Positions 1 through 64,000 of a stretch of 64,000 bases of DNA are shown here, in pieces (position 1 is the first letter of the stretch; the number at the start of each line of letters is the position of its first letter). Source of the stretch: Aequorivita sp. HC6-5 (GTDB lineage: Bacteria; Bacteroidota; Bacteroidia; Flavobacteriales; Flavobacteriaceae); the NCBI GenBank assembly GCA_905182755.1, contig CAJJCS010000005.1:186001-250000 (forward strand), in the 5' to 3' direction. The notes under the pieces are model-generated. The model was not told the origin of the DNA and made no database searches. It saw only the letters and a program-made list of their open reading frames with translations. The translations under genes and the position numbers were made by a program.

Positions 1-992
1 TTTGCTATGCCAGCAGTTAATGTTGTGGGTAATAGTAGCGTAAATGCAGTAATGGAAACTGCCGCTGAGTTAAACGCTCCTGTCAACATTCAATTCTCTA
101 ATGGAGGATGTTTGTTTAATGCAGGTAAAGGATTTCTAATGACAATCACCAAGCGGCCATTGCTGGAGGAATTGCAGGCGCAAAGCATGTACACCAACTA
201 GCAGAATTATACGGAGCAACAGTTATTTTACATACAGACCACTGTGCGAAAAAATTATTGCCTTGGATTGACGGACTTTTAGATGCAGGAGAACAGCACT
301 TTAAAGAAACTGGAAAACCTCTTTACAGCTCTCACATGATTGATCTTAGTGAAGAGCCTATTGAAGAGAACATCGCTATTTGTAAAGAGTATCTAGCCCG
401 TATGTGCAAAATAGGTATGACTTTAGAGATTGAACTTGGTATTACAGGAGGAGAAGAAGATGGTGTTGACAATAGTGATGTAGATGTTATCAAAGCTTTA
501 CACACAACCAGAAGAGGTTGCTTATGCCTATGAAGAATTAATCAAAGGTTAGTGACCAGTTCACTATTGCAGCTGCCTTTGGTAATGTACACGGTGTATA
601 CAAACCCGGAAATGTAAAACTTAACACCAAAGATCTTAAAAAACTCTCAGGAATTTGTACAGGAAAAATTTGGAACAGGATCTAATCCTGTAGATTTTGT
701 ATTTCACGGAGGAAGCGGATCTACCGTTGAAGAAATTCGTGAAGCTATTGGGTATGGAGTTGTGAAAATGAATATTGACACAGATCTTCAATTTGCTTTT
801 ACGGAAGGACCTCGTGATTACATGACCAAAAACATTGAGTACCTTAGAACTCAAATTGGAAATCCAGATGGTGGAGATATCCCAAATAAAAAATATTACG
901 ATCCAAGAAAATGGATGCGTGAGGCTGAACTAACATTCAAAGCACGTCTTAAAAAGGCCTTTGAAGATCTTAATAATGTGAACACATTATAA
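1..992 (+). CDS. fbaA: Class II fructose-bisphosphate aldolase, 5' truncated by the window and interrupted by four indels
   Basis: Zinc-dependent aldolase that cleaves or forms fructose 1,6-bisphosphate in glycolysis and gluconeogenesis. The first codons already encode the conserved N-terminal region (AVNVVG, NAPVNIQFSNGG), so about 30 residues lie outside the window. Similarity then moves through the frames: the zinc/active-site part HTDHCAKKLLPWIDGLLDA, the ELGITGGEEDGVDN block, AAAFGNVHGVYKPGNVKL, and finally DFVFHGGSGS and KMNIDTDLQFAF up to the usual NNVNTL end. Joining them needs one missing base near 133-136 and one extra base each near 498, 548 and 622. Four indels in 1 kb of an otherwise intact, normally essential gene suggest sequence error. 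accD follows 39 bp downstream. Confidence 0.9.
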
Positions 993-1031
993 TCAAAATT
1001 TCATAACAATACGTTTTAAACACACTACAAT

Positions 1032-1900
1032 ATGGCTTGGTTTAAAAGAACAAAAAAAGGAATTAACACCCTTACCGAGGACAAAAAAGATGTGCCAAAA
1101 GGATTGTGGTACAAATCTCCAACAGGTAAAATAGTAGACGCAGAAGAGTTAGAAAAAAACTTTTATGTAAGTCCAGAAGATGGATACCACGTTCGTATTG
1201 GTAGTAAGGAATATTTTGAGATTTTATTTGACAATAACAAGTTTAAAGAACTTGACACTAACCTTACGTCCAAGGATCCTTTAAAGTTTGAAGACAAGAA
1301 AAAATATGCAGATAGGCTTAAAGATGCTCAAAAGAAAACAGGATTAAATGATGCTGTACGTACAGCTGTAGGTAAGTCTATGGGGCAAAACTTAGTCATT
1401 GCATGTATGGACTTTAGTTTTATTGGAGGTTCTATGGGTAGTGTTGTTGGAGAAAAAATAGCGCGTGCTGCAGATCATGCATTAAAAACAAAGACACCTT
1501 TTTTACTTATAAGTAAAAGTGGTGGTGCTCAGAATGATGGAAGCTGCCTTATCTCTCATGCAACTGGCTAAAACTAGTGCAAAGCTTAGCGCAATTGGCA
1601 GATGCAGGGATACCTTACGTGTCTTTATGTACAGATCCAACAACGGGTGGAACAACAGCATCTTTTGCAATGCTTGGTGACATTAACATAAGTGAGCCTG
1701 GCGCCTTAATTGGTTTTGCAGGACCGCGTGTTGTAAAAGACACAACGGGTAAAGACCTGCCAGATGGTTTTCAAAGTGCAGAATTTGTTTTAGAACATGG
1801 TTTTTTAGATTTTATTGCACACCGTAAAGACATGAAGCGTAAGATTAATTTATATCTAGATTTAGTGCAAAACAAACCATTGCGCGAAAAAACAGCATAA
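1032..1900 (+). CDS. accD: Acetyl-CoA carboxylase carboxyltransferase subunit beta (two indels)
   Basis: Beta subunit of the carboxyltransferase of acetyl-CoA carboxylase, which moves the carboxyl group from biotin to acetyl-CoA in the first step of fatty acid synthesis. The start [11 protein letters not shown] is typical of flavobacterial AccD. Crotonase-fold blocks are visible: [20 protein letters not shown], then SGGA(R)[23 protein letters not shown] and [11 protein letters not shown]. The frame breaks at an extra A near 1531 and again at an extra base near 1588; removing both restores a 288-residue protein of normal length. The N-terminal segment that carries a four-Cys zinc ribbon in E. 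coli reads [11 protein letters not shown]...VSPEDGYHV here, with no cysteine. A strong terminator follows. Confidence 0.92.
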
Positions 1901-1942
1901 TAAACAGTTCTACGTTGTATTTTAGAATATTAACACTATCAT

Positions 1943-1985
1943 AAAACTCCTTTCTATTGTAAGCAATAGAAGGGAGTTTTTGTTT
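1943..1985 (+). terminator. Rho-independent terminator after accD
   Basis: A long stem pairs AAAACTCCTTTCTATTG (1943-1959) with CAATAGAAGGGAGTTTT (1964-1980) across a 4-nt loop, with one G-T wobble, and runs into T-rich sequence. It separates accD from rpsO. The A-rich 5' arm would allow it to work in both directions. Confidence 0.85.
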
Positions 1986-2024
1986 TAGTACATCCCTTTA
2001 GGCTCTTTTGAGCTCCCGTAAGCG

Positions 2025-2058
2025 TCTTGACCAACGTCTGGTCTCAGGTTTTTTAAAT
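2025..2058 (+). other. Small hairpin with T-run in the accD-rpsO intergenic region
   Basis: GACCA and TGGTC pair around a short loop (about 2030-2044) and are followed by AGGTTTTTT. It looks like a weak terminator or part of the rpsO leader; I see no recognised RNA family. The rest of 1986-2096 shows no other structure that I can name. Confidence 0.3.
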
Positions 2059-2096
2059 AATATGCTATCAAACAATGCCATATCAGTGAATTTTAC

Positions 2097-2104
2097 TATT
2101 TTTG
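2097..2104 (+). promoter_or_regulatory. Candidate -7 box for rpsO
   Basis: TATTTTTG fits the Bacteroidota -7 consensus TAnnTTTG and lies 57 bp before the rpsO start. No TTG is seen at the usual -33 distance, so the promoter is tentative. Confidence 0.45.
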
Positions 2105-2161
2105 CACCCGAATTATGATAGACATAATTCATACATAAAAATCATTTACAAAAATATTAGC

Positions 2162-2431
2162 ATGTATTTAGATCCAAAAGAAAAACAAGAGATTTTCGCA
2201 AAGCACGGAAAATCTGCAAAAGACACTGGTAACACAGAAGGTCAAATTGCATTATTCACTTACAGAATTCAACACCTTACGGGGCATTTGAAAGCAAACC
2301 ACAAAGATTACAACACAGAGCGTTCTCTAGTGATGCTAGTAGGTAAGCGTCGTTCTTTATTAGACTATCTAATGAAAAAAGACATTTTACGTTACAGAGC
2401 AATTGTAAAAGAATTAGAATTACGTAAATAA
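2162..2431 (+). CDS. rpsO: 30S ribosomal protein S15
   Basis: Small-subunit protein that binds 16S rRNA helices and helps build the central domain of the 30S subunit. The 89-residue product MYLDPKEKQEIFAKHG... has the family's length and motifs: DTGNTEGQIALFTYRI, LTGHLKANHKD and VGKRRSLLDYL. The reading frame is open upstream to 2102, but the family start MYLDP and the normal length select the ATG at 2162. It is followed by its own terminator and then pnp, the conserved rpsO-pnp order. S15 represses its own messenger in several bacteria; the leader here was not matched to a known operator. Confidence 0.97.
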   Translation: MYLDPKEKQEIFAKHGKSAKDTGNTEGQIALFTYRIQHLTGHLKANHKDYNTERSLVMLVGKRRSLLDYLMKKDILRYRAIVKELELRK

Positions 2432-2440
2432 TCTATACAA

Positions 2441-2470
2441 GGGGCTCAGTGAGCCCCTTAATTTTTTATT
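2441..2470 (+). terminator. Rho-independent terminator after rpsO
   Basis: A perfect 7-bp stem, GGGGCTC / GAGCCCC, with a 3-nt AGT loop (2441-2457) is followed by TTAATTTTTTATT. Confidence 0.92.
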
Positions 2471-2508
2471 ATATTTAAGTACTGAAAAGGCTACCCTTTA
2501 GTTTTTCA

Positions 2509-2589
2509 TTGGTCAAACCACACACAACACAACAACACTTGGTTTGAAAATCAAACCTTGGCCAAATTAACGATGCGCGGGTGCGCATC
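2509..2589 (+). promoter_or_regulatory. Structured 5' leader of pnp with competing hairpins
   Basis: One GGTTTG (2541-2546) can pair with either of two CAAACC copies, at 2514-2519 or 2552-2557, so two hairpins exclude each other. TTGGTCAA (2509-2516) is also nearly complementary to TTGGCCAA (2558-2565). A separate GC-rich stem, GATGCGC/GCGCATC with a GGGT loop (2572-2589), ends 4 nt before the first ATG of pnp. In E. coli a hairpin in the pnp leader mediates autocontrol with RNase III; a similar role here is inference only. Confidence 0.55.
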
Positions 2590-2602
2590 ATAAATGAAAA
2601 AT

Positions 2603-4804
2603 ATGATACCTAAAGTATTTAGAGAGGTCATTGACCTTGGTGACGGTAGAGAGATTTCTATCGAAACTGGAAAATTAGCAAAACAGGCACACGGATCTGT
2701 CGTGGTACAGTCTGGAAAATGTATGATGCTTTGTACAGTAGTTTCTAACTACGAGCAAAAAGATCTACCCTTTTTACCCCTAACCGTTGATTACAGAGAG
2801 AAGTTTGCAGCAGCAGGACGTTATCCTGGTGGATTCTTCAAAAGAGAAGCACGCCCAAGTGATGGTGAAGTATTAACGATGCGTTTAGTGGATCGTGTGT
2901 TACGCCCATTATTCCCAAAGAACTACAGCGCAGAAACACAGGTGATGATACAGTTAATGTCTCATGATGATGATGTTATGCCAGATGCAATGGCAGGACT
3001 TGCTGCATCTGCAGCAATCCAATTATCTGATTTCCCTTTTGAGTGTGCTATCTCTGAGGCTAGAGTTGGACGTATTAATGGAGAGTTTGTAATCAACCCT
3101 ACAAGAGCACAATTAGCAGAGAGCGACATCGATATGATGATTGGAGCATCTGCAGATTCTGTAATGATGGTGGAAGGTGAAATGGACGAGATTTCTGAAG
3201 AAGAAATGATCGAGGCTATTAAGTTTGCACATGAAGCTATTAAACTTCAAATTGAGGCGCAACACCGTTTAGCTGACGCTTTCGGAAGAAAAGAAGTTCG
3301 TGATTACGCAGAAGAGCCAGACAACGAAGCGCTTGTAAAAAGAGTACACGATATGGCTTATGATAAAGTATATGCAGTGGCTAAAGCTGGATCTACTAAG
3401 CAAGAGCGTACTGCTTCATTTGCAGCAATTAAAGAAGAAGTAAAGGCATCTTTCTCTGAAGAAGAAATGGAAGAGTATGGCGGGTTAGTTTCTGACTACT
3501 ACCGCAAGGCTGAAAAAGCTGCTGTTCGTGATCTTACAGTTAACGAAGGGCTACGTCTAGATGGTCGTAAGACTAACGAAATACGTGATATCTGGTGTGA
3601 GATTGATTACTTGCCATCTGTGCACGGTTCTGCAGTGTTTACTCGTGGAGAAACACAGGCCCTTGCTACAGTAACTCTAGGAACTTCTAGAGATGCAAAT
3701 AAAATAGACATGCCATCATTTGAAGGAGAAGAAAGTTTCTACCTTCACTATAACTTCCCTCCTTTTTGTACAGGTGAAGCAAGACCTATTCGTGGAACCT
3801 CTCGTAGAGAAGTTGGACATGGTAATCTTGCACAACGTGGTTTAAAAGGAATGATTCCTGATGATTGTCCTTACACAGTACGTGTAGTGTCTGAGGTATT
3901 AGAATCTAACGGTTCTTCTTCTATGGCAACAGTATGTGCTGGAACAATGGCAATGATGGATGCAGGTATCCAAATGAAAAAACCAGTTTCTGGTATTGCA
4001 ATGGGGCTTATCTCTGATGCAGATACTGGAAAATTCGCAGTTCTTTCTGATATTCTTGGTGATGAAGATTACCTAGGAGATATGGACTTTAAAGTTACAG
4101 GAACAGCAGATGGTATTACTGCTTGCCAGATGGATATTAAAGTAAAAGGATTAGGATACGATATTCTTGTTGCTGCTTTAAACCAGGCAAAAGATGGTCG
4201 TTTACATATCTTAGACAAATTGGTTGAGGCAATTGCCGCTCCTAGAGAAGACGTGAAAGAATACGCTCCAAAAATGGTAGGTGTTCGTATCGCTAATGAA
4301 TTTATTGGCGCTCTTATTGGACCAGGAGGAAAAGTGATACAAGAACTTCAAAAAGTAACCGGATGTACTATCGTAATTAACGAAGATCCAGTAACAGAAG
4401 AAGGAATTGTTGAAATCCTAGGAACAGGGCAAGAAGGAATTAACGCGGTACTGGCCAAAATTGATTCTATTACATTTAAGCCTACAGTAGGTTCTGCATA
4501 TGAGGTGAAAGTAATCAAAATGTTAGATTTTGGTGCTGTTGTTGAATATATGGAAGCTCCAGGAAACGAAGTATTGTTACATGTTTCTGAGCTAGCTTGG
4601 GAACGCACAGAAAACGTTAGCGATGTGGTAAACATGGGTGATGTATTTGATGTGAAGTACTTTGGTCTTGACAAACGTACAAGAAAAGAGAAAGTGTCTC
4701 GTAAGGCCCTTATGGAAAAACCAGAAGGATACGTAGCACCAGCTCCTAGAGAACGTAGTAATGACCGTCGTCCTCCAAGAAGAGATGACAGAAGAAGAGA
4801 CTAA
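2603..4804 (+). CDS. pnp: Polyribonucleotide nucleotidyltransferase (PNPase)
   Basis: Phosphorolytic 3'-to-5' exoribonuclease that degrades and tails RNA as a trimer. The product has two RNase PH domains (roughly residues 10-230 and 310-535) joined by a helical linker. The second contains [15 protein letters not shown] and [16 protein letters not shown] domain follows ([19 protein letters not shown]) and then an S1 domain ([15 protein letters not shown]...LLHVSEL). The C-terminal tail is arginine-rich. Two in-frame ATGs exist, at 2594 and 2603. I prefer 2603 ([18 protein letters not shown]) because it matches the family N terminus and lies clear of the leader hairpin. A terminator follows the stop codon. 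Confidence 0.96.
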
Positions 4805-4830
4805 TCCAGGTTTTTCTTTTATTAAATAAC

Positions 4831-4865
4831 AAAGCGCCTTTCTTTACCGAAAGGCGCTTTTTTCT
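4831..4865 (+). terminator. Rho-independent terminator after pnp
   Basis: A perfect 12-bp stem AAAGCGCCTTTC / GAAAGGCGCTTT with loop TTTACC, followed by TTT. Confidence 0.93.
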
Positions 4866-5011
4866 ATTGTAACACACTCAGTAACAAGAAACAAAACACA
4901 CTTTAAAAAGACACCGTATTGGTTTATTGTTAGATAGATTATAAGGAGCTGTAAACTGAAAGATTTTTCCTTACCTTTAACAACACATTGGCTCTACTAA
5001 CAACAACTAAA

Positions 5012-5413
5012 ATGATTCATACCATTTGCTACTCTAGCAAGGCCGTTGATGGGCTTCAAAAAGAAGCACTAGAAGGAATTTACAATAAAACCTACACCAA
5101 CAATAGTATAAGAAATGTAACTGGCATTTTGTTATTTGAACTAGGTAATTTTTTCCAGGTTTTAGAGGGAGATAAAGACATCATCATGCCACTGTATGAG
5201 AATAAAATTAAAAACGACCCAAGACATCATTCAATATTCGAGATTATAAACAGACCCAAACAAAAGGCGTTATTCTCTGACTACAGCACAGATTTTAATA
5301 TTGTACGTACTGCAGAGCAATTGGCCACAATAGATGCCTATTTAAAAGAAAATAAAGTTAGTACCTCAGAAAAAATTCAACGTTTAATACAACCTTTTTT
5401 ACTACTACCATGA
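5012..5413 (+). CDS. Stand-alone BLUF-domain blue-light sensor
   Basis: A 133-residue FAD-binding blue-light receptor made of one BLUF domain and a short helical tail. The flavin-site residues sit at the expected spacing: Tyr7 (ICYSS), Asn31 (TNNSIRNVTG) and Gln49 (FFQVLEGD), matching Tyr21, Asn45 and Gln63 of AppA. The late strand that usually reads F-P-D-W-S-M-x-F is FSDYSTDF here, so the common Trp and Met are Tyr91 and Thr93. No output domain is fused, so it must act through a partner. The ATG at 5012 is preferred over an upstream in-frame TTG at 4988. Its stop codon overlaps the rpe start (ATGA), which implies translational coupling. Confidence 0.9.
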   Translation: MIHTICYSSKAVDGLQKEALEGIYNKTYTNNSIRNVTGILLFELGNFFQVLEGDKDIIMPLYENKIKNDPRHHSIFEIINRPKQKALFSDYSTDFNIVRTAEQLATIDAYLKENKVSTSEKIQRLIQPFLLLP

Positions 5414-6072
5414 GCCACACTCTTATAGCCCCATCAGTTTTAGCTGCAGATTTTGCCAACTTACAACGTGATATTGAGATGATCAACAACTCTGATGCAG
5501 ATTGGTTTCATATAGACATCATGGACGGTGTTTTTGTGCCTAATATTTCTTTTGGAATGCCAGTTTTGCGTGATATTGCAAAACATGCAACAAAAACTAT
5601 AGATGTACATCTTATGATAGTAGATCCAGACAGGTATATTTCAACTTTTAAAAACCTAGGTGCAGATATACTAACGGTACACTATGAGGCTTGTACACAT
5701 TTGCACAGAACCCTGCAGGCCATAAAAGCCCAGGGCATGAAAGCTGGAGTTGCTTTAAACCCACATACAAGTATATCACTTCTAGAAGATACCATACAAG
5801 ACATAGACCTTGTGTGCCTTATGAGTGTAAACCCTGGTTTTGGCGGCCAAAGTTTTATAGAAAATACCTATGATAAGGTAGTAGCCTTAAAAGAATTAAT
5901 TACTAGAAAAGGAGCCAGTACCATTATAGAAATTGATGGCGGGGTTACCAGTAAAAACGCCAAACAACTTGCAGATGCTGGAGCAGATGTACTAGTGGCG
6001 GGTAGCTATGTTTTTAAATCTGAAAATCCTACCAAAACCATTACAGACCTTAAAGCGCTACTAGCCTCATAA
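5410..6072 (+). CDS. rpe: Ribulose-phosphate 3-epimerase
   Basis: TIM-barrel metal-dependent epimerase that interconverts D-ribulose 5-phosphate and D-xylulose 5-phosphate in the pentose phosphate pathway. The 220-residue product has the family signature blocks: APSVLAADFANL at the N terminus, HIDIMDGVFVPNISFG with the catalytic Asp, DVHLMI, the MSVNPGFGGQ loop and EIDGGV followed by ADVLVAGSYVF for phosphate binding. It overlaps the BLUF gene by four bases, so both are probably read from one transcript. Confidence 0.96.
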   Translation: MSHTLIAPSVLAADFANLQRDIEMINNSDADWFHIDIMDGVFVPNISFGMPVLRDIAKHATKTIDVHLMIVDPDRYISTFKNLGADILTVHYEACTHLHRTLQAIKAQGMKAGVALNPHTSISLLEDTIQDIDLVCLMSVNPGFGGQSFIENTYDKVVALKELITRKGASTIIEIDGGVTSKNAKQLADAGADVLVAGSYVFKSENPTKTITDLKALLAS

Positions 6073-6092
6073 AAGAATAAAAACACCTAAAG

Positions 6093-6118
6093 AAAAGCTA
6101 TTCGTGAGGCTTTTTTTA
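6093..6118 (+). terminator. Probable terminator after rpe
   Basis: AAAAGC and GCTTTT pair (6-bp stem, 10-nt loop) and run into a T-tract. It is weak and lies between convergent genes. Confidence 0.5.
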
Positions 6119-6132
6119 TGCTGATATATCTA

Positions 6133-6666
6133 TTACAATAATTTTATAATCTTACTGCTCATTGGTTTTGTGGTAGCGTAAAAATAATCAATGAGCTGGC
6201 CATTCTCGTCTACCAGATATTTCTGGAAATTCCACCTCACCTTAGAATCCATCACCCCATTTTGCGCCTTAGAGGTAAGCCACTTATACAGTGGGTGCTG
6301 GCTGGCCCCTTTTACCTCTATCTTGGATGAGAGCGGGAAATCTACCCCGTAATTGGCTTTACAAAAAGACTCAATCTCCTTGGCGGTGCCAGGTTCCTGC
6401 CCACCAAACTGGTTGCAAGGCAGCCCTATTACCACAAGTTTATCTTTATAGGTCTTGTACAGCTCCTGCAAACCATCATACTGAGAGGTAAACCCACACT
6501 TGGAGGCAACATTAACAAAGAGTATTTTTTTGCCTTTATACTGGCTTAAATCCAGAGGCGCTCCAGAGATATCTGTAAGGGAGATGTCATATAAAGATGC
6601 TATTGGGTTTTGGGCAGTGGCTATAGTGCAAGTAAGCAGCAAACCAAAAAATATTTTAGAAAACAT
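6133..6666 (-). CDS. Secreted glutathione peroxidase-type thiol peroxidase
   Basis: Cysteine-type glutathione peroxidase family protein that reduces peroxides, in such bacteria usually with thioredoxin. The 177-residue product starts with a signal peptide (MFSKIFFGLLLTCTIATAQ), so it should act in the periplasm. Catalytic elements are visible: NVASKCGFTSQY with the peroxidatic Cys, GLPCNQFGGQEPG with a Gln and the likely second Cys, and VRWNFQKYLV with the Trp and Asn. The active site is Cys, not selenocysteine. A TACCTTTG -7 box sits 12 bp before the start. Confidence 0.93.
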   Translation of the reverse strand: MFSKIFFGLLLTCTIATAQNPIASLYDISLTDISGAPLDLSQYKGKKILFVNVASKCGFTSQYDGLQELYKTYKDKLVVIGLPCNQFGGQEPGTAKEIESFCKANYGVDFPLSSKIEVKGASQHPLYKWLTSKAQNGVMDSKVRWNFQKYLVDENGQLIDYFYATTKPMSSKIIKLL

Positions 6667-6678
6667 AGCTTTTTATTG

Positions 6679-6686
6679 CAAAGGTA
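6679..6686 (-). promoter_or_regulatory. Candidate -7 box for the peroxidase gene
   Basis: TACCTTTG on the minus strand fits TAnnTTTG and ends 12 nt before the ATG at 6666, leaving a very short leader. Confidence 0.45.
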
Positions 6687-6922
6687 CGGATGCTTTGTAA
6701 TGCTAATACTGGAGCTGCTTGTTTTTAACAAAGAATTGTGCTGTGAAGTATATACAAACAAGCGAGGCTTCTCTATGTTACACGAAATAGGATTAGCTGC
6801 GCTGATCCTTATTGCTCGGCGCTTTGAAAACAGTGCAAATAAAAAAAAACACGCAAGCGAGGCTTCTTTATATTATACGAAAGAGGATTAGCTGCGCTGA
6901 CCCTTATTGCTCGGCGCTTTGA

Positions 6923-7012
6923 AAATCAACAAAAGAAACATCAGCAACACCCAAAATAAAAAAGCAAGCTCTTTTATTTTGAGCTTGCTTTGTTTCAACT
7001 TTTTTGTTGATT
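6923..7012. repeat. Nested inverted repeat inside the tRNA-tail repeat cluster
   Basis: AAATCAACAAAA (6923-6934) pairs with TTTTTTGTTGATTT (6999-7012). Inside it, AAAGCAAGCTC pairs with GAGCTTGCTTT around TTTTATTTT (about 6961-6991). The inner hairpin with flanking A and T runs could act as a bidirectional terminator. Confidence 0.6.
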
Positions 7013-7034
7013 TATTCGTGACCCAGAGAGGATT
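7011..7034. repeat. 24-bp direct repeat of the tRNA-Arg 3' end
   Basis: The 24 bases at 7011-7034 (TTTATTCGTGACCCAGAGAG plus GATT) recur exactly at 7128-7151, where they cover the 3' end of tRNA-Arg. A duplicated tRNA end 117 bp away is the form left by site-specific integration into a tRNA gene, but no integrase is present. Confidence 0.7.
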
Positions 7035-7066
7035 AGCTGCGCTGATCCTCAAAAGCTCCGCTTTGA

Positions 7067-7130
7067 AAATAGTGCAAATAAAAAAAAACACGCAAGCGAG
7101 GCTTGGTGTTTTTTTTTATTTGCACTATTT
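7067..7130 (-). terminator. Very long terminator hairpin of tRNA-Arg
   Basis: On the minus strand the tRNA is followed at once by a perfect inverted repeat: AAATAGTGCAAAT plus an A-run plus CAC on one side, its exact complement on the other, with an inner CAAGC/GCTTG stem. The total stem is about 30 bp. The inner hairpin followed by CGTGTTTTTTTTT would end tRNA transcription. Confidence 0.75.
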
Positions 7131-7135
7131 ATTCG

Positions 7136-7209
7136 TGACCCAGAGAGGATTCGAACCTCCAACCGTCAGAGCCGAAATCTGATATTCTATCCAGTTGAAC
7201 TACTAGGCC
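7136..7209 (-). tRNA. tRNA-Arg (anticodon UCG)
   Basis: A 74-nt cloverleaf on the minus strand. The acceptor stem GGCCTAG pairs with CTGGGTC (two G-U pairs), with discriminator base A. The anticodon stem TCAGA/TCTGA encloses loop TTTCGGC, which gives anticodon UCG for Arg CGA codons. The T arm is GGAGG-TTCGAAT-CCTCT. CCA is not encoded. Confidence 0.93.
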
Positions 7210-7248
7210 AAAAACACCTATACTATAGGTGTTGTATTGTTATATTTT

Positions 7249-7701
7249 TTAATTTGATAGGCGCGCCTTTACAAGTGTGCTTATGGTTTTCCCGTCTGCT
7301 CTTCCTGATACTTCTTTAGTAACCATGCCCATTACCTTACCCATATCTGCCATAGCACTTGCTCCTGTGGCCTCAATAGCCTTATCTACCATTGCAGCCA
7401 CCTCAACTTCACTTAGTTGTTGTGGTAAAAACTGCTCAATTACTGCAGCTTCTGCTAGTTCTGGATCTGCCAAATCTGAGCGTCCTTGAGTAGAGAAAAT
7501 AGCAGCACTATCTTTGCGCTGTTTTACCAGTTTTTGAAGTAGTTTTATTTCATCCTCAGGGCTAATATCTTGCTTTGCTCCACCTTGGGTTTGAGCCAGT
7601 AAAATAGCACTCTTCACAGAACGAAGTGCCTGCAATGCTAGTGTATCTTTACTTTTCATAGCCATTTTCATGGCATCCATAATCTTTACTGATAAACTCA
7701 T
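7249..7701 (-). CDS. yqeY: GatB/YqeY domain protein
   Basis: A 150-residue stand-alone YqeY protein, homologous to the tail domain of the GatB subunit of tRNA amidotransferase, which binds tRNA. Its exact cellular role is unsettled. The sequence is helical throughout and has family blocks ALQALRSVKSAI, KLVKQRKDSAAIF, EQFLPQQLSE and MGKVMGMVTKEVSGRADG. It follows ftsZ on the same strand, an order common in flavobacteria, but a strong palindromic terminator between them suggests mostly separate transcription. Confidence 0.93.
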   Translation of the reverse strand: MSLSVKIMDAMKMAMKSKDTLALQALRSVKSAILLAQTQGGAKQDISPEDEIKLLQKLVKQRKDSAAIFSTQGRSDLADPELAEAAVIEQFLPQQLSEVEVAAMVDKAIEATGASAMADMGKVMGMVTKEVSGRADGKTISTLVKARLSN

Positions 7702-7762
7702 AGGTATGGGTATAAAAATTAGACCACGAAGATAGGAAATTAACTACAATTGTCATGGCTAT

Positions 7763-7796
7763 AAAAAACCCATTAATAGCTATTAATGGGTTTTTT
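7763..7796 (-). terminator. Bidirectional terminator between ftsZ and yqeY
   Basis: The 34 bases are a perfect palindrome: AAAAAACCCATTAATAG followed by its exact reverse complement ending in TTTTTT. It works as an A-stem-T terminator on either strand and closes the dcw operon. Confidence 0.9.
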
Positions 7797-7840
7797 AAAA
7801 TTAAGTACACAAGTATATATCGGGGGAGATACCCCTGTAA

Positions 7841-9991
7841 TTAATCTACATTATCGTGTAAAAAACTATTGTTGCTTCTTAACTCTATCTCGTCATCATC
7901 ATCACTCACTGAGGTTCTTGAAAGATGTACCTCACTAGAAACATCATCTAGTTCAATCCCTGCTCTTTTATAAGCAGGCTGCTTCTCAATATCATCAATC
8001 TTTGAGGCGCTGTTTCTAAATTTATAGTTAAAATCTTTAAACTTACGCTTACGCTCCTCTGCACCTTCAATCAATAATTTAGAAATAGGAGTATTCATTG
8101 GGTCTAGTGGCGCGTTTTCAAGCTCCTTTTCTTGCGGGGCTGGCTCCACAATCTTAGTTTCAAAAACAAGCTCCTCTTCTTCTAAAACTTCTGTTACCTG
8201 AGGCGCCTGGGCTGCAGTAGCTCCTGTAAGTTCTTCTTCTTTGGCTGTATAATCATCAAGACTATAACGCGTTACCACTCCGCCTTTAGAAACCTCGCTA
8301 ACAGGAACCACCTCTAGGTGATCTGTTACCTCAATATCTTCAACATCAGCGGCCACAACTTCAGGCTGCGGTTCTATTTCTAAGGCTGGCTCTTCTTGCT
8401 CTTGTGCTACAACTGGCTCTTCTAATGAGTGAACCACTACATCTTGCTCATGGGGGCTATCATGCAAAGGCATATCAAACATTAGCATAGGCTCTTGAGT
8501 AGTTTCCTTTTCAGGGATACTATCTTCTTCTATGTCATTAATTTCAAAATCGGCAACTGCCTCTTGCTCAACAGGGGTAAACTCAGTAAGCTCGTGACCT
8601 TCAATAGCTTTAGGAGAAACAATCTCTGGCTGTATTACCTCAAAATTGTTTACACTAATTTCATTGATAACCAATTGCTCAAACTCTGCAAGAAAATGTA
8701 TGTCAACCAGGTTAGATTCTACATTAATATTCTTGATAAGATCTGTAGTTGCTATATATCCCTCAAATGGAACTTCCTGGGTTTGTGGTATACTTTCTTG
8801 AACTGCTTCAGGCTCCTGGGGATCTTCTTCAAAAAGTGTGTGCACTATAATGGGCTCCTGTGAAACCTCACTAGTGGTAACATCTCTTTTGGTTTGCGGT
8901 GGCAGCACTACTTGTGTTGCCGTTACATTAGGAGTTAGGTCTAGTTGCGCCTTAGCCTCCTCGCCAAGGGTATGAATAATTTTTTTAGTCTCAGTATTGG
9001 TGATTTCATTTTGCTGCTCTGCATCAAATCCAGTAGCAATAACGGTAATAGAAACAGAACCATCTAGTGTTTCATCATCACCAACACCCATAATAATATT
9101 GGCCCCATGACCAGCCTCTGTCTGGATATGATCACTTATTTCTCCAATTTCATCTATGGTTATTTCCTCGGTACCAGAAACAATGAGTAACAATACGTTT
9201 TTAGCTCCCGCTATCTTATTATCATTTAAAAGAGGTGAATCTAGCGCTTTGTTAATGGCAATTTGCGCACGATTTGCACCACTTGAGGTTGCACTACCCA
9301 TAATGGCAGTACCACTGTTAGACAACACTGTTTTAGCGTCACGTAAATCAATATTTTGTGTGTAATGATGTGTAATTACCTCTGCAATTCCACGCGCTGC
9401 AGTGGCCAGCACCTCATCTGCTTTTGAAAATCCAGCTTTAAAACCTAGATTTCCGTAAACATCACGTAATTTATTATTATTTATAACAACCAAACTATCT
9501 ACATTTTGACGTAAATTTTCTACACCAATTTGTGCCTGCTCGTTACGCATGGCCCCTTCAAAGTGAAAAGGAATGGTAACAATACCAACAGTTAAAATAT
9601 CAAGATCTTTTGCCATTCTCGCTATTATTGGCGCAGCTCCTGTACCCGTTCCTCCTCCCATACCAGCGGTGATAAAAATCATCTTTGTATTGGTTGTTAG
9701 CATGCTTTTAATCTCTGCCATACTCTCTACAGCAGATTGTTCTCCAATTTTAGGATTGGCACCAGCCCCAAGACCTTCTGTAAGGTCTATACCCAATTGG
9801 ATTTTATTTGGAACAGCACTGTTCTCTAATGCTTGTGCATCTGTGTTGCAAATCACAAAATCTACACCTTTAATCCCTTGATTAAACATGTGATTTATGG
9901 CATTACTACCACCACCACCAACGCCAATTACTTTAATGACATTTGATTGGTTTTTGGGCAGATCGAACGAAATGTTGTCAAATTCTGGCAT
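7841..9991 (-). CDS. ftsZ: Cell division protein FtsZ with a long acidic linker
   Basis: Tubulin-like GTPase that forms the division ring. The 716-residue protein has the GTPase core in about residues 15-325: VIGVGGGGSNA, the tubulin signature GGGTGTG at 112-118, and the T7-loop region with its LRDAKTVLSNSG block. A very long linker rich in Glu, Pro, Val and Gln (about 340-640) follows. The C-terminal peptide ends in NNSFLHDNVD, the Bacteroidota form of the tail that binds FtsA. FtsZ in many other phyla is near 390 residues; extended linkers are usual in this group. It follows ftsA by 49 bp at the 3' end of the dcw cluster. Confidence 0.97.
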   Translation of the reverse strand: MPEFDNISFDLPKNQSNVIKVIGVGGGGSNAINHMFNQGIKGVDFVICNTDAQALENSAVPNKIQLGIDLTEGLGAGANPKIGEQSAVESMAEIKSMLTTNTKMIFITAGMGGGTGTGAAPIIARMAKDLDILTVGIVTIPFHFEGAMRNEQAQIGVENLRQNVDSLVVINNNKLRDVYGNLGFKAGFSKADEVLATAARGIAEVITHHYTQNIDLRDAKTVLSNSGTAIMGSATSSGANRAQIAINKALDSPLLNDNKIAGAKNVLLLIVSGTEEITIDEIGEISDHIQTEAGHGANIIMGVGDDETLDGSVSITVIATGFDAEQQNEITNTETKKIIHTLGEEAKAQLDLTPNVTATQVVLPPQTKRDVTTSEVSQEPIIVHTLFEEDPQEPEAVQESIPQTQEVPFEGYIATTDLIKNINVESNLVDIHFLAEFEQLVINEISVNNFEVIQPEIVSPKAIEGHELTEFTPVEQEAVADFEINDIEEDSIPEKETTQEPMLMFDMPLHDSPHEQDVVVHSLEEPVVAQEQEEPALEIEPQPEVVAADVEDIEVTDHLEVVPVSEVSKGGVVTRYSLDDYTAKEEELTGATAAQAPQVTEVLEEEELVFETKIVEPAPQEKELENAPLDPMNTPISKLLIEGAEERKRKFKDFNYKFRNSASKIDDIEKQPAYKRAGIELDDVSSEVHLSRTSVSDDDDEIELRSNNSFLHDNVD

Positions 9992-10040
9992 ATACTTTTT
10001 TTTTGCGAGGGTTATTATATTTTTTTAACTATGGTATCTT

Positions 10041-11390
10041 TTATTCTGCGTTGTCTAGAAATTGCTTAAACTTCTCTGCCCAAGTATCAAAAATACTTGG
10101 ACGCTTATCTGGCTCTTTTGGAGAATCATCAGTTTCTCCCTCAGGATTTGTTGAATCATCATCACCTGGCGCTGGCCCATCACCTGTAGGGCCTCCATCT
10201 TCTGGTTTTGCAATTCTGTTGGCACGCGCTTTACTCTCTAGGCTATTCATCACAAGGCCAACGGCAGTTGCATACAATGGGCTAGTGGTTTCACTATCAC
10301 TATCTCCAGCCAAATGCTCATTAGGATACCCTATTCTGGTATCCATACCCGTTATATACTCCACCAACTGTTTTAAATGCTGTAATTGAGCACCTCCACC
10401 TGTTAGAACAATTCCGGCAATTAATTTCTTTTTTTGCTCTTCGTGGCCGTAATTTTTTATCTCTAAATACACCTGTTCAATAATTTCAACCACTCTAGCG
10501 TGGATAATTTTTGACAGATTTTTTAATGTTATTTCTTTAGGATCTCTTCCTCTTAGTCCAGGAATAGAAACAATTTCATTATCTCTATTTTCTCCAGGCC
10601 ATGCAGAACCAAATTTTATTTTAAGCAATTCTGCTTGCTTTTCAATAATACTGCAACCTTCTTTGATGTCTTCGGTAATGACATTTCCTCCAAAAGGAAT
10701 TACCGCAGTGTGGCGTATAATACCGTCTTTGAAAATGGCTAAATCTGTGGTTCCACCACCTATATCAATAAGGGCAACACCTGCCTCTTTTTCTTCTTGG
10801 CTGAGCACAGCATTTGCTGAGGCTAGCGGCTCTAGTGTAATACCACTGAGCTCCAATCCAGCACTTTTCACGCAACGACCAATGTTTTTTATAGAAGCAA
10901 CTTGCCCCACAACCACATGAAAGTTGGCTTCCAAACGCCCGCCGTACATTCCTATTGGCTCTTTTATCTCTGCCTGCCCATCTACTTTAAAATCTTGTGG
11001 CAACACGTGTATAATTTCTTCACCAGGAAGCATCACTAGCTTATGAACTTGATCACATAGATTATCAATATCATTGACATCAATCACCTCATCGCTGTTT
11101 GACCTGGTGATATAATCACTGTGCTGAAGACTGCGTATGTGCTGCCCAGCAATACCCACCACCACATCTTCTATTTTAATTCCAGAAGAAGTTTCTGCAT
11201 CAGTGATTGCCTGTTGGATAGATTGTATGGTCTGGGTAATATTATTTACAACCCCACGGTGCACACCCAAACTTTTGGATTTACCAATCCCTAGAATTTC
11301 CATCTTACCATACTCATTCTCCCTGCCTACCATAGCAACAATCTTTGTTGTTCCTATATCGAGTCCTACAGCAATGTTTCCTTGTTCCAT
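10041..11390 (-). CDS. ftsA: Cell division protein FtsA
   Basis: Actin-fold ATPase that tethers FtsZ filaments to the membrane. The 449-residue product begins AVGLDIGTTKIVAMVG (phosphate-1 motif). It contains VALIDIGGGTTDLAIF (phosphate-2) and IAGIVLTGGGAQLQHLKQLVE (adenosine motif), with the FtsA-specific 1C domain between. After about residue 390 comes a flexible Pro/Asp-rich stretch (GGPTGDGPAPGDDDS), and the protein ends with FDTWAEKFKQFLDNAE, which should form the amphipathic membrane-targeting helix. It starts 5 bp after ftsQ. Confidence 0.97.
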   Translation of the reverse strand: MEQGNIAVGLDIGTTKIVAMVGRENEYGKMEILGIGKSKSLGVHRGVVNNITQTIQSIQQAITDAETSSGIKIEDVVVGIAGQHIRSLQHSDYITRSNSDEVIDVNDIDNLCDQVHKLVMLPGEEIIHVLPQDFKVDGQAEIKEPIGMYGGRLEANFHVVVGQVASIKNIGRCVKSAGLELSGITLEPLASANAVLSQEEKEAGVALIDIGGGTTDLAIFKDGIIRHTAVIPFGGNVITEDIKEGCSIIEKQAELLKIKFGSAWPGENRDNEIVSIPGLRGRDPKEITLKNLSKIIHARVVEIIEQVYLEIKNYGHEEQKKKLIAGIVLTGGGAQLQHLKQLVEYITGMDTRIGYPNEHLAGDSDSETTSPLYATAVGLVMNSLESKARANRIAKPEDGGPTGDGPAPGDDDSTNPEGETDDSPKEPDKRPSIFDTWAEKFKQFLDNAE

Positions 11391-11395
11391 AGCCT

Positions 11396-12112
11396 TTATT
11401 TTTTTGTTGCCACTACTTGATTACCAAATCTTAAATCAACGGTTTTGTAGCCAGTCAACATACTATCTTGTTTTATTTTTTGATAAAATGCCTTATAATT
11501 CTGAAATTTTAGTGCCGCATTGTCTGTTGTTCCAAAAAGCACTATAAAATCTTGTTTGCGAATTCGCATTTTAAGTGTTCCGTCCTCTAAAACCTCTAAG
11601 CCAACAACACTACTTTTAATCATCTGGTCTTGATTTATCTGTAACAATAAATCGGTGAGCGGTTTTGCATGCTCCATCACTGCTCCTGTAACTATTGGAA
11701 CTCTTGCCGTGTAAACCGATGACAAAGGCATCTTTTCTCCCTCAGTATCAAGGTAATAATCCTGCGTATCAACAACCCTTGCAATAGGCGTTCTTTGCTT
11801 TATTTTAGCCCCTAATATTCCATCAACTGTGATGTAAACTTCTGCGCTGTGAATCATCTGATTTTTCAGCAATCGTTCCTCCACCTCTTTCAAAACTAAG
11901 GCTTCTTTTGGGATGCTAGCAACAGTCTCAAAATTTTGTATTAACAATTTATTAACCGTATTTAAAGTAATAAAAGGAGGCGTTTCATCCTCAAATGCTA
12001 TCACTATTTTAGACAAATTTCTAGCTTCATTTCTTTGCATTGTAAAGCCAAAAAGAAACACAACAAAGCCTGAAAGGACTATAAAACCTATAAAGTTCCA
12101 ATTAATTTTCAT
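11396..12112 (-). CDS. ftsQ: Cell division protein FtsQ
   Basis: Bitopic inner-membrane protein that joins the periplasmic part of the divisome. The 238-residue product has a short cytoplasmic start, one membrane helix (FIGFIVLSGFVVFLFGF) and a periplasmic POTRA/FtsQ region (EVEERLLKNQMIHSAEVYITVDG, then RTPIARV). The frame is open to 12166, but MKINWNF at 12112 gives the expected topology and overlaps the end of murC by only 11 bp. It lies in the conserved order murC-ftsQ-ftsA. Confidence 0.93.
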   Translation of the reverse strand: MKINWNFIGFIVLSGFVVFLFGFTMQRNEARNLSKIVIAFEDETPPFITLNTVNKLLIQNFETVASIPKEALVLKEVEERLLKNQMIHSAEVYITVDGILGAKIKQRTPIARVVDTQDYYLDTEGEKMPLSSVYTARVPIVTGAVMEHAKPLTDLLLQINQDQMIKSSVVGLEVLEDGTLKMRIRKQDFIVLFGTTDNAALKFQNYKAFYQKIKQDSMLTGYKTVDLRFGNQVVATKK

Positions 12113-13472
12113 GCTCAAGTATTTTAGTAATCTGTGAAACCTCTGCTCCAATATCTCCGGCGCCAACCAGTAATTTAATTCTACAACTAGACTTCTTTAA
12201 ATGTTCGGGAAGTGATTCTTTAGAAACCAAAGAAATATTATCAACATCTATGGCGATTTTCTTTATTTTTTCCAGCAACCAAGAAGAATTTACACCCTCA
12301 ATAGGTGTTTCTCTTGCAGGATAAATATCCAACAGAAATACTTGATTAAACCTCGCTAAACTTTCAGCAAAACCATCAATAAAATCTCGAGTTCTGCTAA
12401 ACAAATGTGGTTGAAAAACAATCACCTTTTGATCATCTGGATACATTTCACTCACCCCTTGATGTAGCGCATCAAGTTCTGTTGGATGGTGCGCATAATC
12501 GTCAATAAGCACCAAATCATCTGTTCTAATTCTATAAGAAAACCTACGCTCTACTCCTTTAAATTTTGACAAAGCCTCTTTTAATAAATGCGTTGGTGCT
12601 CCTGCCAAAATTGCCATAGACAAAGCCGTAACCGCATTATGAAGGTTATGATGTCCCGGCAAACAAAAAGACACATCACGCAAGGTTACCTCAGGTGCTA
12701 TAAAATCAAATTTGTAAGCCCCATTTTCTATGCGTATATTTTTTCCTTGGTAGGCTGCAGACCCTTCAAGGGCTACACTTTGGCCTTGTAAAGGCAATCC
12801 TTTTTTGTGTAAGAGCTTATTTTTATCGGCCACTAAATCTGCAAACGCTAGAAAAGAAGCCTCCAAGGCGCTTGCATCTCCATAGATATCTAAATGATCT
12901 GCATCCATAGAGGTAATACAGGCAATGTCTGGCTTGAGGGTCAAAAACGAGCGGTCAAACTCATCTGCCTCTACAACTGTTATGGCTGTACCCTTACTAA
13001 TAAAATTAGATTTATAATTCTCTGTTATACCTCCCAAAAAAGCGGTTACTGGCATATCACAATAGGCCAATAAATGTCCTAAAATTGCAGAGGTAGTTGT
13101 TTTTCCGTGGGTTCCTGCCACAGCCAAGCAAAGGGTATCTTGGGTTAATTCTCCTAAAAACTCAGAGCGTTTAATAACTCTATAATCTTGCCCTGTGAAC
13201 CACTGTAATATTTTGTTATCCTCTGGAATTGCCGGAGTATACACCACAAGGGTGCTTGTATTATTTTTAACCTTTGGCGGCAGTGATGACACACTATCCT
13301 CAAAAGTTATATCAGCCCCTTCTTTTTCTAGGGTTGCTGTTAAGGCTGTTTGAGTTTTATCATACCCAAAGACAGCTAGGTTTTTCTTGATGGCAAAACG
13401 AGCTAGAGCGCTCATTCCTATGCCGCCAATGCCAACAAAGTATATAGATTGTATGTTACTAAGAGTATTCAT
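12102..13472 (-). CDS. murC: UDP-N-acetylmuramate--L-alanine ligase
   Basis: Mur ligase that adds L-Ala to UDP-MurNAc in the cytoplasm, the first peptide step of peptidoglycan synthesis. The 456-residue product has the N-terminal nucleotide-binding motif YFVGIGGIGMSALA, the ATP-binding loop VAGTHGKTTTSAILGHL, EADEFDRSFL, the central HHNLHNAVTAL block, GVERRFSYR, and IDDYAHHPTEL of the C-terminal domain. It directly abuts murG (0-bp gap) and overlaps ftsQ by 11 bp. Confidence 0.97.
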   Translation of the reverse strand: MNTLSNIQSIYFVGIGGIGMSALARFAIKKNLAVFGYDKTQTALTATLEKEGADITFEDSVSSLPPKVKNNTSTLVVYTPAIPEDNKILQWFTGQDYRVIKRSEFLGELTQDTLCLAVAGTHGKTTTSAILGHLLAYCDMPVTAFLGGITENYKSNFISKGTAITVVEADEFDRSFLTLKPDIACITSMDADHLDIYGDASALEASFLAFADLVADKNKLLHKKGLPLQGQSVALEGSAAYQGKNIRIENGAYKFDFIAPEVTLRDVSFCLPGHHNLHNAVTALSMAILAGAPTHLLKEALSKFKGVERRFSYRIRTDDLVLIDDYAHHPTELDALHQGVSEMYPDDQKVIVFQPHLFSRTRDFIDGFAESLARFNQVFLLDIYPARETPIEGVNSSWLLEKIKKIAIDVDNISLVSKESLPEHLKKSSCRIKLLVGAGDIGAEVSQITKILEHEN

Positions 13473-14579
13473 CTATAGGTTGTGGTGTATTAATTTTTCA
13501 ATTTGGTCAACAATATCTTTTGTAGCCTGCGGTTTTGCCAATGCTAAAATAGCAGCCCCTAATTGGTTTTGTTTTTGGGAGTCACCAAGCAAGTCATCCA
13601 TAATGGTCTCAAACTGCCCCAGGGCATCCTTTTCATGCAATAAAATAGCGGCATTTTTTTGAGAGATGGACAAGGCATTTTTTGTTTGATGGTCTTCAGC
13701 CACATTTGGACTTGGTATAAAAATCACAGGCTTCCCCACCAAACACAGCTCTGAGACAGACAATGCGCCCGCTCTGCTAATAATAACATCTGCTACGCCA
13801 TAGGCTAAATCCATACGGTTTATATAGGGATGAACTTGAATATTTTCTTGGGTTCTATCTTGATAGGTTGGAGCATATATTTTTCCGCATTGCCATAAAA
13901 CCTGAATCTCATGCTTTTTAAAATAAGGTAAATGCGCATCTATTAATTCGTTTATTTTTTTGGCCCCCAAAGACCCACCTAACACTAAAATTGTTTTTGA
14001 TGTAGCACTTAAATTAAAAAATGACAGCCCTTGAAGCCTATTGCTGTGAACTTCTAACAAATCTTGACGTACAGGGTTTCCTGTTAATTTTACTTTACTT
14101 TTCGGGAAAAACCGATCCATCCCATCATAGGCTGTACATATAGACTGTACATGGCTGGCCAACCATTTATTGGTAATTCCTGCGTGGCTATTTTGTTCCT
14201 GAATTAAACAAGGAACCCCCCTTAAAGAAGCCATTTTCAATAAAGGTGCACTTGCATAACCTCCAGTACCTATAGCAACATCTGGCTTAAAGGATTTAAT
14301 TATTTTTCTTGAAGTCCATAAACTAGAAATTAATTTAAAAGGGAATAGTGCATTTTTGAGAGTTAATGAGCGTTGTAGCCCTGCAATCCAAAGACCCTTG
14401 ATGGTATAACCAGCTTGAGGAATTTTTTGCATTTCCATCCTGTCTTTGGCTCCAACAAATAAAAACGTTGCCCCAGGAAAACGAAGTTTTAATTCATCAG
14501 CAATGGCAATGGCTGGATAGATATGGCCTCCGGTGCCACCACCAGAGATAATAAATTTATATGTTTTTTGTGTGTTAAT
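13473..14579 (-). CDS. murG: UDP-GlcNAc--lipid I transferase, with no normal start codon
   Basis: Membrane-associated GT-B transferase that adds GlcNAc to lipid I to form lipid II. The first ATG in frame (14438) would cut off the donor fold. The frame is open further upstream and encodes the required N terminus [29 protein letters not shown], so the gene must start near 14579. Between the preceding in-frame TGA and this block there is no ATG, GTG or TTG, only ATT and ATA codons. I place the start at ATT 14579 (INTQKTYKF), 11 bp after the ftsW stop; a base error is an alternative. The rest is complete: [27 protein letters not shown] and [12 protein letters not shown]. Product about 368 residues. 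Confidence 0.9.
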
Positions 14580-14590
14580 ACTATTTCTAT

Positions 14591-15784
14591 TTATAGGGTT
14601 TGACTCAATATATCAAGGGGGTTATCCATTGCTTGTTCTTCATTCTTTTCTACTTCTCTTTTTGCACTCACACTCAACACAATACCCAAGGCAAGGCAAG
14701 TCATCCAAATACTAGTTCCTCCACTACTTATAAGCGGCAATGTTTGTCCAGTAACTGGAAACAACTCTACGGCAACTGCCATATTAACAAGGGCCTGAAA
14801 TACAACAGGAAGCCCAACACCAATGACAAGTAATTTTGCGAACATAGAACTAGATTTATGCGCAACAACAACAAGCCTAAAGAGCAGTAACAAGTACACT
14901 ACCATCACAACCAAGGCGCCTAACAGGCCAAACTCTTCAACAATAATGGCATAAATAAAATCTGAGGAAGATTGTGGCAAAAAGTTTTTTTGTACACTTT
15001 TTCCTGGACCCAAACCAGTAATACCTCCAGAGGCAATGGCTGTTTTTGCTTTTATTATTTGGTAATCTGCATCTTTATCTGTTTTATCAACAAAGCTAGC
15101 TACCCTGCTAATCCAGGTATCTACCCTGTTTGGAAATACCTCCGGAAATGCTTTTGCCGTCAACACAAATAAACTTAACAAAAGAAGCCCTGTAGTTAAA
15201 ATAATTGCCAAATACCGAAAAGGATATCCGCCAATAAAAACCAACAAAACAACCATAGCAAAAATGATCGCTGCAGTAGAAAAATTTGCCGGCAATATCA
15301 ACCCTATTATTAAAAAAACTGGCAGCCATAAAGGCAGTAATGTTTCTTTAAAGCTAACTAGCTTACTCTCTATTGTAGAGAGATATCTAGCAACATAGGT
15401 CATAAGCACAACAGCGGCCAAAGTAGAGGTTTGAAATGTGACTCCAACCAAGGGTACACGTATCCATCTACTGGCATTAGCGCCGCCAATGGTTGTACCT
15501 TGGGCCATCGTTATGAGTAATAACACAACAACAATGGGCAAGGCAATCATAGAAAGACCTCTAAAATAATGATATGGTATTTTATGAACTCCATACAAGA
15601 TCCCAAAACCAAGCACCAAGTGAGCGAAATGCTTTGCTAAAAACTTAAAGGTGTTACCGTCACCATATAGGTAAGCTAAATTACTACTGGCACTATACAC
15701 AGGTAAAAAAGAAAATATAGCCAACACACCAATAATGGCCCAAATAACACTATCTCCTTGTATGTTTTTAAATATTGACTTCAC
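14591..15784 (-). CDS. ftsW: Septal peptidoglycan glycosyltransferase FtsW (SEDS family)
   Basis: Polytopic SEDS protein that polymerises lipid II at the septum together with the transpeptidase FtsI. The 397-residue product has about ten hydrophobic segments and family motifs: [39 protein letters not shown], and [16 protein letters not shown] near the end. It is followed by a short hydrophilic tail. It lies between murD and murG, its usual place. Confidence 0.95.
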
Positions 15785-15829
15785 TTTTTAATATAAATTT
15801 TATGTATTCTAGTTTGTTGCCCCTAACTA

Positions 15830-17164
15830 TTAAAGATGTCTCACAGCTTCTTTAAACTGTCTGCCTCTGTCTTCATAATTTTCAAACAAATCGAAACTTG
15901 CACATGCTGGGCTTAGCAAAACAGTGTCATTTCTGTCTGCTAGTTTATAGGCAACTTTCACAGCCTCTTGCATACCGGCCGTCTCTACAAGTAAATCTAC
16001 CACATTGCTAAACTGAGATTTAATCTTTTCATTATCTAAACCCAAACAGATAATAGCCTTTACTTTTTCGTTTACAAGGGGCAAAAGCTCACTGTAATCG
16101 TTTCCTTTATCTACACCTCCAACAATCCAAACTGTTGGGGTTTTCACGCTATCCAGGGCGTAAAATGTTGCATTAACATTGGTAGCTTTGCTATCATTGA
16201 TATACATCACATTATTAATTTTTAATACTTTTTCAAGGCGGTGCTCAACACCTTGAAAACTCTCCAAAGACTCCCTTATGGTTGCCTTTCTGATTTTTAA
16301 TAGCGTAGCTACAGTACTTGCAGCCATGGCATTTTTGACATTGTGCTTACCTTGAAGTCCTAACGTTGCAATTGGCATAGTGAATTGGGTATTTTGTATG
16401 GTTATTATTATTTTATTTTCTTTTATGTAAGCTCCTTGCTCTAGTTTTTGTGTGAGCGAGAAGGGTAATTTTATGGCTTTAATTTCATGGCTTGCTAGCC
16501 ATTTATTTATTTGAACATCATCCCCGTCGTAGATAAAATAATCTGACGCTTTTTGATTCATCGTTATTCTAAATTTTGAGGCTATATATTTTTGATATGA
16601 ATTCTCATACCTATCAAGATGATCTGGACTTAGGTTTGTTAAAACCGCAATATGTGGCGCAAATTTCTCAATACCATCTAGCTGGAAACTACTTAGCTCC
16701 AATACAAAGTTTTCATAGCCTGGTGCTGCAACCTGTGCCGCAAAACTATCTCCAATATTTCCTCCAAGAGCTACATTTAAATCATCCTTAAGTAGCGCAT
16801 AGGTTAAACTTGCCGTAGATGTTTTACCATTGCTACCTGTTATGGCAACAATAGTTGCATCTGTAAACTGTGCAGCAAATTCTATTTCTGAAATTACCTT
16901 TACACCTGCCTGTTTTAAACTACATATTATTGGCGCCACATCTGGGATGCCAGGGCTTTTCACTACTATATCTGCAACTATAATTTTAGACACGGTGTGT
17001 CCCTTGTCTTCCCAATTGATCTGATTGCTTGACAACACTTGGGCATAAGTATCTTTAATAGCTCCGTAATCACTCACAAAAACATCATACCCTTTTTGCT
17101 GGCCTAAAATAGCGGTGCCAACACCACTTTCTCCTCCACCTAATATGACTAGTTTTTGTTTCAT
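15830..17164 (-). CDS. murD: UDP-N-acetylmuramoylalanine--D-glutamate ligase
   Basis: Cytoplasmic Mur ligase that adds D-Glu to UDP-MurNAc-L-Ala. The 444-residue product starts MKQKLVILGGGESGVG (an in-frame TTG four codons upstream is less likely). Motifs include KSPGIP, the P-loop AITGSNGKTSTASL, the carbamylated-Lys region, LTNLSPDHLDRY, QGKHNVKNAMAA, GVEHRLE, INDSKATN and LSPACASFDLFENYEDRG. It is followed by ftsW after 45 bp. Confidence 0.96.
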   Translation of the reverse strand: MKQKLVILGGGESGVGTAILGQQKGYDVFVSDYGAIKDTYAQVLSSNQINWEDKGHTVSKIIVADIVVKSPGIPDVAPIICSLKQAGVKVISEIEFAAQFTDATIVAITGSNGKTSTASLTYALLKDDLNVALGGNIGDSFAAQVAAPGYENFVLELSSFQLDGIEKFAPHIAVLTNLSPDHLDRYENSYQKYIASKFRITMNQKASDYFIYDGDDVQINKWLASHEIKAIKLPFSLTQKLEQGAYIKENKIIITIQNTQFTMPIATLGLQGKHNVKNAMAASTVATLLKIRKATIRESLESFQGVEHRLEKVLKINNVMYINDSKATNVNATFYALDSVKTPTVWIVGGVDKGNDYSELLPLVNEKVKAIICLGLDNEKIKSQFSNVVDLLVETAGMQEAVKVAYKLADRNDTVLLSPACASFDLFENYEDRGRQFKEAVRHL

Positions 17165-17214
17165 TTTTAACTTCAAATACTTGTTTTAAACCCCTAGAGG
17201 AACCCTTTTATTTA

Positions 17215-18448
17215 TTATCTAATTTTTAATGTCACTATGGTTAATACCGCTAAGAAAATTCCAACAATCCAAAAACGAGTCACAATCTTACTTTCATGAA
17301 AACCCCCTTTTTGGTAATGATGGTGCAGGGGAGACATTTTAAAAATGCGCCTTCCTGCTCCAAATTTCTTTTTAGTGTATTTAAACCAACCTACCTGCAA
17401 TACCACCGATAGATTTTCCATCAAAAAAATACCGCATAGAATTGGAATCAACCATTCTTTTCTAATTGCAATAGCAATAACAGCAATAATACCTCCAATG
17501 GTCAAACTCCCTGTATCACCCATAAACACTTGTGCTGGATATGCATTGTACCATAAAAAGCCTATCAGAGCTCCAACAAAAGCCATAATAAAAATAGTAA
17601 GCTCTCCTGTGTTTGGGATATACATAATATTGAGGTAATCTGAGAAAATCACATTACCACTCACCCAAGCAAAAATGGCCAGAGTTACCGCTATAATAGC
17701 GGAGGTTCCGGCAGCAAGACCATCTATACCGTCGGTGAGATTGGCTCCATTAGATACTGCTGTGATAATAAAAATTACAATAGGTATAAATATCAACCAC
17801 GCGTAAGATGCGTACCCATCTCCAGCCCAGGTTACTAATTTCTCATAGTTAATCTCATTTCCACTTACAAAGGGCATGGTGGTTAACAGCGTTTTTTCTG
17901 CATCATTAAATGTTTTTGCTCCCTGTAGTGTTCACCATTTCTTGACCCGTAATAGGATCTAACTTTTCTGTTTTAACAGTAATATCGCTATGAAAAAACA
18001 TGGTAGCCCCTACAATGACACCCAGCCCAACTTGACCTATTACTTTAAATTTTCCTGGCAAACCATCCTTGTCATTTTTAAACTTTTTTAAATAATCGTC
18101 TAAAAAACCTATAGCCCCCATCCAAAGAGTGGTTACTATTAACAAAATCACATAAATATTATCTAGTTTAGCAAACAACAACACGGGAACCAGTGTAGCT
18201 AAAATAATGATCAGGCCACCCATTGTTGGAGTTCCTGCTTTCTCTGACTGCCCCTGCAGGCCAAGATCCCTAATGGTTTCACCCATTTGTTTGTCTTGTA
18301 AAATCTTGATAATTTTCTTTCCCCAAACCGTTGCTATTAGCAAAGAGGTAATAACCGCCAGTGCTGCTCTAAAGGTGATAAACTGAAACAATCCAGCTCC
18401 AGGCAAATCATAGGTTTTATCTAAAAAATCAAACAAATAATATAACAT
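17215..18448 (-). CDS. mraY: Phospho-MurNAc-pentapeptide transferase (one indel)
   Basis: Integral membrane enzyme that transfers phospho-MurNAc-pentapeptide to undecaprenyl phosphate, making lipid I. The N-terminal part (from 18448) contains [20 protein letters not shown] and GFLDDYLKK with the metal-binding Asp pair. The second part, from about 17920, contains [24 protein letters not shown] and [12 protein letters not shown]. One extra base in the CCC run at 17921-17923 (plus strand) breaks the frame at NTTGSKNI; without it the protein reads [16 protein letters not shown] and is 410 residues, the normal length. The intact catalytic motifs on both sides argue for a sequence error. Confidence 0.94.
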
Positions 18449-18452
18449 AGCT

Positions 18453-19916
18453 TTATTTATTTAGGGCGATTAATAATTCACTTATTGTTTTACGGTCATC
18501 AAACTCACTGCGCACACCTTGAATTTCTTGATAGGTCTCATGACCCTTTCCAGCCACAAGTATAATATCATGCTCATTTGCCATTTGGCACGCTGTCTTT
18601 ATAGCCTGTTTTCTATCTGAAATGGCTATGGTTTTTTTATAATGCTGCGGCGGCACACCCGCTTCAATGTGTTGTATGATTGTATCTGGATTTTCTGAGC
18701 GTGGGTTATCACTTGTAAAAATCACCTTGGTACTTAACTGGGCAGCAATAGCACCCATTTTTGGTCTTTTTTCAACATCTCTGTCTCCCCCGCAACCCAC
18801 TACAGTTATAAGCTGTTCATTACCTGATCTTATGGTATTTATAGTCTCAAGTACGTTTTTTAGTGCATCTGGTGTATGAGCGTAATCTATAATTGCCGTT
18901 ATTTTACCCTCAGAGACTAAGTATTGAAACCTTCCATCCACACTCTCTAGAGTACTTAAAAGCTGTAAAATCTCTAATTCTTCAAGGCCCAATTGCTCTG
19001 CAGTAGCATAAATAGCTAGCAGGTTATAGGCGTTAAAATTTCCGATGAGCTTTACCCACAATTCCTGATTGTTAATTTTTAAAAGCAGTCCTTGCAATTG
19101 GTTTTCTAGTATTTGAGCTTTATAATCTGCAATCGTTTTTAAGGCGTACGTATACTTTCTAGCCTTTGTATTTTGTAGCATTACAGGGCCATTTTTATCG
19201 TCTGCGTTTGTTAAGGCAAAGGCAGTTTTAGGCAAGCCATCAAAGAATGTTTTCTTTACATCACGGTATTGTTTAAAACTTGTATGATAGTCTAAATGAT
19301 CATGAGATAGATTCGTAAAAATACCGCCAGCAAAATGCAAACCTTCTGTCCTTTTTTGATCAATACCATGAGAGCTTACTTCCATAAAACAATAGGCTAC
19401 TCCCCCGTCTACCATTTGGCGCAAATACTTATTAATAGCCAAACTATCTGGGGTTGTATGCGTAGCGGGATGCTCTGTGGCACCAATAATTACCTTTATA
19501 GTAGATAAAAGGCCCACTTTATAACCTGCCGATGTAAAAAGAGTGTACAACAGCGTTGCAATAGTTGTCTTACCATTGGTGCCCGTTACACCAACGAGTT
19601 GCAGCTCTGCGGAAGGGTTTCCATAAAAGTGAGATGCCATTATAGCCAATGCCTGTTGGGTATCTTGTACCTGTAAGTAGGTAATGCCATTTATAATCTC
19701 TTTTGGCATTTGCTGGCAAACCACAGCCAAAGCGCCTTGATCAATAGCTTTTTTAATGAATTGATGACCATCGCTTTGGGTACCCTTTATAGCAACAAAA
19801 ACATCGTCTAAACCAACTTTACGGCTATCAAACTGTAACTCACGAAAAGCCACGGCTGTATTTCCCACTACTTTTTCAAGGGAAACTTTATACAATATGT
19901 CTTTTAATGTTATCAC
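18453..19916 (-). CDS. murE: UDP-MurNAc-tripeptide synthetase (meso-DAP adding)
   Basis: Mur ligase that adds the third peptide residue. The 487-residue product has FDSRKV at the uridine site, the P-loop [45 protein letters not shown] and DYAHTPDAL. The substrate loop reads [15 protein letters not shown] is the known determinant for meso-diaminopimelate rather than lysine, so the cell wall should be DAP-type. Its start overlaps the end of ftsI by four bases. Confidence 0.96.
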
Positions 19917-21916
19917 GATAAATTGAGTATAATTTCTTGACCTTCTTTAATTTTTGTTCCCATTGTTAGCGACTGGCGTTGCACCCTTCCACTACCTCTT
20001 AATTGCACCACAAGTCCTAAATTTTCTAGTAGCGAGATAGCATCCATTGCCGGCATTCCTTTTACATTTGGCATGGTAGCTGTGTCTTGTTGGGTGTATT
20101 GATAGTAGCCATCAAAATCTCTTTGGGTAGCCACATCTAGTAAATCTTTGGCAGCAATCTCTGCTTTTAAAGGGCTATCTGTATATATTTTTTGGGCAAT
20201 ACGCTTAAAAACTGGCCCCGTAACATCTGCTCCATAGTAGCCCTTATCTGCAGATGGTTTATGTATCACCACAATGCAAGAATATTTAGGTTGATCTGCT
20301 GGAAAGTAACCAGCAAACGAGGACACATATTTTTTATCTTTTAACCAAGTGTCAAGGTCTGCGTAGTCTATTCTTGCAGTACCTGTTTTTCCTGCCATTG
20401 AAAAGTTTTTAGAGTACAGGCTTTTACCGGTACCTCGTACTACAATGTTTTTTAACATCTCTTGCATCTTACCAATGGTAGCCTGGGAGGCAATTTTATC
20501 TATAATAACCTGGGTGCCAAAGACTTCTATTTGCTTGTTCCAGGAACGAATTTCTTTTACAAAACGGGGCTTGACCATAGTACCGTTATTTGCAATGGCG
20601 TTGTAAAAGGTTAAAATTTGCAGTGGTGTCATCTTTAAATTATACCCATAAGAGATAGATGGCAAGGCATTTTTACTCCAAAGGGCATCTCCCACTTCAG
20701 GAATTACAGGCGCGCCCTCTCCTAGAATTGGAATTCCTATTTTTTGATCTAGCTTCCATTTTTTTATTTGGTCTGTGAATTTTTTTGGATCGTCTTTATA
20801 GGCGCCATCAATCATTCTTGCAAAACCAATGTTTGAAGAAACCTCTAGGGCAGTAGCCGCAGATATCTCACCATAGCCTCCTCTTTTCGAGTCTGAAATG
20901 GTACGGCCATACATACGCACCTTACCCCTTTGTGTGTCAACAAGGGTTGCAGTGTCCAGCACCTTATGCTCCAAGGCAACAGTCATTGCTATTGTTTTAA
21001 AGGTTGACCCTGGCTCACTAGACTCTCCTACTGCATAATTAAGACGCTCGTAATAACCTCCACTTCTACTCTTTCCTAAATTTGCAACTGCCTTAATTTC
21101 GCCTGTTGCAACTTCCATAACAATAACACTTCCATGATCTGCCTGATATTCTTCAAGTTGTTTCAACAAGGCGTGATGGGCAATATCTTGCATGTTTATG
21201 TTAATGGTTGATATAACATCATACCCATCTTGTGGCTCTATTTCATTTTCATCATAAACAGGTTTCCATCTTCCTTTTGAAATCTTTTGCTTTAAACGCC
21301 TACCTTCTTTTCCGCTAAGCTGCGTGTGGTAAGCACCCTCAAGACCAACAGCATACAAACCAGGGGTATTTCTATCTTGATTACCCACTAGGCGTTCGGC
21401 AATTTTACCCATCGGGTGTTCTCGAACAGTTGTGGGTATTACAATAAGACCACCTCTGTTAGAGCCCTTTTTAAACAAAGGCATGTTTTTAACTTTTATG
21501 TAATCTGAGTACCCTAGTTTTTTTGCAATCAACAAGTATCTATTTTTATTCGATCTTGCTTTACGTATTAGGTTTTGGTAGTAAGAAGAAGGCTTACCAA
21601 ACAAAGCACTTAGCCCCTGAGAGAGCGGCACTAAATTTTCATCAAAATCTTTTTTAGTAACTGTTTGTGTATCAAACCTAATATCATACTTTGTTACAGA
21701 GCTTGCCAAAAGGCTACCGTCGTCTGCATATAGATTCCCTCTATTGGCAGGTATTACAACATTTTTGGTAGCATCTTGGGCAGCCAAATCACGATACGCA
21801 TCTCCCTCAACAAATTGTATGTTAATTAATTTAAAAGCAATAAGTAGCGCAAAGAGAAACATACCTCCGGCGACAAAAGATAAGCGGTTTAATATGTTCT
21901 TCTGGTTATTGGACAC
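19913..21916 (-). CDS. ftsI: Penicillin-binding protein 3 with C-terminal PASTA domain
   Basis: Class B septal transpeptidase that cross-links new peptidoglycan and works with FtsW. The 667-residue product has an N-terminal membrane anchor (LSFVAGGMFLFALLIAFKLINI) and a PBP dimerisation domain. The transpeptidase motifs are STFK (304-307, nucleophile Ser304), SSN (360-362) and KTG (510-512). A single PASTA domain fills the last 60 residues (MPNVKGMPAMDAISLLENLG). The gene lies between ftsL and murE with a four-base overlap to murE. Its periplasmic domain is the likely beta-lactam target. Confidence 0.96.
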   Translation of the reverse strand: MSNNQKNILNRLSFVAGGMFLFALLIAFKLINIQFVEGDAYRDLAAQDATKNVVIPANRGNLYADDGSLLASSVTKYDIRFDTQTVTKKDFDENLVPLSQGLSALFGKPSSYYQNLIRKARSNKNRYLLIAKKLGYSDYIKVKNMPLFKKGSNRGGLIVIPTTVREHPMGKIAERLVGNQDRNTPGLYAVGLEGAYHTQLSGKEGRRLKQKISKGRWKPVYDENEIEPQDGYDVISTININMQDIAHHALLKQLEEYQADHGSVIVMEVATGEIKAVANLGKSRSGGYYERLNYAVGESSEPGSTFKTIAMTVALEHKVLDTATLVDTQRGKVRMYGRTISDSKRGGYGEISAATALEVSSNIGFARMIDGAYKDDPKKFTDQIKKWKLDQKIGIPILGEGAPVIPEVGDALWSKNALPSISYGYNLKMTPLQILTFYNAIANNGTMVKPRFVKEIRSWNKQIEVFGTQVIIDKIASQATIGKMQEMLKNIVVRGTGKSLYSKNFSMAGKTGTARIDYADLDTWLKDKKYVSSFAGYFPADQPKYSCIVVIHKPSADKGYYGADVTGPVFKRIAQKIYTDSPLKAEIAAKDLLDVATQRDFDGYYQYTQQDTATMPNVKGMPAMDAISLLENLGLVVQLRGSGRVQRQSLTMGTKIKEGQEIILNLS

Positions 21917-21920
21917 CGCG

Positions 21921-22238
21921 CTACTGTTTTTTAGTGATGATTATTTTTTGGGGTGGTATCGTACTGGTTTGTAAACCAGTTTTTGACATTACCGCCGTTA
22001 ACTTACTTTCCATTTTAGCTTGAGTGAGCTGTTTTCTAACATCTAGATACTCGCTCTTTAATTCTTTAGCCTCATTGCTTAGCCTTGCAATACTGTGCAC
22101 TTTTTTGTCTGCGGTATGGCTACTACCAATCATTATTAAAGCTAGAATGCTTAAAAAAACAACAAACCTCCAATTCTTGAAAGTATCATCACTTACCAGA
22201 AACCTACCTTTTACAATGTTGTAGAAATTTTCTTTCAT
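21921..22238 (-). CDS. ftsL: FtsL-like cell division protein
   Basis: A 105-residue bitopic membrane protein with one hydrophobic segment (WRFVVFLSILALIMIGSS) and a short coiled-coil-like periplasmic part (SIARLSNEAKELKSEYLDVRKQLTQAKMES). FtsL links FtsB, FtsQ and the FtsW/FtsI synthase. The call rests on topology and position between rsmH and ftsI more than on sequence, since FtsL is poorly conserved. It starts 46 bp after rsmH and ends 4 bp before ftsI. Confidence 0.85.
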   Translation of the reverse strand: MKENFYNIVKGRFLVSDDTFKNWRFVVFLSILALIMIGSSHTADKKVHSIARLSNEAKELKSEYLDVRKQLTQAKMESKLTAVMSKTGLQTSTIPPQKIIITKKQ

Positions 22239-22284
22239 GTATCTAACACCAGCAATACCATCATGATAGTGTGCTAGTTAATTT

Positions 22285-23181
22285 TTATAGTTTTTGAGCT
22301 ACTCTAAGTTTTGCACTTCTGGCTCTATTATTTGATTTTATCTCTACATCTGTAGGTATCATAAATTTTCCGACAGGCTTTAAAGGAACTTCAACTCTTC
22401 CAAAAACATCTTTTTCTGGCTCCCCTTCAAACATACCGTTACGCATAAAGCGCTTCACTAGTCTATCCTCCAAACTATGATAACTTATCAAACTAAGCCT
22501 TCCGCCAGGCTTTAAAACATCTATGGTTTGTTGCAAAAACTCTTTTAAAACCTCCAACTCTTGATTTACCTCAATTCTGATGGCTTGATAAATCTGAGCA
22601 AGGATTTTATTTTCTCTATGTTTTGGCAAAAACCTCCCTAAGGCTGTTTTGAGTTGATCACTAGTTTTAATCTCTTTTTCTTTTCTTACCTCGCAAATTA
22701 TTCTTGCCATTCCTGCCGCAGCTCTCAGCTCACCGTATTGAAACAAAACACTTCTCAAATGCGCCTCTTCATAGTTATTTACCACATCAAAGGCAGAAAA
22801 AGCAGCACCTTGATTCATGCGCATGTCTAAATCTGCTTCAAAACGCGTGGAAAAACCACGCTGGGCAACATCGAATTGATGAGAAGAAACACCAAAATCT
22901 CCAAGTATTCCATCTACTTGCTTCACACCATGAAAGCGTAAAAAACGTTTTAAAAATCTAAAGTTCTCGTTCACCAAAATAAATCTTGGATCATCTATCG
23001 TGTTTGCCAAAGCATCTGTGTCTTGGTCAAAGGCGATAAGCTTCCCCTTATCAGAAAGTCTACTTAATATTTCTTTTGCATGACCACCACCTCCGAAGGT
23101 AACATCTACATAAACGCCATCTGGTTTTATATCTAGTCCGTCTACAGTTGGGTTTAGTAAAACAGGGTTATGATATTCCAT
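22285..23181 (-). CDS. rsmH: 16S rRNA (cytosine-1402-N4)-methyltransferase
   Basis: SAM-dependent enzyme (formerly MraW) that methylates N4 of C1402 in 16S rRNA. The 298-residue product begins MEYHNPVLLNPTVDGL. It contains DVTFGGGGHAKEIL (SAM motif I), FDQDTDA, ILGDFGVSSHQFD, RGFSTRFEADLDMRM, QAIRIEVNQELE and LISYHSLEDRLVKRF. A longer open frame extends to 23259 but lies inside mraZ; the family start at 23181 gives a 14-bp overlap with mraZ. Confidence 0.96.
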   Translation of the reverse strand: MEYHNPVLLNPTVDGLDIKPDGVYVDVTFGGGGHAKEILSRLSDKGKLIAFDQDTDALANTIDDPRFILVNENFRFLKRFLRFHGVKQVDGILGDFGVSSHQFDVAQRGFSTRFEADLDMRMNQGAAFSAFDVVNNYEEAHLRSVLFQYGELRAAAGMARIICEVRKEKEIKTSDQLKTALGRFLPKHRENKILAQIYQAIRIEVNQELEVLKEFLQQTIDVLKPGGRLSLISYHSLEDRLVKRFMRNGMFEGEPEKDVFGRVEVPLKPVGKFMIPTDVEIKSNNRARSAKLRVAQKL

Positions 23182-23638
23182 CGGCCGCTGTAGTATCACC
23201 CATAACGTCTTCTGCCAAGTCAGCAAAATCATTAGCAGCGTCATTAATAGCCTTTTCATACGCCCCTTTATCCCAAAGCTCTACAATGTTTATGGCTGAA
23301 GAAAGCACCACATCCTTTGTGATACCAGCAAACAAAGCCAAATCTTTAGGGACGTTTAATCTTCCCGCAGTGTCCATCTCAACGGTTTTCACACCCGCAG
23401 TAAAACGGCGAATAAAATCTACATTTTTACGGTTAAAACGATTGAGTTTACTCATTTTTTCCATCAAATCATTCCACTGATCCATAGGGTAAATCTCCAG
23501 ACAAGGCTGGAAAACAGCACGCTTAATCACAAAGCCGTTAGACATCACAGGAGTCAATTGCTTCTTCAAAGAAGCAGGCATCATTAGCCTTCCTTTTACA
23601 TCTGCCTTGCACTCGTATGTTCCTATTAAATTGAGCAT
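23168..23638 (-). CDS. mraZ: Transcriptional regulator MraZ
   Basis: AbrB-fold DNA-binding protein that controls the dcw operon, including itself. The 156-residue product carries two MraZ repeats: GTYECKADVKGRLMMPASLKK and, in the second half, TVEMDTAGRLNVPKDLA. The ATG at 23638 matches the family N terminus (MLNLIGTYEC); the frame is open to 23722 but that extension would cover the promoter. It heads the dcw cluster, and three GTGG repeats lie just upstream of its -7 box. Confidence 0.95.
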   Translation of the reverse strand: MLNLIGTYECKADVKGRLMMPASLKKQLTPVMSNGFVIKRAVFQPCLEIYPMDQWNDLMEKMSKLNRFNRKNVDFIRRFTAGVKTVEMDTAGRLNVPKDLALFAGITKDVVLSSAINIVELWDKGAYEKAINDAANDFADLAEDVMGDTTAADGIS

Positions 23639-23689
23639 GTACTTGATTTGATCTGAAATATAATTTCTTAGATTTCCTGAGATAAGAGT

Positions 23690-23697
23690 CAAATATA
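23690..23697 (-). promoter_or_regulatory. -7 box of the dcw operon promoter
   Basis: TATATTTG on the minus strand fits TAnnTTTG. It lies 51 bp before the mraZ start, and a TTG 24 bp further upstream is a possible -33 element. Confidence 0.6.
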
Positions 23698-23706
23698 AAG
23701 AGTATT

Positions 23707-23733
23707 TCCCACTTTTTCCCACAATTTACCACA
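23707..23733 (-). promoter_or_regulatory. Likely MraZ operator (three GTGG repeats)
   Basis: On the minus strand GTGGT, GTGGG and GTGGG (plus-strand complements at 23728-23732, 23718-23722 and 23708-23712) repeat with an exact 10-bp period, just upstream of the -7 box. Known MraZ sites in other bacteria are arrays of direct GTGGG-like repeats with about 10-bp period before mraZ. Assignment is by this similarity and position. Confidence 0.7.
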
Positions 23734-23895
23734 TTGTTAATAAGTTTTAGACAAAAGAGAAGTAATTTAAGATTAACAACCTGAATGTCAGCACATTTAA
23801 AACCAACTAGTTGTGGGGCTTTAACAATTTAAACAGAAAAAAACAAGGAGATTTATACTTAATCAAGACCAGTGCATCATTGAATAAAAAAAGTG

Positions 23896-23903
23896 TATTT
23901 TTG
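23896..23903 (+). promoter_or_regulatory. Candidate -7 box for the hydrolase gene
   Basis: TATTTTTG fits TAnnTTTG, 21 bp before the ATG at 23925. Confidence 0.45.
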
Positions 23904-23924
23904 TTTTTGTAACCTATAGATTTA

Positions 23925-24689
23925 ATGGCGCATCAACTTAAAGAAGAAGGAAAATTTAAGTACCTAGAAATTGGCGAAGGAACCCCGATGATCATCCTGC
24001 ATGGACTCATGGGAGGGCTTAGTAATTTCGATAATGTGGCACAATTTTTTCCTGAAAAAGGATACAAAGTCATCATCCCAGAATTACCTTTATTTGAGCT
24101 TCCACTACTTACAACGAACGTAAATAGTTTTGCAAAATATTTAAAAGAATTTATCTCTCATAAAAAGCTTGACAAGGTAATTTTACTTGGAAATTCTCTT
24201 GGAGGACATATTGGCCTACTTTACACCAAACAATATCCAAAAAATGTTAAAGCGCTTGTAATAACAGGAAGTAGTGGCCTTTACGAAAGCGCTATGGGAG
24301 AAAGCTACCCAAAGCGAGGTGATAGAAACTACATCAAAACAAAAACTGAAAATGTTTTTTATGACCCAGCAATTGCAACCCCAGAACTTGTTGATGAAGT
24401 TTTTGAAACTGTAAACGACAGGGTGAAACTCATACGCACCTTAGCAATTGCAAAGAGCGCTATACGCCACAACATGGGTAAAGATCTTCCCAAGATGAAC
24501 ACACCTACATGTATCATTTGGGGTGAAAACGACTCTGTAACACCACCCGAGGTTGGTAAAGAGTTTCATGAAAAGCTACCAGATAGTGATTTGTTTTGGA
24601 TTAAAAAATGTGGCCATGCTGCTATGATGGAACATCCAGACACATTTAATGAAATCTTGATAGCTTGGCTAGAAAAGCGTTCTTTATAG
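23925..24689 (+). CDS. Alpha/beta hydrolase
   Basis: A 254-residue cytoplasmic hydrolase of the alpha/beta fold. The N-terminal MIILHGLMGG carries the oxyanion-type HG motif. GNSLGG holds the nucleophile Ser, WGENDSVTPP the acidic residue and KKCGHAAMMEHP the catalytic His. The substrate cannot be told from the sequence. It is divergent from mraZ and is followed by engB 64 bp downstream, a neighbourhood common in flavobacteria. Confidence 0.9.
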   Translation: MAHQLKEEGKFKYLEIGEGTPMIILHGLMGGLSNFDNVAQFFPEKGYKVIIPELPLFELPLLTTNVNSFAKYLKEFISHKKLDKVILLGNSLGGHIGLLYTKQYPKNVKALVITGSSGLYESAMGESYPKRGDRNYIKTKTENVFYDPAIATPELVDEVFETVNDRVKLIRTLAIAKSAIRHNMGKDLPKMNTPTCIIWGENDSVTPPEVGKEFHEKLPDSDLFWIKKCGHAAMMEHPDTFNEILIAWLEKRSL

Positions 24690-24753
24690 TACCCTTCAAA
24701 CAACATCAAAAAATACCAAACAACACCTTTCATACACCGGTAATATATACACC

Positions 24754-25362
24754 ATGAAAATAAAATCTGCCGAGTTTGTAATGAGCAATAGCGATGTGGC
24801 AAAATGCCCAAAAGAACGCGTACCCGAGTATGCTTTTATAGGACGCTCTAATGTAGGGAAATCATCCCTAATCAACATGCTGGTTGATAGAAAAAATCTT
24901 GCCAAAACCTCTGGTAGACCTGGAAAAACCCAACTAATAAATCACTTTATTATAAATAAAAATTGGTACCTAGTAGATTTACCTGGGTATGGGTATGCTC
25001 GAGTTTCTAAAAAAGCAAAAAAAACATTTCAGAAATTTATTACAGACTATTTTGAACAGCGCAAACAACTAGTACTTGCCTTTGTTTTGATAGATTGCAG
25101 ACATGAACCACAGCCTGTTGATATAGATTTTATGCACTATCTTGGAGAGGCTAATATTCCTTTTCAAATTATCTTTACCAAAGCAGACAAACTAAAACCA
25201 AACGCACTAACAAGAAACGTTGACGCCTATGTCAAAAAAATGTTGGAAAGCTGGGAAGAAATGCCTGCATATTTTATTACCTCATCTAGCAAAAAAGATG
25301 GTAAAGAAGCCGTTATAGACAATATTGATGTCATTAACCAAGAGGTAAAGGATTCTCTTTAA
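24754..25362 (+). CDS. engB: Ribosome biogenesis GTP-binding protein EngB (YsxC/YihA)
   Basis: Small essential GTPase involved in assembly of the 50S subunit. The 202-residue product has G1 (GRSNVGKSS), a G2 region with the conserved Thr (SGRPGKTQLINHF), G3 (DLPGYGYARVS), G4 (TKAD) and G5 (SSKKDG). It probably shares a transcript with the upstream hydrolase. It converges on the next gene, with 31 bp between them. Confidence 0.96.
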   Translation: MKIKSAEFVMSNSDVAKCPKERVPEYAFIGRSNVGKSSLINMLVDRKNLAKTSGRPGKTQLINHFIINKNWYLVDLPGYGYARVSKKAKKTFQKFITDYFEQRKQLVLAFVLIDCRHEPQPVDIDFMHYLGEANIPFQIIFTKADKLKPNALTRNVDAYVKKMLESWEEMPAYFITSSSKKDGKEAVIDNIDVINQEVKDSL

Positions 25363-25393
25363 AACAGCCCATTAAACCCCTACAGGCACGGCG

Positions 25394-25750
25394 TCATAAT
25401 CTTGACTGGACTAAATCAATCAAAGCTTCAACATCTTTGGCCTGGGCAATGTCAACATTGCTTAGAAATATTTCAAGCATATCCTGCTCTTGAGAGAGAA
25501 TTACAGGAAAATCATACTTTGGCAACCATTTAGATTTGTACTGTTTTAAAAATTGATCTCTGTGAAGAAAAACCATTTCCAGATTTGTAGATTTCCTGAA
25601 GGCTTTCCATTTTTTATTTTCAGAAAAAATACCAAAAGTTAGGCTACACAAATCACACTTGTAGGTATTTGGACTGAAAAACTTATGGGCGCTAGCCAAT
25701 AAAGAACCTGCCTTTGTAGCGCTTGCATTATAAACAAAAATAAGTTTCAT
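25394..25750 (-). CDS. Uncharacterised 118-residue protein with a CxxC pair
   Basis: I do not recognise a named family. The protein begins with a beta-strand-like MKLIFVYNASATKAG and contains one CDLC pair around residue 33. It has many aromatic and basic residues (WKAFRK, YKSKWLPKYDFPV) and ends in a helical segment. It has no signal peptide or membrane helix. The CxxC could bind metal or act in redox chemistry. It lies 21 bp downstream of gldC on the same strand, so it may be the third gene of the gldB-gldC transcript. Confidence 0.8.
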   Translation of the reverse strand: MKLIFVYNASATKAGSLLASAHKFFSPNTYKCDLCSLTFGIFSENKKWKAFRKSTNLEMVFLHRDQFLKQYKSKWLPKYDFPVILSQEQDMLEIFLSNVDIAQAKDVEALIDLVQSRL

Positions 25751-25771
25751 AGAAAGGTTCCAATACTGGAA

Positions 25772-26110
25772 CTATTTTTTTTTCAAATCTAATTTTTCAG
25801 CAAAATAATCACAGAAGTCTTTCATTGTTGCAGTCATTTTCTCATCATTTGTGGCACGAGAAAATGTGTCTGACATAGCACTTAAAGTTTGATGAAAAAA
25901 TATTTTCATTTCATCCAAAGGCATGTCCTTGGTCCATAAATCTATGCGCATAGATTCTTTGGACTTAGCGTCCCAAACAGAAAGTAGCATCGCTTTTGCT
26001 TCTTGATTTTCGACACCGCCATCTTTTGCGCTCCAGTGTAGTTTTTCTGGAACCTTGTTCTCGTCTAGTGAAACATCAATGATGATTTTTGATTTGTTTG
26101 AAACTGCCAT
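25772..26110 (-). CDS. gldC: Gliding motility protein GldC
   Basis: A 112-residue soluble protein of the GldC family, which improves surface gliding in Flavobacterium. Family blocks visible are KSKIIIDVSLDENKVPEKLHW, NQEAKAMLLSVWD, LRIDLWTKDMP-like MRIDLWTKDMPLDEM, and FFHQTLSAMSDTFSRAT. Its biochemical role is not established. The start codon touches the stop of gldB (one shared base), matching the known gldB-gldC operon. Confidence 0.92.
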   Translation of the reverse strand: MAVSNKSKIIIDVSLDENKVPEKLHWSAKDGGVENQEAKAMLLSVWDAKSKESMRIDLWTKDMPLDEMKIFFHQTLSAMSDTFSRATNDEKMTATMKDFCDYFAEKLDLKKK

Positions 26111-27071
26111 TATTTCTTTGGTTTATATTTAGATTTTTTAAAGAGAGCTTCTGCATCGAAGACTAATAATTGTTGTGGTGTGATGTCATTATTTTTCATA
26201 AAAGCACGCACTATTTTCCAACCTAAATAACGCCCTGCCATTGGAGAGGATTCATTATCAAGTTCTAGGTAAAACTTAGAAAAAGGAGCGTTTGAAATAA
26301 ATCTTGGAGTAAGACCAGGATCTGTGCTAAATAAAAGTTCTTTTTCGACAAAATAACGCCACATGTCTACCTGATTATCTTCAGCCCATTGCCATTGTTT
26401 ATCTGTGTATCCAATTTTAGAGGCATCACTGGTATTGGGCAACCATAATTCTTGTAAATACAGTTGTTTCCCAAAATAAATCATTTGTTCCAAAAAAGTA
26501 TTTTTTGTTGGAGGAGCAATATATTTTTGAGCATACGCCTTAGCAACATCAGAGGATATTTGAGAAGCTTTTAAATTTTCAACAATGTACCTTTTAATCT
26601 CTGAGTAGTAGCGGTGATCTGCGCCAAGGTAGTTGTCTAAAGACAACAGTAGCAAGGTGTCTGAGGCAACAATAACTCTGCTTTGATAATCAACGTCGTT
26701 TATTAAAGTAACTGTTGTGGGCGCCCTAAAGCGAGGAAAATAATATTTTATGTGCTGAAATAAGGGCCCTAATGTAGCCGCTAGGTTTGTTTGATCAGGA
26801 AATATTTTTAAGATTTCATCGGCCATTTCTTGATGCAATGGGCTTTGCATACGAGCTATCCATATACTATCTGGGATTCTTTTTGAAAAAAACATAGGAA
26901 ATTTTTCTTTTAAAGACCCAAGAGATTCAATGGGTGCATTGGCAAACTGCTTATCAAACCGTATCACAGATACCTCAATAGGAATTTTTGAAATATCCTT
27001 TTCTATATCACCTGAATTGTCACATCCAAAGAGAGTGATAAAGCCACTAAAAATAAAATAAATTTTTGCAT
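26110..27071 (-). CDS. gldB: Gliding motility lipoprotein GldB (one indel in the signal peptide)
   Basis: Membrane-anchored lipoprotein required for gliding and T9SS function in Flavobacterium. The body IRFDKQFANAP...RFRAPTTVTLINDVDY...SLDNYLGADHRYY is typical of GldB. The first ATG of the long open frame (26967) would remove the lipobox. Upstream, the frame continues with LFGCDNSGDIEKDISKIPIEVSV, a lipobox with Cys, but lacks a start. An ATG at 27071 (MQKFILF) is one frame off; a single missing base in the A-run at 27046-27053 (plus strand) would join them into a 320-residue lipoprotein of normal length. Confidence 0.88.
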
Positions 27072-27256
27072 ATAATTATAGGTGCTAAGCTATGGAACGA
27101 TATTCCTTTTTATTAATTTTACAAATAAGGTATACTATTCGTATTTTAAAAATGTAAAAATACAATTTTAACAATGATTGTAGTACCTTAATGACTTCAG
27201 AAATTTTAAAACCTTTAAGAGGTCATGTAATAATTCATCGCTTTAAAAACAATAAT

Positions 27257-28045
27257 ATGCAGGTAGAAAAAGTAACAGCTCATATAGTAGGATGGCTTAA
27301 GCAATATGCCCAAGAATCAAAAATGGATGGATTTGTAATTGGTGTTAGCGGCGGAGTAGATAGCGCTGTAACCTCAACACTGTGCGCCATGACAGGGCTT
27401 AAAACGCTGTGTGTAGAAATGCCTATCCATCAAGCCAAAGGTCAAGTAACAAGAGCAAAGGAGCATATTACCCAATTAAAAAAACAATTTGCTGGAGTTA
27501 CAAGCACACAAGTAGATCTCACAGAGTTGTTTGAAGGTTTTAAAGCACAATTGCCAGAGACTAGCAACTCAGACACCCTGCAGGTATCTCTGGCCAACAC
27601 AAGGGCGAGACTCAGAATGACCACCCTTTATTATTTTGCTGGATTACACAAGTATTTAGTGGCTGGTACGGGAAATAAAGTAGAAGATTTTGGTGTTGGG
27701 TTTTATACCAAATATGGAGATGGCGGCGTAGATCTTAGCCCTATTGCAGATTTACTTAAAAGCCAAGTATACGCTATAGCAAAACACATTAAGGTATCCC
27801 CCCAGATTCTAGAGGCAGCTCCCACAGATGGTCTCTTTGGAGACAGCCGCACAGATCAAGACCAAATTGGGGCTAGTTATGATGAATTAGAATGGGCCAT
27901 GAAAATGCAGGAGTTAGGTAAAACCGATAGTGAATTTAACACTAGAGAAAAAGAAGTTTTTAAAATATATACGCGGCTTAATAAGGCTAACAAGCACAAA
28001 ATGAACCCAATACCAATTTGCGAAATACCCTTGAGTTTTATTTAA
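27257..28045 (+). CDS. nadE: NAD(+) synthase
   Basis: Ammonia-dependent NAD synthetase that amidates nicotinate adenine dinucleotide to NAD. The 262-residue product has the PP-loop VIGVSGGVDSAVTS, VEMPIHQ, LANTRARLRMTTLYYFA, GTGNKVEDFGVGFYTKYGDGGVD split around the substrate site, and EAAPTDGLFGD. The frame is open upstream to 27191, but MQVEKVTAHIVGWLK at 27257 matches the family start and length. It is divergent from gldB, as often seen in flavobacteria. Confidence 0.95.
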   Translation: MQVEKVTAHIVGWLKQYAQESKMDGFVIGVSGGVDSAVTSTLCAMTGLKTLCVEMPIHQAKGQVTRAKEHITQLKKQFAGVTSTQVDLTELFEGFKAQLPETSNSDTLQVSLANTRARLRMTTLYYFAGLHKYLVAGTGNKVEDFGVGFYTKYGDGGVDLSPIADLLKSQVYAIAKHIKVSPQILEAAPTDGLFGDSRTDQDQIGASYDELEWAMKMQELGKTDSEFNTREKEVFKIYTRLNKANKHKMNPIPICEIPLSFI

Positions 28046-28137
28046 ATAATACTCAGTATTTCTTATTATTGAAGCAAAGGGGCTAATTATTACTATTATT
28101 GTTGTATAAATTGTAGTAAAAGTATTACAAAACCCCC

Positions 28138-28167
28138 TTGCTTTTCCATAAAGCATTATTATATTTG
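28138..28167 (+). promoter_or_regulatory. Promoter of the LuxR-type regulator gene
   Basis: TTG (28138-28140), 19 bp spacer, TATATTTG (28160-28167): a full Bacteroidota -33/-7 match, 39 bp before the start at 28207. Confidence 0.7.
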
Positions 28168-28206
28168 TTTTTATAGATTGCATTAATTGCAAAACCTACC
28201 TACAAA

Positions 28207-28839
28207 ATGAAAACAGTATTTATCGCCGATAATCATCCTATTACCAGAAAAGGTATTGTGTGCATGCTTAAAAACAATAAAAAGTTTGCAATTATTGGTA
28301 AAGCTGGAAATGCTGAAGATTTATACACAAGCCTGAGAGAAAGCACTCCAGATATCCTCATTATGGAGATTGACATTCCTCAAATTAACGGTATTAATGC
28401 CTTACGCAACATAAAAACAGAATTTCCAAAAATGCGTGTGCTAATATTCTCTACACACCCAGAAGAAATTTACGCTTTGCGTGCTATTAAATCTGGTGCT
28501 GCAGGATATGTTCCAAAAACAGCAACCACCAAAACCTTTGTAAAAGCAATGAAGCATATTGCAAAAGGAGGTATTTTCTTGAATGAAGAGTTAACATCTA
28601 CATTTACAAGTAGAAACGTTGGAGAAAGTAACGCGATAAGCCGTTATAAAAAACTATCTTCAAGAGAGATTGAAGTACTTAATTTGCTAAGTAGTGGCAA
28701 AAGAAATAAAGACATTGCCAACGCACTAGATATTAATGAAAAAACAGTAAGCACCTACAAAACCAGATTACTAAAGAAACTAAAAGTGGACAACCTAGCA
28801 GATTTAATACATCAGTCTAGAATGTTTCAGTTCGGATAA
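28207..28839 (+). CDS. LuxR/FixJ-type response regulator with Glu at the phosphoacceptor position
   Basis: A 210-residue transcription factor with an N-terminal receiver-like domain (about 1-120) and a C-terminal LuxR-type helix-turn-helix (about 145-205: LSSREIEVLNLLSSGKRNKD and NEKTVSTYKTRLLKKLKV). The acidic pocket is altered. The usual Asp-Asp pair reads Asp8-Asn9, and the phosphoacceptor strand reads LIMEIDIP, placing Glu54 where Asp is expected. Ser82/Thr83 and Lys104 are kept. No histidine kinase gene is adjacent. It may be constitutively active or regulated without phosphorylation. It ends one base before the convergent dnaG stop. Confidence 0.92.
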   Translation: MKTVFIADNHPITRKGIVCMLKNNKKFAIIGKAGNAEDLYTSLRESTPDILIMEIDIPQINGINALRNIKTEFPKMRVLIFSTHPEEIYALRAIKSGAAGYVPKTATTKTFVKAMKHIAKGGIFLNEELTSTFTSRNVGESNAISRYKKLSSREIEVLNLLSSGKRNKDIANALDINEKTVSTYKTRLLKKLKVDNLADLIHQSRMFQFG

Positions 28840-28840
28840 G

Positions 28841-30803
28841 CTACACCACCCTTCTTAATTTTTCTGACAAGATACTATGCAGGGTATTGTAATCCTTCAC
28901 CGCCTCAAGTACACTTCTATCTTTGTAAGATCCATTTTCAACAGGCGAATCAATAAGGTCCTTAATTTTCAGACTAATTAAATACCTGCGTAGATTCAGT
29001 ATGGTTTCACTCACTATTTGGGACACGCCACTATCTTTACCTTTTACGTATATCTCCATACGCTCCCAGTCATGCAAGGCATGTCTTTCATCATCCATTA
29101 ATATATCTGACACCAGACTCGCGGTGTCTGCCTCTAGCTCATTGATAAAGGTATCTACTTGAAAGTCTTTTCCTTGATTAAATTGTGTGATTATTTCTGT
29201 ATACAAGGCTCTTAAATGTTGCATTTGTAAACTCAATTTCATCATCTTGAAGGTCTAGGTATATTTTTTCAAATACCTTATTTGAACTAATTTCTGGTTT
29301 AAATGAAATTTCTCCCTCTTCATTTGCCTCTAGAATTAAATCTTCAAAATCTTCCTTAGAACCGCCATACAATAAGAGTATTTCTATAATTTTACGCTCT
29401 AATTCAAAAAGCTCATCTATCTTTTTTGTAGGCTGGCTCTTGGGTGTAATAACATTAAAAGCTTGTTGGGTGGGTGCCGTTTTCTTAGATTGATCTTTGG
29501 CATCTTTTTGCAATAACTGAGCTAGGGTATTAAACAATACTTGCTCACTAATATCCATGATACGCGCACACTCTTTAATGTATACTTCACGCTTTATAGT
29601 ATCTGGTATTTTAGAAATACTCACTACCATATCCCTGATGGTATCTGCTTTTTTAATAGGATCATTATCTGCTTCTTTGGCTAGTAAAGATGCCTTAAAG
29701 GAAATAAAATCTTTTGCATTTTCTACCAAATAGCTCTGCAATACATCTAGGGTATTGTTTTTTGCAAAACTGTCTGGATCCTCACCCTCTGGAAAGGTGC
29801 AAATCTTAACATTCATCCCTTGCTCTAGAATAAGATCAACTCCTCTTATAGAAGCTCTTAAACCAGCCGCATCTCCATCAAACAAGACGGTGATGTTTTG
29901 GGTGAGTCTATTAACTAATCGTATTTGCTCTGGTGTTAAAGCGGTACCTGAGGAGGAAACCACATTAGTAATACCACGCTGGGCAAACTGTATTACATCT
30001 GTATAGCCTTCAACTAAGTAACAGTTATCTTCTTTAGCAATGCTTTGCTTTGCATTATAAATACCATATAGCACCTTGCTCTTATGATATACATCACTCT
30101 CTGGAGAGTTTAAATACTTAGCGGCTTTTTTATCATTGGTTAATATTCTACCACCAAAACCCAAGGTACGACCACTCATACTCAAAATAGGAAACATCAC
30201 ACGTCCTTTAAAGCGGTCAAACTGTTTTTCTTGCTTTACAATTGACAAACCTGTTTGCTCTAGAAACTCTAGCTTGTAGCCCTTTTTGATTGCTTGATCT
30301 GTAAAGGCAGACCAGCCATCTAGAGAATATCCTAGTTTAAATTTCTCTATTGTCTGTTGTGTAAAACCACGTTCTTTAAAATAAGAAAGTCCAATGGCCT
30401 TACCAGGCTCTGTTTTTAATAAGTTGTTATGAAAATACCCTGTAGCATACTCATTGACTAAATAAAGGCTCTCACGAGCGTCCGCTTGTTGCTTTTGCTC
30501 ATCTGTTTGTTCTATCTCTTCTATTTCTATACCATACTTTTTTGCAAGGTATTTAATAGCCTCTGGATAGGTAAAGTGCTCATGCTCCATTAAAAAAGTA
30601 ACGGCATTGCCGCCTTTCCCGCTGGAAAAATCTTTCCAAATTTGCTTGACTGGAGACACCATAAAACTTGGGCTTCGCTCATCTGTGAAGGGACTTAAGC
30701 CTTTAAAATTACTTCCAGATTTTTTGAGTTGTACAAAATCACCAATCACCTCCTCTACACGAGCAGTTTCAAATACAGTATCTATGGTGGAACGACTTAT
30801 CAT
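28841..30803 (-). CDS. dnaG: DNA primase (one indel)
   Basis: Primase that makes RNA primers at the replication fork. The N-terminal part shows the TOPRIM region (CYLVEGYTDVIQFAQRGI, VVSSSGTALT, LFDGDAAGLRAS) and the core binding region. The usual N-terminal zinc ribbon is degenerate: the segment LSPFTDERSPSFMVSPVKQIWKDFSSGKGG lacks the standard Cys/His ligands. At 29207-29208 (plus strand) an extra base breaks the frame at NATFKSLVY; the other frame continues directly with LYTEIITQFNQG and the helicase-binding C-terminal domain to 28841. Joined, the product is 653 residues, normal for the family. Confidence 0.93.
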
Positions 30804-30890
30804 AAGTTATGGCAACGGTTTGTAAAACTACATAAATGATATGTCAATATATAAAATGTACCTCACATTTACGTATAAAAAAAGCAAGGA

Positions 30891-31868
30891 TTACTTCTTC
30901 CTATCTATAACGTAATTTACCATAAGGTTTAATGAATCTTTATAGGGCGAGCTTGGGTAGGTGTCAAGAATATCTAATGCTTTTTGCTGGTAGTCTTTCA
31001 TTTGCTGCTGGGCATAATCAAGCCCTCCATGAGATTTTACGTAGGCTATAACTTGCTTGACACGATTTTTATCTTTGTTGTGGTTTTTTACTGAGTTTAT
31101 GAGCCAGCTTTTATCTTTTGAGGAGGCATTATTAATGGCATGAATTAAAGGAAGTGTCATTTTTTGCTCTTTAATGTCGATACCAGTTGGCTTTCCAATA
31201 GCCTGGTCTGAATAGTCAAACAAATCATCTTTTATCTGAAATGCAATACCAATTAACTCCCCAAAGCTTCGCATTGCCTCTACTTTATCTTCACTGGCGT
31301 GCACAGATTTTGCTCCCATAGCACAACATGCCGCAATGAGTGTAGCGGTTTTTTGACGTATAATTTCAAAGTAAATTGCCTCTGTAATATCTAAATTTCT
31401 TGCTTTTTCTATTTGAAGCAGCTCCCCCTCGCTCATTTCACGCACTGCTACAGATATAATTTTCAATAAATCAAAATCATCATTATCAATAGAAAGCAAT
31501 AAGCCTTTTGACAATAAAAAGTCTCCGACCAATACGGCAATTTTATTTTTCCAAAGTGCATTTACAGAAAAGAACCCTCTTCTTCGATCACTATCATCAA
31601 CCACATCATCATGCACTAGTGTTGCTGTATGTATGAGCTCTATAACAGAAGCACCTCTGTAAGTTCTTTCATTTACCGCACCTTGATTGTTCATCTTAGC
31701 GATAAGAAACACAAACATGGGCCGCATTTGCTTTCCCTTTCTATTGACAACGTAATGGGTGATTTTATTGAGCAGGGAAACCTTAGATATCATGGAATTT
31801 GAAAATTTCTTTTCAAAGAGTTCCATCTCTTTTTCGATAGGTAATTTTATTTGAGCGACTGCTTTCAT
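30891..31868 (-). CDS. Polyprenyl synthetase (trans-isoprenyl diphosphate synthase)
   Basis: A 325-residue all-helical prenyltransferase that condenses isopentenyl diphosphate with an allylic diphosphate. The two aspartate-rich motifs are LVHDDVVDDSDRRRG and QIKDDLFDYS, with GKQMRP near the N terminus and the FxxKTA-like block IRQKTATLIAACC. Chain length (for example octaprenyl, for menaquinone) cannot be set from sequence alone. A TACTTTTG -7 box ends at 31877, so the start at 31868 (MKAVAQIKLP) is preferred over 31874. Confidence 0.93.
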   Translation of the reverse strand: MKAVAQIKLPIEKEMELFEKKFSNSMISKVSLLNKITHYVVNRKGKQMRPMFVFLIAKMNNQGAVNERTYRGASVIELIHTATLVHDDVVDDSDRRRGFFSVNALWKNKIAVLVGDFLLSKGLLLSIDNDDFDLLKIISVAVREMSEGELLQIEKARNLDITEAIYFEIIRQKTATLIAACCAMGAKSVHASEDKVEAMRSFGELIGIAFQIKDDLFDYSDQAIGKPTGIDIKEQKMTLPLIHAINNASSKDKSWLINSVKNHNKDKNRVKQVIAYVKSHGGLDYAQQQMKDYQQKALDILDTYPSSPYKDSLNLMVNYVIDRKK

Positions 31869-31876
31869 TGGCATAC

Positions 31877-31884
31877 CAAAAGTA
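31877..31884 (-). promoter_or_regulatory. Candidate -7 box for the polyprenyl synthetase gene
   Basis: TACTTTTG on the minus strand, 8 nt before the preferred ATG; the transcript would be nearly leaderless. Confidence 0.45.
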
Positions 31885-31918
31885 CGTTAAATAGTAAGAG
31901 CTTATTTATTGTAGATAA

Positions 31919-31955
31919 AAAAACGGAGAAGAATTATATTCTTATCCGTTTTTGT
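31919..31955 (-). terminator. Terminator after the phosphodiesterase-sulfotransferase gene
   Basis: AAAAACGGA and AAGAAT pair with ATTCTT and TCCGTTTTT around a 3-nt loop (15 bp with one bulge pair), flanked by A and T runs. Confidence 0.88.
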
Positions 31956-31970
31956 TTTAAAAAGCAAACG

Positions 31971-34502
31971 CTATTTTTTAGCTTTGGTTCTATTTCTGTA
32001 CAAAGAAACATCAACACAGTTTATCATTTCTTGTTTATTAACAGCCACACCCAAAAACTTCTCAATTCTTGCTAGCTCTGTTGCAGGATTCTCTAAAACA
32101 TCTGTATAGTTAACATATAATATTTCTGCACCCGGCTCACTTTTATCCCAAAGGGTAACATTGGCTAATAATTTCTGATATTTATTATACAAAGTAACGG
32201 GAAACTCTTGTTCACTTTTGCCAATCATCTTTTGTTGGGACTGGATAATTTCATTTAAATCTCTGCGCATAAAAATAATTTTATACCTAAGGGTTGAGTC
32301 TAAATATTTAAGCAGTGGCGCAACAACTTTTACCGCTTTGTCTTGACCCTTTGAGAGCCAAGTATTGTCTTTGTACAATGACATCACTGGCTTATACTCA
32401 TAATACCCTTTAGGGTTTGAGATATCTGCCTCGCGGAGTTGATCCTGAAGGATATCCACCCCTCCTTTATCAAGCATTTGCATCATAAGTGAGGTTCCGG
32501 ATCTAGGTAAACCAGAGACTATTGTTACTTGGTTTTCATGATACACATTTGAGACCTCTGCCGTGTAATCGATATTTAATTCTACTTTTTTTATGATATT
32601 ATCCAAAGACTGTTTTGCCTTATGAAACTCTTTCGGCCTTAATGAATTTGCCATCTCATAGGCAATCTTAGCGTTTTCAAAATCACCAAGTTTTTCTAGC
32701 GCTTGACCAAGCAATAAATGAGCCTTGGGGAAATACTTGACAATCTCTATACTTGTTAGGGCATACTCTGCTGCCTCCTCATACTCTTGTTTGTGCAACA
32801 ACATTTCTGCCATTAGCGTGTAATAGGTTGGTTTTTCTGGTTCTTTTTCTATGGCCTTCTCTAATTGCTGTGTTGCAATATCTAGATTACCCATAACAAA
32901 ATTAAGCGTTGCTTTTTTGTAGAGTATTTGTCCAGAAACAACACCACTTTTATCCAAAATAGCAAGGGCTTCTTTAGGCCTGCCTATTTCAGATAAAATA
33001 AAAGACTCTGTTAAATGTAAATTATAATTTACCTCTGTTTTTGAATCTTTAACTTTTTGAAGATACTCTTTAGCCAACACAAACTCTTTTTCTAAAACAG
33101 CGATGCTTATCAAATTCATGTAAAAGGGAGCCAAATCTATAGGAGGAGTTTCTTCTAACAGCTCTAACAGTAATTTTTTGGATGAAGAGAAATCTTTTTT
33201 ACCCAAATAAACTCTTGCTAAGTTGTGTTTTAAATCTATCCTGGTCTTTTTTATGGCTACTTCAAATTTCTCATCAAGCTTATCTACATACCCTAGCTCT
33301 ACAAGTTGCTCCATAGTCTCAGCGTCAGAGAGCGCATCTGTTTGTGTGGACACTTTAAGATCTCCAAAATCTCCAGGTTCTTTATCCCAGCTTTCTATGT
33401 AGGCAGGTTCTTGGGTCTCTTTAAAAATATCTAGTATCACCTTACCGTCCATATCCTTACCAATTGGCAATCCATAATGATGGAGTATCGTTGGAGCAAC
33501 GTCAATTAAGCCCATACCAAAAACCTTTGTGTTTTCTTTTATATTGGGTCCAGCGGCTACAAACATACCAAACTGCCTGTGCTCTAGAGAGGGAGCAGCC
33601 TGTACTTTTGGCATTTCTAGTATTCTTTTTTCTCCAGATTCGAAACCATGATCAGACATAACAATGACCGTCGTATCTTTATCAATTAGCTTTAGCTTGC
33701 GCTCCAACATCATATCTTGGAAAATATAAGACCCTGTTACTGCTTCTTTGAAAATATCGTAATTTTCTTTTTCTACGCCTGGTAATTTTGGCGGATGGTA
33801 TTTCATAAAAGAGTGACAAAAATGATCAATCATATCATAATACACAGCCATAAAATCCCACTCTGATGTTCTTAAAAGTTTTGTCGCTGCATTGTGCACA
33901 GAGGTGTTTTGAGAAACAACACTAGCAATTGCTGCCAAACCTCTGTGCATATCTTGATCTACATCATGAGCTCTAGGAACAAAAGGATAGAGATGTGCCT
34001 GAGTTATTTCAAAGGGAAACATACGCAAATCTTTAAATTCATCCTTTTTTTCCCAAGGATGAATTACAAACTCACTCATTGGAGTTTGTTTTTTTGGATT
34101 TCTTGATGTTTTTTGAAAACGGTCTGAAATTATGGTACCATTTATAGGTTCAACAGGAAAACTTGGCCACCACCCTACAAGGTTTGACTGTAAGCCTTTG
34201 TTGTGGAAAATGTTCCAAAGTGCTCTTGTTTTTCTTGATGTTGTTGTAACAGGACGGACAGTTTTAGCATCTGGAGTTACTTCAATAAAACCTAAAACAC
34301 CATGTTTGTCTGGTGTTTTACCTGTAGCAACTGATGTCCAAAGCATAGGAGAATATGGCGGATTCATGGTGCTCATATTTCCGTAGACACCCCTTTGGAT
34401 TAAACTCTTTAATGCTGGCATTTTACCTTGGGCAATTAAAGGCCAAATAATATCCCAATCTGCAGCATCCCAACCTATTAATAGTACTTTATTTTTCTTC
34501 AT
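31971..34502 (-). CDS. Type I phosphodiesterase / TPR / sulfotransferase fusion protein
   Basis: An 843-residue three-part protein. Part 1 (about 1-390) is an alkaline-phosphatase-superfamily phosphodiesterase: LLIGWDAADW with metal ligand Asp12, PPYSPMLWTSVATGK with a likely nucleophile Ser51, DKHG and VIVMSDHGFESG. Part 2 (about 410-640) is a set of TPR-like helical repeats (LARVYLGKKDF, ILYKKATLNFVMGNLDIA, LLLGQALEKLGDFENAKIAYE). Part 3 is a sulfotransferase with the PAPS-binding loop VSGLPRSGTSLMMQML and IIFMRRDLNEII. It has no signal peptide, so it is probably cytoplasmic. The start is ATG 34502 (MKKNKVLLIG); it overlaps a 50-residue ORF. Substrates are unknown. Confidence 0.9.
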   Translation of the reverse strand: MKKNKVLLIGWDAADWDIIWPLIAQGKMPALKSLIQRGVYGNMSTMNPPYSPMLWTSVATGKTPDKHGVLGFIEVTPDAKTVRPVTTTSRKTRALWNIFHNKGLQSNLVGWWPSFPVEPINGTIISDRFQKTSRNPKKQTPMSEFVIHPWEKKDEFKDLRMFPFEITQAHLYPFVPRAHDVDQDMHRGLAAIASVVSQNTSVHNAATKLLRTSEWDFMAVYYDMIDHFCHSFMKYHPPKLPGVEKENYDIFKEAVTGSYIFQDMMLERKLKLIDKDTTVIVMSDHGFESGEKRILEMPKVQAAPSLEHRQFGMFVAAGPNIKENTKVFGMGLIDVAPTILHHYGLPIGKDMDGKVILDIFKETQEPAYIESWDKEPGDFGDLKVSTQTDALSDAETMEQLVELGYVDKLDEKFEVAIKKTRIDLKHNLARVYLGKKDFSSSKKLLLELLEETPPIDLAPFYMNLISIAVLEKEFVLAKEYLQKVKDSKTEVNYNLHLTESFILSEIGRPKEALAILDKSGVVSGQILYKKATLNFVMGNLDIATQQLEKAIEKEPEKPTYYTLMAEMLLHKQEYEEAAEYALTSIEIVKYFPKAHLLLGQALEKLGDFENAKIAYEMANSLRPKEFHKAKQSLDNIIKKVELNIDYTAEVSNVYHENQVTIVSGLPRSGTSLMMQMLDKGGVDILQDQLREADISNPKGYYEYKPVMSLYKDNTWLSKGQDKAVKVVAPLLKYLDSTLRYKIIFMRRDLNEIIQSQQKMIGKSEQEFPVTLYNKYQKLLANVTLWDKSEPGAEILYVNYTDVLENPATELARIEKFLGVAVNKQEMINCVDVSLYRNRTKAKK

Positions 34503-34641
34503 CACTGCTAAATCTATTATGTGCTATCTTCACTTTTCTCCAGGCATCAAAACCAACATCGCCCAAAGCCAAAATGGCTAAGGAACCTTCAACTGTGACT
34601 TTTTTGGGATCGAATACTATTTTTTTGGGCTTTTCTGTCAT
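34489..34641 (-). CDS. Small uncharacterised protein overlapping the phosphodiesterase-sulfotransferase gene
   Basis: A 50-residue open frame (MTEKPKKIVFDPKKVTVEGS...FSSDEEK) that ends 14 bases inside the next gene, in a different frame. The spacing suggests translational coupling. The sequence is charged at both ends with a central hydrophobic ILALGDVGFDAW segment and has no export signal. I do not recognise a family. Support is the tight overlap, a sensible amino-acid composition and the absence of any other use for this stretch. Confidence 0.6.
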   Translation of the reverse strand: MTEKPKKIVFDPKKVTVEGSLAILALGDVGFDAWRKVKIAHNRFSSDEEK

Positions 34642-34741
34642 TAAAATGGGTAATATTTAGAGATTCTAGACAAACTTATTTATATTTACGATAGTTTAAC
34701 ATGGTAAAGCTGCGAAAGTTTTGCTTAAAATCCTATTTATT

Positions 34742-35560
34742 ATGAAAAAAAATACTTCAACAAAATTAGCAAAAAGACTAGCCCAATACGGTGCTTTATC
34801 TGCTGCTGTATTAGGGGTAGCTGACGCTTCTGGACAAGTAACCTACACAGATGTAAATCCAGACATCGTACTAGACTTAGGCGGTACGTTTGATGTTGAT
34901 TTTACCGGAGCGGTTCCTACAGGAAACGTTCAAATTTCTAACCCTGCAGATCTTGCCGGTGGTACTGCTGCTTTAGCATTCCCAAGTTCTGGTGGAGCAA
35001 TGGTTGGTTTTACAGCAGGAGGATATGAGTATCCTCTAGTTCTTGTAGACGGAGACGTTATTGATGATGCCTCTGGTTACACCACAGTTGGTGTACGTGG
35101 AGATTTAAACTACTACGGTTGTGCATATTCAAACAGTCAGTGGTGTGATTTCGTTGAAGACGGAATCTTAGGTGTATCTTTCCAATTTAATGGAAACACT
35201 CACTATGGTTGGGTTCGTATGGACACAGATGTAGGTGCAGATGATGTAATTACTGTTAAAGGATTTGCTTTTGAAGCTACACCAGATACTGCAATTGTTG
35301 CAGGAGATGAAGGTACTTTAGGAAACAATGACAACAACCTTAACGGTTTTGCACAGTTTGTTGCTGATGGTCAATTAAATTTAAAAGCAAACACTGCTAT
35401 GAGTAGCGTTGCAATTTTTGACATTACAGGAAAACAAGTAATTTCTCAAAAGGTAACGAGTACTAATGCTCAAGTAAACCTTGCAGGTCTTAACACCGGA
35501 GTTTACATTGCAAAGGTATCTATAGGAAGTACACAAGAGGCTTTCAAGTTTGTAAAGTAA
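34742..35560 (+). CDS. Secreted protein with T9SS type A sorting domain
   Basis: A 272-residue exported protein. The N terminus MKKNTSTKLAKRL followed by YGALSAAVLGVADASGQ is a signal peptide. The body is beta-rich, low in Lys, with two Cys (CAYSNSQWC) and a GWVRMDTD segment reminiscent of surface-anchor proteins. The C-terminal 75 residues (LNGFAQFVADGQLNLKAN, FDITGKQV, LNTGVYIAKVSIG) form a type IX secretion sorting domain, so the protein should cross the outer membrane. The frame opens at 34721, but the signal peptide fixes the ATG at 34742. Its function is unknown. Confidence 0.88.
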   Translation: MKKNTSTKLAKRLAQYGALSAAVLGVADASGQVTYTDVNPDIVLDLGGTFDVDFTGAVPTGNVQISNPADLAGGTAALAFPSSGGAMVGFTAGGYEYPLVLVDGDVIDDASGYTTVGVRGDLNYYGCAYSNSQWCDFVEDGILGVSFQFNGNTHYGWVRMDTDVGADDVITVKGFAFEATPDTAIVAGDEGTLGNNDNNLNGFAQFVADGQLNLKANTAMSSVAIFDITGKQVISQKVTSTNAQVNLAGLNTGVYIAKVSIGSTQEAFKFVK

Positions 35561-35580
35561 TCTAAGAAATTAGAATTTAT

Positions 35581-35613
35581 AAAAAAGAGCGCTAGAAATA
35601 GCGCTCTTTTTTT
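35581..35613. terminator. Bidirectional terminator between the T9SS gene and rlmN
   Basis: AGAGCGCTA/TAGCGCTCT with a GAAA loop, extended by A and T runs; placed between convergent genes. Confidence 0.92.
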
Positions 35614-36652
35614 ATTGTTTATTAGCTAACTGCCCACAAGCAGCATCTATATCCTTACCCCTGCTTCTTCTTACAGTAATTGGGATTCTTGCTTTTTCTA
35701 ACATCGTAATATAAAGATCAAGCGCTTTGTTATCTGCCTGTTGAAACATACCATCATCAATAGGGTTGTACTCTATTATATTTACTTTGCAAGGCACATA
35801 ACTGCAAAAGGTAATAAGGGCGGCTACATCTTGCTTTTGATCATTTATACCGCTCCAAACAACATACTCATAGGTTATTTGCTTGGCTGTTTTTTCATAC
35901 CAATACTCTAAAGACTCCTTAAGATCTGTTAGGGTAAAAGATGTTGCGAAAGGCATGATTTTCTCACGAGTCTCTTGAATCGCAGAATGTAAAGAAACGG
36001 CTAGATTAAACTTTACGTTATCGTCAGCCATTTTCTTTATCATCTTTGGAACACCAGATGTGGAAACCACAATACGTTTTGGTGACATGCCGAGTCCTTC
36101 CGGGCTTGTTATTTTTTCTATAGCAGCCAATACGTTTTTATAATTCATCAAAGGCTCACCCATACCCATAAAAACAATATTGGAAAGGGGCCTGTTGTGA
36201 TACAATCTACTTTCTTTGTCAATGGCAACTACTTGATCATAGATTTCGTCTGGGTTTAAATTTCGCATACGCTTTAATCTAGCCGTTGCACAAAATTTAC
36301 AATCCAAACTACATCCAACTTGAGAAGACACGCAAGCAGTAGTCCTTGTGCCTGTTGGTATTAATACAGATTCTACAACAAGGCCGTCATGTAGCTTAAC
36401 ACCATTTTTAATGGTACCGTCCTTACTTCTTTGTATACTATCTACCTTTATGTGGTTTATCACAAAATGAGCTTGCAGATGATCTCTAGTCTCTTTTGAA
36501 AGATTTGTCATCTGGTCAAAGGTGTGTGCCCCTTTACTCCAAAGCCACTGGTATACTTGATTACCCCTAAAGGGTTTATCTCCAATAGATTCAAAAAAAG
36601 ATCGAAGTTCTTCTTTTGATAATGCGCGTATGTCTTTTTTGGTTTGCTCCAT
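35612..36652 (-). CDS. rlmN: Dual-specificity 23S rRNA/tRNA adenine-C2 methyltransferase
   Basis: Radical SAM enzyme that makes 2-methyladenosine at A2503 of 23S rRNA and in some tRNAs. The 346-residue product has the cluster motif GCSLDCKFCATARLKRM (CxxxCxxC), the SAM-binding VFMGMGEPLMNY, the conserved Cys in TTACVSSQVG and a C-terminal Cys (DIDAACGQLA) as the second of the methyl-carrying pair. A TATTTTTG -7 box ends 7 nt before the start codon. Confidence 0.96.
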   Translation of the reverse strand: MEQTKKDIRALSKEELRSFFESIGDKPFRGNQVYQWLWSKGAHTFDQMTNLSKETRDHLQAHFVINHIKVDSIQRSKDGTIKNGVKLHDGLVVESVLIPTGTRTTACVSSQVGCSLDCKFCATARLKRMRNLNPDEIYDQVVAIDKESRLYHNRPLSNIVFMGMGEPLMNYKNVLAAIEKITSPEGLGMSPKRIVVSTSGVPKMIKKMADDNVKFNLAVSLHSAIQETREKIMPFATSFTLTDLKESLEYWYEKTAKQITYEYVVWSGINDQKQDVAALITFCSYVPCKVNIIEYNPIDDGMFQQADNKALDLYITMLEKARIPITVRRSRGKDIDAACGQLANKQ

Positions 36653-36659
36653 TGTTTTG

Positions 36660-36667
36660 CAAAAATA
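36660..36667 (-). promoter_or_regulatory. Candidate -7 box for rlmN
   Basis: TATTTTTG on the minus strand, 7 nt before the rlmN ATG; implies a leaderless or nearly leaderless transcript. Confidence 0.5.
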
Positions 36668-36694
36668 CTATTATTTAACCCCACTTTAGTGCAT

Positions 36695-36728
36695 AAAAAA
36701 ATCGTTTCTTAGTTTTTTAAGAAACGAC
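36695..36728 (-). terminator. Terminator after the secreted serine protease gene
   Basis: TCGTTTCTTA/TAAGAAACGA stem (10 bp, 6-nt loop), followed on the minus strand by TTTTTTT. Confidence 0.88.
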
Positions 36729-36753
36729 TAAAGAGAAACCCTTGATGTTAAAA

Positions 36754-38403
36754 TTACTTATCTACGCTAATTTTTTTTGTGATTTGCTCGTTGGTATTGC
36801 CATCAATAAGCTGCAAGAAATAAATCCCTTTAACCACACTCTCAACGTTTATGGTGTTATCGGTGTTTGAAAGGGAACCTCCCATTACACGTTGCCCGGT
36901 AGCAGTATACAAATTATAAACAAGATTAGGATATCTTGTATTTGTTACCCTAAGAACACTTGATGCAGGATTGGGGTATATCTCTAAAACACCTGTTAAT
37001 AGATTATCTGGAACCCCTAATATATTTTGCACAGACGCTGTTGTAGTTTGTCCTGTACCAAGAGGGTCTAACCAATCTTTAAGCCTTGAGGAAGGGTTTT
37101 GTCCAGCGTCCCAAGAGATGCCAAACCTTCCATAAATATCATAATCGTTATTGTTTTCTGTACCTATACAGTTTGATTGTCCTGCGTATAATTGGCCAAT
37201 GATTTTTCCTGTATCACTAAACAGTGGAGATCCTGAAGAGCCGCTCTCGGTGGTTCCAAGCTCCCAGCCATCACCGCTACCCACAGACACTCCGCCAATA
37301 AGCCAAACTTGTGTCCCGTTTGCATTTTCTTTTACAGCGCCATCATCATCTCTAGATATCTTCATGATATCTCCATTAGGATGATGAATACCCACCTCAA
37401 AAAGTGGCTCAGTATCACTTCTGTCCCAGCCTGCAAAAACAATGTCCCAGGATGGAGGTACAGGATTTACGAGTTCTACTAGCGCAAAATCACTCAGCGC
37501 GTTGCTAGCCCTTAGAGTTGCCCCACTAATTGTAAAGTTTGTTTGTATGTCTACACTTGAGTCTTCTTGAGCACAAACCGGAGATGGACTCATCCAGTTA
37601 AACCGGACGCTCCAATAAGTAGGATCACTATTTTGAAGACAATGATTTGCGGTTAATAAAAATGGCTTTTTATCTCCAGCGGTGTTATTGAGCATAGATG
37701 CAGAGCATAAATACCCGTTTCCTAGAGTAAGTAATGCCACCGCTTTTTTAATAATATTTTTATGACTTTCGAAATCATCACCAACAGGACAGTTTACATC
37801 ATAATTGCAAGCCCCACTATCATTAAAATCTTTGTTTTTAGCTACAAACTGAGTTACTTTACCCATTCTATAGCCATGAATAATACTCCCTATTTTTAAT
37901 CTAGATATTTGATTTACACCAGCAGGCTCAAAGTATTCTATCCAAATCACATCTCCAGAGACAAACCAAGAACCCAGTTTGCCATTAGGGGTGTTCTCTT
38001 GTGAGCCGTAGGTGCGTGAAACGTCTGTTCTATCTCCATTAAAGAGTTGTAAACGAGCACCATTTGGAATAAAAATATCATCAAAATTTACACTTAAATT
38101 TACGGCATCTGGAGACCTAACTCCAATAAGCCAAATCCTACCCTGCTCATTTGGAAGGGTTGTCCAAGACCCTTGAGAGTCTATGTCTATATCTAGTGGT
38201 CTTGAAATACCATAGCGCCAGGGTTGATTTTTATAAATATCATTAAGGGCGTCTTCTGCCACAATAGCCTCAAGATCTAGAGGCGGCAATGAGATTATTT
38301 TAGAAGAGGAGTCTACATCAAAATCCCAACTAATGGGTTCCTGCGAGCACATAGGCAAGACAGCAACTAGAAAAACTAATATGTATGTGAGTTTTTTTAT
38401 CAA
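36754..38403 (-). CDS. Secreted trypsin-like serine endopeptidase with T9SS sorting domain
   Basis: A 549-residue exported protease. A signal peptide (MIKKLTYILVFLVAVLPMCSQ) leads into a propeptide-like region. The chymotrypsin-fold domain (about 215-450) shows the triad: LLTANHCL (His), SDFALVEL (Asp) and GTTESGSSGSPLF (Ser). Several cysteines around CNYDVNCP and CIGTENN could form disulfides. The layout resembles lysyl endopeptidase (Achromobacter protease I type); specificity was not determined. The last 75 residues (LEIYPNPASSVLRV, LYTATGQRV, GIYFLQLIDG) form a type IX sorting domain, so it is probably released or surface-bound. Confidence 0.92.
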   Translation of the reverse strand: MIKKLTYILVFLVAVLPMCSQEPISWDFDVDSSSKIISLPPLDLEAIVAEDALNDIYKNQPWRYGISRPLDIDIDSQGSWTTLPNEQGRIWLIGVRSPDAVNLSVNFDDIFIPNGARLQLFNGDRTDVSRTYGSQENTPNGKLGSWFVSGDVIWIEYFEPAGVNQISRLKIGSIIHGYRMGKVTQFVAKNKDFNDSGACNYDVNCPVGDDFESHKNIIKKAVALLTLGNGYLCSASMLNNTAGDKKPFLLTANHCLQNSDPTYWSVRFNWMSPSPVCAQEDSSVDIQTNFTISGATLRASNALSDFALVELVNPVPPSWDIVFAGWDRSDTEPLFEVGIHHPNGDIMKISRDDDGAVKENANGTQVWLIGGVSVGSGDGWELGTTESGSSGSPLFSDTGKIIGQLYAGQSNCIGTENNNDYDIYGRFGISWDAGQNPSSRLKDWLDPLGTGQTTTASVQNILGVPDNLLTGVLEIYPNPASSVLRVTNTRYPNLVYNLYTATGQRVMGGSLSNTDNTINVESVVKGIYFLQLIDGNTNEQITKKISVDK

Positions 38404-38469
38404 ATCAAAAAAATAGTGGAACTAAAATACATCATTTCAAGCAAATAGCAGCACTAAAACTCTAGAAAA

Positions 38470-38512
38470 ACAAAAAGCGCTACTGCATTACACATTAGCG
38501 CTTTTTGTTTTT
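38470..38512 (-). terminator. Terminator after queA
   Basis: A 13-bp perfect stem ACAAAAAGCGCTA/TAGCGCTTTTTGT with a 13-nt loop. Confidence 0.88.
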
Positions 38513-38526
38513 AAACTACATTGGTG

Positions 38527-39576
38527 TTAGATAATTAACATCGCATCACCATATGAAAAGAAATTATACTTTTCTTTTATAGCTTCTTGATAGGCTCTTT
38601 TAGTGAAATCATATCCTGCAAAGGCAGAAACCATCATTAAAAGTGTAGATTTTGGGGTATGAAAGTTGGTTACCATTGCATTTGCAATACTAAAATCATG
38701 AGGAGGGAAAACAAACTTGTTTGTCCAACCTGCATATGGGTTTAGGGTATGTTGAGAAGAAACAGAACTCTCTAAGGCTCTCATTGCGGTGGTTCCTATG
38801 GCGCAAATACGTCTTTTTTCAATAATGGCATTGTTAATCACATCTACAGTGCTTTGATCTATGCGCATTTCTTCACTATCCATTTTGTGCTTAGACAAAT
38901 CTTCTACCTCAACGGCGCTAAAGGTTCCAAGACCAACATGAAGAGTTACCTCTGCAAAATCAACCCCTTTAATTTCTAGACGTTTTAATAAATGCTTAGA
39001 GAAGTGAAGCCCTGCTGTTGGAGCAGCTACAGCACCTTCTTCTTTGGCAAAAATAGTTTGGTATCTTTCTGCATCTTCTGGCTCTACGTCTCTTTTAATA
39101 TATTTTGGAAGTGGCGTTTCTCCCAGCTCTGTTAGTTTATTTCTAAATTCTTCATACGAGCCGTCAAACAAAAAACGAAGCGTTCTTCCTCTTGATGTGG
39201 TGTTGTCTATAACCTCTGCTACTAGTGTTTCATCATCTCCGAAATACAACTTGTTTCCAATACGTATTTTACGTGCTGGATCAACTAGTACATCCCAAAG
39301 GCGTGTTTCTGGATTTAATTCACGTAGCAAAAATACTTCTATTCTTGCTCCAGTTTTTTCTTTGTTACCATACAAACGTGCAGGAAACACCTTGGTGTTA
39401 TTCATGACCAAAACATCATCCTGGTCAAAATAATCGATAAGATCTTTAAACATCTTGTGCTCGATAGTTTGCTCTTTCCTGTTCAAAACCATAAGGCGAG
39501 ACTCGTCTCTGTTTTCGGCTGGATATTCTGCTAACAACTCTGGTGGTAAATCAAAATGAAAATGTGATAACTTCAT
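38527..39576 (-). CDS. queA: S-adenosylmethionine:tRNA ribosyltransferase-isomerase
   Basis: Transfers and isomerises the ribosyl part of SAM onto 7-aminomethyl-7-deazaguanine in tRNA, giving epoxyqueuosine. The 349-residue product has [73 protein letters not shown] and [18 protein letters not shown], all conserved in QueA. It lies 123 bp after aroA and has its own promoter. Confidence 0.96.
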
Positions 39577-39607
39577 GTGCTTTTGTTGGCTTTAAATTCA
39601 AAAGCTG

Positions 39608-39639
39608 CAAATATACAATCTGAGGATAGGCCTTGTCAA
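39608..39639 (-). promoter_or_regulatory. Promoter of queA
   Basis: On the minus strand TTG (of TTGACA), a 21-bp spacer, then TATATTTG: a good Bacteroidota -33/-7 pair, 31 bp before the queA ATG. Confidence 0.65.
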
Positions 39640-39699
39640 GTAAATGGCCATTTATTATTGAAAGTATTTTGAATATGAGAATCTTAGGGCTACTTTTTC

Positions 39700-40935
39700 C
39701 TAACAAAAGTCTGCGCTTATTCCCATCTTTTTTAAATCAGAATAAAACGCTGGGTATGATTTTGTGACCACCATAGGGTCCTGGATCGTAACACAAAACA
39801 ACTCAGCCAATACCCCAAAAGCCATAGCCATTCTATGGTCATCATAGGTAGCTATTTCTATGTCTTGCGTTCTATTTTCAAAGGCTATCTCGTGAGACTC
39901 TAAAAGCAATGTGTCTTGCGTGATATGCACCACAGCGCCTAGTTTGGTCAACTCATTTTGCAGCGCCACTAGCCTATCAGTCTCTTTTATTTTAAGGGTA
40001 TGTAATCCTGTAAGATGGCAGGCTATCCCCAATCCAAAACAAGTAACAGCAATGGTTTGAGCCAAATCTGGGCTAGGAGTTAAATCTGCCTTAAAGCCGG
40101 CGGGTAGCGGGGTGTCATTTTTTGAGAGGGCTATGGTTTGGGAATCTATAGCTGTGGTTGTAACCCCTAAGGATTCATAAAGCGACACCAATGCGGCATC
40201 TGCTTGCAAACTATTTGTTTTAAAACTAGAGAGGTGCACACAGCGTTTTTTTGACAGCGCTACTAAACTATAAAAGTAAGATGCCGAACTCCAATCTCCC
40301 TCAACAGCAATCTTAATGTTCTTGCTTTTTGTTAAGGGCAGTATCCTAATATCTTGACCTTTAAGAGTACTCTCTACCCCAATTTGAGAGAGTAAAGACA
40401 AAGTCATGTCTATGTATGGTTTTGAGGTAATGTTGCCTGTAAGGGTAAGAGTAAGCCCCTTTTTTAAATAAGGCCCAATAAGTGCTAATGCAGAAATGTA
40501 TTGGCTACTCACACTAGCATCTATAGTAACATTACCACTGAGAGCGGCAGGTGCTATTTTAAGGGGAGGGTACCCTTGTTTACCTGTATAAGTTATAGCT
40601 GCGCCCATATCCCTTAAAGCGGCTACCAAAGGGCCTATAGGCCGCTGACGCATTGAGGAGCTTCCAGTGAGGGTAATTTCTTTTTGGGTAGTTGCGGCTA
40701 GGTAGGCGGTTAAAAAACGCATTGCCGTACCTGCGTGATGAATATCTAGAGTATCCTCTTGGCTAGCGAGCGCTTTTTGCAATACAGTAGTATCATCGCA
40801 AGAGGCTATATTTTCTATCTCAATATCTGGATATAAGGCTTGCAAAATTAACAGTCTATTACTCTCACTTTTAGAACCAGACAAAAAAATAGAAGCCTGC
40901 GGTATATCTTTATATTTTGAGAGTTTTGCAATCAT
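39700..40935 (-). CDS. aroA: 3-phosphoshikimate 1-carboxyvinyltransferase (EPSP synthase)
   Basis: Sixth step of the shikimate pathway: joins phosphoenolpyruvate to shikimate 3-phosphate. The 411-residue product has GSKSESNRLLILQAL, HAGTAMRFLTAYLA, SSMRQRPIGPL, ASVSSQYISALAL, GDWSSASYFYSL, LTPSPDLAQTIAV, HTLKIKETDRL and YDDHRMAMAFG. The loop reads GTAMRF where the E. coli enzyme has GTAMRP; this is next to the glyphosate site, and its effect on sensitivity is not known from sequence. It overlaps the preceding membrane-protein gene by four bases. Confidence 0.95.
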   Translation of the reverse strand: MIAKLSKYKDIPQASIFLSGSKSESNRLLILQALYPDIEIENIASCDDTTVLQKALASQEDTLDIHHAGTAMRFLTAYLAATTQKEITLTGSSSMRQRPIGPLVAALRDMGAAITYTGKQGYPPLKIAPAALSGNVTIDASVSSQYISALALIGPYLKKGLTLTLTGNITSKPYIDMTLSLLSQIGVESTLKGQDIRILPLTKSKNIKIAVEGDWSSASYFYSLVALSKKRCVHLSSFKTNSLQADAALVSLYESLGVTTTAIDSQTIALSKNDTPLPAGFKADLTPSPDLAQTIAVTCFGLGIACHLTGLHTLKIKETDRLVALQNELTKLGAVVHITQDTLLLESHEIAFENRTQDIEIATYDDHRMAMAFGVLAELFCVTIQDPMVVTKSYPAFYSDLKKMGISADFC

Positions 40936-41171
40936 TTATTTTTAGTGGCTTTCTCTTTTAATTTCCCCCAAAACTTTCCGTAGGTCATTGAAAAACCATA
41001 GACAAAACCTCCAAGTAGTAGTGCAACAACCGTTCTTAAACTCACATTTAAAAACCCTGCACTAAAGCCAACAAAGGCCCATTGTACAAAAAAGAACACA
41101 ACGGCAAAGGCCAATGTGAGGGTTGCCACAGATTTCCAAAACCCTTTATGGCTTGTAACTTTTTTAAACAT
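40932..41171 (-). CDS. Small membrane protein of unknown function
   Basis: A 79-residue protein with two predicted membrane helices (SVATLTLAFAVVFFFVQWAFV and TVVALLLGGFVYGFSMTY) and a basic C-terminal tail (WGKLKEKATKNK), which should face the cytoplasm. It is fused into the operon by overlaps: one base with mazG upstream and four bases with aroA downstream. I do not recognise a characterised family. Confidence 0.85.
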   Translation of the reverse strand: MFKKVTSHKGFWKSVATLTLAFAVVFFFVQWAFVGFSAGFLNVSLRTVVALLLGGFVYGFSMTYGKFWGKLKEKATKNK

Positions 41172-41497
41172 TAGTGTAGTTTTTCATTGTTGTGATGCCT
41201 GTCATGATCACGCTTGGTTTTAATATCCAATTTTTTATCAAAGGCATCTTGTAAATCTACGCCTGTCTGGTTGGCAAGGCACAAAACTACAAACATAACA
41301 TCTGCCAGTTCTTCTCCAAGATCTTTGTTTTTATCACTTTCTTTCTCACTTTGTTCTCCATAGCGCCTGGCAATTATGCGGGCTACCTCTCCTACCTCCT
41401 CTGTGAGTTGCGCCATGTTTGTAAGTTCATTAAAATAACGAACTCCATGGGTTTTAATCCAGGTGTCAACTTCTTTTTGTGCGTTTTTAATATCCAT
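41171..41497 (-). CDS. MazG-like nucleotide pyrophosphohydrolase
   Basis: A 108-residue all-alpha NTP pyrophosphohydrolase of the MazG-like family, which hydrolyses (d)NTPs to monophosphates, often as house-cleaning. The metal-binding motif is EEVGE (LTEEVGEVARII) with the second half EELADVMFVVLCLAN. The His-rich C terminus (RDHDRHHNNEKLH) is notable. The start overlaps the dtd stop by one base. Confidence 0.92.
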   Translation of the reverse strand: MDIKNAQKEVDTWIKTHGVRYFNELTNMAQLTEEVGEVARIIARRYGEQSEKESDKNKDLGEELADVMFVVLCLANQTGVDLQDAFDKKLDIKTKRDHDRHHNNEKLH

Positions 41498-41949
41498 TAC
41501 TCTTTATTTTTTGAATCTATCGTGATCGTTACAGGGCCATCATTTATAAGGGCTACCTCCATCATAGCTCCAAATTGTCCTGTTTGTATTTTCTTGTCGA
41601 GCTCCTTTTCTAAACTATCTACAAACCCCTGGTATAATGGTATTGCAACCTCTGGCTTGGCAGCCTTTATAAAAGAAGGACGATTGCCTTTTTTAGTGCT
41701 GGCATGAAGTGTAAATTGGCTTACCACAATAACATCTGCGTCTATATCTTGAAGCGATACATTCATGGCTCCAAGAGGGTCTTCAAAAATACGAAGCTTG
41801 GCCACTTTTGCCACCAACCAATCTATATCTTGCTGGGTATCTTGAGTTTCAACGCCCACTAAAATAAGCAAACCTTTTTGTATTTCTGAAATTTTAACCC
41901 CTTGAACACTAACCGAGGCTTCTTTCACTCTTTGTATCACTACTCTCAT
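41497..41949 (-). CDS. dtd: D-aminoacyl-tRNA deacylase
   Basis: Removes D-amino acids (and misattached glycine) from tRNA. The 150-residue product has the two active-site motifs SQFTLHA and NDGPVT (family form S-Q-x-T-L and N-x-G-P-V-T). MRVVIQRVKEASV at 41949 is the family start; a GTG two codons upstream is unlikely. A TACATTTG box ends 3 nt before the ATG. It is the first gene of a tight run dtd-mazG-membrane protein-aroA. Confidence 0.95.
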   Translation of the reverse strand: MRVVIQRVKEASVSVQGVKISEIQKGLLILVGVETQDTQQDIDWLVAKVAKLRIFEDPLGAMNVSLQDIDADVIVVSQFTLHASTKKGNRPSFIKAAKPEVAIPLYQGFVDSLEKELDKKIQTGQFGAMMEVALINDGPVTITIDSKNKE

Positions 41950-41998
41950 ACACAAATGTAATAGTAAGAGCTCTCAAGCAATATGAGTGCTGCTCTAA

Positions 41999-42952
41999 TT
42001 ATTCTTTTTTGTTATAAATATCTTTTCTGAAATGTTCTTGTTCCCCCTCTAAAATTTGCAAATAACTCTTATAGCGAGACCATGATAATGCATCATTTTC
42101 TAAAGCATCTTTTACGGCGCACTTAGGCTCCTGTTTATGCAAGCAGTTGTTGAATTTGCACTGATCTTTAAGTTCAAAGAACTCAGGAAAATAATTACCC
42201 AGCTCTTGTTTTTCTACCTCAACAACTCCAAATCCTTTAATCCCGGGAGTGTCTATAATTTGCGCCCCAAAAGAGAGGTCATACATTTCTGCAAAGGTAG
42301 TGGTATGCTGTCCTTGCATGTGTTGGGTAGAAATTTGCTTTGTTTTTAGTTCTAGTGTTGGCTCTAAAGCATTTACTAAGGTAGATTTTCCTACCCCACT
42401 ATGTCCAGAAAACATAGACACTTTACCTTGCATCATTTGTTTTACCTTATCTATGTTTTTCCCTGTTTTGGCTGAAATACCAACACACTCATACCCAATA
42501 GATCTGTATAGGGCTGCGAGGTATTTTATCTCTAGGGTTTGGTCTTCGTTGTAGGTGTCAATTTTATTAAAAAGCAGCACTGCTTTTATGTGATAGGCTT
42601 CTGCTGTTACCAAAAAACGATCTATAAAGGGTGTAAATGTAGGTGGGTTGTTTAGGGTTACCAGCAAAAAAGCCACATCTACATTAGCAGCAATAATATG
42701 TGTTTGCTTAGATAGGTTTACAGATTTACGTATAATATAATTTTCTCGAGGTGCAATTTTATTGATAATGCCAATAGTTTCATCACCTTTAGTTTCTACT
42801 TCAAATACTACATGATCTCCTGCAGCTACTGGGTTGGTGCTTTTTATACCTTCAATTCTAAACTTTCCTTTTATTTTACATTCATAGAAAACTCCGTCGG
42901 TAGCCTTAACGGTATACCAACTCCCTGTAGATTTATAGACAACTCCATTCAT
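41999..42952 (-). CDS. rsgA: Small ribosomal subunit biogenesis GTPase RsgA
   Basis: Circularly permuted GTPase that acts late in 30S maturation. The 317-residue product has an N-terminal OB fold (KATDGVFYECKIKGKFR), then G4 (LFNKID) before G1 (GHSGVGKSTLVN) and G3 (DTPGIKGFG), the diagnostic permuted order. It ends with a zinc-binding region (QCKFNNCLHKQEPKCAV: Cys, Cys-x-His, Cys). It lies 49 bp upstream of dtd on the same strand. Confidence 0.95.
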   Translation of the reverse strand: MNGVVYKSTGSWYTVKATDGVFYECKIKGKFRIEGIKSTNPVAAGDHVVFEVETKGDETIGIINKIAPRENYIIRKSVNLSKQTHIIAANVDVAFLLVTLNNPPTFTPFIDRFLVTAEAYHIKAVLLFNKIDTYNEDQTLEIKYLAALYRSIGYECVGISAKTGKNIDKVKQMMQGKVSMFSGHSGVGKSTLVNALEPTLELKTKQISTQHMQGQHTTTFAEMYDLSFGAQIIDTPGIKGFGVVEVEKQELGNYFPEFFELKDQCKFNNCLHKQEPKCAVKDALENDALSWSRYKSYLQILEGEQEHFRKDIYNKKE

Positions 42953-42998
42953 TAATTACAAAACTCTGAAATTTTAATGGGATGGCATACATTTTATA

Positions 42999-43006
42999 TA
43001 GATTTG
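42999..43006 (+). promoter_or_regulatory. Candidate -7 box for the secreted 152-residue protein
   Basis: TAGATTTG fits TAnnTTTG, 26 bp before the ATG at 43033. Confidence 0.4.
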
Positions 43007-43032
43007 CTGAAATTAATTTAATAAAAACAACC

Positions 43033-43491
43033 ATGAAAAAACTTATTCTAGTAATAGCACTAGTGGCTTTATTTTCTTTTGATGTAAACGCGCAAGTCTA
43101 CCAATATCAAACAGTAACAGTAATTGAGTCTATAATCCCTAATGGTATGGGTAGGTCTCGTATGATTTCAGCAAACGACACCAGAAATTATAAAGATGCA
43201 ACCTCAACAAAAACTGGAGAAAAGGATAAAAGAAACAAAACCGATCGCGGAGAAATTCGTGTAAAGGGGTATGATGAAACCAAACTATTAAACTTCTTTA
43301 ACATTGGAGGAATTCGTTTTCAGAACATTGCAACAAATGATGCGCTTGTAACTTCTAAGATCAACACCATGGCAGAAGAAGGCTGGGAATTAGCCTTTGT
43401 AAACAGTGGTATTGAGAGTGACGCTGGTAAGGATGATGGAAAAGGTATTTTTATAACGCGTTATATTTTCAAAAAAAGTAAAACAGAGTAA
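43033..43491 (+). CDS. Secreted protein of unknown function (152 residues)
   Basis: A signal peptide (MKKLILVIALVALFSFDVNA) is followed by a 130-residue domain. The second half, MAEEGWELAFVNSGIESD, resembles the short repeats of DUF4177-type proteins, but I do not assign a family. The middle is basic and hydrophilic (TSTKTGEKDKRNKTDRGEI). The open frame starts at 42982, but the signal peptide fixes the ATG at 43033. It is divergent from rsgA and ends in a strong terminator shared with the convergent DAHP synthase gene. Confidence 0.82.
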   Translation: MKKLILVIALVALFSFDVNAQVYQYQTVTVIESIIPNGMGRSRMISANDTRNYKDATSTKTGEKDKRNKTDRGEIRVKGYDETKLLNFFNIGGIRFQNIATNDALVTSKINTMAEEGWELAFVNSGIESDAGKDDGKGIFITRYIFKKSKTE

Positions 43492-43505
43492 CAAACCAAT
43501 ACTAT

Positions 43506-43540
43506 AAAAAAAGCCTGTATAGACCATACAGGCTTTTTTT
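43506..43540. terminator. Bidirectional terminator before DAHP synthase gene end
   Basis: AAAAAAGCCTGTAT/ATACAGGCTTTTTT, 14-bp perfect stem, AGACC loop; between convergent genes. Confidence 0.93.
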
Positions 43541-43546
43541 ATTTTT

Positions 43547-44632
43547 TTACTTTTTGGTGATGACCTTATTTTGGTGATTGATAGACTCTTGATGGATGGC
43601 TTTATAGATTTTTAAAATAAAGGCTTCACTTAGGGTATGCTCCTGCCCCTTAAGAATCATTTTACCTAAAATTTCATTCCAACGTTTGGTCTGCAGAATC
43701 GCTATGTTGTTTGATTTTTTTAAAGCGCCAATTTCATCTGCAATACCCATCCGCTTTCCTAAGGTTTCTAGTAATTTATGATCTAAAACATCTATTTTGG
43801 TACGAAGGGTATTGAGTTTGTTTTTAAACTCAATAGCATCTGTTTCCTGAAGAGGTATGCGCAAATCTTTGGTCATTTGCTTTAAAGCCTTTGGTGTTAT
43901 TTGCTGCTGTGCATCACTCCAAGCATTGTCTGGATCATGGTGGGTTTCTACCATAATACCGTCATAGTTAAGATCTAAGGCTGTTTGGCATAAATCAAAA
44001 ATAAGATCTCTTTTCCCTGCTATATGTGAAGGGTCAAGAATAAGCGGAAGGTCTGGAAATTCATTTTGTAAATCAATAGGTATTTGCCACTCTGGATTGT
44101 TGCGGTAGGTCTGCTTCTCGTAAGAAGAAAATCCTCGGTGTACTGCCGCCAAATTTTTCAATCCAACCTTATAAAAACGCTCTACAGCCCCAAGCCACAA
44201 GGCTAAATCTGGATTTACAGGGTTTTTTACCAGTACGGTTTTACCTGTACCCTTTAAGGCTTCTGCAATTTCTTGAACCATAAATGGAGACACTGTAGTG
44301 CGAGCTCCAACCCACAAAATATCAACATCGTGCTTTAAAGCTAAATCAACATGGGCGGCATTGGCCACCTCTGTTGTTGTTAGTAAGCCTGTCTCTTGTT
44401 TGGCTCTTTGCAGCCATTTAAGACCTACTTCGCCAACGCCCTCAAAATTACCTGGGCGTGTTCTTGGTTTCCAAATACCAGCTCTTAGCACGGTAGTATC
44501 TGTGTCTTTTAATTGATGTGCAATTTCTAAAACCTGCTCTTGTGTTTCTGCGCTGCAAGGCCCTGCAATTAACAATGGGTGGGAAAGCCCCATGTTTTTT
44601 AACCAAGCACCTAATTCTTTATTATTTTTCAT
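43547..44632 (-). CDS. Bifunctional DAHP synthase / chorismate mutase
   Basis: Couples the first step of aromatic amino acid synthesis (PEP + erythrose 4-phosphate to DAHP) to chorismate mutase. The 361-residue product has a type I-beta DAHP synthase domain (about 1-260: IAGPCSAET, RAGIWKPRTRPGNFEGVGE, WVGARTTVSPF, VKNPVNPDL, LAAVHRGFS, ILDPSHIAGKRD, GIMVETHHDP). It is fused to an AroQ chorismate mutase helical domain (about 265-350: LRTKIDVLDHKLLETLGKRMGIADEIGALK, given here only as its positions and key Arg/Lys). In related enzymes the mutase domain confers feedback control by prephenate. A terminator-like hairpin lies just upstream. Confidence 0.95.
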   Translation of the reverse strand: MKNNKELGAWLKNMGLSHPLLIAGPCSAETQEQVLEIAHQLKDTDTTVLRAGIWKPRTRPGNFEGVGEVGLKWLQRAKQETGLLTTTEVANAAHVDLALKHDVDILWVGARTTVSPFMVQEIAEALKGTGKTVLVKNPVNPDLALWLGAVERFYKVGLKNLAAVHRGFSSYEKQTYRNNPEWQIPIDLQNEFPDLPLILDPSHIAGKRDLIFDLCQTALDLNYDGIMVETHHDPDNAWSDAQQQITPKALKQMTKDLRIPLQETDAIEFKNKLNTLRTKIDVLDHKLLETLGKRMGIADEIGALKKSNNIAILQTKRWNEILGKMILKGQEHTLSEAFILKIYKAIHQESINHQNKVITKK

Positions 44633-44643
44633 AGATTAAATCA

Positions 44644-44672
44644 AAAAAAAGAGCCTCTATTGAGGCCTTTTG
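44644..44672 (-). promoter_or_regulatory. Terminator-like hairpin in the DAHP synthase leader (possible attenuator)
   Basis: On the minus strand GGCCTC/GAGGC(T) pair around AATA and run into eight T residues, ending about 10 nt before the ATG at 44632. A TACTTTTG -7 box lies about 100 bp upstream, so the hairpin is within the leader. A frame ending LLYFNTPKRPQ stops inside the hairpin loop, but it has only a TTG as start. Attenuation by aromatic amino acids is a hypothesis; it could also be the terminator of the upstream gene. Confidence 0.5.
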
Positions 44673-44769
44673 GGTGTATTAAAATACAATAATCCAACTT
44701 TAATTGAAATTTTGTAATGCAGACCAGCACCCTTTGGTAAAAGCGTATTGCTATTTATTTTACGGTAAA

Positions 44770-44777
44770 CAAAAGTA
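44770..44777 (-). promoter_or_regulatory. Candidate -7 box for DAHP synthase
   Basis: TACTTTTG on the minus strand; would give a leader of about 130 nt containing the hairpin above. Confidence 0.45.
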
Positions 44778-44824
44778 GCTATTCTAGTAGGGTTTAAAAA
44801 TTATTTGTGAAACTATTAGCAAAT

Positions 44825-44950
44825 CTACTCTCCCAACATAGCATGCACTAAGTGAAGGTTAACAGCATCTAAGTTATCATCTTTCACACAGGCCATATTT
44901 TGCTTTTTGCTGGCTTTAGAAATTCTCTCCAAAAACAAACAACAAATCAT
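44825..44950 (-). CDS. Possible small protein, 41 residues
   Basis: An ATG-started frame (MICCLFLERISKASKKQNMA...LVHAMLGE) in the 340-bp gap between the adhesin-like lipoprotein gene and DAHP synthase. Composition is protein-like and helical (DDNLDAVNLHLVHAMLG), but I recognise no family and see no promoter for it. It could be a decayed fragment or chance. Apart from this frame, the -7 box and the hairpin, I see nothing else in 44633-44970. Confidence 0.3.
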   Translation of the reverse strand: MICCLFLERISKASKKQNMACVKDDNLDAVNLHLVHAMLGE

Positions 44951-44970
44951 TGATGTTTGCTTTAATGAAT

Positions 44971-45753
44971 TTATTCAAAAATTAATTGGCCCGTAAAAAG
45001 TGTCTCTACCTCAACTATATCCGGGCGGTTTACACAAATTACATCTCCAGTGCTTACCAGTTGCCCGGAGAGTTTATCTATAGGGTGTACAATCATTTTG
45101 TTGGCGCTTCTGTGAAAAAAATCAAACTCATTTACCAAGAAGTCTCTACCCTCAAAGCGCGGATTCTCATCATTTAAAACAACCCTTGCAGTGGTAGCAG
45201 CGCCGCTTATATAAAAAACACTTTGCCCATTGGCGCTTACATTAAAAGCATCACACATAACATCTAGATAAAAATCACCGGCTTTTTTTAAAGACACAAT
45301 ACCACCTGGACCGTTATTTGTATTACTAGTTAATGTTAATTCTGGGAAAGCTAAGGTGCCTATGCTTGTTATATCATAGTTAGAGGAGTTTCTAATGTGT
45401 GTGAGATTTGGTGTTGTTATTGTAACCACTGTAAGGCCGTAATCTCTCACAAAATTACACGCATTTGTATCTCTAACAATCAAGGTATCATCAAAAACAT
45501 ATACAGATACATCTGTAAGTAAATTCTCTGCGGTGGTAAGACTAACCTGCTGCACATCACCTTGCTTTATAAGCAATGTAACCTCTCCCTCTGATCTTAC
45601 TCTTAAAAAAGGAGGCACCTCAACTGTCATTGTAACGCTATCTCCAGCGGCCTGAAAACAATCACCAATAGCGTCAGAATTACAAGAGCACAAGAGCCCT
45701 AGTAACACAAGTGCTGTTGTTTTTTTTATTGCTAAGAGTATTATTTTCTTCAT
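44971..45753 (-). CDS. Lipoprotein with head-GIN (DUF2807) auto-transporter-like domain
   Basis: A 260-residue lipoprotein: the signal ends LLGLLCSCNSD, with a lipobox Cys. The rest is a right-handed beta-type putative adhesin domain, DUF2807, recognisable from repeated short strands (FLRVRSEGEVTLLIKQGDVQ, DVSVYVFDDTLIVRDTNACNF, ITTPNLTHIRNSSNYDITSIG) and from the typical FPELTLTSNTNNGPGGIVS. Its function is unknown, and cell-surface location is likely. The ATG at 45753 is chosen for its signal peptide. It lies 4 bp after the outer-membrane barrel gene, so the two form an operon. Confidence 0.85.
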   Translation of the reverse strand: MKKIILLAIKKTTALVLLGLLCSCNSDAIGDCFQAAGDSVTMTVEVPPFLRVRSEGEVTLLIKQGDVQQVSLTTAENLLTDVSVYVFDDTLIVRDTNACNFVRDYGLTVVTITTPNLTHIRNSSNYDITSIGTLAFPELTLTSNTNNGPGGIVSLKKAGDFYLDVMCDAFNVSANGQSVFYISGAATTARVVLNDENPRFEGRDFLVNEFDFFHRSANKMIVHPIDKLSGQLVSTGDVICVNRPDIVEVETLFTGQLIFE

Positions 45754-45757
45754 TATT

Positions 45758-46849
45758 TTAAATTCTAAAACCAACTCCAAATGCAACATTTTCTGCACTT
45801 GCCCAGTGAGATTTTAAGGTAACCACTGCAAACACTTTTTCGGAAATGTAATACTTTAAACCCGGCCTTAAATACACGCGAGATTCAAACTTATAGGGGT
45901 AATAGGCATAATATCCAACCTGGCCAATAAGAGATAATTTATTTACATGTAATTCATAGCCTACAAAAACACCAACTCTCTTGTAGTCTTCATCTCCAGT
46001 AACTCCATTTTCTGGAAACGCAGCAGCGCTATAGGCTATTTCTGTTTCTAAAAATTTAGCAAAAATAGCATCTACCCCCAGTTGTATAGAGCTTTTATAG
46101 CTCAGTCTTTTGTCTGCATATCCAGAGACAACAACAAATGGTTTTTGACCAAGGCCAATCACTCGCCCTTCTTGAATACCGCCACGAAGCACCATATTAA
46201 AATGTATGGGTTGTGTTACTTTATCAAAACCAGCTGTTGTAGTGTAGCTAGGTTGGGTATCTGCATCTATTTGGTAGGTAACACCCAGTGTGGCAGCAAA
46301 AGTGTTGGCGCTTGAGTTTGGAGATTTAACACTTGAGTTTGAATAATGAATCAAAGAGAGGCCTGCCTTGAGCCCAAAACCTTTGAAAATAGTTGGTTTA
46401 TTATACCCAAGCATAAAATATGAAGACCCTAGCAAGTGAGTACCATAGGCATTATTATTTGGGTTTGTATCGATATCATAGGGGTTTTCTGCGTATGCGA
46501 TACCTGTAGCAATTCGCAAAAACAGGTTTCTTTTCAGAAAATAAAAATTATAGTGTCCATGTATACTTATGGTGCTGCCCAAGACATCATTTTGAGGGTT
46601 TTGATACACCATAGACACCCCAAAATCTGGATAATTATAGGCCTCTTGCCAACGCTCTGATCCAAAGGTTTTAACATTGTAGCCTAAGATAAACCCCTTT
46701 GGGTGGCCTTTAATAAGGTGCTCTATATCTTTATTGTGTCTTAAAATACTACCATAGAAATAGTTGGCGTCTATAAAAGTAGACTCCTTTTGTTGGCCTT
46801 GCATTGCCATGGCGCTTAAAATAGCGACAATTAATAGTAGTTTTTTCAC
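45758..46849 (-). CDS. Outer-membrane beta-barrel protein, acyloxyacyl hydrolase / PagL-like
   Basis: A 363-residue exported protein (signal MKKLLLIVAILSAMAMQGQ) with alternating strands ending in an aromatic/hydrophobic FGVGFRI, typical of an outer-membrane barrel. ATGIAYAENPYD and, further on, GLSLIHYSNSS (His and Ser) fit the lipid A 3-O-deacylase/acyloxyacyl hydrolase family. A role in trimming lipid A is inferred from family only. It is followed by the GIN lipoprotein after 4 bp. Confidence 0.8.
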   Translation of the reverse strand: MKKLLLIVAILSAMAMQGQQKESTFIDANYFYGSILRHNKDIEHLIKGHPKGFILGYNVKTFGSERWQEAYNYPDFGVSMVYQNPQNDVLGSTISIHGHYNFYFLKRNLFLRIATGIAYAENPYDIDTNPNNNAYGTHLLGSSYFMLGYNKPTIFKGFGLKAGLSLIHYSNSSVKSPNSSANTFAATLGVTYQIDADTQPSYTTTAGFDKVTQPIHFNMVLRGGIQEGRVIGLGQKPFVVVSGYADKRLSYKSSIQLGVDAIFAKFLETEIAYSAAAFPENGVTGDEDYKRVGVFVGYELHVNKLSLIGQVGYYAYYPYKFESRVYLRPGLKYYISEKVFAVVTLKSHWASAENVAFGVGFRI

Positions 46850-46877
46850 ATTGCAAATTAAAAGAAACCGTGGGGTT

Positions 46878-47819
46878 TTAAAAAGGTAAATTCGTTAAAT
46901 CAACATTACCACCAGATAAAATAATACCCACCTTCTTACCAGCAAATGTTTTTTTGTCTTTCAGTAGTGCTGCAAAAGGGACAGCGCAAGAGGGTTCTAT
47001 AATAATTTTAAGGCGCTCCCATAGTAGTTTCATGGCAGATATTATTTCCTGCTCCTCTACTCGTATAATATCTGTAACTAGGGTTTTAATGATAGGAAAA
47101 TTTTTATCTCCTAGATGTGTTCTTAAGCCATCTGCAATTGTATTTACAGTGGTGTTATACTCGATTTTTCCAGATTGAAGAGATCTATACCCATCATCTG
47201 CGTTAAAAGGTTCTCCGGCGTATACGCCTATGGATGATCCGTAGTATTTTGCAGCCAGGGCGCTACCGGCAAGCAGCCCGCCTCCCCCAACGGGTGTAAT
47301 GATACTATTTAGTGATGGCTGCTCTTGTAACAGTTCTATGGCTGCAGTACCCTGCCCTAAAATTACATCTATATGGTTTGATGGGTGCAAAAAAGTAGCA
47401 CCCGTTTTGTTTTGTATTTGACTAGCCATTGCCTCACGAGCTGCAATAGTAGCTTCAGACTCATAAATAATACCTCCATAGCTTACAACAGCATCTTTTT
47501 TAACCTGTGGCGCATTATTTGGCATTACAATGTATGCTGGTATGCCTAGATTTTTTGCTGCCAAAGAAACGGCCTGCGCAAAATTACCAGAACTATGGGT
47601 AACCACCCCTTTTGCTCGATCTGCTTGAGGTATTTGTAAAATAGCATTGATGGCGCCTCGCATTTTAAAAGCGCCCATTTTTTGAAAATTTTCGCACTTA
47701 AAAAAAATAGATGCTCCACTAAGCTCATCTAGTAATCTAGAGGTTAAAACTGGGGTTTGATGCACATGTGGGCGTACTCTATCAAAAGCTTGTTGAACAT
47801 CTCTCTGGCTTGGTATCAT
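46878..47819 (-). CDS. PLP-dependent threonine/serine dehydratase family protein
   Basis: A 313-residue fold-type II PLP enzyme. FFKCENFQKMGAFKMRGA carries the Schiff-base Lys, SSGNFAQAVSLAA is the substrate loop, GGGGLLAGSALAA the phosphate-binding glycine loop, and LSGGNVDL the C-terminal Ser loop. It lacks the C-terminal ACT-like domain of biosynthetic threonine deaminase. It therefore fits the catabolic dehydratase, serine racemase or threo-3-hydroxyaspartate ammonia-lyase group; which one cannot be told. Confidence 0.9.
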   Translation of the reverse strand: MIPSQRDVQQAFDRVRPHVHQTPVLTSRLLDELSGASIFFKCENFQKMGAFKMRGAINAILQIPQADRAKGVVTHSSGNFAQAVSLAAKNLGIPAYIVMPNNAPQVKKDAVVSYGGIIYESEATIAAREAMASQIQNKTGATFLHPSNHIDVILGQGTAAIELLQEQPSLNSIITPVGGGGLLAGSALAAKYYGSSIGVYAGEPFNADDGYRSLQSGKIEYNTTVNTIADGLRTHLGDKNFPIIKTLVTDIIRVEEQEIISAMKLLWERLKIIIEPSCAVPFAALLKDKKTFAGKKVGIILSGGNVDLTNLPF

Positions 47820-47839
47820 TGCAGAAGTAATTAGCTTGG

Positions 47840-48266
47840 TTAGACTGTTAAAATAGTATTATTTAAAGTAATGGTATAGTTTATCTTCACTGAACTCTCA
47901 AATGTAATTGACACAGAACAGTACTTCTCAAAACTCAACGCTGCTGCTTTTATAACCTTTTGGGGAGCTATGTCTGCCTCAATAATAATATGCACATCAA
48001 TACGCTCAAAGGGCTTTTGCTTGTTTTAGTTGTTTTCTTGAACCGGTGACCTCTATTTGATACGAGTCTATTTTTTGCTTTTGTTTCTCTAGGATATATA
48101 TCACATCAATGGCGCTGCAACTCCCAACACCCATCAGTAATAACTCCATAGGGCTAGCGCCTTGAGCTCCTTCTTTGGAGGTATTGTCTATCATAATAGG
48201 CACGCCAGAGCTCCCTTTTGCTTGAAATAAATATGCGTCGTCTTTTCTCTCTAAAGTAACCTTCAT
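47840..48266 (-). CDS. OsmC family protein (one indel)
   Basis: OsmC/Ohr fold protein, usually a thiol peroxidase against organic peroxides. The first part (MKVTLERKDDAYLFQAKG..., SPMELLLMGVGSCSAIDVIYIL) contains one expected Cys. The frame stops early at 48006 because of an extra base near 48014 (plus strand). In the next frame the protein continues AKPFERIDVHIIIEADIAP, VIKAAALSFEKYCSVSITFE (second conserved Cys) to a stop at 47840. Joined, it has 141 residues, the normal length, with both halves well conserved. Confidence 0.88.
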
Positions 48267-48380
48267 AATGCTTTGGTGTATGTTACTACAAATATTGCAA
48301 ATAAAATTCTTATTCGAAGGATGTTACTGCAAACTCGCGAGGCAATTTGCATTAAAGTTTTTTAATCTTAAACAAACATG

Positions 48381-48388
48381 TACCTTTG
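48381..48388 (+). promoter_or_regulatory. -7 box for metK
   Basis: TACCTTTG fits TAnnTTTG; transcription would begin about 48395, just before the riboswitch aptamer at 48399. Confidence 0.6.
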
Positions 48389-48398
48389 CTTTATAATT

Positions 48399-48497
48399 AA
48401 GAGGAAAGATTTGACTGCTTGCAACCTCTTTCTGAAATATATATTTCAGAAAAAAAATTCTAAATTACCTTTAGAGTTTAAATGCTAAATCAGTGAA
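48399..48497 (+). ncRNA. SAM-II riboswitch upstream of metK
   Basis: The core matches the SAM-II (metA-type) aptamer: P1 AAGAGG (48399-48404) / CCTCTT (48425-48430), enclosing GATTTGACTGCTTGCAA. The 3' element TAAATGCTAAATCAGT lies at 48479-48494. Its CAGT (48491-48494) can pair with ACTG (48414-48417) as the pseudoknot. Between P1 and the 3' element there are about 48 extra nt, including a perfect hairpin CTGAAAT/ATTTCAG (48432-48449). SAM binding here would report the product of MetK, the next gene. Confidence 0.88.
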
Positions 48498-48538
48498 TTG
48501 CACTTTTTGCAATCTTCTGTGGACCCTAGGTCAAATCT
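48497..48538 (+). promoter_or_regulatory. Probable expression platform of the SAM-II riboswitch
   Basis: GTCAAATCT (48530-48538) is the exact complement of AGATTTGAC (48407-48415) in the aptamer loop, so it can unfold the ligand-binding core. It can also sit in a small GACC/GGTC hairpin (48522-48532). A second hairpin, ATTGCA/TGCAAT (48497-48513), lies between. No T-run follows, so control of translation or RNA decay is more likely than termination. Confidence 0.6.
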
Positions 48539-48573
48539 ACCCTATTTTACTAAAATCATTAAACCCCATTTAT

Positions 48574-49830
48574 ATGGCGTATTTATTTACCTCAGAGAGT
48601 GTTTCTGAAGGACACCCAGACAAAGTTGCAGATCAAATAAGTGATGCACTTATAGACAACTTTTTAGCCTTTGACCCTAAGGCTAAAGTAGCTTGTGAAA
48701 CCCTTGTAACAACGGGCCAAGTTATATTGGCAGGAGAAGTAAAAAGCAGTGTATACCTAGATGTTCAAAAAATTGCTCGCGATGTTATCAATAAAATTGG
48801 ATATACTAAAAGTGCATATCAATTTGACGGAAACTCTTGTGGAATACTTTCTGCAATACATGAGCAATCTAGTGATATTAACCAAGGCGTAGATAAAACA
48901 AATCCCGAAGACCAGGGTGCTGGTGACCAAGGAATGATGTTTGGTTATGCTACAGATGAGACAGAAAACTTCATGCCTTTAGCCCTAGATTTATCTCATA
49001 GGCTACTTATTGAACTAGCACAGTTGCGTAGAGAAGAAAAAGATATTCCTTACCTAAGACCTGATGCAAAATCTCAGGTAACTATTGAATATTCTGATGA
49101 TAATATACCGCAAAGAATAGATGCTATTGTAATTTCAACCCAACATGATGATTTTGACAGTAACGATACGCGCATGTTGGAAAAAATAAAAGAAGATATT
49201 ATTACTATTTTAATTCCGAGGGTTATAGCAAAATTAAAACCAAACATACAGGCTTTATTTAATGATGCTATTACATACCATATCAACCCAACAGGAAAGT
49301 TTGTAATTGGTGGTCCTCATGGAGATACGGGTTTAACTGGACGTAAAATTATTGTAGACACCTATGGCGGCAAAGGAGCTCATGGTGGTGGTGCTTTTTC
49401 TGGAAAAGACCCAAGTAAGGTTGACAGATCTGGAGCTTATGCTACAAGACATATTGCTAAAAATCTAGTTGCTGCCGGGCTTTGCAAAGAAGTTTTGGTT
49501 CAAGTTTCTTACGCCATTGGTGTTGCAGAGCCAACTAGTATTAACGTAGATACCTATGGAACATCTAATGTGAAACTAACAGACGGGGAGATTAGTGAAG
49601 TTGTTGAAGGCCTTTTTGACATGCGCCCTTATTTTATAGAACAACGCTTAAAGCTGCGCCAACCAATGTATAGCGAAACTGCTGCATATGGACACATGGG
49701 CCGTGAAAACAAAGTAGTTACCAAAACCTTTACCATACCTAATGCCAAAAGCAAAACAATGGAGGTAGAACTGTTTACCTGGGAAAAATTAGACTCTGTA
49801 GAAAAAGTTAAAAACGCATTTTCTTTATAA
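48574..49830 (+). CDS. metK: Methionine adenosyltransferase (SAM synthetase)
   Basis: Makes S-adenosylmethionine from methionine and ATP. The 418-residue product starts [20 protein letters not shown], with the catalytic His-Pro-Asp. It also has the metal site [15 protein letters not shown], then [21 protein letters not shown] in two blocks, and [19 protein letters not shown]. The frame opens at 48493, but that part is the riboswitch leader. A SAM-II riboswitch in the leader implies feedback repression by SAM. A terminator follows. Confidence 0.97.
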
Positions 49831-49870
49831 GTTGCCTAGTGTTTGTTAAACAAGGTAACTTTTTGTTATT

Positions 49871-49900
49871 AAAAAACCATCTTATTAGGTGGTTTTTTAA
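49871..49900 (+). terminator. Terminator after metK
   Basis: AAAAAACCATC pairs with GGTGGTTTTTT (one wobble, 6-nt loop) and runs into T/A. Confidence 0.88.
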
Positions 49901-49999
49901 TTTAAAACACCTAAAAAACAGTACAGGCTTATAAAAATTGTTGGGGTAATGTTAAAGTGTGCTGCTAAAAAAAAAGAGCGTGGTATCTTTAAATAAAAA

Positions 50000-50536
50000 A
50001 TGCGCATCTTACTTTTTGTAACCTTATTTCTAGTCACTTCCATGGAAGCCCAAACTGTTTTTAATTTCTCCAAAAATGCCCAGCTAAACAACTGGTATGT
50101 TGTTGATGACGGTGTGATGGGAGGACGCTCTAAAGGGAGTATGAAACAGGACCAAGATGGACATGGTGTTTTTGCTGGACAAATCTCACTTAAAAATAAT
50201 GGCGGGTTTTCATCCCTACGCTATCGTTTGCCTGAGCCCATAAGTACCCAAGGTGCAACACAAGTAGTACTCAAGATTAAAGCAGATGGTAAAGACTATC
50301 AATTTAGAGTTACAGACCAAATTGGGAAAAGATATTCTTACATCACCACCTTTACCACCAACGGATCTTGGCAAGAGATTGTCATACCACTAAATTCTCT
50401 CTACCCCTCTTTTAGAGGGCGCTCTTTAAATATGCCAAATTTCAGTGGAGACGTTTTACAAGAAATCACTTTTTTAATAGGTAATAAAAAAGAGGAAGAC
50501 TTTGAGTTGCTTATAGATAGTATTACCCTAAGATAA
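50000..50536 (+). CDS. CIA30 family protein, exported
   Basis: A 178-residue protein related to the CIA30 (NDUFAF1) domain, a beta-sandwich also found in bacterial proteins of unknown role. Typical blocks are WYVVDDGVMGGRSKGSM, GVFAGQISLKNNGGFSSLRY and KADGKDYQFRV. The N terminus MRILLFVTLFLVTSMEAQ is a signal peptide, so it should act in the periplasm. It converges on the GSCFA-domain gene 13 bp away. Confidence 0.9.
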   Translation: MRILLFVTLFLVTSMEAQTVFNFSKNAQLNNWYVVDDGVMGGRSKGSMKQDQDGHGVFAGQISLKNNGGFSSLRYRLPEPISTQGATQVVLKIKADGKDYQFRVTDQIGKRYSYITTFTTNGSWQEIVIPLNSLYPSFRGRSLNMPNFSGDVLQEITFLIGNKKEEDFELLIDSITLR

Positions 50537-50549
50537 AACCATTACCTGC

Positions 50550-51500
50550 TTATAAAAAAGTAGCCCAAGGAAGTTGTTCTTTTATTTCTGAAATTTTAGT
50601 TTCCAAGTCTTTTTTAAAGTGAATATGGGCCTTTGAATTCTCATTAAAAGGAATGTGCAGCAAACCATTTTGAATAACAGCTATTTTCTTTTGAATTTCG
50701 AATGTTTCAGAAGCTACCCAAGAAGAAAGAAACTTTTCCCAAATAAGATAAATGGCAGTTTGATTTGGATGAATTAAATCTTCTTTATAATATCGATAAT
50801 CACGCAACTCATCCATCATAATCTCATATGAGGGGAAATAATAATTTAATTTCTCTGGAGATACAATTTCTTGCACCCCAGCAATCAAATGTGCCTTACT
50901 CCTGCTATTGGCTATAAGGCCATCTTTGATATGGCGCACGGGAGAGACCGTATTTATAATGCTACATGTTGGGTTAATTGTTCTTAGCTTGGTTTCTATA
51001 CCAAGTAAAACATCGCTCACATCATCTGGAGATAGCAGCTGTTTTACAAACTCTTTTTGAGGTACTTTATGGCAATTTGCAACAATGGTATCTTTCTCTA
51101 GATGCTTATATACCCAGGCGGTACCAAATGTAAAAACAACATGGCTTGCCTCTAAAAGTGAAAATCTAAGTTTTTCAAGGGCCGAGTTTAAAGCAGAGAT
51201 TAAATCTTCCTCAGAGGTATTAGATAATTTTGAGTGTGCCAAAAAACAATGCCACTGCTCGTTTTGAAGAAAAACATCTTTTGATGTAAACCAGGTATGA
51301 TTTACAGCCCTAGTAATCAATTTCTCTATGGCTACAGGATGAAACAAAATACCAAAAGGGTTGGTGCACTGCTGGAATTTATAATACTCCAGTTTTGCTC
51401 CCATATTTTGAGCAAAACAACTCCCTAACAAAAGTACCTTTGAGCTGTAGTTTATAGGTGAGTTTTGCCTTGATAGTTTTATTGGAGTTGTGAGTTTCAT
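50550..51500 (-). CDS. GSCFA domain protein
   Basis: A 316-residue member of the GSCFA family, related to SGNH esterases. The name-giving motif is near the N terminus (VLLLGSCFAQNMG, with the nucleophile-like Ser). FTFGTAWVY and a C-terminal DLIHPNQTAIYLIWEKF (Asp-x-x-His pair) complete an SGNH-like site. The substrate is unknown. It follows alaS by one base, so it is cotranscribed with it. Confidence 0.9.
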   Translation of the reverse strand: MKLTTPIKLSRQNSPINYSSKVLLLGSCFAQNMGAKLEYYKFQQCTNPFGILFHPVAIEKLITRAVNHTWFTSKDVFLQNEQWHCFLAHSKLSNTSEEDLISALNSALEKLRFSLLEASHVVFTFGTAWVYKHLEKDTIVANCHKVPQKEFVKQLLSPDDVSDVLLGIETKLRTINPTCSIINTVSPVRHIKDGLIANSRSKAHLIAGVQEIVSPEKLNYYFPSYEIMMDELRDYRYYKEDLIHPNQTAIYLIWEKFLSSWVASETFEIQKKIAVIQNGLLHIPFNENSKAHIHFKKDLETKISEIKEQLPWATFL

Positions 51501-51501
51501 C

Positions 51502-54120
51502 TTATAGAATATAGTCTTTCACTTGTGCTAAGGCTATGGCAATACCTTCTGGTTTTTTACCACCTGCAGTGGCAAAAAATGGTTGCCCACCTCCTCCACC
51601 TTGGATGTGTTTCCCTAGTTCACGTACAATTTTACCAGCATCTAACCCTTTACTTGAAACAAGTTGTTTGTCTATATAGCAGGTAAGTAATGCTTTATCA
51701 TTTGCTTTACTACCAAAGAGGATAAATAAATTATCAATCTCTCCCCCAAGCTCAAAGGCTAAGTCTTTGAGTCCTGCAGCGTCTAGGTCTAGTTCTTTGG
51801 TTAAAAAGTGTACTCCGTTTAACTCAATAACTTCATTTTTTAAATCTCCCTTTATGTTTTTTGCCTTTTCTTTTAACAGTTGTGCTACCTGTTTTTGAAG
51901 TGCACTATTTTGCTCCTGCATACTTGTTACGGCTTTTACAGGATCTTGGGCATTGTTTAATGATTTTTGAAGCGCCGAGAAAGCGTTACTTCTATCAATA
52001 TAATACTGTTTGGCAGCATCGCCGGTAATTGCCTCAATGCGGCGTATACCACTTGCAACTGCTCCTTCACTGGTAATTATAAAATGCCAAATACTACTGG
52101 TATTTGAAACATGTGTACCCCCGCACAATTCCATAGAATTTCCAAATTTAATGGCTCTTACTGCATCTCCATACTTTTCTCCAAAAAGTGCAATAGCTCC
52201 TTGATCAATGGCTTGTTGGTATGGAATATTTCTTTTTTCTTCTAAAGGCAATTCTTCTTTAATACGTGCATTCACAAAATCTTGAACCTCTAAAAGCTCT
52301 TCATCTGTCAACTTACTGAAATGCGAAAAATCAAAACGCAAAGAACCACTATGCACCATAGATCCTTTTTGCTCTACATGTGTCCCAAGCACTTTACGAA
52401 GTGCTTGATGCAGCAGGTGTGTTGCAGAGTGATTGGAGGCAGATCTAGAACGTTGTTTGTTATCTACAACGGCCTTAAAACTCTCTTGGGGCTTTCTTGG
52501 CAGGTTTTTTGAAAAATGAACAATCAAATTGTTTTCCTTCTTGGTATCTAAAATATAAACAACCTCTCCATTGCTAGCCTCAAGGTATCCTTTGTCTCCA
52601 ACCTGGCCTCCACCCTCAGGGTAAAAAGGAGTACGGTTAAATACTAGTTGGTACATTTCTCCATCTTTTTTGCTGGCTACCTTACGGTATTTTACAATTT
52701 GAATTTGAGTTTCAAGAGTGTCATAACCAACAAACTCTTCCTGGGTATCTTGGGTAAGTGTTTCCCAATCTCCAGTAGCTATTTTGGTTGCAGATCTAGA
52801 TCTATCTTTTTGTTTTGCAAGAGCAGCCTCAAATCCCTTTTGGTCTAAATCATACCCGCGTTCTCTGAGTATAAGGGCTGTTAAATCTATAGGAAAACCA
52901 AAAGTGTCATACAATTCAAAGGCTTTTACACCAGAAATTGTTTTACTCTGTGCTTTTTCAATAACGGTATCAAGGAGCACCAATCCTTGATCTAGCGTGC
53001 GAAGAAAAGAAGCTTCTTCTTCTTTGATGACGTTGGTTATTAAATTCTTTTCTTTCTTTAATTCTGGAAATGCGCCGCCCATTTGTTTTATTAGGGTGTC
53101 TACCAGCTTATAGATAAAAGGATCTTTGGTATTTAAAAAAGTAAAACCATAGCGTACCGCTCGGCGTAAAATTCTTCGAATTACATATCCAGCCCCAGTA
53201 TTACTTGGTAATTGTCCATCTGCGATAGAAAATGCAACCGCCCTAAGGTGGTCACTAATAACACGAACAGCAATATCTACCTTTTGATCTGTACCATAGG
53301 CTACACATCTGGTCACCGCTTCTATTTCTCTAATAATTGGCTTAAAAACATCGGTGTCATAGTTACTCTTTACTCCTTGTAAGACCATGCACAGACGCTC
53401 AAAGCCCATTCCGGTATCTATGTGCTGGTTGGGTAAAATCTCTAGAGAGGCATCTGCCTTACGGTTGTATTGCATAAATACCAAGTTCCATATTTCAACC
53501 ACTTGCGGGTGGTCCATATTAACGAGGGTTTTTCCGTCTACGGCAGCTTTTTCCTGGGGGGTTCTAATATCAACATGAATTTCACTACAAGGGCCACAAG
53601 GTCCTTGAGCGCCCATTTCCCAGAAATTATCGTCTTTGTTGCCCATCAGTATTCTATCCTCAGAGATAAACTCTTTCCAGATATCATAGGCCTGGCTGTC
53701 CATCTCTAGGTTGTCTGCATCATCACTTCCCTGGAAAACCGTAACATATAAAATGTCTTTGTCTATCTTGTAAACCTGGGTTAGCAGTTCCCAAGCCCAA
53801 GCAATGGCCTCTTTTTTAAAATAGTCTCCAAAACTCCAGTTACCTAGCATTTCAAATAAGGTATGGTGGTAGGTATCATACCCTACCTCTTCCAAATCAT
53901 TGTGTTTCCCGCTCACACGTAAACATTTTTGAGAGTCTGTGAGGCGGTTATTTTTGGGTGTTGCATTTTCAAGGAAGAACTCCTTAAAAGGAGCCATACC
54001 ACTGTTCACAAACATAAGCGTAGGGTCATTCTTTAACACCATTGGTGCAGAGGGAACAATACTGTGTTTTTTACTTTCAAAGAAGTTTAAAAAAGTAGCG
54101 CGAATTTCTTGAGATTTCAT
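51502..54120 (-). CDS. alaS: Alanyl-tRNA synthetase
   Basis: Class II synthetase that charges tRNA-Ala and edits mischarged Ser and Gly. The 872-residue product has an aminoacylation domain ([54 protein letters not shown]), an editing domain with [15 protein letters not shown] and the zinc-binding [12 protein letters not shown], and the C-terminal dimer/tRNA region ending [20 protein letters not shown]. It is divergent from the M23 peptidase gene, the usual flavobacterial order. Confidence 0.97.
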
Positions 54121-54174
54121 ATGTGTTTTTTGTACTGAAATTTTAATTCAAAAGGCTATGCCGAAAACAATTTC

Positions 54175-54182
54175 TATATTTG
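54175..54182 (+). promoter_or_regulatory. Candidate -7 box for the M23 peptidase gene
   Basis: TATATTTG fits TAnnTTTG, 59 bp before the ATG at 54242. Confidence 0.45.
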
Positions 54183-54241
54183 TATAACGTTACCAATACC
54201 AAGGTCACCTATTTAACAACAAAAATAAGTTTTTTTAATTT

Positions 54242-55219
54242 ATGAGTAAGGTAAAATATTACTATGATAGTGAAACATTATCATACCGGAAAATAGAGCA
54301 TAAAAAAGGGCGCAAAACTGGGCTGTTTATTTTAAGTTTTATGGGCGTTTTACTCAGTGGGTTTTTATTGATGCTCCTGTTTCTAAACTTACCAAATTTC
54401 GAAACTCCAAAAGAAAAAGAACTCAACAGAGAGTTAACAAATTTAGAGTTTCAAGTAAAACTGCTGAACAAAAAAATGAACCAGGCAGAAACGGTATTAA
54501 CAGAAATTGCAGAGCGTGACAACAATCTATACCGCATTTATTTTGAAGCCAACCCCATACCCCAGGAGCAAAGAAAAGCTGGTTTTGGTGGTATAAATAG
54601 ATATAAAGACTTAGAAGGTTTTGATAATTCCAAATTAATTATCTCTTCAAACAAGCGCATTGACATCCTAACCAAACAAATTGTAGTACAGTCAAAATCT
54701 TTGGATGAAATTGCAGCTTTAGCCACAGAAAAAGAAGCACTTTTAAAAAGTATTCCAGCCATACAGCCTGTCAAAAATGAAGATTTGACACGAATGGCAT
54801 CTGGATATGGATATAGGACAGATCCCTTTACAAAGGCAAGAAAGTTTCATTTTGGTATGGACTTTACAGCCCCAAGAGGTACTCCAGTATACGCAAGTGG
54901 AGACGGAAGGGTCTCTAGGGCAGACAACAGAGCATCAGGCTATGGAAAACACATACGCATTAAACATGGCTTTGGATATATGAGCCTGTATGCACACCTT
55001 TATAAATACAATGTAAAAAGAGGACAACGAGTAAAAAGAGGAGATTTAATTGGTTTTGTAGGGAGTACGGGGCGCTCTGAGGCGCCACATTTGCACTATG
55101 AAGTTTTTAAAGACAAGAAACGCATCAACCCTATTAATTTTTACTACGGAAATCTAAGCCCTAAAGAATTTGCAGATATCCTTAAAAAGAGTATTCAAGA
55201 AAACCAGTCTCTGGATTAA
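54242..55219 (+). CDS. M23 family peptidoglycan endopeptidase
   Basis: A 325-residue membrane-anchored peptidase: one N-terminal helix (LFILSFMGVLLSGFLLMLLFL), a periplasmic coiled-coil (about 60-175: EKELNRELTNLEFQ, LLNKKMNQAETVL), and a C-terminal LytM domain. The zinc ligands are in KFHFGMDFTA (HxxxD) and APHLHYEVF (HxH). It should cut peptide cross-links or activate amidases in the periplasm. It lies upstream of a MerR-type regulator gene. Confidence 0.94.
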   Translation: MSKVKYYYDSETLSYRKIEHKKGRKTGLFILSFMGVLLSGFLLMLLFLNLPNFETPKEKELNRELTNLEFQVKLLNKKMNQAETVLTEIAERDNNLYRIYFEANPIPQEQRKAGFGGINRYKDLEGFDNSKLIISSNKRIDILTKQIVVQSKSLDEIAALATEKEALLKSIPAIQPVKNEDLTRMASGYGYRTDPFTKARKFHFGMDFTAPRGTPVYASGDGRVSRADNRASGYGKHIRIKHGFGYMSLYAHLYKYNVKRGQRVKRGDLIGFVGSTGRSEAPHLHYEVFKDKKRINPINFYYGNLSPKEFADILKKSIQENQSLD

Positions 55220-55268
55220 TCATTACAGGTTAATAAGCTAATAGAACTTAAAAAAAGACAAACCACAG

Positions 55269-55598
55269 ATGCACATAGAACTTCCAGAAAAATTATATTA
55301 CAGCATAGGAGAAGTAGCAGAAGCCTTTAAGGTGAACACCTCTCTTATTAGGTTTTGGGAGAAAGAATTTGATGTATTGCAACCAAAAAAAAATGCCAAG
55401 GGGAATAGAAAATTTACCCCTAAAGACATTAAAAATCTTGAGCTTATTTACCACTTGGTAAAGCAGCGTGGCTTTACCCTTGAAGGAGCTAAAACGCACC
55501 TCAAAGAAAACAAAGGCAAAACTTTAGAGAATTTTGACATCATTCGTAAATTAGAAAGCGTGAAATCTGAGTTGCTTAAAATTAAAGAACAATTATAA
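55269..55598 (+). CDS. MerR family transcriptional regulator
   Basis: A 109-residue DNA-binding protein with the MerR winged helix at the N terminus (YYSIGEVAEAFKVNTSLIRFWEKEF, within residues 9-33) and the second DNA-contacting part GNRKFTPKDIKNLELIYHL. A short coiled-coil tail serves for dimerisation. It has no effector domain and no cysteine for metal sensing, so the signal is unknown. It follows the M23 gene by 49 bp. Confidence 0.92.
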   Translation: MHIELPEKLYYSIGEVAEAFKVNTSLIRFWEKEFDVLQPKKNAKGNRKFTPKDIKNLELIYHLVKQRGFTLEGAKTHLKENKGKTLENFDIIRKLESVKSELLKIKEQL

Positions 55599-55664
55599 TT
55601 AAATACAGTAGCCAACGTCTACTAGCTTTTAAATAATACTATCTTTAAGGCTACAATAAATAGT

Positions 55665-56264
55665 ATGTTAGCACTAAAAATACACCCAAATCTTATTGAA
55701 TGCGGCACAGATGAGGCAGGTCGCGGATGTCTTGCTGGTCCTGTTACTGCGGCTGCTGTAATCCTGCCCGATGATTTTACCCATCCGTTTCTTACAGATT
55801 CTAAACAACTCAGCGAAAAAAAAAGACTGGAGCTTAAACCCATCATTGAAGCAGCAGCCATAAGCTATGGCGTCTCTCATGTCATGATGGAAAAGATTGA
55901 CCAAATCAACATCTTAAACGCATCTATTTTGGGCATGCACCGCTCTATAGACCAGCTCTCTACCCGCCCAGAATTTATAGCCATTGACGGAAACCGTTTT
56001 AAACCCTATCACAAAGTAAGGTATGAGTGTGTCGTTAAAGGAGATGCAAAATATTTACATATTGCCGCTGCCTCCATACTGGCCAAAACAGCAAGAGATT
56101 TGTACATGGAGAAACTTCATGAAGAATTTCCTATGTATAACTGGAAACAAAACAAAGGCTACCCAACCAAAGAGCATAGAGCTGCTATTTTTAAATATGG
56201 GCCTTCTCCCTACCATCGTAAAAGTTTTAAATTACTACCAGATCAATTACGTCTAGATATATAA
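55665..56264 (+). CDS. rnhB: Ribonuclease HII
   Basis: Endonuclease that cuts RNA in RNA-DNA hybrids and single ribonucleotides in DNA. The 199-residue product has [19 protein letters not shown] with the Asp-Glu pair, [21 protein letters not shown] with the third Asp, and [22 protein letters not shown] with the fourth. The C terminus is complete ([10 protein letters not shown]). Length is normal for the family. Confidence 0.96.
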
Positions 56265-56323
56265 GTGTTGAAAACCCGTCAATAAACAAAGACAACAATG
56301 TCCATATTTTAAGCAATCCTTCA

Positions 56324-56331
56324 TACTTTTG
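56324..56331 (+). promoter_or_regulatory. Candidate -7 box for the large lipoprotein gene
   Basis: TACTTTTG ends 5 nt before the ATG at 56337, so the transcript would be leaderless. Confidence 0.45.
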
Positions 56332-56336
56332 TATTT

Positions 56337-58730
56337 ATGACGTCTTTAAAAAGAATCGCCTTACTCTTTACAATTTCTCTACTAATTAGCAGCTGTGACT
56401 CCTACGAATCATCTCATAGATCTATGCTAGATTTTATAGACCCTAGTTGGGCACTTATCTATACCATAGATGATATCTCACAGGTAGAGAAAGACCTCCA
56501 AGACAATGTACTTATTGCCAAAATGAGCACCACAAAGTTGCAGCAAGTGCTAAAAAAGCATCCTTTTATTGGCAAACTTCCCTACAGCTCAGAAATATTA
56601 ATAGCACTGCCCAAGGCCCAAGACACAGCAAACAATGTTCTGGTAATTGCCAAATCTCACAAAACAACTCCCCAAGACAGCCTGCAAAACACAAGCCCTC
56701 CAAAAAAAGGCATTGTCATTAAAAAATACTCTGGAGAGACTATTTATCAAGCACAAGTTGGAGATTACATACTTTTATCCGGGACAAAAAAATACCTGGA
56801 AAAGGCCTTAAAACAAGAAAAAAACCAGGATTTAGCCCTTGTCAAACTTATGGACTCAAACACTTTTAAAGGCATTAGTGTTTATACAAAAGACAACACT
56901 TTTTTGGGGTCTGAAGCTATTTTAAGCTCCTGGAACGGCCTTGATTTAACCCTTGTTTCTAAGGGTATACAAGGCTCTGGAATAGCAATGATACAAGATA
57001 GTTTGCAATTACTATCTGTATTTAAAGGACAACAATCCCATGGGTTTTCTATGGCTAGTATGATACCAAATACAGCCTTAAGGGGTCGCGCTATAGGGTA
57101 CTCCAATGCTGGGCTTTTACACCAAAACATCAAGATCTATAAAAAAGATAGTACACAGGCGGTGCTCCCAGATGTTTTTGAAACCTTAAAAAGCATAGGC
57201 CAAGTAGTTTTAAATAATGGTGAGATAACCCTTATGGAGAGTCTTGATAGCCAGTTATCTTTAGAGAGTTTGGCAAAGTATATTTCTCGTGGTGAAACCT
57301 ATAGAGATGTTATACTCTACAGCTGTAACACTCCAAGTATTGTAGCGCGTACATTTAGCCCATTGTTACAAGGCCACCAAATTAATGTGCTTTTTAGTAT
57401 AGATAATTATATTATTGGGGCAAGCAATATGGAAGTTGCACAACAATACATCAATGCTATAGAAACCCGCAGTACACTATCTGAGGCCTCTTATTTTAAA
57501 AATAGTACTCAGCAGTTGCCTACCAACTCTTCCTTATTGGTTTTTGAACAGCAACATACAGCAGGGTTTTCTAGGCAAGTAATGGGAGATAAACCCACGC
57601 AGCAAATAGCAAATGATTTCCCTATCGCTATTTTTCAATACAAGTATGATACTTCTTTTGCACATATTAATTTTATTAGTTACAAGGCGGGTAAAGAAAT
57701 CAAAAAAGTTAAAGGTGTTACTCAATTAATTACAATAGATGTGGGAAAAACCATGCTGGGTGACCCTCAGTTTTTTACAAATCATAAAACAAATGAGAAA
57801 GAAGTTGTAGTACAAGACATTGAAAACAAACTTCATTTATTTGCCTTAAGTGGCACCAAACTTTGGACAAAGGCTTTAGACAACCCAATACTTGGAGGCA
57901 TTCAAGAGATAGACCTGTTTGGTAATGGCAAAAAACAACTTGCATTTACCACCAAAAACAAACTGTATGTCTTGGATAGAAACGGGAAACAAGTAGCTCC
58001 TTTTCCAATTACATTTAGGGATCAAATCACCCAGCCTCTTGCTGTTTTTGATTATGATAACAGCAAAAAATACAGGTTTGTTGTCATTCAAGACAATGAG
58101 GTAGTTATGCTTGATAAAAAGGGTAAAACAGTCAAGGGGTTTACCTTTAAAAAAGCAAAAAGCAGCATCATTGGTACACCGCAGCATATACGGCTACAAA
58201 ACAAAGATTATTTGCTATTTCAGCAAGAAAACGGAACGCTCTCCATACTCTCTAGAACAGGGAAAGAACGTGTTAGGGTTTCAGAAAAACTAACTCTTAC
58301 AGGGGCGCCTATTTTAAAGACAAGAACAAGTTTTGTTTTGGTTACTAAAGATAATGAGCAAAAAACCATTTCTCAATCCGGAAAAATAACAAGTAAAAAA
58401 ATAAACGCAACCAATGAGTACTCCCTAAACATTGTAAGAGATAATACCATTTCACTCTCAGACAACCACCTACGGGTTAACTCAAAACACATAGAGCTTC
58501 CCTTTGGTATCTACACTAGCCCAAGGGTATATTACGCCAATAAAAAAGGGTATGTAACCACCACAGAAACCCAAGAAAAAAAGACCTACTTGTACAATTT
58601 TGATGGAACGCTGCTAAAGGGGTTTCCCGTATACGGAGCTACTAGGGCAGAGGTTATTGCTTCAAATAAAAATGTGTTTGTTCTAACAAAAGAGGATGAC
58701 ACCAAGTGTATCGTATACCAAATTAAATAA
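56337..58730 (+). CDS. Large lipoprotein of unknown function with beta-propeller-like C-terminal half
   Basis: A 797-residue lipoprotein (signal MTSLKRIALLFTISLLISSCDSYE, lipobox Cys). The first 450 residues look globular and are not recognised. The C-terminal part (about 470-797) has recurring strand patterns with short turns typical of PQQ-like/beta-propeller blades: HLFALSGTKLWTKALDNPIL, LYVLDRNGKQVAPFPITF, VVMLDKKGKTVKGFTF, LSILSRTGKERVRV, LYNFDGTLLKGFPVYG. Each blade ends in a D/R-x-x-G-K/T turn. It is probably a surface or periplasmic scaffold. It lies between rnhB and lipB; its stop codon abuts the lipB stop. Confidence 0.82.
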   Translation: MTSLKRIALLFTISLLISSCDSYESSHRSMLDFIDPSWALIYTIDDISQVEKDLQDNVLIAKMSTTKLQQVLKKHPFIGKLPYSSEILIALPKAQDTANNVLVIAKSHKTTPQDSLQNTSPPKKGIVIKKYSGETIYQAQVGDYILLSGTKKYLEKALKQEKNQDLALVKLMDSNTFKGISVYTKDNTFLGSEAILSSWNGLDLTLVSKGIQGSGIAMIQDSLQLLSVFKGQQSHGFSMASMIPNTALRGRAIGYSNAGLLHQNIKIYKKDSTQAVLPDVFETLKSIGQVVLNNGEITLMESLDSQLSLESLAKYISRGETYRDVILYSCNTPSIVARTFSPLLQGHQINVLFSIDNYIIGASNMEVAQQYINAIETRSTLSEASYFKNSTQQLPTNSSLLVFEQQHTAGFSRQVMGDKPTQQIANDFPIAIFQYKYDTSFAHINFISYKAGKEIKKVKGVTQLITIDVGKTMLGDPQFFTNHKTNEKEVVVQDIENKLHLFALSGTKLWTKALDNPILGGIQEIDLFGNGKKQLAFTTKNKLYVLDRNGKQVAPFPITFRDQITQPLAVFDYDNSKKYRFVVIQDNEVVMLDKKGKTVKGFTFKKAKSSIIGTPQHIRLQNKDYLLFQQENGTLSILSRTGKERVRVSEKLTLTGAPILKTRTSFVLVTKDNEQKTISQSGKITSKKINATNEYSLNIVRDNTISLSDNHLRVNSKHIELPFGIYTSPRVYYANKKGYVTTTETQEKKTYLYNFDGTLLKGFPVYGATRAEVIASNKNVFVLTKEDDTKCIVYQIK

Positions 58731-58731
58731 G

Positions 58732-59427
58732 CTACAAGTGGGCATTAAATAGTACTAAAAAATGTTTTAGTAGTGACGCCTTAACATCTTCCATAGACAC
58801 CTGCTGCACCCCTAATTCTACATTTAGAGACGTTACGGCTTTATCTTTAATGCCGCAGGGTATCATGTGGTCAAAATATCCTAGGTCTGCATTTACATTT
58901 AATGCAAAACCGTGCATGGTAACCCAGCGGCTTGCACGTACGCCCATGGCACAAATTTTTCTGGCAAAAGGAGTGCCTGGATCAAGCCAAACCCCAGTTT
59001 CTCCCTCAGAGCGCTCTGCCTTAACACCATATTGGGCGAGGGTTAATATCACCATTTCTTCCAACAGGCGTAAATACTTATGGATGTCTGTAAAGAAATT
59101 TTCTAAATCCATGATGGGGTACCCTACAACTTGTCCTGGACCATGATAGGTAATATCTCCACCTCTATTTATTTTATAAAAGGTAGCACCAATAGCCGCC
59201 AAAGTATCCTTGGGTATTAAAAGATTATCTAAATCACCGCTTTTACCAAGGGTGTATACATGTGGGTGTTCTACAAACAAAAAATGGTTTGGGGTTTGCA
59301 GTCCAGCAGCTTCTCTTCTATTTTTAATTTTTATATCAATTATAGCAGCAAAGAGGCTTTCTTGGTACTCCCAAGTTTCTTTGTAGTCTTTAAGACCTAG
59401 GTCTTGTAGTTGTAGTTGTTTGTTCAA
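58732..59427 (-). CDS. lipB: Octanoyl-[acyl carrier protein]:protein N-octanoyltransferase
   Basis: Transfers octanoate from ACP to lipoyl domains, the first step of endogenous lipoate synthesis. The 231-residue product contains FLFVEHPHVYTLGKSGD, NRGGDITYHGPGQVVGYPI, RKICAMGVRASRWVTMHGFALNV (Lys of the Lys-Cys dyad) and IPCGIKDKAVTSL (catalytic Cys). No ATG is available; the family N terminus MNKQLQLQDLG points to a TTG at 59427, with another in-frame TTG at 59445 as alternative. Confidence 0.93.
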   Translation of the reverse strand: MNKQLQLQDLGLKDYKETWEYQESLFAAIIDIKIKNRREAAGLQTPNHFLFVEHPHVYTLGKSGDLDNLLIPKDTLAAIGATFYKINRGGDITYHGPGQVVGYPIMDLENFFTDIHKYLRLLEEMVILTLAQYGVKAERSEGETGVWLDPGTPFARKICAMGVRASRWVTMHGFALNVNADLGYFDHMIPCGIKDKAVTSLNVELGVQQVSMEDVKASLLKHFLVLFNAHL

Positions 59428-59527
59428 GATATAGTAAGCTTGCAAGACACCTTTAATGGCGTATTGTATGTATTAGTGACACCTTAATAATAGCCTATGG
59501 CGTCTTTATTACTGGTATTAAATTAGC

Positions 59528-59686
59528 TTAATTATCTGGGTTATTTAAAATAATAAGGGCGGCAATTACCCCAGGAATCCAACCCAAACACGTTAAGATT
59601 AAAACAATTAATACAGAACCACACCCTTTATCAATTACGGCAAGGGGTGGAAATAAAATCGAAAGTACAACTCTCCAAAAACTCAT
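59528..59686 (-). CDS. YqaE/Pmp3 family small membrane protein
   Basis: A 52-residue peptide (MSFWRVVLSILFPPLAVIDK...IILNNPDN) with two hydrophobic helices. The Pmp3/YqaE family signature is SILFPPLAV, then GCGSVLIVLILTCLGWIPGVI. Homologues in yeast and plants affect membrane potential and salt tolerance; the bacterial role is unclear. A TAATTTTG box (59703-59710, minus strand) precedes it. The flanking sequence up to lysS shows no further gene. Confidence 0.88.
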   Translation of the reverse strand: MSFWRVVLSILFPPLAVIDKGCGSVLIVLILTCLGWIPGVIAALIILNNPDN

Positions 59687-59702
59687 AGGTATTATTATCT
59701 TA

Positions 59703-59710
59703 CAAAATTA
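59703..59710 (-). promoter_or_regulatory. Candidate -7 box for the Pmp3-type gene
   Basis: TAATTTTG on the minus strand, 16 bp before the ATG at 59686. Confidence 0.45.
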
Positions 59711-59897
59711 CAACTATTTATAATATAGGTCTACCCATTTTTGTTTTGTTACAAGAGCTAGATATCTCTTTGGGTGAATGAGTCAAATAACAGATATAAT
59801 AGACAAAATTAAAACCAGTATGTATCCCTTTTTACTGCCTGTTGGGTAAGGAAACAAAATTTTGTAAAAATTTTAAGATTAAAATACGGAAATAGGC

Positions 59898-59905
59898 TAA
59901 TTTTG
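59898..59905 (+). promoter_or_regulatory. Candidate -7 box for lysS
   Basis: TAATTTTG, 17 bp before the ATG at 59923. Confidence 0.45.
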
Positions 59906-59922
59906 TAGCACAAACAAAGCAT

Positions 59923-61621
59923 ATGCAACTTTCTGAAGTAGAAATCATTCGTAGAGAAAAACTGACCCAATTAAGAGCCTTGGGTATCAACCCATATCCT
60001 GCAGATTTATACCCTGTAGATCATACCAGTAAAGCTATTAAAGAGCAGTATACAGAAGGCAAAAAAGTGATTATTGCTGGAAGATTGATGCGTAAAAAAA
60101 TACAAGGAAAAGCTTCTTTTGCTGAAATACAAGATAGTGAAGGAAGAATACAAGTGTACTTTAACAGGGACGAAATTTGCCCTGGTGAAGATAAAATGAA
60201 ATACAACGAGCTGTTTAAAAAATTACTAGACCTTGGAGATTTTATAGGAGTTGAAGGAGAGCTGTTTACTACACAGGTAGGAGAGATTACCGTATTGGTT
60301 AAAAAATTTAAGTTGTTAAGTAAAGCATTAAAACCATTGCCGCTGCCAAAAACAGACAGCCAAGGAAACACCTATGATGAGTTTATAGATCCAGAAATGC
60401 GCTACAGACAGCGCTATGCAGATTTGGTTGTAAACCCAAAAGTAAAAGAGGTTTTTGTAAAAAGAACAAAGCTCTTTACAGCCATGCGCACCTTTTTTAA
60501 CAACAGTGGTTATTTTGAGGTAGAAACACCCATTTTGCAGTCTATACCGGGAGGTGCTGCGGCAAGACCATTTCAAACACATCATAATTCTCTAGACATA
60601 CCTATGTACATGAGAATTGCCTGTGAGCTGTATCTAAAAAAATTAATTGTCGGTGGTTTTGATGGGGTATATGAGTTTGCAAAAACCTTCAGAAACGAAG
60701 GTATGGACAGGACTCATAATCCAGAGTTTACCATGATGGAGATTTATGTAGCCTATAAGGATTACAACTGGATGATGGATTTCACAGAGGAGCTACTAGA
60801 GTATTGCGCCACTCAGGTAAACGGAAGTTCAAAAACGGTGTTTGGAGATCATGAAATTAATTTTAAGGCTCCCTTACGCAAGAGTAACCATGACAGATGC
60901 TATTAAAAATTTTACAGGCTTTGATATTTCTGGTAAAACAGAAAATGAAATTAGAGAAGCTGCTAAAGCTATGGGTATTGAGGTAGACAGCGCCATGGGT
61001 AAAGGGAAATTAATAGATGAAATTTTTGGCGAGAAATGTGAGGCAAATTACATACAACCTACATTTATCACAGACTATCCAAAAGAGATGAGCCCCTTGA
61101 CAAAAGAACACCGCTCTAACCCAGAACTTACAGAGCGCTTTGAATTAATTATATGTGGTAAAGAATTGGCCAATGCCTACTCTGAGCTTAACGACCCTAT
61201 AGATCAAAGAGAACGCTTTGAGGATCAAGTAAAACTTGCTGGGCGTGGTGATGATGAGGCCACAGAGTTTATAGACCAGGATTTTTTAAGAGCCCTAGAG
61301 TACGGAATGCCCCCAACCTCTGGTATGGGAATTGGTATGGATAGATTGATTATGTTTTTAACCAATAATGCCTCTATACAAGAAGTATTGTTTTTCCCAC
61401 AAATGAAGCCAGAGCAGAAACAAGTTGCCATGTCTGAGGATGAAAAAGCTGTCTTTAATATCCTAAAGGGTGCTTCTCCCATAGATTTAAATACGCTAAA
61501 AGAACAATCTGGGCTAAGTAACAAAAAGTGGGACAAAACCATAAAGGGCCTCACAAAACATAACTTGGTAAAGGTTGAGAAAACTCCTGAGGGTTTGCTT
61601 GGTTACCATGGCCTAAACTAG
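59923..61621 (+). CDS. lysS: Lysyl-tRNA synthetase, class II (one indel)
   Basis: Charges tRNA-Lys. The N-terminal OB fold ([26 protein letters not shown]) binds the anticodon. The class II core has [56 protein letters not shown] and, near the end, [16 protein letters not shown]. At 60871-60875 an extra T breaks the frame after EINFKAP; the next frame continues [18 protein letters not shown] without loss. Joined, it has 565 residues, including a C-terminal helical/winged extension ([20 protein letters not shown]) that follows the core. Confidence 0.95.
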
Positions 61622-61640
61622 TATAGATAGTAGTACTGAA

Positions 61641-62513
61641 ATGAAAAAATATATAGACGCTTTTATTGACGCTTTTTTAGGGACCTTAGATTGGACCTGG
61701 AATTCTATTGTCTTTGAAGTACCTCTTTATACTAATTATTTTTGGGGTCTTATTGTAATTTCTTTAATAGTATGGGGGCTAGAAATTGCTTTTCCTTGGC
61801 GTAAAAACCAAGCCGTGTTTAGGAAAGATTTTTGGTTGGATGGATTTTACATGTTTTTTAATTTCTTTATTTTTTCTATAGTAATAGAGGGAGTGTATCA
61901 AGTTTTAAAACTGTCATTCACTCAAATTAATATTAGTGAAAAAAGCCTTGCACTTATTGACATCTCAGGGTGGGCATCTGTTATACAATTGTTGGTGTTT
62001 TTTGTTGTGCTAGATTTTGTACAATGGCTTACCCATCTTTCTTTACACAAGTATTCCTTTTTGTGGAGATTTCATAAGGTACACCACAGTGTAAAGCAAA
62101 TGGGCTTTGCTTCTCATTTGAGATACCACTGGATGGAGAACATACTCTACAAGCCTCTTAAAACTTTTGGTGTAATGATTCTGGGAGGTTTTGAACCCCA
62201 GCAGGCCTTTATTGTTCATTTCATTACCATTGCAATTGGGCATTTTAACCATGCAAATATTAAAATTACTTGGGGACCATTAAAGTATGTTTTTAACAAC
62301 CCTGTGATGCACCTATACCATCATGCTAGCGAGGTTCCTAAAGGCAGACGAGGAGTAAATTACGCCATAAGCCTGAGTCTTTGGGATTACCTATTTAAAA
62401 CCAATTACATCCCCGAAGACAGTGGCAATGTAGCACTTGGTTTTAAGGGTGATGATACCTTCCCTAAAGATTTTATTGGTCAAAACACCTACGGGTTTAA
62501 AAAAGGCCAGTAA
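61641..62513 (+). CDS. Sterol desaturase / fatty acid hydroxylase family membrane protein
   Basis: A 290-residue polytopic di-iron enzyme. Three hydrophobic regions precede and surround the histidine boxes: HLSLHKYSFLWRFHKVHHS (HxxxH and HxxHH) and, later, HFNHANIK and HLYHHA. Such proteins hydroxylate or desaturate lipids or carotenoids; the substrate cannot be deduced. It starts 19 bp after lysS and is probably cotranscribed. Confidence 0.92.
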   Translation: MKKYIDAFIDAFLGTLDWTWNSIVFEVPLYTNYFWGLIVISLIVWGLEIAFPWRKNQAVFRKDFWLDGFYMFFNFFIFSIVIEGVYQVLKLSFTQINISEKSLALIDISGWASVIQLLVFFVVLDFVQWLTHLSLHKYSFLWRFHKVHHSVKQMGFASHLRYHWMENILYKPLKTFGVMILGGFEPQQAFIVHFITIAIGHFNHANIKITWGPLKYVFNNPVMHLYHHASEVPKGRRGVNYAISLSLWDYLFKTNYIPEDSGNVALGFKGDDTFPKDFIGQNTYGFKKGQ

Positions 62514-62666
62514 TAAGGCCCGAAAAACAACACTCAATTCATACACAAAATAGCAGGTATCCCAAAAAACAGCCCCTTAATAGGATAAAAATGTTTTTTG
62601 GCTTAATTATTGGTTTATTGTATTGAAATTATATACTTTAGTGGTCCATATTATAAACATATAAAA

Positions 62667-63014
62667 ATGAAAAACTTATTAAAAATTATAGCAATTGCTG
62701 CAGTGTTTGTTCTAGGTATACAAAACACAACAGCACAGTCATTAACGGTTAACCAAGACAGACCAGAGACTATTGCAAAACAAAAAACTGCTGAGTTAAG
62801 CCAGGCATTAGGCCTTGACGGTACACAGCAACGTTATATCTTTAGAGCCCTTACCGCAAATGAGGTAGACACAAGAAAAAACGTTGATGGGCAAGATGCA
62901 AATAGCCCAGAGGTAATTGCATATAAATTAAAATTTGCTGAATCTTTAGAAAGAGCGATGAAAAAAACGCTTACCCCAGAACAGTTCACTGCCTGGAAAG
63001 CAATGCAAAAATAA
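62667..63014 (+). CDS. Small secreted protein, 115 residues
   Basis: A signal peptide (MKNLLKIIAIAAVFVLGIQNTTAQ) is followed by about 90 helical residues: AKQKTAELSQALGLDGTQQR, then KFAESLERAMKKTLTPEQFTAWK. The pattern of a helix ending in LTPEQF recalls Spy/CpxP-like or DUF-type periplasmic proteins common in Bacteroidota, but no LTxxQ repeat pair is clear. The ATG at 62667 is fixed by the signal peptide. A terminator follows. Confidence 0.85.
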   Translation: MKNLLKIIAIAAVFVLGIQNTTAQSLTVNQDRPETIAKQKTAELSQALGLDGTQQRYIFRALTANEVDTRKNVDGQDANSPEVIAYKLKFAESLERAMKKTLTPEQFTAWKAMQK

Positions 63015-63036
63015 TACGTATTATTTCAATACAATC

Positions 63037-63072
63037 AAAAAGTCCTACTTGCAATAAGTAGGACTTTTTTTA
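63037..63072. terminator. Bidirectional terminator between the small secreted protein gene and hemL
   Basis: AAAAAGTCCTACTT/AAGTAGGACTTTTT, 14-bp perfect stem with GCAAT loop; convergent genes. Confidence 0.93.
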
Positions 63073-64000
63073 TGCCAATAATTTTGCTGCATGGTCTGCA
63101 GCATTTATTGTTTGATCAAGATCTTTATAAGTAAGGGCATCTGTTAAAAACCAAGTTTCATAGGCACTTGGCGCAATATAAATACCTTGGTCTAGCATGC
63201 CGTGAAAAAATTTGTTAAACATCCCGTTTGATGCGGCCCCTGCTGCTGTCTCAAAATCTGTAACAGGAGTATGGCTAAAATGCACAGAGATCATAGACTG
63301 CTCTCTGTTGATGGTATGGGCAACACCCCTTGAGGTAAACACCTGTGAAAGCCCCTTATGTAAATACTTTGTTTTTTGGTCTAGAGAAGTGAAAATTTCT
63401 CTTCGCTGGTTAAGTTCACTGAGCATCGCAAAACCAGCTGCCATTGCAAGAGGGTTTCCACTCAAGGTACCTGCTTGATAAACGGGGCCCAAAGGAGCTA
63501 GATAGCTCATGATATCTGTATTGGCGGCAAAGGCGCCTACAGGTAAGCCTCCTCCAATAACTTTCCCGAAGGTCACAATATCTGCCTGTACATTTTTAAG
63601 TTCTTGTACACCTCCAGGGGCCAGTCTAAAGCCGGTCATAACCTCATCAAAGATTAATAATATTTGATGGGCATCACAAAGAGCTCTTAAGCCCTCCAAA
63701 AATCCTGGAGCTGGAGAAATACACCCCATATTACCTGCAACAGGCTCTATAATAATACAGGCAATTTGGTGAAGGGTTTTGGGCAATAATTTCTTCTACA
63801 TGCGCCAAATCATTGTATCTGGCAAGTAAGGTGTCTTTTGCAGTTCCCTGGGTAACCCCAGGACTGTTTGGGCTACCAAAAGTAACGGCGCCACTTCCTG
63901 CTTGTATTAAAAAAGAATCACTGTGGCCATGGTAACACCCCGCAAACTTTATTATTTTATCTTTATTGGTATACCCTCTTGCCAAACGCACAGCGCTCAT
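63070..64000 (-). CDS. hemL: Glutamate-1-semialdehyde 2,1-aminomutase, 5' end outside the window (one indel)
   Basis: PLP enzyme that makes 5-aminolevulinate from glutamate 1-semialdehyde, the entry to haem synthesis. Visible parts are [66 protein letters not shown] with the Schiff-base Lys, and [16 protein letters not shown]. An extra base near 63772 (plus strand) breaks the frame after EEIIAQN; without it the chain reads QNPHQIACII. The window edge removes roughly the first 125 residues. Confidence 0.94.

Follow-up and report, generated by a model that had tools for sequence, protein, structure and literature searches.

SAM-II is a reviewed example of a small pseudoknot switch that hides the ribosome site directly. 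SAM-I and TPP riboswitches are examples of strand exchange. Exchange of a strand with the expression platform is stated for riboswitches in general in a passage of one earlier report (PMC2258182), while passages of a 2024 review class SAM-II under direct occlusion (PMC10907184). A long-loop type of SAM-II, RF01726, is named in text from Weinberg 2010 (PMC2864571) and again in the entry for PMC7682815. Across the open-licence literature on SAM-II that we searched, taken without the supplement of PMC2864571, we found no account of an anti-aptamer strand. Here we describe such a strand in a metK leader from Aequorivita sp. HC6-5. The leader lies in the window, by which we mean the whole 64,000-nt stretch of DNA that was analysed, and its features are as follows.

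48381-48388, plus strand: candidate promoter TACCTTTG, fitting TAnnTTTG, with a predicted RNA start near 48394 and no good -33 element seen
48400-48429, plus strand: SAM-II P1 and loop L1 with core GATTTGACTGCTTGCAA, from the RF01726 match
48400-48404 with 48425-48429, plus strand: P1 pairing, paired and invariant in 11/11 aligned leaders (100% of cells)
48407-48415, plus strand: core AGATTTGAC, by sequence
48414-48420 with 48487-48494, plus strand: pseudoknot P2, ACTGCTT with AAATCAGT, by sequence; 89.4% of cells paired in 11 leaders
48430-48451, plus strand: inserted hairpin 1, TTCTGAAAT/ATTTCAGAA, from the genus alignment
48455-48479, plus strand: inserted hairpin 2, AAATTCTAAA/TTTAGAGTTT, from the genus alignment
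48484-48494, plus strand: SAM-II 3' strand GCTAAATCAGT, by sequence
48497-48513, plus strand: small hairpin ATTGCA/TGCAAT, 3' of P2; 81.5% of cells paired
48522-48532, plus strand: small hairpin GACC-CTA-GGTC, into which the anti-aptamer extends with its 5' end; in the genus alignment, only 59.1% of cells are paired
48529-48543, plus strand: anti-aptamer, GGTCAAATCT at 48529-48538 with 48407-48416 (one G-U) and CCT at 48541-48543 with AGG of P1 at 48402-48404
48566-48577, plus strand: weak local hairpin CCAT-TTAT-ATGG containing the metK start codon; 77.3% of cells paired
48574-49830, plus strand: metK, S-adenosylmethionine synthetase, an open reading frame of 418 aa from the ATG at 48574

The locus has the aptamer sequence, P1, the long loop and the phylum in common with RF01726, whose Rfam model spans 60 positions and ends with the aptamer, leaving the downstream anti-aptamer outside it. 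With RF00521, the type of alpha-proteobacterial metA and metX, it shares P1 and L1, the pseudoknot P2 and the conserved core; a review describes RF00521 as directly occluding a ribosome site that lies within P2 (passages of PMC10907184), whereas the start codon in the window lies about 80 nt off. Like the window leader, S. meliloti metA has a distant start, 74 nt downstream of the riboswitch site, and alternative SAM-free structures are predicted for S. meliloti SAM-II, with metZ predicted to rearrange into a terminator (passages of PMC9373788). Unlike in the window, the Shine-Dalgarno sequence of S. meliloti metA lies within the riboswitch (passages of PMC9373788). As in other strand-exchange classes, an aptamer strand would pair with the platform when ligand is absent; what differs in the window leader is that this aptamer is a pseudoknot of the SAM-II class and that the invasion would take in P1 as well as the binding core.

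The aptamer, at 48395-48494, is of the long-loop type and exceeds the gathering score of the Rfam covariance model RF01726, with 54.9 bits against a cut-off of 44. It has P1 and a pseudoknot P2 with the core elements GAUUUGACUGNUUGCAA and GCUAAANCAG, as members of SAM-II do, and a gene of SAM metabolism, metK, begins downstream at 48574, its product 84% identical to homologues in Polaribacter records. The element upstream of metK is a predicted SAM-II riboswitch and would bind SAM. The initial annotation had placed every element correctly and had rightly seen a SAM-II aptamer before metK, though the model that matches is RF01726 and not the RF00521 it had named. The automatic RF01726 alignment misplaces the 3' strand into the insert, ending at 48473, a strand that by sequence we place at 48484-48494. 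Elsewhere in the source genome (an assembly of 1.89 Mb, 77.5% complete) RF01726 has no match, so that the metK leader is the sole one. The candidate promoter fits TAnnTTTG, which we take to be the Bacteroidetes -7 promoter motif; a sigma-70-type scan offers TAAACA-17-TATAAT at 48369-48397 (10/12) as an alternative, with 2 sites found against a mean of 1.3 in shuffles.

RF01726 matches occur in 10/11 genomes of the window's genus, in 283/299 genomes drawn from the family and in 26/198 of a phylum-wide draw, 19 of the 26 lying in the window's own family. The leader of one genus member, L119, is identical to that of L035 (Patiriisocius marinus). The window's leader also has a near-identical counterpart in L230 (genome G161), which is assigned to another genus, and mis-binning is a possible source of the near-identity. 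Within P2, the unpaired step 48418/48490 is C with T in the window leader; among 129 leaders with a near-perfect 3' strand, it is A/G in 107, C/T in 7 and something else in 15. In L116 and L117, two leaders of the window's genus, the anti-aptamer is kept but the P2 3' strand (GCTAAAAAGAAATATT) is without its CAGT end; P2 may be lost or altered in them.

An inserted hairpin had been reported between L1 and the 3' strand, and its length had been taken as exceptional. The insert is there, as two hairpins (48430-48451 and 48455-48479) rather than one, but its length is ordinary and we ruled it out as a novelty: loops of at least 22 nt occur in 130/218 parsed metK leaders of the family, and a long-loop type is already in Rfam. 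Leaders with such loops fold better than their dinucleotide shuffles, with a mean z of -3.25 and z below -1 in 92%. Among the 11 aligned leaders of the window's group, hairpin 1 has two-sided changes in 4/7 counted pairs, with only 74.0% of cells paired, while hairpin 2, which is missing from 4/11, has 88.4% of cells paired and a two-sided change in 1/10 pairs. The insert is thus an ordinary structured component of long-loop SAM-II, consistent with the Rfam name. In the small hairpin at 48497-48513, one pair is A-U in place of G-C in 4/11 leaders.

Downstream of the aptamer, the 9-nt complement to the core that had been noted, GTCAAATCT, does sit at 48530-48538; the full pairing is longer, joining 48529-48538 to 48407-48416 with the CCT/AGG pairing in addition. 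Because this predicted helix shares 48402-48404 with P1 and 48414-48416 with P2, it is incompatible with the SAM-bound fold, and the two are mutually exclusive. The minimum free energy fold of 48395-48590 includes the anti-aptamer helix at -41.7 kcal/mol (z -3.96; 0/200 shuffles as good). In a comparison of hand-drawn folds, in which neither P2 nor SAM contributes to the energy of the bound fold, the anti-aptamer fold lies 9.1 kcal/mol below the bound one (-36.0 versus -26.9). At 63/145 family sites, a count without a shuffle baseline, a perfect 4-bp hairpin ends on NGTC. There, as at 48522-48532, the hairpin takes up the anti-aptamer's GTC and leaves AAATC free, in the manner of a toehold.

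Judged from family comparisons of sequence, the anti-aptamer pairing is conserved and covarying across the family; the proposal was to count as refuted if relatives did not keep GTCAAATCT and its partner, and they do keep them. The family set comprised 241 loci (L001-L031 and L112-L321), part of all family matches, from which 218 metK leaders were parsed: 12 loci had no core within 4 substitutions, 7 no parsed metK start (among them L248, which does read as metK) and 4 no 3' strand, and 30 named loci among L032-L111 that pass the same filters were excluded from the family counts. When the strand equivalent to GAGGAAAGATTTGACTGATTGCAA was matched to the platform of the same leader, 162, 131, 79 and 52 of the 218 leaders proved to have a perfect complement reaching 7, 8, 9 and 10 bp or more, as compared with 35.0, 11.7, 3.0 and 0.9 expected from dinucleotide shuffles, 23, 11, 4 and 1 for a reversed-strand control and 13, 4, 0 and 0 for a sense-copy control. 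A chance complement was rejected on this ground, at least 8 bp being reached in 131/218 against 11.7 expected. Those 131 complements span GATTTGA in 111 cases, lie on the CTGATTGC side in 11 and on the P1 side in 9; in 56/218 leaders even a 7-bp complement is absent. The mean duplex energy of NNNNGATTTGAC with its own platform is -9.25 kcal/mol versus -5.33 shuffled, a gain of 3.9, whereas four other windows beat their own shuffles by at most 0.9 kcal/mol. Swapping platforms among leaders, with a slightly wider window, lowers the number of stems of at least 9 bp from 81/218 to 47.8 per 218; since swapped platforms still pair well, the pairing reflects partly plain conservation and partly a leader-specific match. 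Among the seven family loci without a parsed metK start, L027, L248 and L278 have a 9-bp complement close downstream, L280 has one of 8 bp and L005 one of 8 bp far downstream, and L121 and L279 have none above 6 bp.

Covariation was read position by position in the 133 leaders whose core contains ATTTG and whose platform contains CAAAT just once, with permutations that ignore relatedness among leaders. At position -1 (131 leaders), A/U in 64 and G/C in 28 make 92 Watson-Crick pairs against 60.8 permuted, and at position 0 the count is 110/133 against 98.1; in neither case was the observed value reached in 2000 permutations. Covariation at positions -3, -2 and +6 of the table was not significant, and at -4, +7 and +8 the aptamer side is invariant. 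Relatedness enters in a tree of sister pairs built from 300 nt of metK in 216 leaders: of 73 pairs that differ in the aptamer strand, 45 favour the strand's own partner and 20 the swapped one, with 8 ties (Wilcoxon 8e-6; sign test 0.0013). In the 11-leader alignment of the window's group, pairing stands at 89.4% in one part of the anti-aptamer helix and at 90.9% in the other, and no pair of the helix is changed on both sides. The leader has one of the features expected of strand exchange, a conserved second pairing with which the aptamer fold cannot coexist. That the anti-aptamer is kept, and changed in step with the core, in many relatives points to a way of switching with which SAM-II is not commonly credited.

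We propose that this SAM-II riboswitch works by strand exchange, and we give the whole explanation, comprising sensing, polarity and output, a probability of roughly 0.7. At high SAM, the aptamer, which is transcribed first, would close as P1 and the pseudoknot P2 and stay closed, turning metK off. At low SAM, 48529-48543 would pair with the 5' strand of P1 and the 5' half of L1, the invading helix removing P1, the SAM-contacting segment and part of P2, so that metK would be on. Because the anti-aptamer fold is the lower in energy, SAM binding during transcription would decide between the two. The SAM-free fold is the on state in other SAM riboswitches of metK, and by this analogy the anti-aptamer helix is most likely the low-SAM structure, in which metK stays on. 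We infer SAM binding, this polarity and the order of folding for the window leader, and the start-codon step from some relatives only. In those relatives, the output would fall on translation, the freed anti-aptamer lying in the loop of a hairpin that abuts the start codon, the 5' arm of which would alternatively pair with the P2 3' strand when that strand is free.

The window's family is thought to depend little on Shine-Dalgarno pairing. The distance of about 80 nt between the aptamer end at 48494 and the start codon at 48574 does not fit direct occlusion, and in 218 leaders the 3' strand lies 42-200 nt from the start codon (median 64). In two groups of leaders, the anti-aptamer is enclosed by a hairpin with its 3' arm adjoining the start codon, of the type TTGCTTT/AAAGCAA (the next pair being A-U, U-A, G-C or C-G) or TACTTCTTTA/TAAAGAAGTA. 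Start-codon stems of at least 7, 8 and 9 bp that enclose the anti-aptamer number 23, 16 and 6 of 160, against 10.2, 2.5 and 0.8 expected, whereas stems of at least 5 bp are not enriched (77/160 against 84.2), and across 78 sister pairs these stems show no significant covariation (34 better, 28 worse, p 0.16). The 5' arm of the hairpin also pairs with 5-7 nt of the P2 3' strand in 14/17 arms, hand-picked and taken without a control (15 of the 16 with stems of at least 8 bp, L309 being excluded, and two with 7 bp). P2 3' strand-platform stems of at least 6 bp occur in 53/218 leaders versus 23.8 expected from shuffles; as a general second exchange this pairing was rejected, the energy of a leader's own duplex being -6.17 against -6.24 permuted. 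The motif CCAT-N3..6-ATGG is found at the start codon of 10/218 family leaders, nine of them of the window's leader type. Nine leaders of the window's type show no predicted change between the two folds in how open the start region is. Over all 218, openness changes by +0.03 on average, by more than +0.1 in 50 and by less than -0.1 in 23. In 148 leaders, the start region pairs with what lies upstream at 0.207, versus 0.200 with the upstream part shuffled (p 0.57), and the unpaired fraction is slightly lower than shuffled (0.500 versus 0.522, p 0.01); a count of 35/148 real values above 0.4 against 8/148 compares single values with 12-shuffle means and carries no evidential weight. Masking of the start region as a family-wide rule is therefore unsupported, given 0.207 against 0.200 and stems of at least 5 bp at 77 against 84.2. 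Masking of the ribosome site may operate, indirectly, in leaders with a start-codon hairpin, and the output is most likely on translation, as we suppose for the window leader too.

These observations also bear on other accounts of the leader. The P2 3' strand, some 80 nt before the start, might itself be a ribosome landing site hidden by SAM binding, the anti-aptamer merely helping the aptamer to open; such a landing site has been proposed for S. meliloti metA, which needs the riboswitch site yet starts 74 nt downstream (passages of PMC9373788), and 48480-48490 of the window is unpaired and A-rich in the SAM-free fold. This arrangement nevertheless seems unlikely, in that no Shine-Dalgarno-like sequence was seen in the window's P2 3' strand and the distance from that strand to the start codon is so variable among the 218 leaders. 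Were control instead exerted on transcription, one of the two states would form a terminator before metK, as terminators often follow the SAM-II leaders of alpha- and beta-proteobacteria (passages of PMC2258182 and PMC1273637). Against this, a scan of the window leader alone, from 48270 to 48620, which unusual terminators would escape, gave 0 terminator-like sites, and the hairpin at 48497-48513 is A+T-rich and followed by CTTCTG; we consider attenuation quite improbable.

It is very improbable, finally, that the complement arose by chance or is a conserved motif of some unrelated kind, such as one bound by a protein, with the aptamer alone regulating. Conservation of CGTCAAAT is strong in its own right, and the C at its start is unpaired with the aptamer in 98/133 leaders, as such a motif would have it. 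But the extra C may be explained by a small GACG/CGTC hairpin present at 57/145 sites, some leaders use shifted registers, and the strand covaries with the aptamer both at positions -1 and 0 and in the sister pairs.

Beyond the window, we lean towards the view that SAM-II in Flavobacteriaceae generally acts by strand exchange and not by direct occlusion, the anti-aptamer invading P1 and the SAM-binding segment, and that some groups have a three-way exchange that ties the P2 3' strand to an arm of the platform and to a sequence at the start site, the last being a mimic of the P2 strand. If true, a family-wide covarying anti-aptamer would mean that the same aptamer has been fitted with a different output. 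The comparison outside the family left out L344, L346 and other named loci without a core, as well as L338, L342 and L345, which are without a metK start. Among 15 metK leaders assigned to Bacteroidales by their titles, the complement in L071, L075 and L103 is reached by at most 3/100 shuffles, and in the other 12 by more. Within the order of the window, a different family is represented by L323 and L330, each with a 7-bp complement that 22 and 21 of 100 shuffles, respectively, also attain, and L074 (titled Chryseobacterium) has a 10-bp complement. In L071, L074 and L103, the downstream complement faces the half of the core towards CTGATTGC in place of GATTTGAC, as it does in 11/131 family leaders. 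Elsewhere in the window, at 2097-2164, lies an S15-Flavobacteria ribosomal protein leader, which scores 73.5 bits with RF03161 (against 46.5).
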